The notes under the pieces are model-generated. The model searched no databases, was not told where the DNA came from, and saw nothing but the letters and a program-made list of their open reading frames with translations. The translations under genes were made by a program, and so were the position numbers. Below, piece after piece: positions 1 to 64,000 of a DNA stretch of 64,000 nt. The number at the start of each line of letters is the position of its first letter. The stretch's first letter is position 1. The stretch comes from Mesaphorura yosii (Eukaryota; Arthropoda; Collembola; Poduromorpha; Tullbergiidae), in NCBI GenBank assembly GCA_009869945.1, contig WIXG01000225.1, positions 1 through 64,000 on the forward strand. Direction: 5' to 3'.

Positions 1-1
1 G

Positions 2-145
2 GCCCAAATCACTTTCGGAACGGACTCCACTCCGGATTGCAAAAAGCACATCTACGCTCTCAGCTCTCCCCAGGATTTGATGAGCGACTACATGAACGAC
101 TGCGTTCTCGACTTCATGAACGCTCGAGCACGTCAGAATCGTTGA
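2..145 (+). CDS. 3' end of an unidentified gene (partial)
   Basis: The frame beginning at base 2 is open for 47 codons and ends in TGA at 143-145. The visible tail has two cysteines (TPDCKKHIY and MNDCVLDF) and a basic C-terminus (ARARQNR). The spacing looks like a disulphide-containing secreted or vWD/C8-like tail, but I do not recognise the family. A clean polyadenylation signal AATAAA lies at 297-302, which supports this being the true end of a plus-strand gene. The overlapping ORF in the first frame (37-231) is arginine-rich and looks like a shadow. The rest of the gene is outside the window. Confidence 0.55.
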   Translation, partial: AQITFGTDSTPDCKKHIYALSSPQDLMSDYMNDCVLDFMNARARQNR

Positions 146-296
146 GGGGGTTACCGAATGACACTCTTGGACTACTTGGACATAAAAAATCAAATAAAAA
201 ATCATGCTACTTTGCAATATATTCGCCTTAATTTTTAAGCTGAAATTGAAATTCTTCTAATCCGAATGTAATTGTTGATGAGCAACTTTGTGCTTT

Positions 297-302
297 AATA
301 AA
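297..302 (+). terminator. Polyadenylation signal AATAAA
   Basis: Canonical AATAAA about 150 bp after the stop codon at 145. It marks the 3' end of the partial gene at the left edge. From 303 to 600 I see no gene. Confidence 0.5.
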
Positions 303-600
303 TTAAACTATTGGCTTTTAGGCAAGGAGCAGGGCAGGCAATGGGCTTTCTATTTCTTGTGCCAGGCTACAAGTTGGAACGGGGAATGAAATCACTTGTG
401 CAATCAAACAAATGTGGTCAATATGTCGTGGTAGGGTTTTCCGAGAACAATCCATCAACGCTTTGATCTGATAGGTACGACCGAGATTAGCATGCGGCAA
501 AGAATTCTGCTTCTGTCTTATGGCCAGTGGCCACATTCACGATTATCAACCACGGCAATTGCAGAACGAACGCGGTTAACATCTTTGTGCTTGGATTAAT

Positions 601-1179
601 TCATTTTTTTCTGCTGGTCGTGGCCGGCCACTGGAATCCCCGGAAGTGCAACATGTCCTGAACGTTGTGGCTAATGTTGATGACGTTCGTCATGGCTGCC
701 TCTCCAAATACGTCGCAAATGTCCCTGTTTCGTCGTCCTGCAACGGTGATCAAATTACCAAATATAGCTTAACAAACAGACTTGGGCAATTACACACCGA
801 ATGTAATTGAATTACAATTGCAATTACTTGAAGCTGAGCCAGAAGAGACCGATTACAATTACAATTATTGGGCATCCGAGAGCATGAATCGGATTACAAT
901 AACTACAATTACATTTGACTCTGGCAGAAGTGACCGATTACGACTACAATTACGTAAATGTAATTGTAATTGTAATTACAATTAAAAATTGAAAGTAATT
1001 GCCCAAGTCTGTTAACAAGTTAACTTAATTTTTCGTGCTTGGTGTAAATAGTTCAATTGTTGCCTACCACTTCGTCGCTCCTTCTTCTTGCCACCTTTCT
1101 TGGTCGATTTGTTCGCGTTTGGGTTATTGTTATTATTGCTGGCGGAGGAAGAGTTCGCGTTCGCGGCTGGATTCTGCAT
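601..1179 (-). CDS. Small lysine-rich protein, SMKR1-like
   Basis: Two exons encode 82 residues. Exon 1 is 1179-1068 and ends in phase 1 at a GTAGGC donor. Exon 2 is 737-601 after a TTGCAG acceptor and ends in TGA. The frame is continuous across the junction, and each exon is too short to stand out alone. The N-terminus is rich in Asn and Ala, followed by a Lys/Arg-rich linker (KSTKKGGKKKERR). The C-terminal half has a compact core reading AAMTNVINISHNVQDML, then HFRGFQWP, and ends in RKK. From memory this core resembles the small lysine-rich protein 1 family, whose function I do not know. The 330-bp intron holds a MITE; without it the intron would be about 87 bp, normal for this genome. The gene itself is clear; the family name is tentative. 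Confidence 0.7.
777..1011. mobile_element. hAT-type MITE in an intron
   Basis: A 235-bp element bounded by perfect 17-bp inverted repeats starting CAGACTTGGGCAATTAC (777-793 and 995-1011). It is flanked by near-identical 8-bp direct repeats, TTAACAAA at 769-776 and TTAACAAG at 1012-1019. The 8-bp target duplication and CAG...CTG ends fit a non-autonomous hAT element. The interior is AT-rich and full of repeats of TAATTGTAATTACAATT and has no transposase. It lies wholly inside the intron of the minus-strand SMKR1-like gene. Confidence 0.8.
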
Positions 1180-1535
1180 CACAGTTATCAATTAACACTG
1201 TACTAAAAAGTCATTAGAGCGTAGTGCTCGTCACGTCACATCTCTACGAGGCCACAATTTATTTGACCATTCCACTGAAATAGAAAAGATGGCCAGGCAG
1301 AAATCTGTTTCAGTTTTGAACTTATGTTTAATCAATAAAAAGATCGTTCAAATGACGTGCCCGATGCTCAATGCATGTCAACGATGAATGCACGAAATTC
1401 ATTCAACATTTGTGCGTTTTCTATGCAAATGTAAGTATAATCTCATAGTTGTATTTTCTTTTTCTGCTCTGTTGTAAAGGTTTTAATTAGAAAGTCTGAT
1501 TAATGAATGGAAAGAATAATTGAAGTTCAAGAGTT
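1180..1535. other. Intergenic, no gene seen
   Basis: About 350 bp between the start of the SMKR1-like gene and the stop of the methyltransferase-like gene. It is AT-rich; no coding frame, repeat or RNA was recognised. Confidence 0.4.
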
Positions 1536-2333
1536 TTACTTTACTTTCTTGAATAAATAGTACATCGATTCTTTGCACAGCTTAAAACTACGATTGTTCC
1601 GGTCCGGCTCGCGAATGCTTTCTTCGACTTGCTCCTCGCTGATCATTGCGCCAGTCTTTGTCTGGAAGTGGCCGTAGAGTCCTTCCTCCGAGTAATCAAA
1701 ATCGTCAATGTTATCGTCGTACACGGCTAGCAGCTTGAACTCTGGATTGACGAACGCCGTCCTCGCATCGCCATGCTCGTCGCTGGCTAGCAGCAGCCCG
1801 TTCTTCTTCAGGTATTTTGCTAAGGCTGTGGACACGAGGGCCCAGCATCTGCTTCGGCTGTTTGAGATAAGCAGGTCAAACGTGCCCGGCTTGACATCTT
1901 CGATATCATCCAAATCCTTGCCGAATGGCAGGCATTTGTACGCCAAGCTGATGCTGGGCATGAAGTACTTGCACACGTGCGCCTGAAGCCAGTCTCGAAC
2001 TGCCGGGTCTTTGAAATACGGAGCCAGAGTTGGTTTGGAGTCGACGTACGTCACATCCTGGAAGCAGAGTGACGGCGTCACGTGGATACCGCTGCCAGGG
2101 TACAGTACGGTTTGGGTAAGGCCGCCGCTGAGGCTCTCGAGGATTGGAAGCATGGGGTCTTCAATACCACCGTGCATCTTTAAGAATCGGTTCAGATACC
2201 TCAGTCGATTAGAAGCGGCACGGGCCTCAACGAGACGCTTGGATCTGCGGCGACGAGGCTTTGGCGTCGACACCGTCGTCGGCTTCGTTTTCATTGGTCT
2301 CCTCTTGCTTGTAGGGCGCCTCATCTTTTTCAT
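1536..2333 (-). CDS. Putative methyltransferase-fold protein
   Basis: An intronless coding exon of 265 residues. The first ATG in frame is at 2333; just upstream lies a 3' splice site (TTTGCAG, exon starting at 2337), paired with a GTGAGA donor at 2418, so an 81-bp 5'UTR intron is likely. The N-terminal 40 residues are very basic (KRRPMKTKPTT, PKPRRRRSKR), possibly a nuclear signal. The body contains YPGSGIHVTPSL, then DVTYVDSK, and later FDLLISNS followed by LKKNGLLLASDEHGDA. That order (a glycine loop, an acidic residue after a strand, a FDLL strand, then a LKxNGLLL strand) resembles a class I SAM-dependent methyltransferase fold, although the glycine loop is not canonical. I cannot name a substrate. 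The basic head and eukaryotic 5' intron argue against contamination. Confidence 0.6.
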   Translation of the reverse strand: MKKMRRPTSKRRPMKTKPTTVSTPKPRRRRSKRLVEARAASNRLRYLNRFLKMHGGIEDPMLPILESLSGGLTQTVLYPGSGIHVTPSLCFQDVTYVDSKPTLAPYFKDPAVRDWLQAHVCKYFMPSISLAYKCLPFGKDLDDIEDVKPGTFDLLISNSRSRCWALVSTALAKYLKKNGLLLASDEHGDARTAFVNPEFKLLAVYDDNIDDFDYSEEGLYGHFQTKTGAMISEEQVEESIREPDRNNRSFKLCKESMYYLFKKVK

Positions 2334-2419
2334 CTCTCTGCAAATGAAAGACAATAGAAAAGGTTTTTAGTTTACTTTGGCTATACTGCCGAAGGAATTG
2401 TGGTCAGAATGGTCTCACC

Positions 2420-3165
2420 TTTCTTGATTCTTGTGTTGATATCGTAAAACTCAAGAAATTTGTTTGGCTGCTGCACTTTCACGGTTTTTTATGTTGTACG
2501 ATATGAAGGATCGAACTTGTTAATTGCAAGTTCACAAGTTCACTAGGTATTGTACCAAGCCTGGCCATCGCTCTCAGTATTTATATGTGCTGTGCGAATT
2601 TCGTTTCGAGTGAGGAATCTGTTATCGCATCAGTCGCATTTTTCATGAATCATTGCGAATTGAGGCAATGCGAAACCGGCGAGCAAGTTCGAACATGATC
2701 CTCCGTTCCGTAATAAGCTTCGCCATCGAAAGTCAATGTATGTATGACTGCTTACGTCCTGACGAAATGCTTTGCTTTTTCGCAAAATACACTGCACTGC
2801 AGTTTGTGATACGCTGTAAAGGGCGCATGCAAGATTCTCAATACCGTTATCATACCAGTGAGAGTTTTTTGCATGCTCGAACACGATACTGCGTGCGACC
2901 TTGAACAGTTTGCAGTGCAATGTTTCCCTTTCTTGCATTTGTGTCGTGTTTGTTGCCAGAAATGCTACGGGGTATGATTTTCATTGGTCTATGAACAATA
3001 GTTTGATTGATTTATTACATTTGTCAACAAATATCAAGAACCGTTTGCATTCAAGTTGGAATCTACGTTAAGATTTACAAGTTCGAATACATAGACATTA
3101 TGATAAAATATATATGACATTTCAGTTAGTTGATTTCTTGTTCATTCAAGTGACGACGCCTCACC
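2420..3165. other. Intergenic, no gene seen
   Basis: About 745 bp holding the 5' exon/promoter of the methyltransferase-like gene and the 3' flank of the zinc-finger gene. Short ORFs on both strands around 2630-2938 overlap each other and show no family features. Confidence 0.35.
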
Positions 3166-4442
3166 TCACCTCCACCTCATCGTTTTGAAAGTTTGGTCAC
3201 AGAACGGGTATGGAAATAGCTTTTTGGGGCCACCTTCGTGGCGGGTAATTTTATGCGACTTGACTTCTGAATTGCTAACGAATTTTTTCCCGCACGTGTC
3301 GCACGCAAATGGTTTTTCACCTGTGTGGTTTCTCAGAGTATGTTCGAAGAGACCTGACTTTTCCACGAAACTCTTTCCACAAATGTTGCAGCCGTGGGCT
3401 TTCTCACCGATGTGCCTCTTCAGATGACTGTTGCGTTCGCTAGTTGAATGGAATTTCTTTCCGCAAACCGTACAACTGTGAGGCTTCTCTCCGGTGTGAA
3501 TCCGCATGTGTCTTTTCAGGTTGGATTCTACGCTGAAGTTTCTTCCACAAACCAGACACGGTTGCGTCTCTCTAGTGTGAATCCTCATGTGTTGAAAGAG
3601 ACCACTGTCTTCGCTAAAGAATTTGCCACACATCTTGCATTCGTAAGGTTTCTCACCAGTATGAATTCTTTTGTGTCGATTGACTTTACCGTTGGTGCTA
3701 AAACCCTTTCCACAAATGTCACAAAAATATGGTTTCTTTTTCGCGTGAAAACCGGATATATGACGTTCACGCTCGCTGCTGGTAGTAAATCTTTTTTCAC
3801 AATACGAACATGGATACTTTTTCTCCCCGGTATGTCTTGCCCGATGAGTACTCAATGCGGAAGTTGTAGGAAATGCTTTGTCACAAAAATCACATTTGTG
3901 TGGCCTCTCACCCGTATGAATACGTATTATATGGATGCGCAGGCATTCCTTGGACTTGAGTTTTTTGCCGCAGTCAGGGCAGGAGTAGTTTCTTTCATCT
4001 GAATGAGCAATCAAATGCGATTCCACTTCAGCTTTTGTCCGAAACCTCTTCGAGCACTGAGTGCATGGAAATGCTTTCTCGCCAGTATGAATTTTGTAGT
4101 GCAATTTTAAATTCCTGTTGTAGCCGAAGACTTTCCCACATACATCGCATGGAAACTCTGAGTGCTTGGCTCTCGTGTGCGTCTCGAGTTTTGTTCTGGA
4201 ATTAAATTGAGCTCCACATTGTTCGCATTCGGGTGCTATCACCTTGGGATGCATTCTCTTGAAGTGTCGACGCGCCTTTGGTTTGCTTGTAAATGTCTCA
4301 TCATATTTCTGTGAACATCAGAGTGCACTCGAAGAGAAGTTGCAGTCTTGGACGGCAGCTCATCTGTGTGATCTTGCAGATGCAGCGTGCGACCCTTTCT
4401 TGTCTTGACCACCTTTGGGCACATGAAACATTCGTATTCCAT
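3166..4442 (-). CDS. C2H2 zinc-finger protein with 12 tandem fingers
   Basis: The main exon is 4308-3166 after a TTCACAG acceptor. My preferred first coding exon is 4442-4413 (MEYECFMCPK), spliced from a GTGGTC donor in phase 0; a CTTTCCAG acceptor just upstream of the ATG indicates a 5'UTR intron. The large exon encodes twelve C-x2-C-x12-H-x3-5-H fingers joined by TGEKP-type linkers, with a degenerate thirteenth (PYPFCDQTF) before the stop. Such arrays bind DNA in the nucleus; the target is unknown. Joining the short exon to KYDETF creates an extra first finger with an unusually long loop between the second Cys and the hydrophobic core. The 5' junction is the least certain part, since other donors between 4376 and 4413 are possible. 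Confidence 0.8.
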
Positions 4443-4451
4443 ACTTCTACT

Positions 4452-5429
4452 GGAAAGGAATAAAAACCGGAAATAGATAAGCGGAGAAATGCAATTCAAT
4501 CACATTTTATACACTTTTAATAGCTTAAATCCCGATAGAAAATGACTTGCCTACCAAATTCACAGATGAAGTTGGACTACAATTCACGAATGGTCTGAAC
4601 GAACTGATTGCACACTTTCAGTATCTTGCTTTAAACTGAAGTCAACTGCAGCATGAATACGGAGAGCAAGAGTAGAATTACTACTGAGGAGACTGAGGGC
4701 ACGCGGCATTTCGGAACTTATCAAGCCCTACCGCACTTTTGAAGTCTAAATATAAAACGCGACAATAATACAATGCAATGAAATGCAAGGAAGTCTGTGT
4801 TCTGTCTACTGTTGTGGGTCCTCAGCGTGTACTACACGGGACAAAGAATGTTGTGTTCAAGTTTTCATTTTAGATACAAAGTCTAACAAGAGCGACATGA
4901 CGCAAGAACGACATAAAATTGGTACTCTTGACCGTGACTGATTAGGTTAGACTGATATGTTTCAATGAATGACATTACGTAAGATCTTTTATAACCTTGT
5001 GTACTGTTACTGCTACCTGACACTGTTAACCGTTTACATCGCTGCATGATAACAGCGGTAGACGTTATCTGGACGTTAGTTCACTCACGATTTCCAATTT
5101 TCCATGAACTCTATCCACTGACTCATCGATGCTTGTTGATTTACCGCAGCCGTAGTCCCGTGCCGTGGCCGTGCACTGTGTGCAATTCTAGTGATTCCAA
5201 AATGTAACGGAATCGTACAGTGTGCGAACTTATTCGGATGAAAATTCAGAATATAAAAACATCTGCGAAATGCTCTGCGTGAATCAATCGCATTAACAGC
5301 TGAGAGCTGGCAACCGCTAAAGCACCTGCCAGCGAAGGGTAAATACATTCAGAAAGCTCAGATTCTTGAACTTGATCTCAATATACCTCGGTCACTGTAT
5401 TTCTGCATTTACAACTAAACAAGTTCATT
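4452..5429. other. Intergenic, divergent promoter region
   Basis: Nearly 1 kb between the 5' ends of the zinc-finger gene (minus) and the ABCC gene (plus). No convincing coding frame. It includes TCCAAAATGTAACGGAATCG at 5196-5215, which recurs with few changes upstream of the truncated ABCC copy at 10739. Confidence 0.4.
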
Positions 5430-8400
5430 ATGGACTTGGGCAATCCCAAGCTGAAACGGGAGAAGAACCCAAATCCTGTACAGCAAGCAGGGAATTGCTC
5501 GAAGCTGCTTTTCCTGTGGTTGCTCCCTTTTCTGAAGAAAGGAACCAAACATACACTGTCGACAGACGATATTTACGATGTCTTGGACGATCAAGAAGCA
5601 GGTGCGATGGCCGATCAGCTGGAACAGTAGGTCGAAAACCGACCATTTACCATTTATTACCATTACTTTGGGCTGTGAGATTTTTTACTGACAGAGAATG
5701 GAACCAGCAGAAGTTACAGATGTCCAAGTCAAAAAATGACCGCAATCGTATTCCAAGCCTGCTGCGCTGCCTCTTCAGGATCCATGGAAGATTTTACTTG
5801 CTGATGGCAGGCATTTCCATATCCAACGAGTGTGCCATCAAGTAATTCACTCACGGGCGATCAGGCAAAACAAACCGGCATTCTGTAATTTGCTGTTTTT
5901 ATTCAGGCCATTGCAGCCACTCTTTTTGAGTTGGTTAATTCAATCCTTCGACTCCGACTGCAGTGACTCGGATCGATACTTTTACGCTGCCGGCTTGAGT
6001 TTGTCCGTGCTCATGTACGCTGTGCTGGTTCACATTCACATCCACGAATTCCTCTGCATGGGGCTTAAAATCAAGGCCACCCTTTCAGCGGTAGTGTACC
6101 GTAAATCATTGATGCTCAGCGCCAAGGCGCTGCAGAACGACACCAACACCGGTCAAGTCGTCAATCTGCTTGCGACTGACGCGGCACGCCTGGACCGGAT
6201 CTTGTTCATACCGAACCTCATCGTGACTCCCGTACAATTCTCAATTTTCGGATATCTGCTTTACAAGGAAATGAACTCCGCTGCTTTCGTCGCCCTCGGA
6301 TTTCTTGCGCTGCTGTTGCCTTTAAACTGTAAGAATGCTCGTAACTTGTGTGATTCATTATTCCGAGCCTTTCAGTTCAGTTTTTGACTTTCTATCTTCA
6401 ATTATCTCCTAGGTGTAATATTCAAACTCTCGGACAGCCTTCGAGAGGAAATTTCCTCAAGAACGGACGCAAGGGCAAAGTTTATGAGCGAGATAATCAC
6501 CGGAATTCGAGTTATAAAAATGTACACTTGGGAATATCCGATGTCATCGCTCATTCACCGCCTTCGGAAGCATGAAATCAAGGCCCTGACAAAGCTGTGG
6601 CGTCTACTCGCTGTTTTCTACGTTTTTGACCATGGTTCAGCGAAAATAATCACAATTCTCACGATACTAGCTTATGCCCACGGTGGTCATGCATTGAGCG
6701 CTGATAAAATCTTCTTCTGCGTGACGATTGTGAATTTTATGCTGAATGGAGCGCTCTTCCTTCTTCCGATAGCTGTAACTAATTTGGCGGATATTTTTGT
6801 CAGCATGCGACGGCTGGAAGTACGTTGACAGTCTTCTTTCAAGTAAAAAGCAATCGTGAAATGAATGTGTGTCCCAATTCCAGGCGTTCCTTCTGCTCGG
6901 AGAACACAAAGTAAATCATGAGAAGTTGAGATCATTGTCCAGTAGCATTTGTAAAGATGCCCCTCCTTCTATTACGATGAAATCAGTTAATGCGAGTTGG
7001 GCCAACGTCAATGACGGACCTCGTCCGACTTTGGAGGATATAAATGTTGATTTCAAAGGAAACAGATTAATTATGGTGATAGGAACAGTTGGAGCTGGAA
7101 AGGTAAGCTTAACATGTAGAAAACGTACTTACTTTGCAGCATTTTGAAAGAAATCCCTGTTGATTGGCTAATTTAGAGTTCGTTGTTGAACGCCGTGATC
7201 TCGGAGCTCCCAATGTCATCGGGTAGTTACACTTTGCACGGGAGCCTGGCGTACGACTCGCAAGATCCGTGGCTTTTCTCTTCAACGGTCAAGCAAAACA
7301 TTTTATTCGGTCGCTCGTACGATTGTGTTCGGTACCAGGAAGTTGTGCACGTATGCGGACTGGAAGAGGACATCGCTGCATGGCCCCAAGGACATGACAC
7401 CATGGTCGGCGAGCGCGGAGTGTCGCTCAGCGGAGGGCAGAAGACAAGACTTAATCTCGCACGCTGCCTCTACCAGCAAGCTGACATTTATTTGCTGGAC
7501 GATCCACTCTCAGCAGTTGACACCCATGTGTCCCGGCACATTTTTGAGAAATGTGTGATGGGTTATCTGAGCGGGAAAATGTGCATCCTGGTGACACACC
7601 AGCTTCAGTATTTGCCTTTCGCTGACTATGTCCTCGTAATGAAGGAGGGTAAAATCATAGCTCAAGGATCGTATCAGGATTTGTGTACACAGAATGCCGA
7701 TTTCATGGGCATTGCGGCGAACGCGAAAAGCACAGAACAAGAACTTCAGGAAGCTCCTTCGTTAGGTGGGAAGGAGAAGAAGACGCCGAAGGAATCCAGT
7801 AACGAGAACGAATCACCCGACATTGAAGAAGAACAAATGGCTGGCGGACACGTGACACTGAAAACATACTTGGCGTACTTTCGATCCAGTGGCCCACTTC
7901 TGAATACCTTCCTTATCGTGTTCGGCTTAATTCTGACGCGATTGATAGTTAATGCCTCCGAGTATTGGCTTGCACAGTGGACAGCCGCAGAAGAAGAAAA
8001 CACGAACACCAACGTCAATAGCTCCAGTCAGCTTATGGATGGGCAGCAGGTTGATCGCAGTTCATACGTCAATGGCTACATTCTTTTGGTGTCGGGCGCA
8101 ACTGCACTGACAATCTTGACCACAATCGCGTTCAACAAGTATTGTCTGAGAACCAGCAGAAACTTGCACGATAAATTGTTTAAAAACATCGTTCGAGCTC
8201 CCACACAATTCTTCGATCGTAATCCGTCAGGTAAAACTTAATTAGTAGTAGTAGCAGTTTCTTGGAATGATTCAGGAGAAATTTTTGTTTTATAATCCCA
8301 GGTCGGATAATGAATCGTTTCACAAAAGATTTGGGTGTCACCGACGAAACGCTTCCCCAACACATCTACGACACAGTCCACATGGCTCTCACGCTGATCG

Positions 8401-10195
8401 GAGCGGTGGCAATTGTCTGCCTCACAAATTACATCGTTCTCCTCCCAACGTGTCTTACTCTTGCCATTATGTTAATTGTTCGGCATTTCTTTGCGGGCCC
8501 GGTGCGAGCGATAAAACGATACGAAGCGTTAGCCCAAAGTCCAATATTCAGCCACGCAACCGCGTCAATTCAGGGATTAGCGACAATTCGAGCGTCCAAA
8601 TCGCAGTCGATTCTGGCGGCACAATTTGAATCATATCTGGTAACAAAATGTTTAAAATTCAAATCATCCCGAATTCCCGATGAGCCGGCCTGATTTATAG
8701 TTAACCATTGTAGAATCGGAGCACAGCCTGTCGTTACTTGTACCACACAGCATCTCGGTGGTTTGCCACCTGGCTGGAAATGGAAACTGTGTTGTACCTG
8801 ATAACAGTTATTTTCAGTTTTTTTCTTATGCCATCACGTGAGCTCCAGCAAACAAACTCAATTTTTCTTTTTTCATGGCTTGCAAGTGTAAATGATCTTC
8901 ACCATTCATTTTTTAGACACATTCGGTGGCAATATTGGCTGGGCCATCAGCTCAGCGCTTGTCTTGAATGTAAATCTTCAGCGTGCTATGCGCCAGAGTA
9001 TTGAGGCTGGAAACTGCATGGTTTCCGTGGAGCGAGTGATCGAATACTCGGAACTTAAGACTGAAGCACCGCTAGATTCGACTCCAGGAAAGAAACCATC
9101 AAAGCATTGGCCGTCCGCTGGACAAATCCGGTTCGATTCCGTCTCACTTTCTTACAATAACAATAATAACGGGCCGGTCCTCAAGAACTTGACATTCGAC
9201 ATCGAACCACGGGAGAAGATAGGAATCGTCGGCCGAACGGGTGCAGGCAAGAGTTCGATCGTCACTGCTCTGTTCAGGATGCACGAGCCAGAAGGCTCCA
9301 TTTGGATTGACGACGTGTGCATTAATGAAATCGGATTACACGATCTGCGTCAGCCAATTTCGATAATTCCCCAGGATCCTGTCCTGTTCTCCGGTACCTC
9401 ACGATTTAATCTTGACCCCTTCGACCAGTACAAAGACAACGAGCTTTGGAGTGTGCTCGAAGAAGTGCACATGGACGAAGCGATACCGAGTTTAGAACAC
9501 AATATTTCTGATGGTGGGAGCAATCTCAGTGTTGGTCAACGACAACTGATTTGCTTGGCCCGAGCAATTCTGCGCAAGAATCGGATACTCGTTATGGATG
9601 AGGCAACGGCAAACGTAAGTCGAATTTAACTTCTCACAGATGCTCAATATTCAACGCCCATTTATTTTAATAACTTGGTCTTTGGTTCCCGTGTTAGATT
9701 GACCCAAGAACAGACGAATTCATCCAGCAGACGATACGGACGCGGTTTGCAGACTGCACAATCATTACAATTGCACATCGTCTTCATACAGTCATAGATT
9801 GCGATCGGATCATGGTGCTGGAAAAGGGTCGCGTAATGGAATACGATCACCCACACTTGCTTCTGCGGCACCCACGCGGAGTTTTGAGTTCAATGGTGGA
9901 ACAAGTCGGGCAGCAAGGTAAAGAAGAGTTGTACCGAACAGCTGCGAAGGTTTGTCAATACTCATTTTGATTCTTCTTGCATTGGCGGTCGCCAAACTTT
10001 CTTCGGCAACTTTTATTTCTTCTGTAGAACTACCATCAGCTTGAGTCTAGCAAAAGGAAGCCAGGAACTAATGGCCAGGCTCCAATAACGGATCAGAATG
10101 AGGACACAACTTCTGACGCTGACCTCGACAACGACGACGAGAACGAGCGATCGCCACTCCGACTCCGAATTAAAAAGAGAGACCGAATGCTCTAA
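5430..10195 (+). CDS. ABC transporter, ABCC4/MRP4-like
   Basis: Eleven exons: 5430-5626, 5695-5841, 5907-6328, 6413-6819, 6884-7102, 7177-8230, 8302-8639, 8714-8837, 8917-9614, 9698-9949 and 10028-10195. They join in frame to 1341 residues, close to the usual length of MRP4-type full transporters. The order is TMD1, NBD1, linker, TMD2, NBD2. NBD1 has Walker A GTVGAGKS (split by an intron), signature LSGGQ and Walker [15 protein letters not shown]2 has GRTGAGKS, the variant signature LSVGQRQ and [10 protein letters not shown]. There is no TMD0, so it is a short ABCC protein of the plasma membrane expected to export organic anions or conjugates. The linker and the C-terminus ([14 protein letters not shown]) are acidic. 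An AATAAA signal follows the stop near 10235. The exact substrate cannot be read from sequence. Confidence 0.93.
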
Positions 10196-10952
10196 TTTGT
10201 TGTTGTCTAGCTTTAATTGTTAACGTTGCAAAGAAATAAAAACATTATTCAAAAATCTCTGCATTTGCAATATCGCAAGAAATGGACTGCAAAACGAAGT
10301 GCAAGGACGCAGATGCGAAGTTTGATTCGTTTACTCGCACTTTGTGAGTAATGAGGTGTGGAAGCCGAAATTTTCTTGGAACTTATAAGTTCCGTGCACA
10401 ATTCATGAATAGTAAGCATTTTTGAGGGTAAAACGATGCACTGCATCGCATTAAACATCTGTCGCCGGTAAGGGTATTGCAACTCTCATTTCTTTGGTTA
10501 GTATTGCATTGCATTAGGTAACATCTGCCATGGCCATGACCTGATTAGTATCCGCACACTGCACTGACTGCACATTGTTTACTGTGTTCGTGTTATTCCC
10601 GAATCTGCGACGTTATTTTCACGTTCCGTTTGCACGTATCCGTCCCGTTTTTGCCGTTATGTTAGTGCCTGTTCGTTGTGACTCATCGTCATCGACATCA
10701 CAGAGGAGATGAGTGTTTTGTTAATGCAATTTCGCAACTCCAAAATGTAATGGAAACGTATGCCCGGTCCAGGAATACATCTGGTGGTTCGTATAAATGC
10801 TGACGAATTGCCTTAATGAAACAATTAAGCCGCAACAACAGCTAACTAACGTCTCTCGTTGGACTCCATTTCAATTCACAAGTCAGATCACTACACATGC
10901 AAAAATTTCATAATTCATCATAGACAGTCTAAAATCTGCCAAACCAAGAAGG
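10196..10952. other. Intergenic, 3' flank of ABCC and duplicated upstream region
   Basis: About 750 bp. The left part is 3'UTR with a poly(A) signal near 10235. The right part shares short blocks with the region upstream of the complete ABCC gene, so the duplication that made the downstream fragment seems to have included the promoter. Confidence 0.4.
10739..10760 (+). repeat. Upstream block shared with the ABCC promoter region
   Basis: TCCAAAATGTAATGGAAACG here matches TCCAAAATGTAACGGAATCG at 5196-5215 with few changes. It lies 214 bp before the ATG of the truncated copy and 234 bp before the ATG of the complete gene, so the relative placement is conserved. Confidence 0.45.
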
Positions 10953-11284
10953 ATGAATACGAAGACCTACCAACGAGCAAACGATTCCTCGAACCTGTCC
11001 TTTCAGTGGCGACTCCGTTTCCAGAACAGAGGATCCAAGCAGACACTGCTGTCAACAGACGACGGTTACAACCTCTTGGACGAAAGTGAAACCGAGATCA
11101 GGGCCGTGGACGGTAAGCTGGAACTGTAAGTCTTGTAGCAACAATGTAACAAAGTGACTGACGTTTACTGATTTGACTCTTCATTGGCAGAGAACGGAAC
11201 CAGCAGAAGTCCAGCCGTGCACAAATCGACGGCAACCGAAGCCCCTTAACCTGCGCCGCTGCAGTGTTACACGTATATAAGTAG
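10953..11284 (+). pseudogene. Truncated duplicate of ABCC exons 1-2
   Basis: Exon a (10953-11125) and exon b (11191-11284) reproduce the first two exons of the neighbouring transporter with the same phase-2 junction. Matching stretches include TLLSTDDGYNLLDESE against [16 protein letters not shown], and ERNQQKS against EWNQQKL right after the acceptor. The frame runs 88 codons and stops at TAG before any membrane segment, so no transporter can be made. Donor (GTAAGT) and acceptor (TTGGCAG) are intact, so a short spliced transcript is possible. Most likely a dead 5' fragment left by tandem duplication; a small expressed peptide cannot be excluded. Confidence 0.75.
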
Positions 11285-11888
11285 TGTCATCGATGGAGCT
11301 TGAATTAATGACGATGTGCGAACTAACGGAATAGTATAATTAAACAAGAACCCGACGCTTTTTATCAGAAAACGGGCGCATGAAATAAAACCGGGATACT
11401 GTGTCTGGAGTTTCGTTGCTGTTCTGCCTGCTAGCCTGAGTCTACTTCCAGCTCACTCACTAAATCAAAAAGTTTAGGAGCAGTGTAATCAATCCATCGA
11501 GTGTGAACTTGAGTTCGTTCAAAATTAGAAGGAAATCCACGAAGAAGAGCGAGGCAACTTGATTCTTGATGGGTCGCAATGATCTGAGAACAGTCTCAAC
11601 CTCCTTCGTCGTACGTTCTCCCACTGGGCAGCCCCTCAAAGTTGCCAGGACGCGGACACCCTGTCGGTTCGAGTCTGCCAGTAGAAACATGTACAAATAG
11701 AGAGTGAAGCCAAAACACCCTGAAATCAGAACGAGGAGGACGAGAACCAGCGGATATGACATCAATATTCTGTGTTGTCTGAGCAAAAGATAGCACGTAA
11801 TCGGTCCTGTGATTTCCAGCAGCGCCTTTACTATCGGGACGTACACTCTGCCGATGGTATTGTTGAACAACGAATTGAGGAGCAGGTA

Positions 11889-13529
11889 CACTAGGCGACA
11901 TAAGTCTAGGACCACTAGCAACTTTACATTTCAAATGAGAATTTAGATTGCCAAAATATCAAATGAAGTTGGTTATGTTACATCAATTTGAAGAGATTTT
12001 ATTGTAGAACGAGATCAAATAGTAAGATTTTCAAAAACATGAACCAGTAGCAAAAGATTCTCTCTCGTAACCGACATGAACTAAAATAAGTAGACAAAAG
12101 TGAAGGACCACCACCATTTTAACGAAGATAGTAAGAAGAAACAATGCGAAACAATAGCCCCGTGTCATTCAGTATCTCGTAGGACCACCTTTGGCTGCAA
12201 TGACGGCTTGGCATCTGCGTCCCATTGACCAAATTCTGAGTGACTTCTTGCCTCACCCCTTGAAAAACCTCCGAAATTCTCTTCTTCAGATCGTCCTTGT
12301 TCGTGATCTTGTGTTTTCGGATATCCCTTTCAACGTGGTCCCATAAGTGCTCTATCGGGTTGAGGTCCGGACTTTCTGGAGGCCAACCTAAAACAGTAAT
12401 CTTTTGTTTTTTGAAAAATTCCCACGTCGATTTCGCCGTGTATTTTGGATCGCGATCTTGCTAAAAGATAAACCGTCGACCAAGCCCCAATTTTGTAGCG
12501 GACGTCTTGACATTTCTGCTCAATATCTCCTGGTACATCCATTGATTCATCTTATCAGTAACAAACTCGTGAGTTCCAGCACCATTTGAACTGAAGCAGC
12601 CCCATATCATCACGTTGCCGCCTCCGTGCTTGACTGTTGGAATTAAGTTCTGCGTATTCAGACTATCTCCTTGTTTTCTCCAGCATCACACCCTCCCGTC
12701 AGAGCCGAACAAATTAAATTTGCTCTCATCAGACCAAAGTATTGAGTCCCAGAACGCTTGATCTTTGCTTAGGGAATGCAAGACGTTTCTTCCGACTGTG
12801 TTTACTGATGAACGGCTTCTTCTTTGCTATTGTGCTCTTGAACCCTCGCTTATTTAATATCCTGGAGATGGTTTTCGGTGTCATTTGCTTTCCCCTCTCT
12901 TTGTTCACTTGTTCTGTGAGTTTAGGCCCCGATATTTTAGGGTCAACTTTGACTTTGCGTAGAAGAATGCGTTCTTCACGATGCGTCAAAATCTTCGGAC
13001 GTGCAGACCTTGGTTTATTTACAATTGTACCAGTAGCATTGTACTTGTGGATGATGTTTCTCACCGTAGATCGAGAAATATTCAATATTTTGACAATATC
13101 ACGCTGGAAAGTTGGTCCATCCTTATTGCTTTGGTGGTGCAGAATAACCTGGTCTCGGATGTGAATTGGGACCTATCTCCTGCCTCGAGGCATCCTTCCT
13201 TCCGCTGAAACTGGCACATTTTATCTGGTTTTAGCACACTTTGTCATGACACTAAAGATTGACAGCATTGACGTACTCACCTTGCTAGAATGCAGCTTCA
13301 TACCACGGTGGTCCTTCACTTTTGTCCCACGAATTAAGGCACTAACTCATTAAATTAAATTTTTAAGACTAGAAATGAACTTTTTCCGGAAAAAATCACC
13401 ACATTCATATGAGGCAGCGTTCAAATAACGGATAGATTGAAAAACAAAGTGGGTTTGTGATTTTAAGCATAAAACGCACACATTCAAAAATTTGTAATGA
13501 CGTTGGTCCTTGACTTATGTCGCCTAGTG
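11889..13529. mobile_element. Defective Tc1-like transposon with IR/DR ends
   Basis: A 1641-bp element between TA duplications (11887-11888 and 13530-13531). The outer inverted repeats start CACTAGGCGACATAAGTC and match over about 26 bp with one mismatch. A second related repeat, GACAAAAGTGAAGGACCACC, lies about 200 bp inside each end (12093-12112 and, inverted, 13307-13326). This double-repeat arrangement is the IR/DR type known from some Tc1 elements. It holds a degenerate transposase on the minus strand and interrupts the coding exon of a chemoreceptor gene. Confidence 0.88.
12169..13193 (-). pseudogene. Tc1-type transposase, inactivated
   Basis: Reads from MPRGRR at 13193 through an HTH region (LNISRSTVRNIIHKYNATG, then NKPRSARPK) into the DDE region. 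Recognisable pieces include LWSDESKFNLFGSDGR, then NVMIWGCFSSNGAGT (with lesions), LGLVDGLSF, and SPDLNPIEHLWD-like remains. An in-frame TAG follows MPRGRR; a frameshift occurs after KKKPFISKHSRKKR near 12790, and further stops follow. It therefore cannot make an active enzyme, and the copy must have been moved by a transposase supplied elsewhere or have decayed after insertion. Confidence 0.8.
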
Positions 13530-14372
13530 TACGTACAATATTTTCCAGCCAAACTCCAAAAATCAGCCTCAGGAATTGACGCAGACGCGAGACGCTTCAG
13601 ATTCCAGTTCAACAGTGTGCAATATAAGTAAAGCATCCAGAAGTACAGCCAGGCCACAGTTTTCGCCCTAAACAGGATCACAGCCTCAATTGTCCACGAC
13701 ACGCCGTGTGTAAGCCATGTTTGATGCTCTGGTGGCAGAATCGAATCCAGGTGCAGTTTGTAGCCTCGTGTGAGAGCCAGGATCAGAATCATCGTGCTGA
13801 CAAATGCATTCGCAAGAATGTTCAGCCATTGCAGCAACTTCCGCTGAATCAGACCAACTTGGCTCCTCGGGAACCCTACATTTATGACAATGATAAGGAA
13901 CTAGGTGTATAATTGCCATAATTATTATTCGATAATTTTTACCTTTTTCATGATTGTAGAGGCCTGTACAATAGAGACGAGTGATCAGAGAAGCCATTTC
14001 CGTCTCACATCGCCCCAGAGCCATGAGAAGCGTGCAGCTGCTGATCGACAATTCCATGTACAGGAATGCGAAGTGAATGGTGGCCTCCACAGCCAGCAGC
14101 GTTGGGGCTGCCAGGTAGAGCTGCACGAACCTGACTAGCGTGAACGCAGAGTGGAGTACGGCGCAGCCCATGCCCAATCGAGCTGAGAACAATTTCAGCT
14201 TTGACTTTGTCAAGAACATCGTCTTATGCACGGGGTTCCATTCAAAAGGATGTCCGTAATATAAAGACGAGCCCTTCACCACGTCATGCGCGCACATTAG
14301 TTCCAAGTCCTTCATTTTTTTTAAAGCAAAATTGGGTTTCGATTTTGGAACTTTCACAAGAATGAGCAGCAT

Positions 14373-14912
14373 TCAAAACGAGGAGGTAACTTCGGTACTG
14401 AATGCTGGAAAAGGAAAAGCTGTACCTTAAGTTAGCTAGTCAACAAACGCGGGATATTGCAATAATTCAACACGTCGAGAATAGCCCAAGCTTAATTCCA
14501 AGGAAAAGTTTTGAGCGCATCGCAAGTGAACAAAGTGCCAAGTAATTTAAATGTTTTTACGTGCACAAATCGAATTAAGTTTACATGCCTAAGTATTGCT
14601 AGCATTGCACATTGCAATGTAATGGGTTAAACTTCAATAGTTCTATGGATCCTGTTGACGAGAATGAAACGTCAATAAAACTCAATTAAGCGGATGATTA
14701 CGTGGAACCTAATTATTGGAACAGAGTGGGAAATATGCATTGCTACCATTCGAACGAACAAACTAAAGGCTAAAAGTAACATAATGTGTATTGACGTAAT
14801 TTTAAATTAGATTTGAGATGACTTTGCGTACTTGGAAGGACTTCTTGCCTCGTGGCAATTAAGTTTTCAACAGGATTTCTACTTCTGTTGGAATTCCTGA
14901 AATCGAAGTTAT
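14373..14912. other. Intergenic, no gene seen
   Basis: 540 bp between the chemoreceptor start and the end of the first DEAD-box gene. AT-rich; nothing recognised. Confidence 0.35.
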
Positions 14913-16601
14913 TCATTCCAAGAAATCCTCAATATTGGCTGGCATCTCGTCGATCTGTGTCTGGTAGAATGATTCCAGCCAACGCAAGTCTGCCCCTTTT
15001 TCTTGCTTAGAATTTACAAAAGTGATTGCAACTCCTTTCCGACCGTAGCGTCCAGCACGCCCGACTCTTCAATGATTGAAAGAAATTTTACTTCACAATT
15101 GGCGAAAGTAAAATCCTGCTTAAACAGTAAACCGGTTTTTAATACTGACCTGTGAATATACTCCTCGATCCTTTTCATATCTACCAAATCGTAGTTGATC
15201 ACAACAAACACTTGCTCCACATCTATGCCACGACCCAGGAGGTCAGATGCAATCAATGTGTTTATCTCCTGTGTGCGGAATTGTTTAAGTGTGGAAACAC
15301 GCTTCGATTGCAGCTGTTCGCCTTCAATCGAGCCGACAGAATGGCCACGGTCAATCAATTTCTCGTACAGGGCACGAACTTTTTGACGTGTGTTGCAAAA
15401 TACGAGTGTCTGCTTTGAGTAGCGAGCCAGAGTCGGCAGCAGCTCGTGAAGAGTCTCTAGCTTTGTGTTGTCGTCTTTTCCTACGTTGACGTAGAATTGT
15501 GTGATTCCTTGAAGGGTCAGCTGAAATCTTGGAACCAGGATGATTTTTGGCTTGACTGTAATTTCTTTAGCGTAACGCAGGGCGCGATCAGACATCGTGG
15601 CAGACATTAAAATCACTTGAGCTTCCTCACTGATGTTGGAGACAATCTAAAAATTGAATGAATGCATGAAATTAACATCTGAACTGCGAGTTATCTAGAT
15701 TAAATGTGCCCTGGCCCTGAATACTTACAGTTAAAAGATCCTTTTTGTATGACTCGTCGAGTAGCATCTTATCAGCCTCGTCCATGACAAAAACTTTCAG
15801 GGCGAGAAGATCAATCATTTTTTCACGGACAATATTGGTCAGACGTCCAAGTGTTCCGACCATCACTTGGATTCCGTCGCGACGTAATGCTTCGTGCTCC
15901 TGCTTTGATTTTCCAGACCCTCCAATATAAGCAGCCGATTTTATGTTCATGAATTTTCCAAGTTCTTTGAACACATGGAGAACCTGCACAAGAACAACAT
16001 TTTGAGTTTTACTCAAGCACTTAGACATCATTGCCAAAATTTCTGAATGACTCACTTGTAGTGCCAATTCACGAGTCGGAACCAGAATCATTGCTTGACA
16101 CGCTCGATTCTTCGGCTGAATTCTTTGCAAAGTGATGATTGCCATTGCTGCTGTCTTTCCCATTCCAGACTGTGCTTGCAGTATCAAATCTCTGCCTGCT
16201 TTGCCTGGCATGATGGCCAGTTCTTGAATCGCGGCTGGTTTTTCCAGTCCATAGGCTTTGATGCCCTTCATGAGTTCCGGCTTTAGCCCCATCTCATCAA
16301 ATTGATTGCATGGACCCATGCTCTCGCCTTCGTCAACGGGCTTGGAAACCCCTTTGGACTTAGGACCGATGTGTATTGTGGCCAGTCCTGTTTGTACAGC
16401 AGCGAGCTAAATGTGTAATTAACATTCATTCTAGATTCTGCATTCTAACCACCATTTGTCAAGTACTTCGTCAAAACCATATTTACACCGCATCAAAAAT
16501 AGGTCATTATATAGGTAGATAGGTCAATATTAAGTTCATACCTCATCGCCAGTTGAAACTTGTTTCCTGTGATAAATACTCCGACGCTTCTTTGTGGGCA
16601 T
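14913..16601 (-). CDS. eIF4A-like DEAD-box RNA helicase (copy 1)
   Basis: Five exons: 16601-16542, 16406-16056, 15983-15729, 15646-15150 and 15066-14913, giving 438 residues. All motifs of an ATP-dependent RNA helicase are present in order: Q motif (FDEMGL...IQ), [38 protein letters not shown] and [13 protein letters not shown]. The overall pattern is closest to eIF4A and its relatives, which unwind RNA in translation initiation or at exon junctions. Motif Ib is TLGR rather than the usual TPGR, and the sequence is more divergent than a housekeeping eIF4A would be, so it is probably a specialised paralogue. The last exon corrects the C-terminus: HR joins [11 protein letters not shown] and the protein ends [13 protein letters not shown] second copy lies at 23.8-25.2 kb on the same strand. 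Confidence 0.88.
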
Positions 16602-17494
16602 TGTTTCCTGTTCTGTGTTGGGATGTAACTGTTGACTGTGGCTGCAAATAACAGGCAGAAACAGAAATGAGAAAAGAGCAATAATTCCTATGAGCTTGAA
16701 AAACTTAGAATCACGAGAAGAGGTGATAAGATAAAACAGAATGCGCCGATGAGTCACCTATCTCAATGCCCGTTCGTTCTGCTATCAACTCCTATCTTGA
16801 CAATGACAATATTGGCAACTCTAATTGGATAAGATAAAGAGGTTTTGTTCTAAATCTTTTGTTTGCGAACCCATAGTAAATCCAAGCACAAGCACTCAAG
16901 TTTCAAGCTCATTTCCTACTGCCTGGCAATGAACGAGAAGTTTTAGAACTCGATCAACGACGATTTAAAGCAAAATGAACAGCATTTTAAATCCTATTCA
17001 ATTGTACAGATCAGGTTTTAGTCATGTGCCAATTACTACTACACCTTGGATTCAGTTATGGAGAACGAGCCAAACCGTACACACATCATATCAACGTGAC
17101 TCCGGAGAAGTTGTACTTCCTAGAAATCTGACAAATGATTCTCATGACGGACCAGGACAAGATTTGCCAGAAGGTCATCTTTGCTTGATTCAGGTTCTGA
17201 TCCTGCTGGTGGGGAGTGGAGACATGCAAATTGCAGACGGGCACGATTGTCCTTGAGCTTTTTTACATCATTACATTACTGCCACTCGTATTCACACATG
17301 GCTTGGACTTGAGCTTGGCTAATTAATTACTGAAAAACAAATCACACAGAACCAATGCAGTTCCATAAATGCAAATGCTCACAGTAACATTGACCACTTA
17401 ACGATGTCAGTCATCATTTGCTTTCTGCTCTCAGCCAGCCGTTACAGTTGTCGCTTGTCTCGTTGACTTCACTTTGACATTGGCCTTGAGAATT
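16602..17494. other. Intergenic, divergent promoter region
   Basis: About 890 bp between the DEAD-box copy 1 start (minus) and the P450 start (plus). An ATG-started ORF at 16975-17256 has no recognisable features and I do not call it. Confidence 0.35.
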
Positions 17495-19159
17495 ATGGTT
17501 TTTCTGGTTGAATTCCTCTTTGGCGTGCTGCTCCTAATTTTGGGGCTATGCACCTGCTTGGTCGTGTACGCCCGTTGGAATTATGGCACGCTTGAGTCTC
17601 TGGGGATCCCCGTCGTCCGCCCACACTGGTTTCTGGGCAGTAATTACAATCATGGTAAAATAATTCATCACTTGGAGGACAAGGCACGCCTGAAGACTAT
17701 GGGACATGTCTACGGTGTAAGCTACAGTTCAATTTCACTATCAATGCATTGATTTAATGCACTGAAAACAGATTAAGCAATGAGTCTATTGTAGGTTTAC
17801 GACGGACGTGAGCCGCGTATCTTCATTTCCGACCCCGAACTAATCCGACTGATATACACTAGCCCAGAGCACTTTGATAAGCGAAGATTTGACACTGGGT
17901 TGCCGCTGATGAATGAAGCACTGGAACTGATTGAAACCAATGACAAATGGCGCGCAGTGCGGTCGCATCTGACGCCTATCCTAACCACGGGAAAGCTGAA
18001 ACAGATGAACAAGCAGATGATAGACCTTGCCGACGAGCATCTCGCGAGGCTTCAACAGATTCTTCATTCAAGCGCTGAGGAAAATCGTGCCAGGGTCGAT
18101 TTTAATCAATTTCTGCCACTCCTGGCGATTGAAATGATTGGAAAGATGTTGTGTGGGATTAAATTCGAAAGCGTTGGAGATCCAAACAATCAATTTATCC
18201 AGGCCATGAAGTTGGTTCTGTTTGGGGATGGATTTACTTTTGATTGGACGTACAATTGGACGAGTAAGTTCTTATTCGTCGCTATGCTCGACGATTACGT
18301 AATTATCATGATGATGATCATGATTATTTGCTACTTTATAGTGGTGTTTCCATTTCTGATGAAATTGCATCCACCTTTCCCGAAGGACTTCACCAAAGTA
18401 TTCGAAGACACTGTCCGAAGTGTGTTGGACGCACGCGAGGCCAGCGGACTGAAGCATCCCGACATGGTCGGCAAGTTGCTTGAGCTGCGGCAGAAGATTC
18501 AGACACTAGAATTTCAGAAATTGGGGATCACGGAGAGGACCGTGCATGCGCAAGCTTATGAATTCTTCCTGGCAAGCTACCTGGGAATCTGCACTGAAAT
18601 CAACTACTTGATGTACTTTTTGGCCCTGAATCCCAAGTTGCAGGATAAATTAGTTCAAGAAATTGACCATGTGCTGTCGAAGAACGAAGGTCAGTTTGAC
18701 CAGAGCATGATTGGCGAACTTCAGTACCTGACCGCATGCATGTCGGAGACGTTTCGAATTCAATCGGCCTTCTTTCGACATGAGCGAGTTTGTAAGAAGG
18801 ATTGGCATCACGAAGGTTTGAGGGTAAAGAAAGGAATGGTCGTCGTCTTTCCATTATTTGCAATTCATCACAATCCGGACGTTTATCCCAATCCAAGTCA
18901 GTTCGACCCGGAGCGCTTTCTTGACGGCGGCGGCGCGAGCACGAGCAGTTTCTCCTTTCTTTCATTTGGCCAAGGGCAACGTGCCTGCATTGGACAGCGC
19001 TACATTTACGACATGATCAAAATATTCCTGGTGAAATTCTTCAAGAAATTTCGGGTCGAACAGAATAAGGACACTGCCTGGAAAGTTTATCCTGGAAATC
19101 ACATGACTCTGCAGCATGATCCCATTTACTTGGATCTTGTCTCGCGCAACATCACGTAA
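17495..19159 (+). CDS. Cytochrome P450 (CYP3-clan type)
   Basis: Three exons: 17495-17716, 17795-18263 and 18342-19159, encoding 502 residues, the usual P450 length. The first ATG is at 17495 and begins a hydrophobic ER anchor (MVFLVEFLFGVLLLILGLCT). Landmarks are SETFR (ExxR), FDPERF (PERF) and the haem loop FLSFGQGQRACIG with the cysteine ligand. These enzymes hydroxylate lipids or xenobiotics at the ER using P450 reductase. The I-helix reads FFLASYLGICTE where most family members have AGxxT, so the proton-relay threonine seems to be lacking. A 78-bp intron at 18264-18341 is open in frame, and reading through it would insert hydrophobic residues wrongly. A polyadenylation signal lies at 19224-19229. 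Substrate unknown. Confidence 0.92.
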
Positions 19160-19377
19160 TTTACTGGACACCGTAAATTGACAAATTCTACAGTGCAGGC
19201 GTACTAAATTCTTAGTACAGTGTAATAAATTCTATTAAGTACATTAAGTCTTCTACTCGTTCGGATTTAATGAGCACTTTCTTTCGTTGAAACTTGCGAA
19301 GCTATGAATCCAAACGTTGGCGACTGAAAGGGAAAGCAGGACAGACGATCAGTCGTTTGTCTTGTTTGAATTCAAGT

Positions 19378-21648
19378 TCATGCATGCAATTTGCAATGCT
19401 TACTCCATTTTTGCCCCAAAATGATGGGACAGCCTCCATGCAAAGTTCGCTCGTCTTCTTCGCCATTCCGTCGAAGGTTGTACCAGAAGACTGCAGAGTT
19501 TCGGATAGGTTTCACTGAGAGTCCGACCTTTGGAAAGGCGGTGTGGCCACCAAGCGTCACGTCGTTCAACTGCGTGCGGAATATGGAATAGAATTCAGAA
19601 TTAAACGTTACCAGTTCTTCAAACTTGAAAGGCCTAAGAAGACTACTAAAATGCGTACGTAAATCATGAAGGTTGCCAGCCGATTTCCCTCCAATCTGTT
19701 GAAGTGAACCTCGGATAGCTGCAATTGCAAATTGAAATGTGAACAAGCACTCGTTTCTTGAGTTGACCGAATATCAGCGTAAAAAATAAATATTCTCTTT
19801 CACTCACGTAGTCGTGATGGTACTCGTAATGTCCACCGAATGCATACGTCGCAATCTGCACATCTTCTGCAGACATTGGATTTTCTTCACCCGGAAAGTA
19901 TTCTGAGTACTCGACCTTTAATCCGACCATCTGACCGATTCGCTCGTACAAATATTTCAGCTTGTTTGATTTGTCCTGCAGAAATGTGAATAGTCCAACT
20001 CTTGCTTTGCTCTTGACTGCAGCTTCCGTCTCGGGATCTCCCGCTTTGTACATGTTGTTCACCACTTCCGCTTCGGTCATTGTCTGGGCGCCAGACGATT
20101 GCAAGTATTCGATCATGTCCTCACTGACTACGTCGTAAATGTGAATCAAATACGGATCCCAACTGTAAACCTCTACTTTCAGTGGCGTGAGGAACAGCAC
20201 GGGATGCGGTCTCTTATCATAAAAGCAAAATAGCCTAGATTTTTCCAATTCAGTCTAGAAAGAAAAAATGAGAAGGGATTCGAGTTAGCCTGGAACCTGC
20301 TTATCTTCTACAACAGAAGGTAAGAAAAGCACCTTACCAAGTACGAGTGACCAGCGCATAACTCGTGATACTGATACTCAGAGTAGGCGCTGTCTTTTCC
20401 TTTGTGAAACTTCTTCACAAGAAATTGTTTCACAGTTTCCAGTTCATTTGGTGGGGTGGACCCCATCTTCCTGGTGAATCGGTGTGGATAGTTCCAAAAG
20501 TTTTCATCGGTTATGTTGTCCACTAATCGGTCATGCTTGTGAAAGTAAAAAATATATGAACGCGCAAGAATGCAAGCTTGAAGATGTCCAACATCTTAAA
20601 ATTCACATTCCTAATTTTTCTCACCTTTTCTGTCAGCCGTTCAATGTCGTATTCGATCTGTGGTATTTTTACACTTTCTGAATCCTCCACCTTTAATTTT
20701 TCAAGAAGGGTGGAATACCAAAAGAAGGCCTCCGAATACGCGTAATTCTTTTCGGCATGAAGTGCAATTTCGTAGCACTCATCGGGAGTCAAACCAGTTG
20801 TAGTTTGCGTGTGTTGCAGCCTACCAATCACTAACTGTCAAGTAAATGAAACTAAATTCTTCTCTTATGAGAGTATGCTGACTCGCAGCTGTACTGGGTT
20901 CTTACATCAGTCACGTTAAGATCGTACACGTAACGCATGTTGATGATATTTTCCATCGCGTCTTCGAAATCCGTCCGGTCAGGCAGGCGATCAGTTTCAT
21001 TTTCAGAGACCCGTATGTAGTCCTCAAACTCGTGCTCGATCCGCGTGCGAACATACAGCTCATTCAGCGCCGAGAATCTCCGCAACATGCCGAGCGCCAA
21101 GAAAGGGTGCGACGCTATCTCTTCAACGACTTCCGTCTCGGTCGATAGGTGTTGTGTTCCCTTCCCAGAACTGGACTCGTAGTCTTCGATCCAGCTAAAT
21201 AATCACAATCAGTTCCAAACGCTTGTCGGCATTTTCAAATAACAGAAACGTATTGCGTTCTCAATTCTCATAATTACCTGTTAATCTTATCCAGCTTTAC
21301 CTGCATCTCCGTCTTGTAATCTTGCATCATCCGATGCAACTCGAGCTCACGTTTGGCCAGGTGCTGAAGTCGGTCGACGGATCTCGACCATTTGACTAAC
21401 TGCATCTCGCACGTTGATTCGTTTGGATGGAGCCTAGGGATCAGCGTCGGTGTTGCTGTTAGGGGTAATGTATTGTTGAACGTCCATTTGCCTTTCACGT
21501 ACTCTGATGTGTTCAAAACCTGACCAAATTCGTGCAAGAGCACGTGAAAGAATTCGTTGACAGAATTATTATTGGTGGTGAGTATGATGCACAACTGGAT
21601 AATGTTCAAAATCGGCAATAACGCAACGAGGGTAGCCGTAGCGTTCAT
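19378..21648 (-). CDS. Prolyl 4-hydroxylase alpha subunit
   Basis: Seven exons: 21648-21278, 21194-20906, 20834-20625, 20535-20338, 20254-19808, 19718-19659 and 19569-19378, in frame for 588 residues. An N-terminal hydrophobic stretch (LVALLPILNIIQLCIIL) can serve as signal peptide. It is followed by the alpha-subunit N-terminal dimerisation and peptide-binding regions, then the 2-oxoglutarate/Fe(II) domain. Iron ligands are in HHDY (H-x-D) and the histidine of TLHGGCP, and the 2-oxoglutarate lysine is in ILGQKW. The expected function is hydroxylation of procollagen-type prolines in the ER lumen, using a PDI beta subunit. The protein stops soon after QKW (SKHCKLHA), slightly shorter than the usual tail. 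The upstream GTG in frame at 21675 is not needed; the first ATG is at 21648. Confidence 0.9.
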
Positions 21649-22345
21649 TTTCGAATTGTTAATGAGGATTTCCACAGATCACCCACGGATATTTTGAGCT
21701 GACAGTGCAGTGCAGTGGTGATTAGCCGATGCTGATTGAGTTGAGTTGTTCACTCCGAAAGCTGTACGTGTAGCAAACTAGTCAGGAACCCGAGCAAAGA
21801 ATGTAACATGGAATTGTACAAATCATTTAGCTGGTAGCATTTTGCTGCAAAAGTGTTCCGTTGTCGCGTGCTGAAAACATCAATGAGGTTCTTGGAAATA
21901 ACAGTCATAAAGTGAGAGTCAAATGAAGTCATCACGACTACGACTAGCGACTAAACTCATTTTGGAGAAGCCCCCTTTGAGCGTGCATGTCTATTTGTTA
22001 GTAGGGCATCACATCGCCAAGCAAAACCTGTCAAGGCAAGCATCAATGCGATAGATAGTTCGATATCTAAATGAGAGCCGGAGCTGAGGGAATAGTCTGG
22101 TAATGAGTTTTAAAATAAATTCGTGTCAGGTTCTCAAGTTTCAGGACATTGCATTAATGAATTTTAAACCTTCCACTCTCATCTTTTCAAATGTCCACAA
22201 AGTGCACGCGTTTATCTGTGTCCGTCATCTGTTCAGTCTGAATCAAAGGTTATTGTCAAAGGTCATTGTCAAATCAAAATATTTATTGCTCTGTTTTCAT
22301 AATTATTACACATAATATCTTGATAATCAAGAATTTTAGTTCCAG
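21649..22345. other. Intergenic, no gene seen
   Basis: Nearly 700 bp between the prolyl hydroxylase start and the 3' end of the crystallin-like gene, both on the minus strand. Nothing recognised. Confidence 0.35.
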
Positions 22346-23136
22346 TTATGGCACAAGCACACCATGTCGCGCCTCCAAACTCGGAATTTGTAGAGTCTTC
22401 ACTCCAGAATCGCAACCCTTGCGAGCACTTGCAAAGATGTTGTGGGGAATTCCAACCTGTAACGTATCACGAAGCAGCCCAGGCGCATACTCGTCGTTGT
22501 CTGGTGGGAAGACGCAGACCAGCGGCTGTGTGAACCCCGAGCCTTGGTACAGAGTCCATCCTTCGCTGGGGGCGCCCGTGACGATGAGAGAAGCAGTGTT
22601 GCCGTTCAGGGCCAAAGATGGGAGATCGAGTTCAGTGTACTCCTGGGCTCCGGAGAAGTTTGTCCTCGCGTAGAGTGTGAGCGTAGAGGCAGTATAGTCG
22701 AGTCGAGAGCCCACAGGACGAATCGAGCTGACGCGGCCACCCAACTCGAAGAATTCTCCACAGTATTGTTGACCAAACACGTATTCGACGCCAGAGTCTG
22801 AATTTGCGTTGTAATTGACCAGATCATATAGAAGCCATCTGCGTCAAAGCAAGTTGAAACGAAATGAGTAAATTGCAAATTAGATGTTAATGACTGTGCT
22901 GGGATAAGCTGAACTTACATTCCAATTACGCATGCGAAGTGAGCGTTGTTATCGAATTCCCAAGCTGCGAGGTCAGGGACGTCCTGATCGCCCACGCTGA
23001 TGAAGGGATAGGCACCACCTTCAGAGAGAAGCACAGCGCGTTGGGAAAAACTGCTCGCAGCGTGGGCAGCGAAAGGAGCCAAGACCACCATGAAGGCGAG
23101 CACGATGGCAAGGCATGGAACGGATGGCAGAGACAT
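22346..23136 (-). CDS. Secreted beta/gamma-crystallin-like protein
   Basis: Two exons, 23136-22919 and 22838-22346, joined in phase 2 (GTAAGT donor, ACGCAG acceptor), encode 236 residues. The ATG at 23136 starts a clear signal peptide (MSLPSVPCLAIVLAFMVVLA, cleavage near AAHAA). After a Cys-containing N-terminal part comes a segment with Greek-key features: GGRVSSIRPVG, then TLTLYARTNFSGAQEY, then NGNTASLIVTGAPSEGW followed by TLYQGSGF. The paired LYxxxxFxG motifs and the SSIRV-like strand are typical of the beta/gamma-crystallin fold, which often binds calcium or acts as a structural extracellular protein. Role unknown. Similarity to other families was not testable here. Confidence 0.7.
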
Positions 23137-23788
23137 TATTGTGAATCCGGATGCGGTTGGTGTGAATGGATATGAGTCAATGAGCATCGTGTGAGTGAAT
23201 GTGACATAATTTTATGAACGAGTCTTACCTGATGAGTCGGATCAGTAAGAGGGAAGGATTAGTGATTAATGTCACAATTCATCGCTGGCCTTCATAATGT
23301 GCCACCTACGCGCATTGTGAATTAATAATTCCTTATCAGAGCGCCTGTCGCCTGCCTCGAGCCTCGACGGTGGGAAGTACTTTAATCCGACGTGAAACAA
23401 AATCCCTTGTTCGTTCTGGAATGACTGACACAAATTGATCCATCGACAAGGACATTGCAGACGCCCTGTGACCACATCGTCATCGGTGAGATGATGCAAT
23501 TTCAATGCCATGTGGCTCATTGGATTCTGGATTAGAATTTCATCGATCTCGACAAGCAGAATTAGTAGCGAGAGGATTTACAAGTGCTTGATTTTTGGTA
23601 AAGCTGTAGTTTTTAGAAAAATCGGAGTTTAATTCAAGTTATTTGTTCTAACAACTTCGATAAGAAGTCACACAATGTAAAAAGTTCCAAATTCCAAAAT
23701 AATATACCAAATTAGGTTATCATTCTTCCCTCAACTCCAATGTTCACAAGCCAAAATGGAGTCACACAAAGGCCTCAGAGTCAAGTAA
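23137..23788. other. Intergenic, no gene seen
   Basis: About 650 bp; upstream region of the crystallin-like gene and 3' flank of DEAD-box copy 2. No supported coding frame. Confidence 0.35.
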
Positions 23789-25216
23789 TTAAATACGCAG
23801 ATACCTGTTGATGCCTTCTGGCATTTCAGGGATTATTGTGTCGTAGAATAACTCCAATTTCTTGAAGCGCTCTACTTGCTCATCCTTAACGAAAGTGATC
23901 GCTGTACCTTTTCGGCCGTAGCGACCAGCTCGACCAACTCTGTGAATGTATTCTTCGACCTTATTTGGAAAATCGTAGTTGATGACAGCATAGACTTGCT
24001 GCACGTCAATTCCACGACCGAGTATGTCGGAAGCAATCATGACTCGTGCGTCCGAAGTACGAAATCTTTCCAAGGCAGCTGCCCTCTCCCGCTGATATTT
24101 ATCTCCATCCTGCAACAGTAATTAAGTCTGAAGCATTGCAGCCAACAAATTTATCCTTGACATATCCTAATTCTTGACCTTAATTTTCACTTACAATGCA
24201 AGTCGCATTGACCCCTCGGTCAATTAGTTGACGAAATAGCCTCTTAGACCCTTTCCGTGTATTGCAAAACACGATAACGTGCTTTTCACCAAGAGCCAGC
24301 AATAATTCACAAAGTGTGTCCAGTTTTGAAATCTCATCGTTGTCAATCTTGACGTGGACCTGCCGAATCCCTTCCAAAGTCAGCTCGAAAGCATCCACCA
24401 AGAATGTTACGGGCTTGTAAGAAATTTCTTTGCCAAAGGCCAAAGCTCTTTTTGGCATTGTTGCCGACATCAGAATCATTTGGGCGTTTCCGCTGATTTT
24501 TGAAAGGATCTGCAAGTTAAATTCCAGCTTTAGTGTGACATGCGGATAGATTGCATTAACAAATGTCGTGTATTCTTGCTCACGTTTCGGACATCTCTTC
24601 TAACGGACCCATCCAGCAGCATCTTGTCGGCTTCGTCCATCACAAACATGTTCAATGCCAAGGGGTCAATGATCTTGTTATCAATAATATTGTTGAGACG
24701 GCCTAAAGTGCCGACAATTATGTGCGTTCCACCTTGCCTTAATTTAGCGTCTTGTCTCTGCGATGCTCCCGTGCCGCCAATGCAAACTTCAGCCTTAATG
24801 TCCATGTATTTTCCAATGGCACAAATTACACCATGAACCTGCACAGCCAATTCCCATGTGGGGACCAAAACCATTGCCTGACAGCGAGAGTTGTAGTAAG
24901 TATTCACTCGCTGCAGTAGAATCACCGCCATTGCGGCAGTCTTGCCCATGCCAGACTGTGCCTGTAGGATCAAATCTTTGCCCTGGATGCCGGGAAGTAT
25001 CGCCAATTGTTGAGCCCTCGCCGGTTTCTCCAGACCATAACTGTAGATGCCTTTAAGGAGATTCGATTTAAGCCCCATGTTGTCGAACTTAGCGATAGGG
25101 CCATTGCCACTAGCCAGGCTGAGGTTCTTGATTGCATCAGCCAAAGTATCATCTTGTTTAAAGTCAGTTGCGCGTGGTCTTCGGAGAAAAGTACCTTTAA
25201 CTCCTCTTGCATGCAT
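23789..25216 (-). CDS. eIF4A-like DEAD-box helicase (copy 2) with altered motif Ia
   Basis: Three exons, 25216-24584, 24509-24195 and 24109-23789, encode 422 residues from the first in-frame ATG; an upstream non-coding or short coding exon is possible. Motifs are [38 protein letters not shown] and [13 protein letters not shown]. It is clearly a paralogue of the gene at 14.9-16.6 kb: both share FDxMGLK, GYGLEKPA-like Q-region spacing, TLGR and the same C-terminal ending style. It has fewer introns than copy 1. The PTRELA motif contacts RNA, and here its arginine is replaced by tryptophan; this could weaken RNA unwinding while leaving ATP binding. Whether it is an active helicase is uncertain. 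The intact frame and splice sites argue it is expressed. Confidence 0.87.
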
Positions 25217-26154
25217 TGTTGAGGTGTATAGATGCTTGCAAATCGCTTGATTCTTAATCGACCGTACGCCCGATGTCAAAAATGTCGTTCTACTCTGTAT
25301 TTCGAACAGTGAAGGAAGTTACAATCAAATCTAGCTATTATTCTAAAAGAATCTGCTGATATCTTTAACTCCGATTTTACTAGATAAGTTACTTACCTTG
25401 CCTGTATTGATTAGAGTAGTGAAGAGATACGCTCAGAGGTTAGAAATCAGAACAACTCAATTTTGTCACATTCACAAAAAGCGTCACGCCAAAAGTCGAA
25501 ATGGTGCAAGAAGTAGCACAGCACAGTTTGCTTGTGCCTTGGGTCTTGGCTTGCCGTTCGCTGTTCTTACGTGTTCTTTTCTGTTGTTTTGTGGTTGGTT
25601 GCTGATTCATCATTTACGATTCACAAGAGAAGACTCTTGATGATGAACGGCACGGGTCGTCGCTAATAACTACTTTATGCCTAATGCTAATAATATTGAA
25701 CACCAGGGCATTTGCAGAATCCTTTTCTGCATTTCGTCGTATTGAATGTCCTTTGTGCTGCTGTGCATGAAATACACTAAGATATTCACGCAATAAGTTT
25801 TGCTGAGTTGACATTGAAACAAAAACAAAAATTCGTCTCGAGCTCGGGCTATTGTCTGCTGAACTGCTGCTGCGAACTCGATTACTCGATCACCGCGGCA
25901 GAATTTGATGACCATGCAGTGACTTCCCGAACTTCATGGCGACTTCACTGCAAAACGACTTCCATCGGCTCGTCACCCACAGGCGCTGACAGGCACCGAT
26001 CCGTCTTCGGATGGCATTACATGGCATTGCTGGGTTGAGCAAGTTGGGATCTTTGAGTTATTCATACGTGAAATTCTGCATCCTTATCTCTGAACTTTTC
26101 CAGTGCTCGTAATTTGTTGTACGTGTTCTTGATAAAATCGCCGCATGCTCGACA
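25217..26154. other. Intergenic, no gene seen
   Basis: About 940 bp upstream of DEAD-box copy 2. Several short ORFs overlap on both strands and none has family features. Confidence 0.35.
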
Positions 26155-26601
26155 CTATGTGACTTCGTTCCTTGAATTCAGTTCAAGTAGATGATCTACG
26201 TCAGGCTGGTTGAGCTGATAAATGGATCGCATCGCCTCTACGCAGGCCGTGTAGTGAAGCGTTGATATCAGGAACGGTTCAGTTGTAAGTGACTGCATAC
26301 GCAGCTTGATTTGTCGGGTAAGGTCAGTGAAAGTCAACGCTGTCGCTGCGTCAGTGTCCTCCGGGGCAATTCCATTGCTATCACTAGTCCCATTGTCGTT
26401 GGAGGCTGCTGCTGCTGCTGATCCGACTGAACTTTCCATTGGTATATGGCTTTGGAAGAATTTATGCACCTTGAAAGCTGGTAAATATACGGCTTTTCTG
26501 GAGACATTTGTGGCGGCGGCGCTTGGATGTTTTTGTTCCTCTCGCACTACGACCAAATCTTCATCTTCCTCCATCCTCATTCCCAAAACCACAAATGGCA
26601 T
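26155..26601 (-). CDS. Hypothetical protein, single exon
   Basis: An open frame of 148 residues from the ATG at 26601. The first third is acidic (MEEDEDLVVVREE). The middle has an Ala/Ser/Asn-rich low-complexity stretch coded by a GCA/GCT run near 26405-26425. The C-terminal third looks folded and helical (LTDLTRQIKLRMQSL-like, then HYTACVEAMRSIYQLNQP). I do not recognise the family. No polyadenylation signal or neighbouring exon was identified, so it may be one exon of a larger gene or a chance ORF. The frame on the opposite strand is shorter in features and rejected. Confidence 0.4.
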   Translation of the reverse strand: MPFVVLGMRMEEDEDLVVVREEQKHPSAAATNVSRKAVYLPAFKVHKFFQSHIPMESSVGSAAAAASNDNGTSDSNGIAPEDTDAATALTFTDLTRQIKLRMQSLTTEPFLISTLHYTACVEAMRSIYQLNQPDVDHLLELNSRNEVT

Positions 26602-27190
26602 GAGGTTTTGGGAACTTGCACACGAATTAGTCAATGCAGTTGTTGTTAAATTAAAAGTACAAAAATGTAAAGTTTATTAAGTATGAGCGCATGTATTTCG
26701 GACTGGTGACTCATTCTTTGTTGCCGGCTCAACTTAAAAACCCATGAATTTTCAGTGAAAGTGAAAGAAAACTCTTGAATCCTTCAGGAGCTTCCTCTTT
26801 GTTTAAGGAGCAGGAGGCTGACAGATTTAACCGGTAGGAGGCAAGTTAGGGATGTACAAAATCTTCGGCTTTATGGCTGCATTGTATTTTGTATTGCGCT
26901 TTTGTTTCAAAATACAGAATGGACAGTCGACCAGTCTAGTGTAACTTGATACACGATCGTAGTAAATTTACTAAGCTGTTGTTTGTTTCTAATTGTTCGG
27001 CCATTTTGTACTCCAGATTTCCCAGGCCAGCATGCTTTTGCTTTAGGCGAACGTGTGCAGGCGATAATAACAACTTCATTAATCCAACATTCTGCATACG
27101 TAAATCGATTAGAAAGTCGAATTTGCACTTGAACTTGGAGTACGTCAAACTAAACTTTCCGACACGCGCACTATCGATACTCGTTCAAGC
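26602..27190. other. Intergenic, no gene seen
   Basis: About 590 bp between the hypothetical minus-strand ORF and the small membrane ORF. Nothing recognised. Confidence 0.3.
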
Positions 27191-27493
27191 ATGAGCCCAC
27201 ATCCCGACAACGATCAGGTAAATCCCGAACCTGATTACGATTACGTAGATCCGAGAATTACAGAAGCAGGTTTAGAGTTCAGGTTTGGGTTTACTCTTAT
27301 TGAGTCCCAGTTGATACTCATCAGCATTTGTTTGTTCGCTGGGGTTTACGCTGTCAAAACACTCCAGTCAATAATCCTAAATCACAAGGGCGCTGGGCTG
27401 GGCAGGCAGACGGTAATCCAGACTTTATCAGTAAATCATGACTTAATTGCATGCTTGAACTTCTCCGTTGGTCTGTCCTGTCCGTTCAGCTGA
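27191..27493 (+). CDS. Possible small single-pass membrane protein
   Basis: A 100-residue ORF from an ATG. It has an acidic, proline-containing head (NPEPDYDYVDPRITEAG) and one strong hydrophobic segment (LILISICLFAGVYAVKTL). It lies 170 bp upstream of the subtilase start. A GTAAAT after codon 9 and a GTAATC near 27413 could be donors, so the true structure may differ. No family recognised; it may be a chance ORF. Confidence 0.3.
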   Translation: MSPHPDNDQVNPEPDYDYVDPRITEAGLEFRFGFTLIESQLILISICLFAGVYAVKTLQSIILNHKGAGLGRQTVIQTLSVNHDLIACLNFSVGLSCPFS

Positions 27494-27573
27494 TTAATTT
27501 ATGATCTGACATCTGCTGATCTGCTTTACATCAGGATTCGATTCGGCCAATGACGTGACTCATGATCAAATCC

Positions 27574-27583
27574 TATATATTTA
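27574..27583 (+). promoter_or_regulatory. TATA box of the subtilase gene
   Basis: TATATATTTA 79 bp before the ATG at 27662. Just upstream are CCAAT and TGACGTGACTCA, which contains CRE-half and AP-1-like sites. Spacing is right for a core promoter; the factor sites are only sequence matches. Confidence 0.5.
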
Positions 27584-27661
27584 ACGCCCGTCCACCATTT
27601 GACCTTACCGCAATTGCTGTTTTGGTTCCAAGCAGTTGCAGTTGCAATTTGAATTGCCAAA

Positions 27662-29695
27662 ATGGCGTCTCGCTCTCGCTCCATTTTCTTTGTGGCACTC
27701 ACGCTCGCCGTGCTGTGTCAAGTTTTTGTGCTTGCAGTTCCTGAGATTGACCCAAAATTGCTCAAGAAGGCACAAACACCAGCTGGTCGCCTTGTCCGTT
27801 CAACCGCCAACATTTTCATCACGATGAAGGAGGGGACGAGCGAAGTCGTGCAGCAAATCTCGGCGCAGGAGTCGGCCAGCGCCGGCACCGGCGTCATCCG
27901 CACCCGCGGAAGCAAGGCTCGTGCGTTGTTCGAAGGTCTGAAGCAGCACGCCCAGACGACGCAGGAGGCGCTTATGTCCGTGCTCACATCGCAGCAGTCT
28001 CGCCTGGCGAGCGACACCATCAAAAGCTTCTGGATCACCAACCAGATTTACCTGCGCGACGCTGATTTGAGTATTCTCGAAGTGCTGGCGACCAGAGACG
28101 ACATTGAAAGGATCGATGAGGAAATCATCGTTCAGCTGGACGACCCGCTCAATCTCGCACCGATCGACCCAGCAGAAAATAGCGCGAAGGTAACCGACTG
28201 GAATCTGAACATCATCAACGCACCCGATGTGTGGGCACGAGGCATCGACGGTACTGGTGTGGTTGTGGCCAACATCGACACTGGTGTGCGTGGCACTCAC
28301 GAGACCCTGAGAAACACCTACAGAGACGACGGCTACGGCTGGTACGACTCCTACACCAAAACACAAAAGCCAACAGACGACCATGGGCACGGCACGCTGA
28401 CTCTCGCCTTAACAGCCGGCCGACTAGACATCGGAGTTGCGCCCGGTGCGACATGGATCTCCTGCAAGGGACTCAACGCCCAAGGGCAGGGACTCCAAAA
28501 TGTGCTCGTCGAATGTGGCCAGTTCATGCTTTGCCCTACACGGATCGACGGATCTGACCCGAACTGCGACAAGGCTCCCGACGTGATCAACAATAGCTGG
28601 AACTCACAGGACGCAGGCGCCTCCTTTTTCGTGCCAGTCATCGACGCGTGGCAGGCGGCTGGCATCATCCCAGTCTTCTCCATGGGCAACTACGGAACAG
28701 CGTGCTCGACGATTGGGTCACAGGCATCCCACAATGTTATCGCCGTAGGAGCGACCAATTCTCAGGACAAGCTCGCGTACTTCAGCAGCGTCGGCCCGAG
28801 CTTCTTTGAGGGCCAGATCAAGCCAGATATCGTGGCCCCAGGCGAGAATGTTAAATCTGCGTTTAATTCCGGAGACTCGGCGTACGCCGCATCCTCAGGC
28901 ACCAGCCTCGCCGCTCCAGAAGTGGCTGGACTCATCGCTCTCCTGCTGCAAGCCAACCCCGAGCTGAAGTACGACGCTATAAAGGAGATCCTCGAAGTTA
29001 CGGCCGAGAGAGAACTGCTGGGCGGCACGGGCGTTTCTTGTGGTGGAGTCCGCGACTCTGAATTCCCCAACAATCATTTCGGGCATGGACGAGTTCGTTC
29101 GCTGGCAGCCTACGAGTGCGTCGCTGGAGGCAACTCTTGTCTTGGTGCTGACTACGGAGAGCAGTGCGGAACCTGCAAGGAGGGCTTCGCTTGTCTGGAC
29201 GGACGCTGCAGGTGCAGAGACGTCTTTGGTCAGATTTACGATTCGGAGTTGGGCCAGTGCCTGTCACTCGTTGGAGCCAACTGCCCAGGAGGCAATTCGT
29301 CATGCGTAGCGACGGCGTTCTGTGATGCAGGCGGCAGGTGCAGATGCGACGCGAACTCCGGACTCGTGGCGGCGCAAAACCGAGGCAGATGCTACGAGGC
29401 GCTCAAGTACGGCCAGGAATGCAGTGCGAATCAGTGCGACTTCAACAAGGGGTTGAGCTGCGCTGGAGACTCGGGCAGATGCGTGTGCGTGGATTCTGGG
29501 CTCGAGTTCCGTGAGTCAGACGGTGCTTGCGTGGCTGAGGCTGGAGCACAATGCGGTAACCTCCCAGTTCAAGGCTCCTGCCTACCGCCCGTCGATGGTG
29601 CGACCAGCGGAGCTTGCGAGTTCTACCGGGTCGGATGTGGCAGTGGTGCGAGCTGCAGAGACGGCGATGCGGGAGGACGCGTGTGCCAAGCATAA
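27662..29695 (+). CDS. Secreted subtilase, bacillopeptidase F-like, with Cys-rich tail
   Basis: A single uninterrupted frame of 677 residues. Residues 1-25 form a signal peptide (SIFFVALTLAVLCQVFVLA). A propeptide follows to about residue 175. The S8 catalytic domain carries Asp206 (NIDTGV), His243 (GHGT), oxyanion Asn343 (MGNYG) and Ser415 (SGTSLAAP). The flow (NIINAPDVW, DDHGHGT, GVAPGATWISCKG, PDVINNSWN, KPDIVAPG) matches bacillopeptidase F-type subtilases of microbes. After about residue 485 come several Cys-rich modules (CRCRD, CRCD, CVCVD repeats) like EB or EGF-type modules of animal proteins. So it is probably an active secreted endopeptidase. It has a TATA box upstream and AATAAA near 29733. 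It has no intron, unlike most neighbours, which suggests acquisition or retroposition followed by gain of an animal-style tail. Confidence 0.9.
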   Translation: MASRSRSIFFVALTLAVLCQVFVLAVPEIDPKLLKKAQTPAGRLVRSTANIFITMKEGTSEVVQQISAQESASAGTGVIRTRGSKARALFEGLKQHAQTTQEALMSVLTSQQSRLASDTIKSFWITNQIYLRDADLSILEVLATRDDIERIDEEIIVQLDDPLNLAPIDPAENSAKVTDWNLNIINAPDVWARGIDGTGVVVANIDTGVRGTHETLRNTYRDDGYGWYDSYTKTQKPTDDHGHGTLTLALTAGRLDIGVAPGATWISCKGLNAQGQGLQNVLVECGQFMLCPTRIDGSDPNCDKAPDVINNSWNSQDAGASFFVPVIDAWQAAGIIPVFSMGNYGTACSTIGSQASHNVIAVGATNSQDKLAYFSSVGPSFFEGQIKPDIVAPGENVKSAFNSGDSAYAASSGTSLAAPEVAGLIALLLQANPELKYDAIKEILEVTAERELLGGTGVSCGGVRDSEFPNNHFGHGRVRSLAAYECVAGGNSCLGADYGEQCGTCKEGFACLDGRCRCRDVFGQIYDSELGQCLSLVGANCPGGNSSCVATAFCDAGGRCRCDANSGLVAAQNRGRCYEALKYGQECSANQCDFNKGLSCAGDSGRCVCVDSGLEFRESDGACVAEAGAQCGNLPVQGSCLPPVDGATSGACEFYRVGCGSGASCRDGDAGGRVCQA

Positions 29696-30419
29696 TTCCC
29701 AATTAATTAAATTGTTAATCTGAAATTGTGTCAATAAATTAAGCATCCTTAAAGCAGCGATCGATAGTATGCTCAAATGTTATATTCGTGGATGCCATAT
29801 TTTCATAGCGTTGATTTTCATACATGCTTTCGTCGTTCTCCACTGATAAAATCTAAACGCATCTTTTCTTCATCTGACAATTTCCTGAACGGAGTGCAAA
29901 GAACAAGAAGCGTTTTAGGTGAAAGTTCGTTCTTTGAGAACTCTGCACGTGCAATTCGCTGACTTTCTCTCAGGCTCAAGCTGTAATAAATTGTAATTGT
30001 CGATGGTTTTGCTGAATTTCGAAATTTCGCTACATCTTCATTCATTTTAGCGATAAGAAACTCGAGGCCAACGTTTATTGAATTGAAGCCTCTCCGCTGA
30101 TTCAGCTTTACTTCCTTCAATTAGGTTCTCGACTGTCGACCGTGTGCTCGACTACAGAATTTAAGTGTTGAGTCACTACTTGCAACTTGCTATTCGGCTT
30201 CGGCTCTACTTTGTCCACTTGCTTACTTCCTATTTCCTCAGTCTGCTGACAGCTGTCAAGGCCTGAAGTTACGCGTGAGTAAATTCGTTCTTAACTATGG
30301 AGTGCCCAATTCATTATTAATTGTTGTATTGAACAGTACCAAAATATCTAAATATCCATTTACAGATTGAAGAATTCAAGATTGTCGATTGGTGTGACGT
30401 TAGGAAGTTTGAATCCAAC
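29696..30419. other. Intergenic, no gene seen
   Basis: About 720 bp. Contains the subtilase 3'UTR and the 5' region of the CPES gene. A minus-strand ORF at 29818-30120 starts with TTG and was not accepted. Confidence 0.35.
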
Positions 30420-31409
30420 ATGAATCTCATCCAGAGAATTCTAGTATCTCGAAAATACTTAACTGGTGTAGTTACCCACATTGAAGTCAAGAAATGCTGC
30501 TTGGGACTTCTGACTCTAATTCTACTGGGCATCGTTATCGGAGAGACCTACCTTTACGTGCTGGTTCAGAAAAGCGACGGGAGACTCCCTGTGACGATGA
30601 AGGTCAACGGAAGTTTTCACGTGCCTTGCCATCCCCAGCCGTACTGCTACATTGACATGAAAACACTCTTCCTGGATTTGCCAGAGTTTTACATCTTCGC
30701 TCCGATGGCGGCGTTCATGTGTGACTTGGAGTCGTGTGGCTCGCCGACCTCTTTCCTCAGTGCCAACGCAATCACCATCTGCCACGGAATACTGGCTCTG
30801 ATATTAGCCATATTCGTTTCAAGTGATTCATTGCGCACCCGTCGCTTCGGATTGCTGCTCTTTCTGGTGCGTAATATATTGGATGCACTGGATGGAGCCG
30901 TTGCTCGCGCCAGGTGGCACGAGCCACAACATTCTGGAGACCCAGACTTGCGTGGAAGCGTGGGATACTATTTGGACGGGCTCAGCGACAGATTTGGAAC
31001 AACGCTACTGGTTTTTGCCTGTTTCCTGTACACATCGCGCCGTCGGCCTCGAGGCAAGACTCGCTGGAGTTTCTTGACTTCTGCCTTTGTTTTTGGAATG
31101 CAAATCTTACTATCTTCAGTCTGCTGGAACCGGTACATCACTGCCTACATGAATCTCTTGGAAACTAACCCTGCCACCAGAATCGCTGGAGACTCAAAGA
31201 TGATGTGGCTGGTTATCGTGCTATGGCGACTCATGAACCCACATTCGCTGATTCACGTGCTGCTGCTTACAGTGTATTTGGACAAAGCATTGGAATTCAT
31301 GGTCTGGATGCAGTACATTGGCTTTCTTCCTTTGGTGGTGTCTGCGCTGTTAAGTGAAGTCCATGTCAATGATGTACAGCTTTACTTGCTAGATGCGACA
31401 AATATTTAA
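30420..31409 (+). CDS. Ceramide phosphoethanolamine synthase-like
   Basis: A single-exon frame of 329 residues with an N-terminal membrane anchor (CCLGLLTLILLGIVIGETYLY) and further hydrophobic segments. It carries the CDP-alcohol phosphotransferase signature, DGAVAR followed after a long insert by GYYLDGLSD. The usual motif has about eight residues between the two halves; here there are about eighteen. That long variant, with the Cys-rich luminal part before it (CHPQPYCYID, CDLESCG), is the layout I know for the invertebrate enzyme that transfers phosphoethanolamine from CDP-ethanolamine to ceramide in the Golgi. It makes the main phosphosphingolipid of insects. The gene name is withheld because the assignment rests on recalled architecture. 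Stop TAA at 31407-31409. Confidence 0.82.
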   Translation: MNLIQRILVSRKYLTGVVTHIEVKKCCLGLLTLILLGIVIGETYLYVLVQKSDGRLPVTMKVNGSFHVPCHPQPYCYIDMKTLFLDLPEFYIFAPMAAFMCDLESCGSPTSFLSANAITICHGILALILAIFVSSDSLRTRRFGLLLFLVRNILDALDGAVARARWHEPQHSGDPDLRGSVGYYLDGLSDRFGTTLLVFACFLYTSRRRPRGKTRWSFLTSAFVFGMQILLSSVCWNRYITAYMNLLETNPATRIAGDSKMMWLVIVLWRLMNPHSLIHVLLLTVYLDKALEFMVWMQYIGFLPLVVSALLSEVHVNDVQLYLLDATNI

Positions 31410-32297
31410 GTGAGGAATTCCATCGTAACACAATTGGTCTGATTGCATTCATTTCTTTATACAGCGCGTCGTTAAAATAAAAGCCACAATTTCATACTAA
31501 TTCCGTGTAAAAAAAAAGTTCTCGTTCAACTTCCGAGAATTCCGAGCTTATTTTTGGGGTCGCCGTGTGAGCAGAAGCATTCCCTAGTCCAAGAGCCCAA
31601 TTCGATTGTTGACAATTCTTACCAACCCCAACCCGAATCGAATTGGTTTGTCTCCGTAACTGCGTACAAATCACTCTGACTTCTGAGTTTATGATAAAAC
31701 CAGATTTTATCACGCAAAGATAATGGTAATATCAGCATTTTTGCGTGGTAACTTCGAGATTCCACTTGAATTTATAATTCACAGTTGATATTGGCATTCT
31801 ATGAGCCACAGAGCCATCAACCATGCAATGACATGAAACATGCCTTGAACTTGAATGAAAATCGAGCTCACGGCAGTCAGGGCTATCACGCTTGGCTCAC
31901 TAATCCGAATCTCTGACCACGATTCCATGATGTGTTCATATGTTGCGTGATCCCACTCGCTACTTGAATCCCCAAATCAGTAAACTGAATTGTTGGATAA
32001 GTAAATTCTGCTTTGAAACATTCCCAGTCAGTCCCACATTAATCAATCAAATTGAAGTTCATAATCCGATCAGCTTGTAGGATAGAATTTGCATACGCCT
32101 CGTGACGTTTTGCACACGACCCCGTTCAGATTTTGCCAAATGTCAACGATTTGGTCCAATCAATCTTAGTTAATCGTACACGCACGATTCCACTTCAATG
32201 CCCAATCGATATAAATAAGGCTGGCGCCTTAAATTGACCAGCATCATCCGAGTTTGTTTAGAGCTTCGTCAAGCGTCATTCAAGACTCACCATCACC
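31410..32297. other. Intergenic, LPMO promoter region
   Basis: About 890 bp of AT-rich DNA without a supported gene. The last 90 bp is the LPMO core promoter and leader. Confidence 0.4.
32210..32217 (+). promoter_or_regulatory. TATA box of the LPMO gene
   Basis: TATAAATA 88 bp before the ATG at 32298. This leaves room for a transcription start about 30 bp downstream and a short leader. Confidence 0.55.
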
Positions 32298-33043
32298 ATG
32301 CTTCGTGAACTGTGTCTCCTCGCCTTTTTCGTGGGCTGCGTCTATGGCCATGGCCGCATGATGGAACCACCAGGTCGTCCATCTCTCTGGCGCTTCCCCG
32401 AGTACGCCCAGTACAACCCAGAGGTCAAGGCCAACGACGATGAATTTTGGTGCGGAAATCAACACCAGGAGGAGGTCGTCACCAACTGCGGTGTCTGCGG
32501 AGATCCCGCCGATGAGGCGCGCCCAAGATCGAACGAGGACGGAGGCCGATTCGGTCGTGGAATCATCGTGAGGACTTACACCGCGGGACAGGTACGATAA
32601 TTAATAATTTAAATGAAATGAGGTTCAGCCCTCGCCCTGTAATTACTTCGGCTAATTCCTGGCTCGTGTCTACGCAGACAATTAACATCGATTTCAGTTC
32701 TAACTCCCAAAACCATGGCGGTTTCGTGAAGGCTCAGCTCTGCGACCGTGTGCCTGAAACCGAAGACTGCTTCGTTGACCTGGTTCTCGGCAACGGAATG
32801 ACCAGATGGCCACTCGTGACTGCAGAGGGCACTCTCAACATTCAAACCACCGCCAAGCTTCCCGACGGCGTGCGATGCGACCGTTGCGTGCTCCGTATGC
32901 ACTACAGAGGAGCCCAAGCCTGGGGAACCTGCGACAACTCCAGCACTTGTGACTGCAATCCAAATTCTGGAACCCCACCAGGAGGAATGGGCTGTGGACC
33001 ACAACAAACCTTTAGAAACTGCGCCGATATCAGAATTCAGTAA
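32298..33043 (+). CDS. AA15-type lytic polysaccharide monooxygenase
   Basis: Two exons, 32298-32591 and 32678-33043 (GTACGA donor, TACGCAG acceptor, phase 0), encode 219 residues. The signal peptide MLRELCLLAFFVGCVYG is followed directly by HGRMMEPPGRPSLWR. Cleavage before this His would expose it as the N-terminal copper ligand, and SQNHGGF holds the second histidine of the brace. Many paired cysteines (CGNQHQEE, CGVCGD, CDRCVLRMHY) fit the family. These secreted copper enzymes oxidatively cleave chitin or cellulose; in arthropods they act in digestion or cuticle turnover. There is no extra domain after the catalytic core. A polyadenylation signal is near 33111. Substrate preference cannot be told from sequence. 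Confidence 0.92.
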
Positions 33044-33181
33044 ACGCTTTGTGACGATAAATTGGATTTTGCCATTCATTCTTAAATCAACGAAATTAAA
33101 CCAACTCTTTAATAAAAGATATTCCAGCATACAAGAATGAACAGTATTTTCAATGAATTTATCCCCAGCAAATTGAGCAAG

Positions 33182-33742
33182 CTATCTGTTTCTAAATAAA
33201 CTTAGTAGCTTATCAAATGTGTTTGACCAAATTCTACATGCAGCTCTGTAATTTCGCTTGCAAATAGCCAGCGTTCGCCGCCAATTCTCAACAAATACTT
33301 CCACTAACAAGGCCAACAGGCAAAAACTCAGGCAAACTCCATTAACAAGCAACGGAATTCTGAGCACGTCCATCCCATTCTGTTTGGCGGCTCTGCATGG
33401 GCTGGAATTTTGAAAAGGATAGCAGCAGCTAATCTCGATCTACTGCGATCAATGAGTTCTTCGAGAATCAGCTCCCGAATCCAATTTGAACTCGTCGATT
33501 GGCTGCCATATGCGGTAAATTCCAGATTCAATTACGGAATTAATTAATCCGGCCAATAATTTGTAGGCGTAATTGGCAGAAAGGTACGAGGCTTCAATGT
33601 GTTCGAAGGGGTTTGCAGCACCATCAAATACGACTTCCTTCCGCTGGCTGATTGCGGCCCATATGACGTGTCTGGTGTTTGTGACAGAGTGCCCTTTCAA
33701 GATCAAAGTTTGGAGGTACTTGTACTGGGCCTGCGGTGGCAT
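33182..33742 (-). pseudogene. Ionotropic receptor-like 3' fragment (copy A)
   Basis: From 33742 a frame reads MPPQAQYKYLQTL, then GHSVTNTRHVIWAAISQRKE, then a stretch ending VIESGIYRIWQ, which looks like the S2 ligand-binding half of an ionotropic receptor. The frame is closed at 33449-33451. In another frame 33373-33182 continues MDVLRIPLLVNGVCLSFCLL and ALLVEVFVENW, like the last membrane helix. Stops lie between the two in both frames, and I found no good intron, so it looks like a frameshifted remnant. A related helix lies on the plus strand at 34136, making the two head-to-head. Confidence 0.5.
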
Positions 33743-34135
33743 TTAATGGAGTCTGGGCGCGGATGGATCGTAATAACGGGTAGTACATGTGCTGAGGTTC
33801 TGTGCCGCCTTCTCTCATCTTCGCGTACAAATTTGACTCCTGGAGGTTACGACAACCACTGCAGCTGGAGCCATCGTTCAGTTGGACCTTGTCTGGGATG
33901 ACATGGACCCCTATACGGGAGGTGGGATTGCCAACGCGGACATACGCTGTAGATTGGAGCCATTATGGAACCTGGACTTTACCAGGTGTGGCAGTAAATT
34001 GATGATTTTGGATTACAGCTTGAATGGAATCAAGAACCACGCGTCAAAGAATTCGTTGATCACAGCAGATCGAGGTCATTCGCTGCTGTTTTCCTCCAAA
34101 TTCCGACGGCTGCGGACCCGCCAAAAAGGATGAGG

Positions 34136-34288
34136 ATGGACGTCCTCCGAATTCCGCTACTTGTGTACGGAGTTTGCTTGAGTTTTTGTGCGCTGGCCTT
34201 GCTGCTGGAAGTATTTTTCGAGAATTTGGCGCGCATAATAGCTTATAATCAAACTGGATCATCTGTACGAAATCCGTGGAAATGTTAA
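34136..34288 (+). pseudogene. Ionotropic receptor-like 3' fragment (copy B, inverted)
   Basis: Fifty codons read MDVLRIPLLVYGVCLSFCAL, then ALLLEVFFENLARI, and stop at TAA. This closely matches the terminal membrane helix of copy A at 33373-33182 on the other strand. The preceding DNA (about 34020-34135) also matches copy A, but the frames do not join and a TGA lies just before the ATG. It appears to be the broken end of a second receptor gene created by inverted duplication. Confidence 0.5.
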
Positions 34289-35029
34289 ATTTGATTTACA
34301 GTTTGTTTTTTAAACTTGGAGTTGATAATCTTCCTCTTAAATCGTCACCGGGTTGTTTGTGCGCGATAATCATGAACTGTGAGGGATATGCTGAAATCGA
34401 TTTAACAGTGGCTGATTTGCTTCCCACCCTCCCCCATTCTGATATATATGCTTTATAAAGTCTCGATTGTTTCCTTCGATTTTACACAATTCTGTTAATG
34501 ACGTACTTGACATATGATGTTATCATTGTTGTCGCCGAGTTCTCGTAGACATCGTCACTAGTAAATATGATTTATGGACAGTCCAGTGTTTTTCCAATTT
34601 CTAAGACGCAAGCAGGCAGATAGCATGTATGCAGGAATGAATGACCTTCGACATGCTGCAAATAAAAATTTCCGACACCATCGAAATCCCCAACACAGAA
34701 TAAAAAATCAATACAAGACAAGCACGTCGCATTTATTGTTTTTGTATTTGTAAATTAGATTTTTATCGTTCATAATGAATGAAGCAAATTGTATGCTTCG
34801 TGCGTGGCCAAACCAGTTTTGACGGTAACGCCAGTCCAATTCTTGGAATATCAGGAAATTCAGATCAAGTTTTAAATCCCTTTCTGATGAGCATCAGCAA
34901 CCGGTTTTAATCTTTGCTCTTGTTTATTGCATATTTCGGTGTGAGGCTGCAGATAATCTATTAAATGAATTACTCAGTCACTGTCATTCTATCGTACTCA
35001 TTGTACGGACTTGTCAATTTCGCAGCAAC
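34289..35029. other. Intergenic, no gene seen
   Basis: About 740 bp, AT-rich. Includes the promoter of the takeout-like gene; no clear TATA at a useful distance was picked out. Confidence 0.35.
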
Positions 35030-35921
35030 ATGCGAGCCCGCATCATATCGTGCGTGTTTTTCGGTTTGGTTTTAGTCTGCCTGCCGTCAATCAACGGCCA
35101 GGCAAGACCAAAGGCGAAGCCAACGAAGAAGCCGTACAACCTGGCAATCAAGTTCCCCGAATTGGCGACGGCCTCGCCCGCCGAGTTCGAAGGACTCCGA
35201 GAATGTCCACAGGGATCTGATGAGCTCCTGAATGAGTGCATTCGGTTGATTCTGGAGGAGAACCGCCGCTTCCTCTCCAACGGCGTCCCCCAAATCGGAC
35301 TGCAGCCGGTAGACCCGCTCTACATCAAAGAATTTCCGCTACCGGTGACGAGAAACATTGTCTACAAGTGGAAAAATGTGGAGATTCGCGGATTTTCAAA
35401 GTGGAGCAGAGGCGAGGTTGAGGTGCACACTAAAAACAGGACGATGGACTTCAGATATGCGTATCCGCTCCTCCGAGTCACGGCCGACTACGAGCGAGGA
35501 GGTCAAATATTTGGCATCCCATTGACAGGCTCTGGGAAAGTGCGCCTCGATTTGTGTAAGTCAAATTCAAATCTCGCTCTTAACTTCTCGCACTCACAGT
35601 CGTGCTTTTCTTTTAAAAGACAACTACCAGGCGAACGGGACATTCTTCCTGGACATCGTGAACAACCGGGATGGCCAACCCATTCTGAAGATTCGGGAGA
35701 TGGAGCTCAAAAACGCGGTGGACGACATTCGTAGCTACGTGCCCAACTTGGCCAATGGTGGGCCGTGGGGGCGGATGTTGATAGAATTTCTGGACGAGAA
35801 CGACAAGTGGATCTACGACCAATTCGTCCGGCCTCAGCTCTACGAGCACATGATAAAGTACCTCATTGCGCACTCGACGATTCCGACGATATTTTCCGCT
35901 ACATATTTCATTAACAATTAA
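35030..35921 (+). CDS. Takeout/JHBP-family secreted protein
   Basis: Two exons, 35030-35555 and 35620-35921, joined in phase 1 (GTAAGT donor, TTAAAAG acceptor), encode 275 residues. The joint reads VRLDLYNYQANGTF, typical of the family. A signal peptide (RIISCVFFGLVLVCLPSING) precedes a basic, proline-containing linker. The conserved N-terminal cysteine pair is in LRECPQGSDELLNECI. Later features such as WKNVEIRGFSKW, a FRYAYPLLRVTADYE strand and a final IKYLIAHSTIPTIF helix fit the TULIP-fold barrel that carries small hydrophobic ligands in haemolymph. The ligand is unknown. AATAAA follows near 35960. Confidence 0.88.
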
Positions 35922-36212
35922 CCAATTAAGCCGCACATCATTGGTACAGCAAATCATCAATAAAGACAAAAAAAGAAGTAAATTCGTACGGCGTGTCTTA
36001 AAATGTACGGTAATCTGCAAACCTGTTTTGCAAGATTGACAGCATTGACAAGTGTAAGGCAATTACTGAATTACTGCTCCGTGTTACGTAAGTCGTGGCA
36101 GCACCTGTTTGGAAATTGCCCAGCCGCCAGCCAGCTACGTACACGCAGTCAACGACTAGATTAGCCTTCCATCGTTCCTTTCCCCTTGTGGTGAGGATTA
36201 TGCATTCGCAAA

Positions 36213-39023
36213 ATGTGGCCATGCACTTCGCTGGAATTCGCGTTCAAGTTCCAAGCTATTACATTTCTTCATTTACTGATCAGTTTCCAGTCCGACTTCA
36301 GGGCCTCTCATCTGGCACGTGCGCAATTATTTGGTAAGCAAAATTAAGTAGCAGTAGGACAATTTTTATGAATTCAGTTAAACGTATTATTGGCTCGTGG
36401 CTTCAGACTCTGAACAACAATGCGGGAAGTCGCTTGTCCCGTACGGAACGACCGACCAGCGTGTGAGTGCGCCATGGACCGCGATCCTCTTCCTGAAGAC
36501 GAGCAACACAGAAGGTGTATACGAAGACTGGATTTCTGGCGTGATTGTGGGCCCATCCACTGTGATCACGAGAGGACGACAGTTCTGGGAAGCCGGGAGT
36601 CCCCGGCCGGGGTCGGTGCCTCGTCTGCGTATGAAAGGATTCAAACCAGAGAACCTGCTCGTAGGAGTCGGGATCTTCGACCGTAAATCCTTCGTCCTGG
36701 ACAGATTCGCTCAGATCCTTGAAGTAGACCACATTCGCCCACATCCCAAATCATACTTGGAACACTCCGAGTACGACTTTGCAATTGTCCAGCTCATTGG
36801 AAGTATCAGCATGTCCACGAAGGTGCATCCGATCTGCGTGGAGGCGGCGAGCAGCGCGACGTTCACCAGAACATACGATTTTCAGTCAACGTTCCTCACC
36901 GCTCCAAAACGGCTGTCGGGCTACAGGCATTGGGCCAACTACACAGTGCATGCGAGCAGATACAAGCTGCTTCCAGCCGACGTCTGCGACGCGCAATGCC
37001 AGGCATCCGCTCCAGCGTCAACCGAAGAGCAGTTCCGGAATGGAGGCCCTCCTTGTCCGCCACGACCACGACATCCGACACAGCAGGACAAATTCGAGGA
37101 TTTCTTCCTCGTCGGCGCCTCGCTTGCGTCGTGGCAAAATAATCGTTGGCATTTAGCAGGAATTGTAACCAAATCCTACGGCTGCAAAGCGCGATTCACT
37201 CATTTCATTTCCCTCATCGCGACGAAAGTGAATTTGAATTGGATTAACGGAAATATTCGGTGAGTTGATTCCTTCAACTGTTCAATTGATTAGGACTCTT
37301 TGGTTCTCTGGCTCAAATATCCATCTACTATATTGAATTCAGGAATGGTGGCTCGGAGTACACGTGCATGGACGGGACCGGAATCGGTGTAGAGCTTCTG
37401 TGCAATGGACGTGTCGACTGCCTGAAGGATGGAGGCTCGGATGAAGAAAGTGCATTCTGTGAAGCTTTGAATTGCCCGTCCACTTCACTAAACTCGAATT
37501 TGTGCAATGTGCCAGTTGGTAAGTACTACCCATGAGCGCGCGAGATTTGATATCGAATTTGTTGGATTTGTTCTCTGTTTGACAGAAACCACAATCCGAG
37601 TTCGAAACGGGCCGAATCGAGTCATTACCATCAGTAGCCAGAGTTCGCGCAGGCCGGCCGCCAAACCAGCGCCGGCCTGGGCTTCGGTGGCACAGTCCCC
37701 TGTTTCTGTTTCTACAACCGTCAATCCACCCTCGATTGCATTCCCTCAAATAACACAAACAAATGGGCCGGCTACCAGCGCAGGTGCCAGCGGTAGCGCT
37801 AAAACTCGATGTCCACCGATACTACTCACAAAGAAGGAAAGGGAGGTACGAATCACGTATAAATTTTCTAGAACTAGAGTTCTTTTGCTAGAATTTAGAT
37901 CTTGTCTTGGGCTATTATATTTGTTAAATTTACAGGGAATGCGATTCCAATGCACCAGTTCACGGCAGACCACTCCATTCACGGGCAGCGACTGTTCTGA
38001 AGCTTCTCAACCACCCGGCACGAAAATGCTGCTCACATGCCTCCCACACTACAAATCAGGCTCGAGGATTTCGTTTTCGGAAATGATTTGTGGGTCCAAT
38101 GGAATTTGGGTGCGCAATGGCGGATCCTTGACTTGCATAATTGGTTAGTTCTTGACTAAAACTATGAATTACGTTCGCCATAACTTAACTATAAACTGCC
38201 ATCGTGCCGTTTGCTTGTAGAATGTGGAGTGGCCAAATCCTCAATCACGGGGCACATTGTCAATGGGACCGCCGCTGTCAGCAGCAATTGGCCATGGAAT
38301 GCTGCCCTCTTCAGAAAAGTTCATAATGAGTTCCACTATTTTTGTGGTGCCACGCTAATCACAACCACTTCTCTCGTCACGGCCGCTCACTGCGTGTACG
38401 ACATGATGCTGGCAGACATGCGCGTAGTGCTGAGCCCAATCAGCAGCAAATTCACGGCGAACCAAAATTATCTGCATGCACAAATCTTTGAAATCGGCCA
38501 CGTGTATGTGAATGATGTCTATAATCCGGCAACCTACGAAGCGGATATTGCTATCGTAAAAACGTCTATGCGTGTCCAAATCAACGATCACGTCTACCCG
38601 GCCTGCTTCCCTTTTCCAGGGCGGGAGAACGAGCGAATTGAACGGTTTCAAACGAGTCCAGGAAATATCGGCATCGTGGTAGGATTCGGATATGACGAGA
38701 GCCTGCAGATCTCCGAGACGCTGAGGGCAGTTAAGTTGCCAGTCATCTCCGTTCGCGACTGCTCGAAGGAGACAGACATCTTCCCGACAGCGTCCCAGCT
38801 CTGTGCTGGGTACACGACCGGCGTGAGTGTGTGCAACGGCGACAGCGGCGCTGGACTCCTTTTCCAAGAGGAGGACGCACGCAAGCTGTACTTCCTGCAG
38901 GCCATCGTGAGTTACGGACAATCGGGCGACGATGGCCGAACTTGTGATTATAATCGGTACTCGATATTCACACGCGTGGGAGCGTTCAAGGAATGGGTGG
39001 AGAGAATTGTCGCGACTGATTAG
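36213..39023 (+). CDS. Modular serine protease with a degenerate first protease domain
   Basis: Six exons: 36213-36333, 36407-37259, 37343-37518, 37586-37845, 37936-38143 and 38221-39023, in frame for 806 residues. After a likely signal peptide comes a trypsin-fold domain without a catalytic triad: ITRG replaces TAAHC and no GDSG is present, although YDFAIVQL remains. Then an LDL receptor class A module (CMDGTGIGVELLCNGRVDC, ending DGGSDEESAFC), a Ser/Pro-rich linker, a CCP/sushi-like module with four cysteines, and a C-terminal protease domain with TAAHC, ADIAIV and GDSGAG. The S1-pocket position (six before the catalytic Ser) is Ser, so specificity may be chymotrypsin-like rather than tryptic. 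The activation site reads ITGHIVNG, with His rather than Arg before IVNG. LDLa-CCP-protease proteins start immune cascades in insects (ModSP); this one adds a pseudo-protease head. Confidence 0.85.
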
Positions 39024-39110
39024 AGCCTGAACTGCTTTATTGCAATAAATCTGATTCAACAACTAATTAAATTGAGTTTTAAACTAGAGCTAGCTTGCAT
39101 TCTTACCAAA

Positions 39111-39653
39111 TTATTTCAAATACACACTCAAAATCATGCTGAGCAGCAATTTCGCAAGGGCGATTTCAACCAGAAATGCCAGCACGCAAAAACTGACACA
39201 AACTGTGTACAATAGCAGTGGGATGCGAATCACTTCCATGGCCATCGGCAGGAAATATCCCCCTGCGGCGGAAATCAACTCAACGTTGCACCGGAAATGA
39301 TTAAGCGGTTTCCCCGTTGGAAATTTATCAGCGCTGAACTTTTTGATCTTCGGATTGTGATTGCGGTAGTGTTCCCATTTAAGCGCAGTTTTATTCCAGG
39401 ATGCAGGTAAAACGGTTGGAATGTGCAGGTTTTGAAGCAAGTGCATGTAGGTATCGAGTTCCTGACTTCGGAGCAGGTAGTCGTCTTCAGCTTCAGCGTA
39501 TCCCAGCCCGTCTAGCATGACCACGCAGTGTCTGAATGTGTGACTGAAGAGTTTAACAACTTTGGGAGATCGCGAAGTTTCGACTTCCGATACGGATGAA
39601 TTGTGGCCGCGGAGGTGGTCTCCGTGAGCGAATGAATACGAATATGAAATCAT
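39111..39653 (-). CDS. Ionotropic receptor-like remnant or short chimeric protein
   Basis: An ATG-started frame of 180 residues. The first 130 residues (FSHTFRHCVVMLDGLGYAEA, then HIPTVLPASWN) look like an extracellular receptor N-terminal part. The end is a membrane helix MEVIRIPLLLYTVCVSFCVL plus AFLVEIALAK, closely like the helices at 33373-33182 and 34136-34288. The channel pore and ligand-binding core between them are absent. It may be an internally deleted ionotropic receptor that keeps an open frame, or part of a gene with upstream exons I did not find. It lacks a signal peptide. Confidence 0.45.
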   Translation of the reverse strand: MISYSYSFAHGDHLRGHNSSVSEVETSRSPKVVKLFSHTFRHCVVMLDGLGYAEAEDDYLLRSQELDTYMHLLQNLHIPTVLPASWNKTALKWEHYRNHNPKIKKFSADKFPTGKPLNHFRCNVELISAAGGYFLPMAMEVIRIPLLLYTVCVSFCVLAFLVEIALAKLLLSMILSVYLK

Positions 39654-41120
39654 ACCAGGATGACTGCCACAGGCCTAAGCCATTTATCGACTATTTTGTC
39701 TTCCTTACACGTGATTAGATTCTTTAACATGTCGTTCTACTTCCAGAAAAAGTCGTTGAACGTTTAAGCGCTGAAATTAGGCGTGGCGTGACTGACCACT
39801 GCGTCTAGTAAAATCTAAAACAAGCCGGCCGGCCTTTTGGGATCGACCATCTTGTCAGCGCCGAATTCACGGAGTGGAAAGTTTCCAACAATTCAAAGCA
39901 ACCGTCAAAAACAAAAACATTGAATTTTTGCACTGGAGTAGCCAGTGTTATTCACGGTTAAATTACCATACCGGATTATCCAAAAATTTCGTCTTGGCTT
40001 TGAGCAGGCCTCAACCTTCAACTGTTTAACTGTGCGTTGTGGATGAGCGGCAATTAGCGTTAATCCGAGCCTCATTAACTTTATTATCACGATTATCACT
40101 GCCAAATCCAAACATCATTCGCAGCATGCTATTTTTCTGTGCCTACCACAATCATCGAAGGACCACGTTGTTGATGCACTGCTATTTCTCATGCTCGCTG
40201 CATTGTCTGACAAATTGCCCTTCACTGAAGGGTGCGACCACGAAATTCCAGAATCCAGGTTACAGATCTGTCTTGTGTCAGTCAAATATTTCTTCGTCAA
40301 CTCCTGGAAGTTCAGAAGATTTAGCTCGACTGATCTGAACTTTTAATGAGGATGAGAATTCATAATGATCTTTGGTTTGATTATTCTGACCTTGTTAGCA
40401 CCAGCACCGCTTCTGCTGCCGCTGCAGCACTACCGTGCCTGAACCATGCCGTTAACATTTATCGCATGGGCCACACAGCACAACGTCCACTAAACTTCAT
40501 TCCATTGTGTGTCAGTCGTACGCACTGTCAGTTTGTCAGTAGCATAATAATTAATAATTACTAATTATCGTATCGGGGAAGGCAAGCAATGAGCTGACAA
40601 CCGCTTTTGTTCGTGTTTCGTGCTTGAGCTTATTGTTTGGACTTGGATTAACGTCGAGTAGAGTGTCGAGTGTTAGGCCGAGTCGGGTCAGCCCCCAATC
40701 AACAATGAGCATGAGCTCTATCAATTTCAGATACCAAAGCTCTAAAATAACAAAAATTCACTTATTGCTTAATCTGCATATTACAACTTTGCTCGTAAAT
40801 AAGCAACCACTGCCAAAGCTGTTAGAAAAGAGACACGGCACGGCACGAGGCTCATCGCAGCGCAGTTGTAATTGTAATTGATTCGAATTTATTCGACATT
40901 GACTTGAATACTAATTTTAGTCGACGCGTCGACGGCAGAACTTGAGCTCGAATAAGGTATTCAAAAGGAATTTGCTATTTGCTCGAGAAGGCAGTGACAT
41001 TGACTGACGCACGCGTGCGCCTGTGCATGGCCGCCAAATTATTGGTTTATTGTTAGTTTGCTGCAGCACTTCACCGTACCGACAACGTATTTACCGTACG
41101 CGTAATTCAGAATCAGAAAA
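39654..41120. other. Long intergenic region, no gene seen
   Basis: About 1.47 kb. Contains scattered short ORFs without family features and a small (CTGCNG) run near 40410-40430. No RNA gene or mobile element recognised. The final part is the 5' region of the MFSD4-like gene. Confidence 0.35.
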
Positions 41121-42865
41121 ATGGCCAAAGCCCAACTCACCAATGGCACGAATGGTGACCCGCCGCCGCCGATTTCCTTCAGGTGGAAAGTGCTCACTTC
41201 GTGCGCCGTCTGGTTCTGCACCTTCACGCTGGGCCTGGGCATCAGTTTCATCGGCTCGTCCCTGCTGGAGCTCAGCGTTAAGTTTGACACTGATGTGGCC
41301 ACAGTCTCGAAAGTGTTCACGGTCCTCACGTGCTCCTTCCTGGTAGGAGCCATCATTTGTAAGTCTTGAATTCTGATGACCAAACTGCACCTCTTAAACT
41401 ACTCGTGCGTAAATAGCGGTATTTTGCAATTGTAGGCGGCGCCGTCTTCAACCACGTCAACCGGCAGCTGGCGAGCACCGTTCTCCTCTTCCTGATGGGC
41501 ATCGGCACCATCTGCTTGCCCCTCGTGCCTTCGCTGACGCTCTTCTTCTGCGCTGGCGGCCTTACCGGATTCGCTGCGTAAGTACACGTAAGCATAAGCG
41601 TGAAGGTTTTTCTATCCGTCGCGTCATCAGGGTCGACTTACTCGACTTGTAGCTCTTCGTCTTCTAGCGCTATCAGGGCCGTCTGATTCGATTCTGAATT
41701 TGATTTCTCCAGAGCCGGATATGACACGGCGCAAATTGTGTGGGTCATTGAGCTCTGGGAGCAGCGAGCAGCACCGTACATACAAATTCAGCATTTTATA
41801 TTTGCCGTGGGCACGTTTGTCAGTCCGCTTCTGATGAAACCCTTCCTGTCGGATAACAAGAACGAAGGAGGCGGAGGTGGACCTGAATTCGAGCTGAAGC
41901 TGCTCAACGATACGGGCATTGAAGAAGCGAGTACGAGCAACCGCACCGCTTACAACATGCTGATCGAGGATGGCTCCGCCTTCGGCGCTGAGGCTGAGGC
42001 TCGTTCATCCGTCCTGTACATTCCTTTCTTGATTGGTGGGCTTTTCTCCGTGGCTGGTGGATTGATTCTGCTCCTGATGTACTGCATCCAGCCGTACGAG
42101 AAGGCGAAGGTAGCGGCCAGCGTCGTGGAGGTGAACAGTCGCAGGCGAGCGAGCACGGGCGGGCTCGCCAAATCCTGGAATTTCAAGAAGGTTCTGCTCG
42201 TTTTTCTCTCCGCGTTCATGCTGGGCGCATATACGGGCATGGAAATGTGCTCGATTCAATTCTTGCCGACTTTCACGCACTTTGTGAGTTTGGGACTCAC
42301 GGCGAAGCACGGATCGCTCATTCTCTCCGGTTTAACGGGAGCCTTCACGATCGGTCGAGGTGTTGGCATCTTCGTTGTCCTCAAGGTCCTCCCTGAGATT
42401 CTATTGATTGGGAACATCACGCTTATCGTTCTCGGGAATTCCGTGCTGTACTTTTTTGCAAACTCTTCGCTAGGCGCGCTGTGGGGAGGCTCCATCTGCC
42501 TGGGGCTCGGCTACTCGACCGTCTTCCCCTGCTTCTACGGCTACATCGAGCGGCACCTTCGCATCTCGAATTTTGTTGGGGCATGCATGATCGTTGGTGG
42601 CGGAGCCGTGTCCAGTCTGTACCCGCTCATCATTGGCGGCTGGATCCAGACCAACCCCTTCGTCCTCATGTACACAAACTACTTCAGTATTGTAGTCTGT
42701 ATTCTTGCATTTGGCACCATTTATGTAATTACGAAGCGGGACGAGGCGAGAGACCATGACCGCTCCAGAAGCCGGCGTACCAGCAAAGAGGACGCGACGA
42801 GGAAGAACGAGGCCGAAGCTGAGAGCACAGACACAGAAGTTAATTTAAAGACTGTGCAGAATTAG
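41121..42865 (+). CDS. MFS transporter, MFSD4/NaGLT1-like
   Basis: Three exons, 41121-41358, 41436-41577 and 41713-42865, encode 510 residues. The N-terminus is cytosolic, then a major-facilitator fold of about twelve helices. The fifth-helix region reads AAGYDTAQIVWVIELW, which with the first-helix style CTFTLGLGISFIGSSLLEL resembles MFSD4 proteins (sodium-dependent glucose transporter 1 type). A glycine-rich extracellular loop (NEGGGGGPEFELK) carries possible N-glycosylation sites, and the C-terminus is charged (DHDRSRSRRTSKEDATRK). It should move a sugar or related small solute across the plasma membrane; the substrate is not certain. Confidence 0.78.
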
Positions 42866-43413
42866 TTTAGAAAATATTCTTTTTAGTTCGAATCAAGTTA
42901 TGAAATTAAATATGATGAAAGTTTTCAGCTACTGCGATGGTCCGTGCCCATGGTTCATTGGTTTCCTCTTCGAGTCTGTTTTTGAGATAGTGTTTGGCTT
43001 AGATTTCAACAAAGAGTAAACGGCAGGACAGTCGCAATGCGACCACGTTACATGTTTTCATCAGCCGAGGCAAGTACCAACCTTCAAAGGTGCTCTTGGC
43101 TTGAAGAGGCCTGCCGGCCGCATGTTAAAGGTCTTTTCATATTACATTGCAACCCATTGCGGTGAATTAGTTGGGATCAGAACCACATTTACTACAATTA
43201 ATTTAACTACAGCAAAGAAGTGATAGTGAAATTATCAGCAGTTAGTGGTTGGGCGCTTACATAAGGTAAGGTAAAATTACGTGCGATATTTAATTGATGA
43301 ATTAGTCAGTCAAGTCAGTAATTTTGACTGCCTGGAGGGCCTCACCTGGAAGATTTTGGGTTGGGCCTGTGGATTTTTCATTAATTTCATCAATTGATGC
43401 TTTCTTGACAGAA
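42866..43413. other. Intergenic, RpL21 upstream region
   Basis: About 550 bp. A CTTGACAG acceptor just before the RpL21 ATG at 43414 indicates a 5'UTR intron, so a non-coding first exon lies somewhere here. Confidence 0.4.
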
Positions 43414-44073
43414 ATGACGAACAGCAAAGGTTATCGTCGCTCCACGCGAGACCTATTCTCTCGCAAATTCAAGAAACATGGAGTCATTCCACTTGGAACC
43501 TACATGAAGGTCTACCGTGTGGGGGACATTGTCGACATCAAAGTAATCAAAAACTAAAAGCAGCTAAGGCACTAGTTCCCGGCTTGTTGGAAGTTGGTTT
43601 GCTTATCAGTATTTTCTATTCAGGGTAATGGCGCGGTCCAGAAGGGCATGCCGTACAAGTATTATCACGGCAAAACTGGTCGGGTCTACAATGTCACGCC
43701 GAGGGCGCTTGGGGTCATCGTCAACAAACGTGTGCGTGGTAAAATTCTCCCCAAAAGAATCAACATTCGCGTTGAGCATGTTTCACATTCCAAGTGTCGA
43801 CAAGACTTCTTGGATCGTGTCAAGGACAACGAGAAGCTCAAGTTGGAGGCTAAGGCGAAAGGAGTTCGTGTGGTTTGCAAGCGACAGGTACAACAAAAAC
43901 CTAAACCCAGTAGCCGAGTGCTAAATTATTCATCGATTCATCGCAACCTATTAATAATTAATTTCCAATGTTTTGCATTGCAGCCGAAACAACCAAGAGA
44001 AGCTCGCATCGTCCGTATCAAGAATAACGAACCGATTTTATTGCAGCCAATCCCGTATGAATTTGTAGCGTAA
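43414..44073 (+). CDS. RpL21: 60S ribosomal protein L21 (eL21)
   Basis: Three coding exons, 43414-43542, 43624-43887 and 43984-44073, give 160 residues, the exact eukaryotic length. The start [20 protein letters not shown] and later [19 protein letters not shown] and [14 protein letters not shown] are unmistakable eL21 sequence. It is a structural protein of the large ribosomal subunit. An acceptor immediately upstream of the ATG shows a 5'UTR intron, as is common for ribosomal protein genes. Its introns are short, and I could not identify a snoRNA in them. Confidence 0.97.
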
Positions 44074-44844
44074 GCATTTAAGAATTAAGCCATTTTCCTT
44101 TACTTTACTCATTCCGTGTTGTTTGATTATCTTGTACGATGGGCTGTAGTTGCTGAATAAAGTCGAAGCTTAATTAATTCCAGTTTTCTTCTCCCGTTCG
44201 ACATCAGCGATTCCATTCTTTTGTCACTTGATCGATTCATGTAGGAAAAATTGCGTGCCCTGCCCCCTGCTTTTCGCTTGATGATACTTTCATGTCGTCC
44301 AATCTTCGTGCTCGGGTCAGGAACGAAAGGTCGTCTTTCATTCTCTTCTCCGCTTCATGTGCAAATTACTTGGATCGTCATCGATTTTCTTACGCACGAA
44401 GCTTTTTTGCAGGGGTAGGCCTTGAAAAGTGAGAGTCAGGCGCGTAATGCTAATGTTTATTATTAAATACCAAGTGGAAGTGTATTTAGTGTATGAAGGC
44501 CCGTGTCATTACGAAAATGATGGCAAGTTCCCACGAACCAACTTGCGTGTTGGCATGTTCAAGTTTTTCTGGGCATCGGGCGTGGATTGCTTTGCTGGTG
44601 CTCTTGTTCTGATTCCCTCATCATCAATCCCATTTTATTGAGATGACATAACAAATGAGCTTTTGCGATGCACGCTATGATAAGTGTCAGAGCAGGCTGA
44701 GGCGAGGAGACCGTTATGAAAATAATTTGCCAGGTCAGGCCAGCCAGTTTGGATTCAGCGTTCAGTCTCTTGGAAGCAACCAGTTAGCGACTTGCATTAC
44801 AGTACAGCACTCGAGCTCAGGACGCAGGAAACTCCGAAATCAAG
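44074..44844. other. Intergenic, no gene seen
   Basis: About 770 bp between RpL21 and the first Ly6 gene. An ORF at 44429-44641 has no recognisable features. Confidence 0.35.
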
Positions 44845-45411
44845 ATGGGCCACCGCCGTATTCTAACCTTGATGATTCTTGTGATGTTGATTGGATTCTC
44901 TCATGGTGAGTTAGATGATTTATGTCACAGCGCAACATGGAAGGTGGGACTCAATTGTGTTCGTTCATTCTAATTAATTGCAGGCTTGAAATGCTACAGC
45001 TGCGACGATACCAAGAGCAAAGACGAATGCGCCTACCATTTCGCTTATCCGAGCCACCCTGCCGATTGTAAGAACGAGGACATCTGTGTCCGAGCCACCG
45101 CGACTGACCAAGCCACAGGGAAGGAGCTCAGGCAGCTGAAGTGCGCCTACTATTCTGAGGAAGAAACAAAGGAGCTCCTGGGCCAGTGCCTGACATCCGG
45201 CCCGATCGTCGAGAGAAGAGTGGAAGATTTCAACTACAACAGGGGGCACACGGCGCAGTTGGGAAAAATGACTGTTTGCGGCTGCAATCATCGAGACGGG
45301 TGCAACGGAGCAAACGGGATCGGGGTGTTGCCGCTGATGATGGTGGTGGCGTTGGGCATGGTTCCGGCCTTGGTGAAGGCGCTGCTGCTGCACGGGGACG
45401 CCTGCACCTGA
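44845..45411 (+). CDS. Ly6/uPAR-type GPI-anchored protein (copy 1)
   Basis: Exon 1 (44845-44905) is a signal peptide (MGHRRILTLMILVMLIGFSH). Exon 2 (44984-45411) follows in phase 1, total 162 residues. The mature protein starts LKCYSCDD, has about ten cysteines and the closing CNHRDGCN motif of the three-finger Ly6 fold, then a hydrophobic tail (VLPLMMVVALGMVPALVKAL) that should direct GPI anchoring. In insects such proteins (quiver, boudin, crooked types) act in septate junctions or on ion channels; the role here is unknown. It forms a tandem pair with the next gene. Confidence 0.85.
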
Positions 45412-45723
45412 CGAATTTTAAATGTCAAATTAAATATTTAAATGTTTTCTCTTCGCCTGTATTGAACATTGTACAAGAATAAAATGAGGAGCTCCGACTT
45501 CAATTGTTTGTCCAGTTACTTTCCCTATGGGCCATCCCCCTGACCATCGATTTATTGCCAAGTTGTTTTTTATTGCCAAGTTACAATTACTGCCTATTTG
45601 TAGCCAGCTGACCTTTAGGATTGACATACACGACCTCCTCCTCGGAATATTAGTTCAATTTCATTGCGAGCAGTGTCAAAGCTCCGTTTTAAACTGGAAA
45701 ACGCCCAGCCCAGAATCAGGAAA
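45412..45723. other. Gap between the two Ly6 genes
   Basis: 312 bp with an AATAAA near 45479 for copy 1 and the short promoter of copy 2. Nothing else seen. Confidence 0.35.
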
Positions 45724-46291
45724 ATGAAGGCCAATTTGGCTCTTCTACTGGCATTATTGAGTCTAGTTGTAGACTCCAATGGTAAATAGTCGTTGCCTGA
45801 TAATTGTGAGGTCCACGAGACAATTTTCGATTGCTGCTCTCATTCCAGGCCTGAAATGCTACTCTTGTGACGACGTCCTCACCGCAAAGCCCGGCTCCTG
45901 CCAGGATCTATCGAAAGTGGAGACGCAGGAGTGCGACAGCGACAATCCCATCTGCATGCACACTGTCGTCGTGGGGGACAACATGGCGAGGTCGATCTAC
46001 ACCACGCGAGGGTGTGGGCGGTTGGAGGACGAAGAGCAGGACAAAGTTGGTCAATGTTTGGACACGGGCCCGACGACGTTGAAAGTAAAGAAGCGGTTCA
46101 TCTCCACCATTCCCGAGATGACGCAGAGATCGAGCGTGTGGGTGTGCACCTGCAACGATACGAACGCATGCAATGGAGCAGCTGGAATCAAAGTGGGGGC
46201 CGGGCAGATTCCTGGAGTGACGACCACGATTCTGGTGGCGGTCGGCGCAGGTGTCATCGGGTGGATGGGCTTCATTACCTATAATTTGTAA
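45724..46291 (+). CDS. Ly6/uPAR-type GPI-anchored protein (copy 2)
   Basis: Exon 1 (45724-45781) encodes MKANLALLLALLSLVVDSN and exon 2 (45849-46291) the rest, total 166 residues. The intron sits at the same place and phase as in copy 1, right before GLKCYSCDD. It shares the VGQCLDTGP (copy 1: LGQCLTSGP) block and the closing CNDTNACNG motif, and ends in a hydrophobic GPI-signal tail. Tandem duplication is clear, followed by strong divergence of the middle loops. Confidence 0.85.
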
Positions 46292-46833
46292 TTCCAGATT
46301 AATCAGGATTCATGATCTTGGTCATAAACTAAGCACTGATAATTTAGACACTATTTCCGTCATTTCGACGTAACTACGTTTCCGCTTTTAATTTTTTGAC
46401 CACAGATTCACAGATTCGCAAATAAAATACTGTAATAATCTTCATTTCTTCGGCATTCGATTCCATTTACTTTGTTCGCATTCTGTCGGTTTATCCTTGC
46501 ATTTGCGGCTTGTCAAAAGCTGTACGATCCTGAAACGAATTCCATGCGAAACATGCACGTGTTAATTTGCCGAGTTCATTCTTTCGTCTCGCATTGCTAC
46601 TTTCCCAAAGACATAAACTGGACTCTACTGATTTTAATTGCTTAGGACTTAGTACCATGATGCCTTACGTGACTGTGATTCTTGACTTCGATTTCCTGTG
46701 TTTACGTTATACGAAATGTTATGGCGTGGTATGAGTTAACTGTGAAGTCTCATTCAGCAAATTTGCCGCTGTCTGTCGATCGAGATCGGCATAACTGCAC
46801 TGATTACTGATTAATTAAGAACAGAATACGACC
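46292..46833. other. Intergenic, no gene seen
   Basis: About 540 bp between the Ly6 pair and the RNA polymerase I gene. A 3' polyadenylation signal AATAAA lies near 46421. Confidence 0.35.
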
Positions 46834-49800
46834 ATGATACGAAAAACTTTCGTCCACCGTGGACCGCTTCACAGCAGCGCCGAAAGCATCTCGTTCTCGC
46901 TGTATTCATCGGAAGAGATCAAAAAGTTGAGTGTGGTCAAAGTGATAACTCCTCTGGCGTTCAACAACCTGGGTCATCCATTGTACAACGGGCTGTATGA
47001 TCCACGATTGGGCCCCTACAACAATTTTGGACACTGTGCAACGTGTCAACAGGGTTTGCTTCTTTGTCCTGGTCATTTTGGGCATATAGAACTGCCCCTG
47101 CCTGTGATTAATCCACTGTTCACAAAGACACTATTGTCCATATTCCGTCTATCGTGCTTGGTTTGCCACGCAATTACGCTTCCAGGTAGGCTCCCGCCGT
47201 AATGAACGTTCTTATCCTTTAGGACCGCCAGACCAGTCCTAACTTGCATAATCTGTTTCACATAGGCAATGTAAAGGAAGTTACCATTTGTCAACTGAAA
47301 CTACTTCAACGAGGACTGCTGCAGGAGGCTCAAAACGTGGACACAGTTTGGTCAGATGAGGTGAAGGAACAAGTAGAGGAGAAAATAAAAGAATACGATG
47401 AAGCCATGGATGTTGTGGACGAGAATTTGGAAGGGGGAGCAGGTAAGGAGATATTTCAGTGCATTCAACCGAGAATTCCTTAAAATGGTATTGAACTCGG
47501 CTTCTATAATTCAGGGAAAGAATTCACCGGAACCGGTACTAGGAATGTCGAGAACGTTCGCCGCCTGATCCTTCGCTCAGTGCTTTCTCACGCCAAAATG
47601 AACATGAAGTGCACACAATGTGGGTCCATTTGCCGAAAGATGATGTTATATGAATCGAAGATTGTGTACACTCCGATAAGTGGCTCGGCCAAGGATTACC
47701 CGGAGGAACCAATGGATTTCGACGAAGGGCCCGACGAGAATACGGACACGGCACGGAAAATCGCAGGCACCATCAATTCGGGCAGAGGAGTGCAAAAGTA
47801 CTTGACACCACTCGAAGCCAAAGAGAATTTGCGTCTCGTGTGGCTAAAGGAGAGCGAATTTCTATCCGCCTTGTTTCCAGTGCTTGGGCATTCCAAGGAC
47901 GCGTGCCCAACTGACTTGTTATTTGTGGATACGGTGCCGGTTCCACCTCCTAAAAATAGACCTGTGAGTAAAATACTATCATACATGTGGCCACCTGTGA
48001 TTAACATGAGAAAAGTACATTGACTTAATGCTGATGCGCAATTTTCTTTATAGGCTCAAATGGTAAATAACCAAATGGTTGAGCATCCACAGAATATGGC
48101 GCTTCGTAACGTGTCCACGTCATGTGCAATTATGGTTTACACTCTCCAAGCCATCAAGAACGGACTGGACTCTCTTTCTCCTGAAGCAGTTGTAGGTCTT
48201 CAGCCTCCAAAGTTGGCAGATTCCCTTTAGTAGTCAATAATCTGACTTATACTTTTGCTTTGTATAGCGTGCACTCAAAACAATAACCGGTGCCACACTG
48301 AAAGATAAATTGGAAACTATCTGGAAGGAGTTGCAACTCGACGTGGATCACGTCATGGATCGCGACCGCGGCTCAGTTAGTCGGGCGGCCGCTGCACAAC
48401 TGATGGGGTTAAAACAGATAATTGAGAAGAAGGAGGGCCTGTTTCGGATGCACATGATGGGCAAAAGAGTTAACCACGCTGCGAGAACTGTGATAACTCC
48501 GGATCCAAACATCCATGTGGAAGAAATCGGAATTCCAGATTTGTTTGCGAAGACGCTCACAATTCCAATCCAAGTCACCCCTTTCAATGTTCACCAGTTA
48601 AGACGACTCGTAATAAATGGGCCAAATGTGCATCCAGGCGCCGTGTACGTCGAGAACGAGCTGGGACAACTGAGTCGTCTGGACCCGAATAACGAGAATC
48701 AGCGAATCGGGCAGGCGCAACGATTGCTCGTCCCGGATCACATAAGTCTGAACAAAACGTTCTCTGGCATCAAGACCGTTTATCGGCACCTGCAGAACGG
48801 CGACTACCTGCTGCTGAATCGACAGCCTTCGCTCCATCGGCCGTCCATCATGGCTCATCGTGCTCGCGTGCTGCACGGCGAAAAAGTATTCCGACTGCAT
48901 TACGCCAACTGCAAGCACTACAACGCTGATTTTGACGGAGACGAAATGAACGCGCATTTCCCACAGAGTTTCGTGGCCAGGGCCGAAGCTGCGTCCATCG
49001 TGAACGTCTGCAGCAATTTCCTCGTGCCAAAAGACGGGTCTCCGCTCGGTGGTCTTATCCAAGATCACATCGTTGCTGCCGTCAAACTCACAATTCGTGG
49101 TCGTTTCTTCAACCAGGCAGACTACCAGCAACTCGTCTACTTTGGTCTCTGCTCAACGACGAAGCCCATCATCACCCTGCCACCTGCGATCATGAAACCA
49201 GTGCGGCTTTGGTCTGGGAAGCAGGTTGTGAGCACCATCATTATGAATCTGATTCCCCAAGACAATTTCCCGCCTACATTCTACTCTGCCGCTAAGATTA
49301 AGCCCGAGGAATGGCGGAGAACGAAAGACGTGGCGTACAAAGCGGATCCGGGACTGACAACGTACATGTCAGAGTCCAGCGTTGTCTTCCGCAATGGCCA
49401 TCTGGTGTCTGGGGTGCTGGACAAAGTCCAGCTTGGAGCCACGCAGTACGGCCTCTGCCACGCCTTCTTTGAACTGTATGGCAATCGTGCTGTGGGAGAC
49501 CTGCTCTCCGCCTTCTCAAAGCTCATGACCAACTTTCTGCAATGGGAAGGATTCACGCTAGGTATAAAGGACGTGCTTGTCAAGGCGGACGCCGACGTCG
49601 AAAGACGGCATTACATGAAACTGGCCGCTGCAGTCGGACCGGAAGCGGCGGCTGCCGGCGTAGGGCTTGAGCGCGACCGGGATGACGACGAAGAGACGCA
49701 CAAGGCGCAGCTAGAGGAAAAACTCGAAGCATCGCATCGATCGCCGGATCCAAAAGCAAGAGCGATTGTTGACCAAGCTTACAAGCAGCACTTGGATCAG

Positions 49801-52451
49801 TTCACAAACTCCATCAATCGAAGTTGCCTTCCGTACGGCCTGGTCTCCACATTCCCTGAGAACAACCTCCAGCTGTTGGTGCAGTCAGGTGCGAAGGGAT
49901 CGACTGTGAATACGATGCAAATGTCTTGCCTGCTCGGTCAAATCGAGTTGGAAGGAAAGAGACCGCATTTGACAATGGGCGGAAGATCGTTGCCCAGCTT
50001 CAGACGTTACGACGTGACACCAAGGGCAGGTGGTTTCATTGCCGGGCGATTTTTGACCGGAATTCGGCCGCAAGAATTCTTCTTCCATTGCATGGCAGGT
50101 CGAGAGGGACTGATTGACACAGCTGTCAAGACCAGTCGAAGTGGTTACCTGCAAAGGTGTTTAGTAAAACTCCTCGAGGGCGTAGTGACGCAGTACGATG
50201 GAACAGTGCGAGACTCCGATGGAAGCGTGATCCAGTTCCGTTACGGAGAAGATGGACTCGATGTTGGCCAGTCCCAGTATTTGAAACCCAAGGCACTTGA
50301 TTTCCTTCGAATTAATTCCCACATCATCCTGAAGTCAGACACGATGAGAAAGTTGCGGAGACTTGGCTCTCAGAAGACGATCGAGACTGCCAAGCAAAGG
50401 GTAAGCAAGAATTTAACTACTTTCTCACGTGAAGTGAAATTGGCTAATTTCAATCTGATCTAATTCTTATCTTTTGCGTACTTCAGATTAAAAATTGGAA
50501 ATCTATTCACGACTTTGGGAATGGCAGTGCTGAAGGGAAAATGCGACAAAGTCCTGCTCTCACATACTTCCGGAGCCGTGACATCATCACGGAACTTATG
50601 CGCCTCAAAATCAACATTCCCGACGACAAGCGGACGCCAGGTCGCACGCTAGAAACCGACAAATTTATTCGAGCTTGGCGGATTTTGCAAGAAGAGCAAG
50701 AAAAGCAGGCGTTTAAGTTAACCAACGCGGTCGGTCGATGCCCGGATCCACTGATCAGCCACTTGCATCCTGAATCCAACTTTGGAGTTATTTCTGAGGC
50801 GCTCGAAGCACAAATTGAAGGAAAAGACGAGGACCTGAAGCGAGTTGTGTACTACAAAGCTTTAAAAGCCCTCAGCACTCCAGGCGACGCAGTTGGCGTT
50901 CTTGCAGCCCAGTCAATTGGCGAACCATCCACACAAATGACACTCAACACATTCCATTTCGCTGGTCGTGGTGAGATGAACGTGACGCTCGGAATCCCGC
51001 GTCTGCGAGAGATTTTGATGGTGGCATCGGCGAAAATTAGGACTCCAAGCATGGACATTCCTTTCAAGACCGGAGTCAGACCCCGTGCGGCGGAGAAGCT
51101 CAAGTTGCGACTGTCTCGGGTTACTCTCGAAAATGTGTTGCAGATGGTGGAGGTGAACGAGAAGGTGTCGTCCGAATTCAGAATCTACTCACTCAAGTTT
51201 CAATTCCTCCAACACTCAGATTACGCGCACCAGTTTTGCATCCGGCCGTCAACCGTGCTCAAATTCTTTGAGAAACATTTTGTACGGCAGCGACTTTGTC
51301 CGGCGATTCGTCGAGCGGCCAACATGGCGAAAGGAGCGAGTTCAGAGATCGGTTCGATTTCAACATCACGTGGTCGAAGAGTCGTAGCTGATCACGACGA
51401 GGCGCCAGTTGGACTCGGTGGCGATGAAGGCGACTCTCCTGCAAATCTTTACGATGAAATGGAAAAACGAGGAATGGGCGAAGATCATCAGAGTTCGGAC
51501 GAGGAGCCTGAAGCAGAGGATGAAGATGCGACACAAGCAATACGGAAGGCAAGGCAGACAGAAGCCGAATACGAAGAACCTGACGAGGAGATCGACGCGG
51601 AGGAAGTCGATAGGGTCGATCCTGACTTGGAGTTGGAGGACAGCATGCGAGGGAGGAAGCGCCGGTTGGACGAGGACGAGAATGCTGAAGACGCTGACGA
51701 ATCAGAATCAGGAGCCAAGCGCCGAGAGGAGGACGCAGAAGAGGAAGATTTGCCCGATGAGCGACTGTACACTGTATCATCGGAGAGTTACGATGCGAGG
51801 ATAGCCACTGTGATGGCGCTGGACGGCCTCATCCACGACTACGACTTTGACCGAATTGCAGAAGAGCACTGCACGCTCACTCTTCAACTCCCAATCAGCA
51901 CTGAGCGCATCAACCTCACGAGCATCCTCCGAGAAGAGGCTGACAAGGCTGTGATTCACCAGATAAAAGACATCAAGCGGGCGTTCATCGTGGAGCAGGG
52001 AGATAAGAGGATCCTCAAGACTGAAGGCATCAACATCCTCGCAATGACCGACTTCCATGACCTGCTCAATCTGAATCAACTCCATTGCAACAATATTCAC
52101 ACAATGGCGGAGCACTACGGAGTCGAAGCAGCTTCGCGTGTGATAGTCAGGGAAATGGCGGACGTGTTCAAAGCGTACGGAATCACAATCGATCCTCGCC
52201 ATCTGACCCTCATCGCCGACTTCATGACGTTTTCGGGTAGTTATCGCCCCTTCAACCGAATTGGCATAGAGTCCAGCCCCAGCCCACTGCAGCAGATGAG
52301 CTTTGAGACGGTCGTGACATTTTTGAGGGACGCAATTCTTGGAGGCAGAAAAGACCACCTCAAGAATCCGTCGGCGAGGCTCGTGCTGGGAAAACCAGCC
52401 CAGAATGGGACGGGATTGTTTCAACTTATGAATAATTTATCTGTTAAATGA
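46834..52451 (+). CDS. RNA polymerase I largest subunit (RPA1/RPA190)
   Basis: Six exons: 46834-47185, 47266-47442, 47515-47963, 48054-48191, 48268-50400 and 50487-52451, giving 1737 residues. Landmarks are the N-terminal zinc region (CATCQQGLLLCPGHFGHIE), the catalytic NADFDGDEMN with three Mg-binding aspartates, LLNRQPSLHRPSIM, the bridge/trigger region (GREGLIDTAVKTSRSGYLQR) and the C-terminal AAQSIGEPSTQMTLNTFH. A long acidic insert (DEEPEAEDEDATQ to EEEDLPDE) near 51490-51770 is typical of Pol I. The enzyme transcribes rRNA in the nucleolus. The last codons (LFQLMNNLSVK) are repeated 817 bp downstream by a tandem duplication. Confidence 0.96.
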
Positions 52452-53060
52452 GCCTATTATTGTAACTGGTTATATTGCTAATGAACTGGTAATGAAATGA
52501 AGAAAATAAATTGACTGACCAATGTATGTTTGTACGACCGTTTTTCAGCCAATCACTGAATGGCACTTAATCAATGTGGTAGAATGTAGACTTTGGTGGC
52601 GCAATTATTTCTTTGCGGCCAAGGCTTCGCAGGGGAGAAATAGATTTCCGTCGTACTTTTCTCAAGCTATTCTTCCCGAAGACATTGAACATTGAAATCA
52701 TTGAATTTAAGTGTCCGACATTGGGTCTCGAAGCTAAAAAAATGAATTTCGCCAACTGTACGGCTGTCACCCTGATTGTTTTGGCCGGCATTGCTGCCGG
52801 TTCAGATTATGTGAGTAAGCAAATTCCCACTGCATTCGCTGCATTGATTTGAGCCTGGAACGCCTGTTACTTTTTTGAATTGGGCTCCAATCTTGGCGGT
52901 TCGGTGGCTGCGAAGCGTCCCCTCAACTACTAGCGCCTCGCCATGCGTATCAAGATTTGTTCAAAAGACGCGGACATTTAAATTTATTTTTTTATCTGTG
53001 CATTATTCTGTTGTCAATTGGCGTGTTAGTAAAAACTCATATACATATAGAAATTATATT
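52417..53060 (+). repeat. Tandem duplication, unit 1 (RPA1 tail + peptide gene)
   Basis: Unit 1 begins at GATTGTTTCAACTTATGAAT in the last exon of RPA1 and includes its stop, 3' flank and the first small peptide gene. Unit 2 begins at GATTGTTTCAGCTTATGAAC at 53234 and runs to about 53900. Matches extend through GGCTAATGAACTGGTAATG-like 3' flank, the leader, ATGAATTTCGCCAA and GCTGCGAAGCGT. The offset is 817 bp. Confidence 0.8.
52742..52933 (+). pseudogene. Small secreted peptide gene, copy 1 (acceptor unclear)
   Basis: Exon 1 (52742-52810) encodes MNFANCTAVTLIVLAGIAAG plus SDY and ends at a GTGAGT donor in the same place as copy 2. The matching exon 2 reads GGSVAAKRPLNY and stops at 52931-52933. 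The CAG acceptor used by copy 2 (TTTGAGCAG) has become TTTGAGCCT here, and no good AG remains just before the coding block. Copy 1 therefore seems unable to splice like copy 2 and may be dead, unless an acceptor I missed is used. Confidence 0.5.
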
Positions 53061-53233
53061 GCTTGATTGGAATTGCATGGCTCAACCGACTTGATATGGC
53101 ATGAGTCAAGTCCGCAGCAGCAGCTTAGTTTTGAGACGACGCGGCGGCGAAGGTCGGCTTTCATTATCCACAAAACCCACCGTCGATGCTCGTGATGCGA
53201 TGGGTAGAACTAGATCCCCATAGACCAGAAGTA

Positions 53234-53900
53234 GTAGATTGTTTCAGCTTATGAACAACTTATCTATTAAATGAATTGATTGCATTGGCTTTATTGCTAA
53301 TGAGCTGATAACGCAGTGAAGAAAATTAATTATCTGGCCAATGAAACATTTAAAATCGTGGAAAAAGTATTTCAGCAAATCACTGAATGGCTCCTAATCA
53401 ATCAAAGTGGTTTTTGGTCGTGCAATCATTTCCTTGTGGCTACGGCCTCGCAAAAGCTGAAAATAAATCGACTTCGGTCTTGCTTTTCTCGGGCCATTGT
53501 TTCCGAAGACGTTGAAGATTAAAGTCATTGACGTGTCCGATCATAACTCTCGAAACTGAAAAATGAATTTCGCCAAGTGTGTTGCTGTCGCTGTGATCGT
53601 TTTGGCTGCGTTGGTCTCCGGGATCGCAGCTGACGACGATTATGTGAATAATCAATTTCGTAGTATTAATTTCGCATTGATTTTTACTGAAGCACTTCTT
53701 GATTTGAGCAGGGTCGCGGTGTTGGTGGCCCCGTAGCTGCGAAGCGTTCAATCAATTACTAGGGCCGTGCTTGTCAAGATTGGTTCAAGAGAAGACGTGG
53801 ACTGGACTTTTAATTTAAATTGATTTAAATTTTTTTTGTTTAATATTCTGTTGGCAATTGGTATTGGCATATTTGTGTAGTCGAAAATAATATCATAACC
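53234..53900 (+). repeat. Tandem duplication, unit 2
   Basis: Repeats the last codons of RPA1 as non-functional sequence (reading LFQLMNNLSIK, then stop), followed by the second small peptide gene. The orphan copy of the RPA1 tail shows the direction of the duplication: the polymerase gene is the source, and its last codons came along as passenger. Confidence 0.8.
53563..53762 (+). CDS. Small secreted peptide precursor, copy 2
   Basis: Exon 1 (53563-53643) and exon 2 (53712-53762) join in phase 0 across a 68-bp intron (GTGAAT donor, GAGCAG acceptor) to give 43 residues. The signal peptide is MNFAKCVAVAVIVLAALVSG, cleaved near GIAA. The remainder is DDDYGRGVGGPVAAKRSINY, with a dibasic KR before the C-terminal SINY. 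This looks like a short secreted or neuropeptide-like precursor; copy 1 has KR before PLNY, so the KR and final NY are conserved. No family recognised. Not in any long ORF, but splice sites and the paralogue support it. Confidence 0.6.
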
Positions 53901-55155
53901 AGTTATAAATATTGCTTGATTGTAATTGTAATGGCTCGATCGGAGGTGTCGGTCGAATCTCCTGCAGTGGAATTTCTCCCTTCAGCATCCTTCCACCGTC
54001 CCTCGTGAGTCTCAGATAGTAGTCGGCCGAACACCGCGTCCCGTCCTCGTCCAGGTTCACGAATCCCGCTCCAACCGGAGCCATCGACTCATCCTCGGCT
54101 GTTTTGGCGATCTGGTTTGCCTCGTTGTACTCGTCAAACATGGAAATGTAGATTCCCTGCACGCCAAGGCTCGCGTAGTTGTAGAACTGGCGCCACATGA
54201 GGTCTCCGTGAAAGCGCTGGTGAGCGGAAAGGTTTCCGGGCAGTACACACGGCTGGTAGTCGAGATTGTACTCGTCTATGAGTTCCTGGTCTGCTTTGTT
54301 GACCAGATCGTAGTAAATGTTCACGTCGTTGATGCTTCCAACTCGGCCGACCATCCAGGGCGAAATCATATCGAGTGCCAAGTACGCCTGGAGGAAGTTC
54401 GGTCTGGAGTCGGCCACTCCGGTGCGCCACATTGTCGGGACTCCGCCGATGACGTACACACCCTGCCCTTTGAACCAGTTGATGACGTCGAGTGCCTGCT
54501 CTGCCGTGAAGGGACGCCCATTGTCGTCGCTGAACCCGAAGCCCCAGATGCAGACGACTGGCTTGCCGTTCTGATATGCGTACGCCTGGGATCCGGTGTG
54601 CCTCGACATTTTATTGAGCCAATCTTCCCGCAAGTCAGCCTGCATCGATCTCCACCCGCTGACGTCGTACATGATATAGAATTTCACACCGCTCTTCTCG
54701 GCAGCAGCACGAACGAGCTCTGCCATCAAATCACGGGTCGGCCCTTCGGGTGAGGTTGGATTAAACCGTTGCAGAGCGGCTGTGTCGACTCCGTACTCGG
54801 CCATCCATTGAAAATGGACATCGAGGACCTGCGCGTCCACCGACGAGAACAGCGTGGCCGGTTGTCCGTTTCCGAGATTGGGGAAGTCTGTCTGGTAGGT
54901 TCTGTTGTACTCACGCATGTCGGGGTACGAAATGATGGCCGAGTTGGTGAGGGACGGAGGCTGTGCGTTGTTCTTTGACCAGTGCCACCACACGTTGATT
55001 GGCGAGCCATCGCCTGGGGCTGCAAACCAGCCTTGGTAACCGACTGTGATCTTCCCGACTACATCTCCGGGAGGGGAGCCGCAGGAGACGAAGGAAATTG
55101 CGGACGCGAAGGCGAGAGCGATGACGGGCAACGGCAACATTCTGATTTTACCCAT
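53893..55155 (-). CDS. GH99-like secreted glycoside hydrolase, probably acquired
   Basis: One coding exon of 420 residues from the ATG at 55155. A TTTCCAG acceptor at about 55197 upstream shows a 5'UTR intron. The signal peptide is RMLPLPVIALAFASAISFVS. The body matches a family of bacterial and fungal proteins labelled GH99/GH71-like or xylosidase/arabinosidase: VGYQGWFAAPGDGS near the start, then DVHFQWMAEYGVDTAALQRF, then YIMYDVSGW, VVCIWGFGFSDDNGRP, VIGGVPTMWRTG, MISPWMVGR and finally ISMFDEYNEANQI. Conserved acidic residues in the last block are plausible catalytic residues. It probably cleaves a plant or microbial polysaccharide. The lack of coding introns suggests horizontal transfer; the animal-like 5' intron suggests domestication. 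Confidence 0.82.
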   Translation of the reverse strand: MGKIRMLPLPVIALAFASAISFVSCGSPPGDVVGKITVGYQGWFAAPGDGSPINVWWHWSKNNAQPPSLTNSAIISYPDMREYNRTYQTDFPNLGNGQPATLFSSVDAQVLDVHFQWMAEYGVDTAALQRFNPTSPEGPTRDLMAELVRAAAEKSGVKFYIMYDVSGWRSMQADLREDWLNKMSRHTGSQAYAYQNGKPVVCIWGFGFSDDNGRPFTAEQALDVINWFKGQGVYVIGGVPTMWRTGVADSRPNFLQAYLALDMISPWMVGRVGSINDVNIYYDLVNKADQELIDEYNLDYQPCVLPGNLSAHQRFHGDLMWRQFYNYASLGVQGIYISMFDEYNEANQIAKTAEDESMAPVGAGFVNLDEDGTRCSADYYLRLTRDGGRMLKGEIPLQEIRPTPPIEPLQLQSSNIYNWL

Positions 55156-55749
55156 GCTTGAACTTTTCTTGTACTCCGACTGCGGCTGCCGAACTGGAAA
55201 GTAAAACTGTAACCAGAACGAACGCAGTAAGATCTCTAATACTACCTGCTGTGATCTTGGCTTGTAATTAGTTGTTGACACGCATCGGGCGTTCGGTCGC
55301 TGATAACCCACAACTTCGGTGGTAGCATGATTGATTCATATTTGATGATATCCACGCGTCACCGAATTAGCATTAGCAAGGCTGCCTGAAGTGATCGATC
55401 AAAATCAGGAGTGCAGTAAATGTAGTCACTACTACAGGCAGGAATCACTTAAAAACTTGTAATTGACAATGACAGACAATTTACTCATGCATTCAAATAC
55501 GTGAAAACACTTAACATTAAAACATTAAAACGTACACAAATTGATACTCAACAAGGACGACGTAAAATAAATACGAATCGAATCTGAACTTAAACTAAAT
55601 GATAAATCAACCAAATCGATTTCTAACAAATCCAACAAATGGAAATATGTCGGTTAAATAATTACTAATTAGTTTAAAACAAGAACAAAATGCCAATAAT
55701 ATTGAATAAAATCGCATGCATGCTTCTCAAAACTCAGTAAAGTTAACAA
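55156..55749. other. Intergenic, no coding gene seen
   Basis: About 590 bp. Holds the 5'UTR exon and intron of the GH99-like gene near 55190-55310 and the AT-rich 3' flank of the BTB-HMG gene (55440-55740). Confidence 0.4.
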
Positions 55750-57692
55750 TCAGTCGATGCTTTCCATGTCAGCATCTGCATTTTCTCCAGCGCAAGTCCC
55801 AGCGGATCCATTCCAATGTGGGTGCATGCTTTCACGCAAAAAATGGTTGACGTCTTCGTTAGCCGTAAGCGTGCTTGAACTGTTTGTGTCTTCATTTGGA
55901 GAAAGCAGGGCGTTGACGTTCTCGTACAGACGACGACGGTAATGTTCAGCTGGAGACTTCTGCAAACAGTAAACGAGTCTTATACATTCGCACTCCAGTC
56001 AAGTCGTAAATCTTAACCGTCAAATATAAGTCAGTCTTACGTACATTTTGCATGTTGTTAAACTTCTTCATCTCCTTTTGAATCCTTGCTTCTTTCGGAC
56101 TGTAGACGTAATTTGGGTACAATTTCTTGTGCTGCTCCGCCGCTTCTTCCGCTGCCTTGTAAAATTCCTCTTGCCCTTCCCGCCCGAGTTGCTTCCATAT
56201 TTGTCCAAGCAATACACTAACTCCCTTATTATTCAAGGCCGGATTCTCAGACGCTATTAGCTTGCGCTTAGCATTGGAGAAGAACAAAAAAGCGTTTGGA
56301 GGGCGACGGATTCCGCTTCCGCTTCCCGGCGTGCCCGCCTCGTCATGTTTTTGTGATGGTTTGGGCGAAGCCTCGCAAGGGCGGGAACTGAGAGACTGGC
56401 GAGACGATCCTGGCCTAACATTGATGGGACTGCCGACAGTCAAATCCATCGGACGCGCCTGACTCGGGATGTTCGTTGGTCTACTTCTACTCACAAATGA
56501 AAAGCAGTAGGGATCGGCATTAACTGTCAGTTGAACCTTGCCCGAGTTGGGGTCAAAATAAGGCACCGACGAACCCTCCTCTTCGTCAGGAAGAGCTGGT
56601 GCGCTTAATTTGAGGCTTGATTTTGACAATGAGTGCGAGTGCGTCCCAAAATTCTCCTTCCGTGTCTTTAGAATCTGGAATTACAGTGGGCATTTAATTC
56701 TCTAAATATCGTACTCTTTCAAAGTTAAGAAAACATCATCACATACTATCGGGACTGTCGTCATCGGCATCTGTATCCTCTTTCCTCTGTTCTGTCCTTT
56801 TGGCTCATATTTTGCAACCGCCAAACTCGATGATCCCTTTGATTCGGGCACATAATACTGCCGGTCCAGTATAGCGCTGTGGCTGGAGCCTTGCAATGGT
56901 TTTCGGTCCAATTTCGACTTATTTGGTCCATTTCCTAGCATCAGGAGTGCACTCGCTACTTCAGCAGCTATTTTGGAATCATTTGTCTTGCCTAAGGCAG
57001 GAGTTGATGGCCATAGGTGACGCGCAATCATTCTTCTCAATTTGCGTGCGTGAAGGACCTTTGTTACATCCAACAGACCAACCAATGCACTCCGAGAAAC
57101 CTGATACCAAAATCCCATGTTATGCAATTGCAATCAATCTCTACCAAACGGGAGACGCGGTCTCCTTTTTTACCTTCGCTTTTCCAGTGTATAAGAGTTC
57201 AATCAGTGCCTTGACACTTTCGTACTTCACGCCAGTTAGGACAATGGTTGGATTTTCGGCCAAGTGGGCATTCTCGAGCAGTGACTGTTATAATGAAGTT
57301 GTCTTTACATAATGCAACATTCTAAACTCATAGGCCGTACATCATTACTTTCATTATATAAAGGACTTACCCATAGGTACGGAATTGACGCCAACACTAA
57401 CATGTTCGCGTGTATAAGTTTACCATCGCAATTGATAGTCACGTCTGTCATCTTTCCTTCTCTGTGCCACTCCTTCATTGTCTACAAGCGTTAAATGCAG
57501 AAACATGTTAATGTTAAATGCTGCAGAAAATTTGGCAAATGCTACAAATGCAATGCAAAGGTGAGAACTTACCGCAGTAATGGCACTGGCATGAATTTCG
57601 GGTTTCCATTTATAATGAGTTCCTGCTCCTTCGATTTCAATCTTGGTTGGAGTCCGTAGAATTGGTATCGAATTTGGGACGTCGTCACTCAT
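55750..57692 (-). CDS. BTB domain fused to a SOX/MAT-type HMG box
   Basis: Six exons, 57692-57573, 57481-57371, 57284-57174, 57100-56747, 56674-56045 and 55959-55750, all joined in phase 0 for the first junctions, encode 511 residues. Residues about 41-150 form a BTB/POZ domain (MTDVTINCDGKLIHANMLVL, then NPTIVLTGVKYESVKALIEL, then LYTGKAKV). Residues about 354-425 form an HMG box of sequence-specific type: IRRPPNAFLFFSNAKRKLI, NPALNN, LLGQIWKQLG and YPNYVYSP. The Ser/Pro-rich middle and acidic C-terminus are probably disordered. BTB domains mediate dimerisation and co-repressor or cullin binding; this HMG type bends specific DNA, so a transcription factor is likely. I know of no common animal protein with this pairing. 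The exons are consistent and the fusion is not a frame artefact. Confidence 0.85.
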
Positions 57693-58363
57693 TATGCTCT
57701 GCTTCTGCTAGACGTGCTAGATCGTCAATGGGCTGAACTGATAAACGAACCTGAAGTTCCACTGACTCAAATTATGGCTAACAATGAATAATCAACTGAT
57801 CAATTCCAACAAAGCCTAAGTGTCAATCCAGGATCAAAGACCAACAGAAAAACAGCGACACAGAACGTCAAGCACAAATCAGCTTCAACCAAGCTCAGCT
57901 AGGCTCATTTAATAAAGAACACGCAAATCATCAATCTGTCATTCACTCCAACGGTGCTTGATATTTGAGCTTATATCGAACATAAGCGAGTGAGTCTCAA
58001 ATCTCAACGGCATAAGACAACGGCTCGAACTTCTAAAATTCCACAAAGACTTTCTATAACTTCGCGTGTAATTCATTTATGCTTTTAAGTTTCTTCTGCC
58101 ACGTACCGCGGTTCATTGTCTAATCATCTTCTGTTCACAGTTATTAGTTGTCAGCAATTAGTATCGAGTTTTAGTGCCGTACTTACTTGGCACAGTTGGC
58201 ACCCAGCATCAGCAAAACCACTGCTTTGGCGTCGTCATCAGTACGAACGGTACGGTAAGTGACCGGAACTTACGAAACTGGCGATCCTCATCCTGCGCTT
58301 TATTTAATGGCTCACTTTGACGCTTTGTTTAGTAACAAATTGCAACTGGCCGCCACATAAAAG
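57693..58363. promoter_or_regulatory. Shared divergent promoter region of the two BTB genes
   Basis: A 671-bp gap between two head-to-head ATGs (57692 minus, 58364 plus). It has no coding frame and may drive both genes. No specific factor sites were identified. Confidence 0.45.
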
Positions 58364-59189
58364 ATGTCCAGCATGATTTCGTCAGGTGCTGGTGGTGCTA
58401 CGCCCAGTATTCATTACTTGAAGTCGAATCAGTTGAAAATTATGTGGGAGCACGGAAATTCATTGCTTCTGGTTAGCTAAATAGTACCAATAGATTTGGG
58501 TTGGCTTGCTGTGCTGAATGATTTGCTGCATGAATGTATTTAATTTTTCTAGGAAATGCACGAAAATTACATCAAGCAAAAGATGGTGGACGTCACGATC
58601 GTTTGCGAAGGTCAGCTCATCAAGGCTCATAAAGTGGTTTTGTCGACGGCGCCGTATTTCAGGGTAATTAATGCAAATACTATAATTTTGTATTCCTTTC
58701 CCCAAGCAATCGATTTCTAAAGTGCTCTTGACTCTGGCTTCCCCATTTTAGAAGCTGTTCATGGAACTTGACCCTTTCACACAAAATCCCGTCATTTGCA
58801 TCGCGCAAATTAAGTACAAATGTATGCTGGTCTTAGTCGATTTCTTGTACAAAGGAGATATTGAGGTACTCGTTTTATTGTCGTCCTCTCAATAGACATT
58901 TCTTGTCTTCACGTGTGCGGTGTACGTCATTCAATTTCAGATCAGCACTGATGACATTCAAGAGCTTCTCATTGCAGCTGAGTTCCTGCAGTTGCCGGAA
59001 GTTACAGAAGCACTCAAGTCGGCTCCTCCAACTCAAGTCTATGGCATAGAGATTCCTGCTACAACTGTTGCTGAAGGAAAAGAGCCAGAACCAAGCGCAG
59101 TTGCTGACGTCTCTCCAGTCGAAGTCGATAAACCCTCCCCAAAATTAGGAAGAGGGAGGCGAGTCAAGCGGGCACCGCCTGAGCGCTGA
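58364..59189 (+). CDS. Short BTB/POZ-domain protein
   Basis: Four exons, 58364-58471, 58553-58663, 58752-58865 and 58941-59189, all phase 0, encode 193 residues. The BTB domain reads MVDVTIVCEGQLIKAHKVVL, STAPYFRKLFMEL, then LVDFLYKGDIEISTDDIQEL and LLIAAEFLQLPEVTEAL, the pattern of the ttk-type insect BTB proteins. The C-terminus is basic (GRGRRVKRAPP) and there is no zinc finger or other DNA-binding domain, so it may act as a dimerisation partner. Its BTB introns fall at the same places as in the neighbouring BTB-HMG gene. AATAAA lies at 59274-59279. Confidence 0.88.
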
Positions 59190-59558
59190 AGGTTCAATGA
59201 AGGGTATTTTGAGAAATGTACAAAGAAAGGTTACCGGCATTATTTCACAGATTTATTTAATTGACAATATAACGAATAAACTAGGAACCTAGCAAAGACT
59301 CAGTTTCAGTTCCAATGGATTTATTACTAGACAAATTAATTAACTTCTAAAACTAGTCTTAATTTAATGAATTAACGGCTATAGGCTATTAACTAATTGC
59401 CAATTCAAGTTAAGAAATGAAATAAGAAATATTTACTGTTTCCTTTTTCTATACACATAATTACAAAATACGGAGACTGGCTACGATTTTCAATTGCGTC
59501 AAGTATACTGGCAATTTATAGTATTTTAAGCAAGCAAAGCTAAAGTCTGCAGCCAAAG
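59190..59558. other. Convergent 3' flanks
   Basis: About 370 bp between the stops of the plus-strand BTB gene and the minus-strand PKS. Holds AATAAA on the plus strand at 59274 and TTTATT (minus-strand signal) near 59321, so the two 3'UTRs may overlap. Confidence 0.45.
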
Positions 59559-62500
59559 TTAAGACCTGCCAGCCGCCTCGAAGAAAGCCTTCATATTTCC
59601 CCTGCCAAACATCTTTTCGTAGTAATCAAGCTGTCTTTCGGCCATGTCAACAGGGTCGATCATCAGATCGTCGATGTCCGGCACGTATTTTTTGAGCCGT
59701 GGGCTGTTGGACACCATGTTCAAACCATGGCCTGCGATTGCATTCTTCGTCAGCGTGTGCTGCGTGATCATGTCAGAAGAGAACAAGTCTTTGATGTAAA
59801 GCTCGGCAAGTGGAGCCATTTCGATGCCCTGCGACGTGAGTGCAGCTTCCCTCCACTTGTTGTAAGAAACGACTTCGAATTCAAAGCCTCGACCTCGAAT
59901 CAACTCTTGGAGATCGTGCACACGCCGTATTTTTGGGTTGTTGATGTTGTACACGCCGGGCTCAACGGAGCGATCGAGGAACATTTGCACCGAGACCTTG
60001 GCCGCGATGTCGACGGCGACTGCTGTGAGCTGAGAGTTCTCGTCCACTTCCGGGAATTTGCCAATCTTCTGGCACGTGAGCATAAACATGACGAGGTTGT
60101 TGCGCTTCAGGGGAATGAGACCGTTGCGACTGTCGCCGATGAGGTAGTGATGACGGAGGGCCGTGACCGGAATTCCTCGGAGCAGCGCCTGCTTCAGCAA
60201 CTTCTCACATACAAACTTGGAAATGTGGTAGCCCGTCTTGAGCGATTCGCCGTAATCGTCATCGGCTGGGAAGACGTCTGGTAGACTGCCGTCAACCTCG
60301 AGTTTATTCAGCGCGTAGATGCTCGATGCAAACTGGAGTGGCTTCGCTCTGCCCGTCGTCGCGAATCTCAGAATGTTGTGGAGGCCAATCACGTTGTTGG
60401 TGCGGATGTCGTCGGCGCTGAATGGACCGTAGGGCAGGGCGGGGTTCGCGAGAGCCGCATAGTGGATGACAGAGTCAATTTCGCGGGACAGTTTCTCATA
60501 CGCTTCAGGGTCCAGGCCGAAGGCTGGCGTGGCGACATTTCCAGCGATGCAGCACACACGAGAGAAATCAATGGACTCGAGCAGGCTCAAGTCGTCGAGG
60601 GTCGTTTCAAGCCTGTCGAGGGCATCTTCTGCCGATTTTGCACGAACCAAGCAGTAGACTGTTGCTTCAGGACTCGCGGAGAGCAGCTCCTGGAGAATGT
60701 AAGGAGCAAGATGGCCAGTGGCTCCGGTCAGAAGGATGGACTTGTATTCGGTAGCTGTTGCCGAGTTCGGGCTCGAAGCCGAAGCCTTCTCGCCACTTGC
60801 GCTCGATTCAGGCGAGAAAGGCACAATGTCTTCTGGGAGCTCGATATCGCTTTTAATCTGGATCATGAGCTCCTCCGGCGTCAGTTTCCTCGCGGCCACT
60901 CCCTTATTCACCGTGTCATTGATCAATTTCGCCAGTTTGTTGACGGTTCGATTCTCCTGCAAGTCATGAATCGACAGCGCGTGCGTGTCGTAACCCTCGA
61001 GGAGATGCTGGATCTTTGACCGGAGTTCCATTGCCATGAGCGAGTCGATGCCCATCTCGCGTATGTCCTGATCCGGATCAATCGGCTCCGTCTCTGGCAG
61101 CCGCAGCGTATCCCGAATTACGTACTCAATGAATTCCCTGATCTTTCCCTCTCGTTCGCTCGGATCCGAGTCTTTTATGGCTTGGACTCTCGCTTCGAGT
61201 TCGGCCGAGTTGGCAATCTCTTCCTTGTGCGTTCGCATCAGGTCAAAGTACGAGCCCGCGTTGTACGTAGTCGTCAGCACTTTCACGTCCGCCACCTCAA
61301 AAACGACCGTGTTGGTCTTCTGGCTGAGCATTGCGCGCTGGAGCGAAGCGACGCCCTGCGCAGGTGTGAAGAGCCGCATGCCGAAAGTTGTCTCGAGGTT
61401 CTTGAACCCTGCAGCCGCGCCCACGTCGCTCCACGCGCCCCAGTTGACGCTGCAGCACGGCAGGCCTTGCTCCGTCCGGAATCGGGCGAATGAGTCCAAG
61501 TATTTGTTGGCCGAGCAGTGATTTGGCTGGCCAATTCCGCCTAGCGCGGAGCTCAGCGAAGAGAAAAGAACGAAATGCTCCAGGTGACAATCCAGCGTCA
61601 GAAAATGCAGGTGATTTGTGCCGTGCACCTTCGGCTTGTAACACGCCATGAATGCGTCGAGACTCTGATTGATGATGATACCGTCGTGCAGCACTCCAGC
61701 AGCATGCATGACACCTTTGAGTGGAGGGAACCCCGTGGCCGGGTTTTTGATTACGGCCAGGACACGCTTGCATGCTTCAAAGTCGGAAACGTCGGCAGAC
61801 TGGACCAACACGCTCGCCCCTGCTGTGCGAAGTCCAGAAAGGATGTGTTCGGCTCGTGGTGACGGGGCGGAGCGACCGACGAGGACGATGTATTTCGCTC
61901 CTGCGCCTACCATCCACTTGGCGACTTCCAGGCCGAGTCCTCCAAGTCCTCCGGTAATCATGTACGAGCTGTACGCGTTAAACATGACTTCCTTATGCTC
62001 GATTCGCCCGCTTTGGATCCCAGTGACCGGCATTCTCACGACGACCTTGCCAATGTGCTTGGCCTCCTGCAGGAAGCGGAACGCTTCGTGGACTCTGCTG
62101 AGTGGGAAAAGCGTGTACGGCAGCGGGCGATACGCGCCCATCGCCAGGCCATCCAGCAGCATGTTGCTCACGCGGAGAAACTCTTCGCCGTCCCCGAACG
62201 CGCCCATCATCTCTGAGCTGCCTTTCTCTTCAGTTTCATTCAACTTCTGGATGAAATATGTCACGTCGGGGCGAAGGTCTGCCACTTCTGCTTCAGTCCA
62301 CACATTGAGCTTGGACATTTCCAGGAACCGACCGCCTTCCGCGAGTACGTCGAGCGTCGTCTCCTTGAAACCGGGACCCGTGAGTGCGTTCAGAACGATC
62401 GTCACTCCCGCGCCGTTCGTGTCGGCTTTGATCTGGGCACCGTAGTCCGTGCTTCGGGAGTTGTATAAGTGGCGAATGCCGAGCGATGCGAGATACTTGC

Positions 62501-64000
62501 GCTTTCTTCTGTTGCCAGCCGTCGCGTAAATCTCTGCTCCGATGGCTCGCGCGACTTGAATTGCGGCGAGACCCACGCCGCCCGACGCGACGTGGATCAG
62601 AACGCGGTCGGAGGCTCGGAGTTTGCCGACGTGCACGAGAAAGTAGAGGGCGGTCAAGTACACACAGGGAAGTGTGGATCCGTCCTCGAAAGACATTCCC
62701 TCCGGCATGACGTGCACGCAATTTTCGGAAACGACGACGTGACTCGCGAGCGCTCCGCCCGGAATGAACCCAAAGACTCGCTCTCCGATCTTGAATTTTG
62801 ACTTCGATTTGCCGTCTTCCGCCACGTTTCCAATGTTCGTCACAACCCCAGAAAAGTCTACGCCGAGCTCCGTCGCGAATTTTGGCATTGCCTTCACGTC
62901 CTCCACGGAAATGAGCTGGCTGTCTCCACTCGTCGACATTGCGATCAGCACGTCCTTGAAATTCAGGGCGGAGGCAGCAACTTTGACTTCCACTTCGCCT
63001 GGCGCGGGAGTTTTGCGCACAGCAGCGACAATTTGAATATCCGGGATTGTGCCGTTCGCTGGCTTTTCCAGTTTGTACCGTTCCGCGTTGGGGTAGACGA
63101 GTGGAGGTTTGTAAGGCTCAGCATTGATCAGCCGACGGACGTACTTCTTTCGGGCACGGAAAGCGACCTGGTTCTCCGTCTCGTTGAGCCAAAGCTGGTG
63201 GAAGACGTCTTGGCACGCAGCGCTCGCTGTGTCTTCCGGATCCACGTCAATAACGACGGCTGACCGGTCAGCGAATTCATTCAGGAACGTCATCAGAATG
63301 CCCGACAGCGTGGCCGAAACAGGGTTCGTGGGTTCCTGATCCCCGACTCCGATGTACTGAGCTCCGTTTGTGACGACAGCCATCTTCGGTTTGGACTCGA
63401 GCGCATGCAAAGCCTGAATGACGTGCAGGAGGCCTCCGCAGATTTGGCGCAGGTGAGTTTCGTAGTCGACGCCAGAGTCCTCTGAGGGGAAAGTGGCCGG
63501 AATTCCCCACAAGTAAAGAATTCCTTCGACATGCCCTCGCCCTCCTCCTGCTGCGCCGCCGGCGCCGCTGCTGCTGATATCTTCCTTTATTGCTTCAAAG
63601 AGGTCGACGAATTGTGAAGACACGACTGGATTGACGGTGTACATATATTTTGCAGTGTCCGCAGATCTGCTGATCGATTCTGCGTCAGCCGCGGCACGAA
63701 TTCGAACCACATCTTTGCCCACAGAACGTAGCAGCTCCGAAATGCGTGCACTGAACTCGTCCTCGTCTTCGTCTTGCTCATCGTTCCCACCAAAGACAAG
63801 CCACGTTCCGGTGCCTGTGCTTATACCTGTGCCAGCGCCTGATTCTTGTGCCTGTGCCCCCTGCACCTCGTGCGAGCCGTTCACAGCGAGCGTGTGCTCT
63901 TCGGGCCCCGCGAAGGCGACAAAGTTCCTGTAGTCGAGCCCCTCAAAGTCGCCGTACTCCTTCGGGAGCACGAATCCGTTCGCTTCCAGCAGCTGGAACC
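59559..64000 (-). CDS. Type I polyketide synthase ending in thioester reductase (partial)
   Basis: A single uninterrupted frame of 1480 codons that runs off the right edge; the N-terminal part is outside. Domains in order from the right: a degenerate (structural) reductase-like region, an enoyl reductase (FGFIPGGALASHVVVS, then HVASGGVGLAAIQVAR), a ketoreductase (TGGLGGLGLEVAKWM, LFSSLSS), an acyl carrier with GIDSLMAMEL, and a C-terminal thioester reductase (LLTGATGHLAPYILQELL and GYHISK, the Tyr-x3-Lys pair). A KS, AT and DH would be expected upstream. Such a synthase would make a reduced acyl chain and release it as an aldehyde or alcohol using NADPH. The ketoreductase lacks the usual catalytic tyrosine: the YAAAN position reads HCSAN. 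The gene is intronless over 4.4 kb and GC-richer than its neighbours, so acquisition from a microbe is plausible. Confidence 0.9.
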   Translation of the reverse strand, partial: FQLLEANGFVLPKEYGDFEGLDYRNFVAFAGPEEHTLAVNGSHEVQGAQAQESGAGTGISTGTGTWLVFGGNDEQDEDEDEFSARISELLRSVGKDVVRIRAAADAESISRSADTAKYMYTVNPVVSSQFVDLFEAIKEDISSSGAGGAAGGGRGHVEGILYLWGIPATFPSEDSGVDYETHLRQICGGLLHVIQALHALESKPKMAVVTNGAQYIGVGDQEPTNPVSATLSGILMTFLNEFADRSAVVIDVDPEDTASAACQDVFHQLWLNETENQVAFRARKKYVRRLINAEPYKPPLVYPNAERYKLEKPANGTIPDIQIVAAVRKTPAPGEVEVKVAASALNFKDVLIAMSTSGDSQLISVEDVKAMPKFATELGVDFSGVVTNIGNVAEDGKSKSKFKIGERVFGFIPGGALASHVVVSENCVHVMPEGMSFEDGSTLPCVYLTALYFLVHVGKLRASDRVLIHVASGGVGLAAIQVARAIGAEIYATAGNRRKRKYLASLGIRHLYNSRSTDYGAQIKADTNGAGVTIVLNALTGPGFKETTLDVLAEGGRFLEMSKLNVWTEAEVADLRPDVTYFIQKLNETEEKGSSEMMGAFGDGEEFLRVSNMLLDGLAMGAYRPLPYTLFPLSRVHEAFRFLQEAKHIGKVVVRMPVTGIQSGRIEHKEVMFNAYSSYMITGGLGGLGLEVAKWMVGAGAKYIVLVGRSAPSPRAEHILSGLRTAGASVLVQSADVSDFEACKRVLAVIKNPATGFPPLKGVMHAAGVLHDGIIINQSLDAFMACYKPKVHGTNHLHFLTLDCHLEHFVLFSSLSSALGGIGQPNHCSANKYLDSFARFRTEQGLPCCSVNWGAWSDVGAAAGFKNLETTFGMRLFTPAQGVASLQRAMLSQKTNTVVFEVADVKVLTTTYNAGSYFDLMRTHKEEIANSAELEARVQAIKDSDPSEREGKIREFIEYVIRDTLRLPETEPIDPDQDIREMGIDSLMAMELRSKIQHLLEGYDTHALSIHDLQENRTVNKLAKLINDTVNKGVAARKLTPEELMIQIKSDIELPEDIVPFSPESSASGEKASASSPNSATATEYKSILLTGATGHLAPYILQELLSASPEATVYCLVRAKSAEDALDRLETTLDDLSLLESIDFSRVCCIAGNVATPAFGLDPEAYEKLSREIDSVIHYAALANPALPYGPFSADDIRTNNVIGLHNILRFATTGRAKPLQFASSIYALNKLEVDGSLPDVFPADDDYGESLKTGYHISKFVCEKLLKQALLRGIPVTALRHHYLIGDSRNGLIPLKRNNLVMFMLTCQKIGKFPEVDENSQLTAVAVDIAAKVSVQMFLDRSVEPGVYNINNPKIRRVHDLQELIRGRGFEFEVVSYNKWREAALTSQGIEMAPLAELYIKDLFSSDMITQHTLTKNAIAGHGLNMVSNSPRLKKYVPDIDDLMIDPVDMAERQLDYYEKMFGRGNMKAFFEAAGRS

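What the first reader, a model, noticed from the sequence alone, without database searches (positions are those of the whole stretch)
59559..64000. Multidomain polyketide synthase with a reductive release domain in an arthropod-like genome
The sequence shows at least 4.4 kb of intronless frame encoding ER, KR, ACP (GIDSLMAMEL) and a C-terminal thioester reductase, next to intron-rich BTB genes. Reductive release gives an aldehyde or alcohol, which would be useful for defensive or cuticular compounds. Few animal PKSs with this ending are known to me. The gene may be an acquired biosynthetic system; it continues outside the window, and partner enzymes may follow.
Basis: partly seen in the sequence, partly recalled or inferred. 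Interest (0 to 1): 0.8.

Follow-up and report, generated by a model that had tools for sequence, protein, structure and literature searches.

The report
Pseudo-glycogenin-fused polyketide synthase in an arthropod
An arthropod genome carries a bacterial-style enzyme gene that should build reduced, possibly methyl-branched lipid aldehydes or alcohols, and its front end looks like a disabled copy of the animal's own glycogen-starting enzyme, a part that the Pfam domain library does not detect.

Summary
Window 59559-64000 (minus strand) is the 3' part of a stop-free 3189-codon frame reaching 69128 on a 127.6-kb contig. Order: KS-AT-DH-MT-ER-KR-ACP-thioester reductase, with eukaryotic genes on both sides. 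KS, MT and R each match a bacterial protein best, and eight own copies form one KS clade beside cyanobacterial KSs.

The 5' end lies outside the window. Six of 12 KS loci fetched have intron-split exons for a glycogenin (GT8) domain before the KS: profile E=1.6e-32, unseen by Pfam. Hand-made splice models run into the KS without a stop (5 of 5), and in C731 the glycogenin end lies in the PKS exon itself. One intron has the place and phase of one in the host's true glycogenin. The DxD site is lost in 6 of 6.

Best reading: an acquired bacterial-type reducing PKS fused behind host glycogenin exons, then multiplied under constraint; the dead head may dimerise or tether, the tail releases an aldehyde or alcohol. 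Product, expression and host species are unknown; no paper I saw describes the fusion.

The parts
59559..60761 (-). Thioester reductase (R) domain, C-terminus and stop; TGATGHL NAD(P)-binding motif, GYHISK active-site Tyr/Lys (motif roles recalled)
   Evidence: NAD_binding_4 152 bits; MxaA R domain E=5.2e-42, best of 12 chains listed
60903..61157 (-). Acyl carrier protein, GIDSLMAMEL
   Evidence: PP-binding 40 bits
61425..61967 (-). Ketoreductase; the position of the active-site Tyr is His (GQPNH)
   Evidence: KR 190 bits; motif tally
62037..63002 (-). Enoyl reductase
   Evidence: ADH_N, ADH_zinc_N, ADH_zinc_N_2
63969..64000 (-). Last bases of the C-methyltransferase, which continues beyond the window. 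In contig C225 coordinates (window = C225:1-64000) the rest of the gene is: MT 63969-64436, DH 65196-66113, AT 66255-67292, KS 67752-68873, and the pseudo-glycogenin head in modelled exons 69198-69264, 69430-69595, 69682-69895, 69963-70270, 70350-70356, spliced in phase 0 to the PKS exon that starts at 69095 and runs down to 59559
   Evidence: Pfam domains; CurJ MT E=3.5e-43; hand-made splice model; profile of five heads vs PDB glycogenin-1 E=1.6e-32; Pfam finds nothing in 5 of 5 heads
58553..59186 (+). Neighbouring BTB-like exons beside the PKS 3' end (not part of the PKS gene)
   Evidence: read from translation

Best explanation
The gene encodes one protein of about 3430 residues: a glycogenin-like (GT8) head without the catalytic site, fused to a highly reducing type I PKS (KS-AT-DH-MT-ER-KR-ACP) with a terminal thioester reductase. 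The PKS is of bacterial type and was probably acquired horizontally; it came to lie behind duplicated host glycogenin exons, which would have supplied promoter, start codon, splice sites and a folded domain. The fused gene then multiplied. Likely mechanism: AT loads malonyl units, KS elongates iteratively, MT may add alpha-methyls from SAM, KR/DH/ER reduce, and R releases the chain with NADPH as an aldehyde or alcohol. Because glycogenin is a dimer (recalled), the head most likely helps dimerise or tether the KS dimer. Shown: domain order, intact PKS frames, continuity of head and KS frame at DNA level, loss of the GT catalytic motifs, one shared intron, common KS clade. Inferred: transfer and its direction, transcription as one mRNA, role of the head, product class.
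For: Domain order in C225 and in C851 and C731. Contig of 127,596 b with eukaryotic genes on both sides. Best PDB hits: KS CurL, MT CurJ, R MxaA (their bacterial origin is recalled). KS tree of 45 rows: 8 own PKSs one clade 100/100, inside a 95/95 clade with 8 cyanobacterial and 2 Nocardia rows and 2 more own rows. GT8 exons in 6 of 12 fetched KS loci; 5 of 5 splice models open into the KS; the sixth, C851, is an open frame from head to KS. C731: last GT8 motif in the same stop-free exon as the KS. Genome-wide search with the C225 head (E up to 10) hit 6 loci: C225 itself, C632, C851, C135 and C246, each 0.4-3.6 kb upstream of a PKS KS on the same strand (C246 only at E 0.10 and 0.25), and the true glycogenin. 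Head intron 4 has the phase of the true glycogenin intron in 5 of 5 models and the same residue distance to the next motif in C225 and C632. Intron 1 occurs only in C246, C731 and C135, one KS subclade, so head and PKS seem to descend together. Synonymous sites near saturation (pS 0.72-0.86 over the 12 pairs run) with frames intact; pN 0.32 (head) and 0.15 (KS) for C225-C632.
Against: No RNA or reads. Splice sites were chosen by hand so that the frame stays open, so openness and phase agreement are partly by construction; the tiny 7-base first exon of C225 is the weakest part, and the C246 and C135 models lack a start. In C225 the PKS exon has its own possible start (MPVPIPIS). Only one of the head's introns is shared with true glycogenin, whose stretch over introns 1-3 is uninterrupted; in C731 and C135 the shared intron is one residue nearer the motif, in C246 not comparable. 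C799 and C627, in the same clade, show no head within about 4 kb, and C627 has no R hit on its contig. The genome search missed C731. The tree has no fungal or amoebal PKS rows, so a eukaryotic go-between is not excluded. KR has His for Tyr in 7 of 7 own loci matched, though 4 of 27 bacterial motifs share it. The C225 DH motif has Glu where Gly is usual.
Confidence: 0.75

Rival explanations
1. The glycogenin-like gene and the PKS are two neighbouring genes duplicated together as a cassette, not one protein.
For: In C225 the last GT8 exon would meet a stop if its intron were retained, and the PKS exon has internal Met codons.
Against: In C731 the glycogenin end motif (SILAFTQGPPWTL) lies in the same stop-free frame as the KS with no intron between; C851 is also open from head to KS; the modelled junction intron is phase 0 in 4 of 4 copies that have it and only 70-216 bases long.
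Confidence: 0.12
2. An ordinary arthropod AFPK/FAS that lost introns and gained an R domain.
For: Arthropod AFPKs are widespread and a few have R domains (PMC10764717, passages).
Against: KS scores 396 bits to CurL and 238 to an FAS chain; MT is closest to CurJ; two other own KSs (C155, C908), which I take for FAS type without a test, sit apart in the tree.
Confidence: 0.04
3. Assembly chimera or contamination from a bacterium.
For: GC of the PKS exon is 0.57 against 0.43-0.50 in the three 2-kb bins beside it.
Against: Eukaryotic genes on both sides in one contig, introns in frame with the PKS, eight divergent paralogs on eight contigs, GC3 0.69 just above the 0.46-0.67 of seven host stretches that I picked.
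Confidence: 0.03
4. The head does nothing as a protein; it only provided a promoter and start, and persists as a neutral leader.
For: DxD lost in 6 of 6 heads and the GDQG and HxxGxxK motifs in the 5 aligned; two clade members show no head.
Against: Head frame open in 5 of 5 models at saturated synonymous divergence, pN 0.32 versus pS 0.79 for C225-C632 (splice sites hand-picked); 15 columns invariant in the five heads.
Confidence: 0.2

Closest known systems
Dictyostelium discoideum PKSs with C-terminal thioester reductase
   Same: PKS core with MT and a C-terminal off-loading enzyme: 21 of the 40 carry one, two of them chalcone synthases, the rest most likely thioester reductases (PMC12828403, passages)
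   Different: No glycogenin head in those passages; the Pks16 chain scores 287 bits for KS here against 396 for CurL, and 22 bits for MT
Horizontally acquired PKSs of the springtail Folsomia candida (e.g. OXA62418.1)
   Same: Many type I PKS clusters of likely transfer origin in a soil arthropod (PMC5490193; PMC10764717; passages)
   Different: Domain order and N-terminus not described in the passages seen; sequence not available here
Cyanobacterial PKS modules (CurJ/CurL type; L055, L058-L068)
   Same: Stretches matching KS to MT at 33-39% identity, KS up to 48.6% identical, several in the same KS clade
   Different: No hit of the head profile in the held bacterial loci; three other bacterial frames scanned carry AMP-binding partners, two of them sulfotransferases
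MxaA-type thioester reductase
   Same: R domain E=5.2e-42
   Different: Sits here at the end of an animal gene with a GT8 head
Animal glycogenin (GT8)
   Same: Homology E=1.6e-32; one intron in common with the host gene
   Different: DxD, GDQG and HxxGxxK motifs lost; fused to a PKS

Membership tests
Highly reducing type I PKS | KS-AT-DH-(MT)-ER-KR-ACP on one chain | tested here: met
   Pfam order in C225, C851 and C731
Highly reducing type I PKS | KS Cys/His/His, AT GHSxG, ACP DSL | tested here: met
   present in 3 of 3 aligned copies; motif roles recalled
Highly reducing type I PKS | KR catalytic Tyr | tested here: not met
   His in 7 of 7 own loci matched; also His in 4 of 27 bacterial motifs, so activity is open
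Highly reducing type I PKS | iterative chain building | not testable with these tools
   needs an enzyme assay
Thioester-reductase-terminated synthases | C-terminal R domain with TGxxGxxG-type motif and Tyr-xxx-Lys | tested here: met
   NAD_binding_4 over cut-off in 3 of 3; TGATG and GYxxSK in 3 of 3; MxaA best hit
Animal FAS / AFPK | KS in the animal FAS clade, terminal thioesterase | tested here: not met
   KS nearer bacterial PKS by score; R and no thioesterase in Pfam. No AFPK rows were in the tree
Dictyostelium-type TR PKS | common descent with amoebal PKSs | tested here: inconclusive
   only the Pks16 chain was available, by score; no amoebal rows in the tree
Glycogenin (GT8), active enzyme | DxD metal/UDP site | tested here: not met
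   lost in 6 of 6 heads; kept in own true glycogenin C264
Glycogenin (GT8), homologous fold | significant profile match over most of the domain | tested here: met
   E=1.6e-32, 19 of 21 listed chains are glycogenins

The most novel reading that the evidence does not exclude
An acquired bacterial-type megasynthase was domesticated by capturing the 5' exons of a host metabolic gene: a duplicated glycogenin, with one of its introns, became a catalytically dead N-terminal scaffold of a PKS, giving a pseudo-glycogenin-PKS-reductase family that has since radiated in an arthropod and makes released lipid aldehydes or alcohols.
Probability: 0.55. Interest if true: 0.8.

Novelty: new variant of a known kind. 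Interest (0 to 1): 0.62.

Why it matters
Polyketide synthesis in arthropods has been described as likely dominated by FAS-like AFPKs, with few or no PKSs (PMC10764717, passages). Here an arthropod has a radiated family of bacterial-type reducing PKSs, and the gene suggests a concrete route by which a transferred giant gene could gain eukaryotic expression: capture of host exons. It also gives a pseudo-glycosyltransferase a possible job as a megasynthase head. Because Pfam misses the head, similar fusions may lie unannotated in other soil arthropods, perhaps in Folsomia. The reductase tail makes a testable product class, cuticular or defensive aldehydes and alcohols.

Tried and rejected
Host identification: an 18S pattern and COX1 gave no match in the assembly; Rfam 18S searches got no answer from the machine. 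An early idea that the host is a fungus was dropped after the Wnt, cuticle protein and JHBP hits. The host is left as an arthropod; springtail is only a guess.

Bacterial donor with the same full architecture: not found, not excluded. The genome-contig scan gave 16 loci. Of 292 genomes of the phylum of G003 (cyanobacteria), 10 had a stretch at E<=1e-200; these match KS to MT at 33-39% identity. That call printed only such strong stretches, so an R domain beside them would not have shown. In one search R-like stretches of G003 lay on other contigs than its KS stretches. Pfam on three bacterial frames showed other partners.

GT8 as a plain Pfam domain: PF01501 over the whole genome hit 13 stretches, none on a contig with a KS hit, and Pfam on the five spliced heads found nothing; a profile of the heads shows it, single exons only weakly. 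GT8 in front of every PKS: rejected; no head found at C641 (two KS), C444, C908, C799, C627. For C799 and C627 about 4 kb was searched, for the others about 1.5 kb.

Literature: glycogenin plus polyketide synthase in full text, 7 papers. I saw passages of three, unrelated to a fusion; the other four only as listing. The other nine searches were seen as listings, with passages of some hits. The library lacks most subscription papers.

Full report
The frame. In the window the minus strand is open from 63998 to 59559. The window is contig C225:1-64000 of a 93.0-Mb, 1127-contig assembly, and the contig is 127,596 bases. On the contig the frame has 3189 codons, 59562-69128. Pfam gives KS, AT, DH, a C-methyltransferase with a sub-threshold HTH_51, ER, KR, ACP and NAD_binding_4. 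Two other copies fetched have the same order. C851 has a degraded MT motif (IEVGGQAG) in the alignment of three, so not all copies may methylate.

Host and setting. Wnt and Chitin_bind_4 families are present, and a JHBP, a trypsin and a P450 lie in the window, so the host is an arthropod. BTB-like exons abut the 3' end. In the 20 kb beyond the 5' end four scanned ORFs are LSM14, a lipid-droplet hydrolase, GFA and NUBP2. I noticed no biosynthetic cluster, but the stretch was not fully annotated.

Origin of the PKS. Single-domain searches of PDB sequences put proteins that I know as bacterial first: KS CurL 396 bits, MAS 353, psoA 289, Dictyostelium Pks16 287, an FAS chain 238 (the top row, 7zma, sums two KS domains of 262 and 289 bits); MT CurJ 151, DisA 115, then the citrinin PKS 106, LovB 82, Pks16 22; R MxaA 147, 8v1x 117, a carboxylic acid reductase 70. 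The nearest bacterial KSs among held loci are cyanobacterial, 48.6% and 47.9% identical; the other seven clade members range from 71% to 48%. For a 45-row KS tree I left out hits under 300 residues, repeats of a locus beyond two, and six duplicate loci. Eight own PKSs form one clade (100/100), in a 95/95 clade with eight cyanobacterial and two Nocardia rows and, weakly (86/67), the two KSs of C641. Own rows C444, C155 and C908 lie elsewhere. Fungal, amoebal and AFPK rows could not be added, so a eukaryotic go-between is possible. Of the eight clade members seven have an R hit on the same contig and strand; C627 has none.

The head. The 142-codon piece at C225:69870-70295 and the first 244 residues of the C851 frame each match glycogenin weakly (E=3.4e-5 and 1.2e-4). 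Reading the upstream DNA of the 12 fetched KS loci, the best 12 of 36 KS rows, showed the same exons at C225, C851, C632, C246, C135 and C731. Splice models for five loci, with sites chosen by hand, use GT-AG introns of 60-216 bases whose phases follow one scheme (2,0,1,2,0, with losses; C225 has an extra phase-1 intron after a modelled 7-base first exon). All five translate without a stop into the KS; the C246 and C135 models lack a start. C135 has its first head exon at 32106-32267, about 3.5 kb before the KS and behind an intron of about 2.4 kb, with the expected phase-2 donor (splice read by eye). In C731 the last glycogenin motif and the KS share one exon.

Homology and loss of catalysis. 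A profile of the five heads finds glycogenin-1 at E=1.6e-32; 19 of 21 listed chains are glycogenins. Pfam finds nothing in 5 of 5, and PF01501 over the genome misses the PKS loci. The genome keeps a true glycogenin at C264 with FLDADTLV, GGDQGLLN and HFIGAVKPW. The heads read FLHPCSIV, FLHPHSLV, FLHPRSR, FLPPNSL, HISPNSLV and YVDSNSI at the DxD site, so they are unlikely to work as glycogenin does; the roles of these motifs are recalled.

Tests of the fusion. Searching the genome with the C225 head alone, at E up to 10, hit six loci: C225 itself, C632, C851, C135 and C246, each 0.4-3.6 kb upstream of a PKS KS on the same strand, and the true glycogenin. The C246 matches are weak (E 0.10 and 0.25) and C731 was missed, so the search is not exhaustive. 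The profile over 15,550 translated pieces of 70 held loci hit, at E up to 0.1, own PKS loci and glycogenin only, none of the bacterial loci. True glycogenin has a phase-2 intron ten residues before the end of FAQNVKIAHF; C225 (FNSNTKIIRF) and C632 (LSPDTKIVRF) have one at the same place and phase, C731 and C135 one residue nearer, C246 in phase but not comparable. The other head introns are not in true glycogenin, where the stretch from WVT to AYK is uninterrupted; they may be later gains, or losses in glycogenin. Intron 1 occurs in C246, C731 and C135, which form one KS subclade with C627, and is absent from C225, C632 and C851 in the other. Head and PKS thus seem to descend together. C799 and C627 sit in the clade without a detected head, best read as losses.

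Constraint. Synonymous differences are near saturation (pS 0.72-0.86 for six KS pairs, 0.76-0.80 for six head pairs), while pN for C225-C632 is 0.15 (KS) and 0.32 (head). Five frames of 3108-3211 codons remain open. Where dS was infinite the printed ratio uses dS=3 and is only indicative. GC3 of three PKS copies is 0.69-0.71 against 0.46-0.67 for seven host stretches that I picked.

Mechanism. From established PKS knowledge: malonyl loading (HAFH motif, recalled), iterative KS extension, optional alpha-methylation, reduction, and NADPH release by R as aldehyde or alcohol. Points of doubt: the KR Tyr is His in 7 of 7 own loci matched and in 4 of 27 bacterial motifs, and the C225 DH motif has Glu for Gly. 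The head as a dimer or tether domain is inference.

Known work. TR-ended PKSs are common in Dictyostelium (PMC12828403, passages). Arthropods were reported to have few or no PKSs, mostly AFPKs, a few with R domains, and Folsomia transferred PKSs (PMC10764717; PMC5490193; passages). The oribatid mite Archegozetes has two KSs grouped with Streptomyces (PMC7542773, passages). Springtail cuticular lipids can be unusual (PMC10825826, passages), but the host here is not shown to be a springtail. I found no description of a glycogenin-PKS fusion in the searches named in Tried and rejected.

Noticed in passing
C641:17655-18404 and 25245-25973 (L009, L010): Two further KSs in long open frames with KR-ACP or an ACP-like motif directly upstream of the KS (read from translation), as in modular assembly-line PKSs, in the same arthropod genome.
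   Followed up: partly
KR domains of C225, C851, C731, C1104, C632, C135, C641: The KR active-site Tyr is His in all seven own loci matched, and in 4 of 27 bacterial motifs including cyanobacterial L058.
   Followed up: partly
C851 (L025), MT region: Methyltransferase SAM motif degraded and part of the MT region missing relative to C225, so paralogs may make differently branched products.
   Followed up: no
window 27653-29692 (+): Single-frame subtilase of 680 codons with GC 0.58 between 2-kb bins of GC 0.46 and 0.44.
   Followed up: no
window 53896-55335 (-): 480-codon frame of GC 0.55 with no Pfam match at E<=0.001.
   Followed up: no
window 34829-35731 (+): Frame with a haemolymph juvenile hormone binding protein (JHBP) match of 78 bits, supporting an arthropod host.
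   Followed up: no
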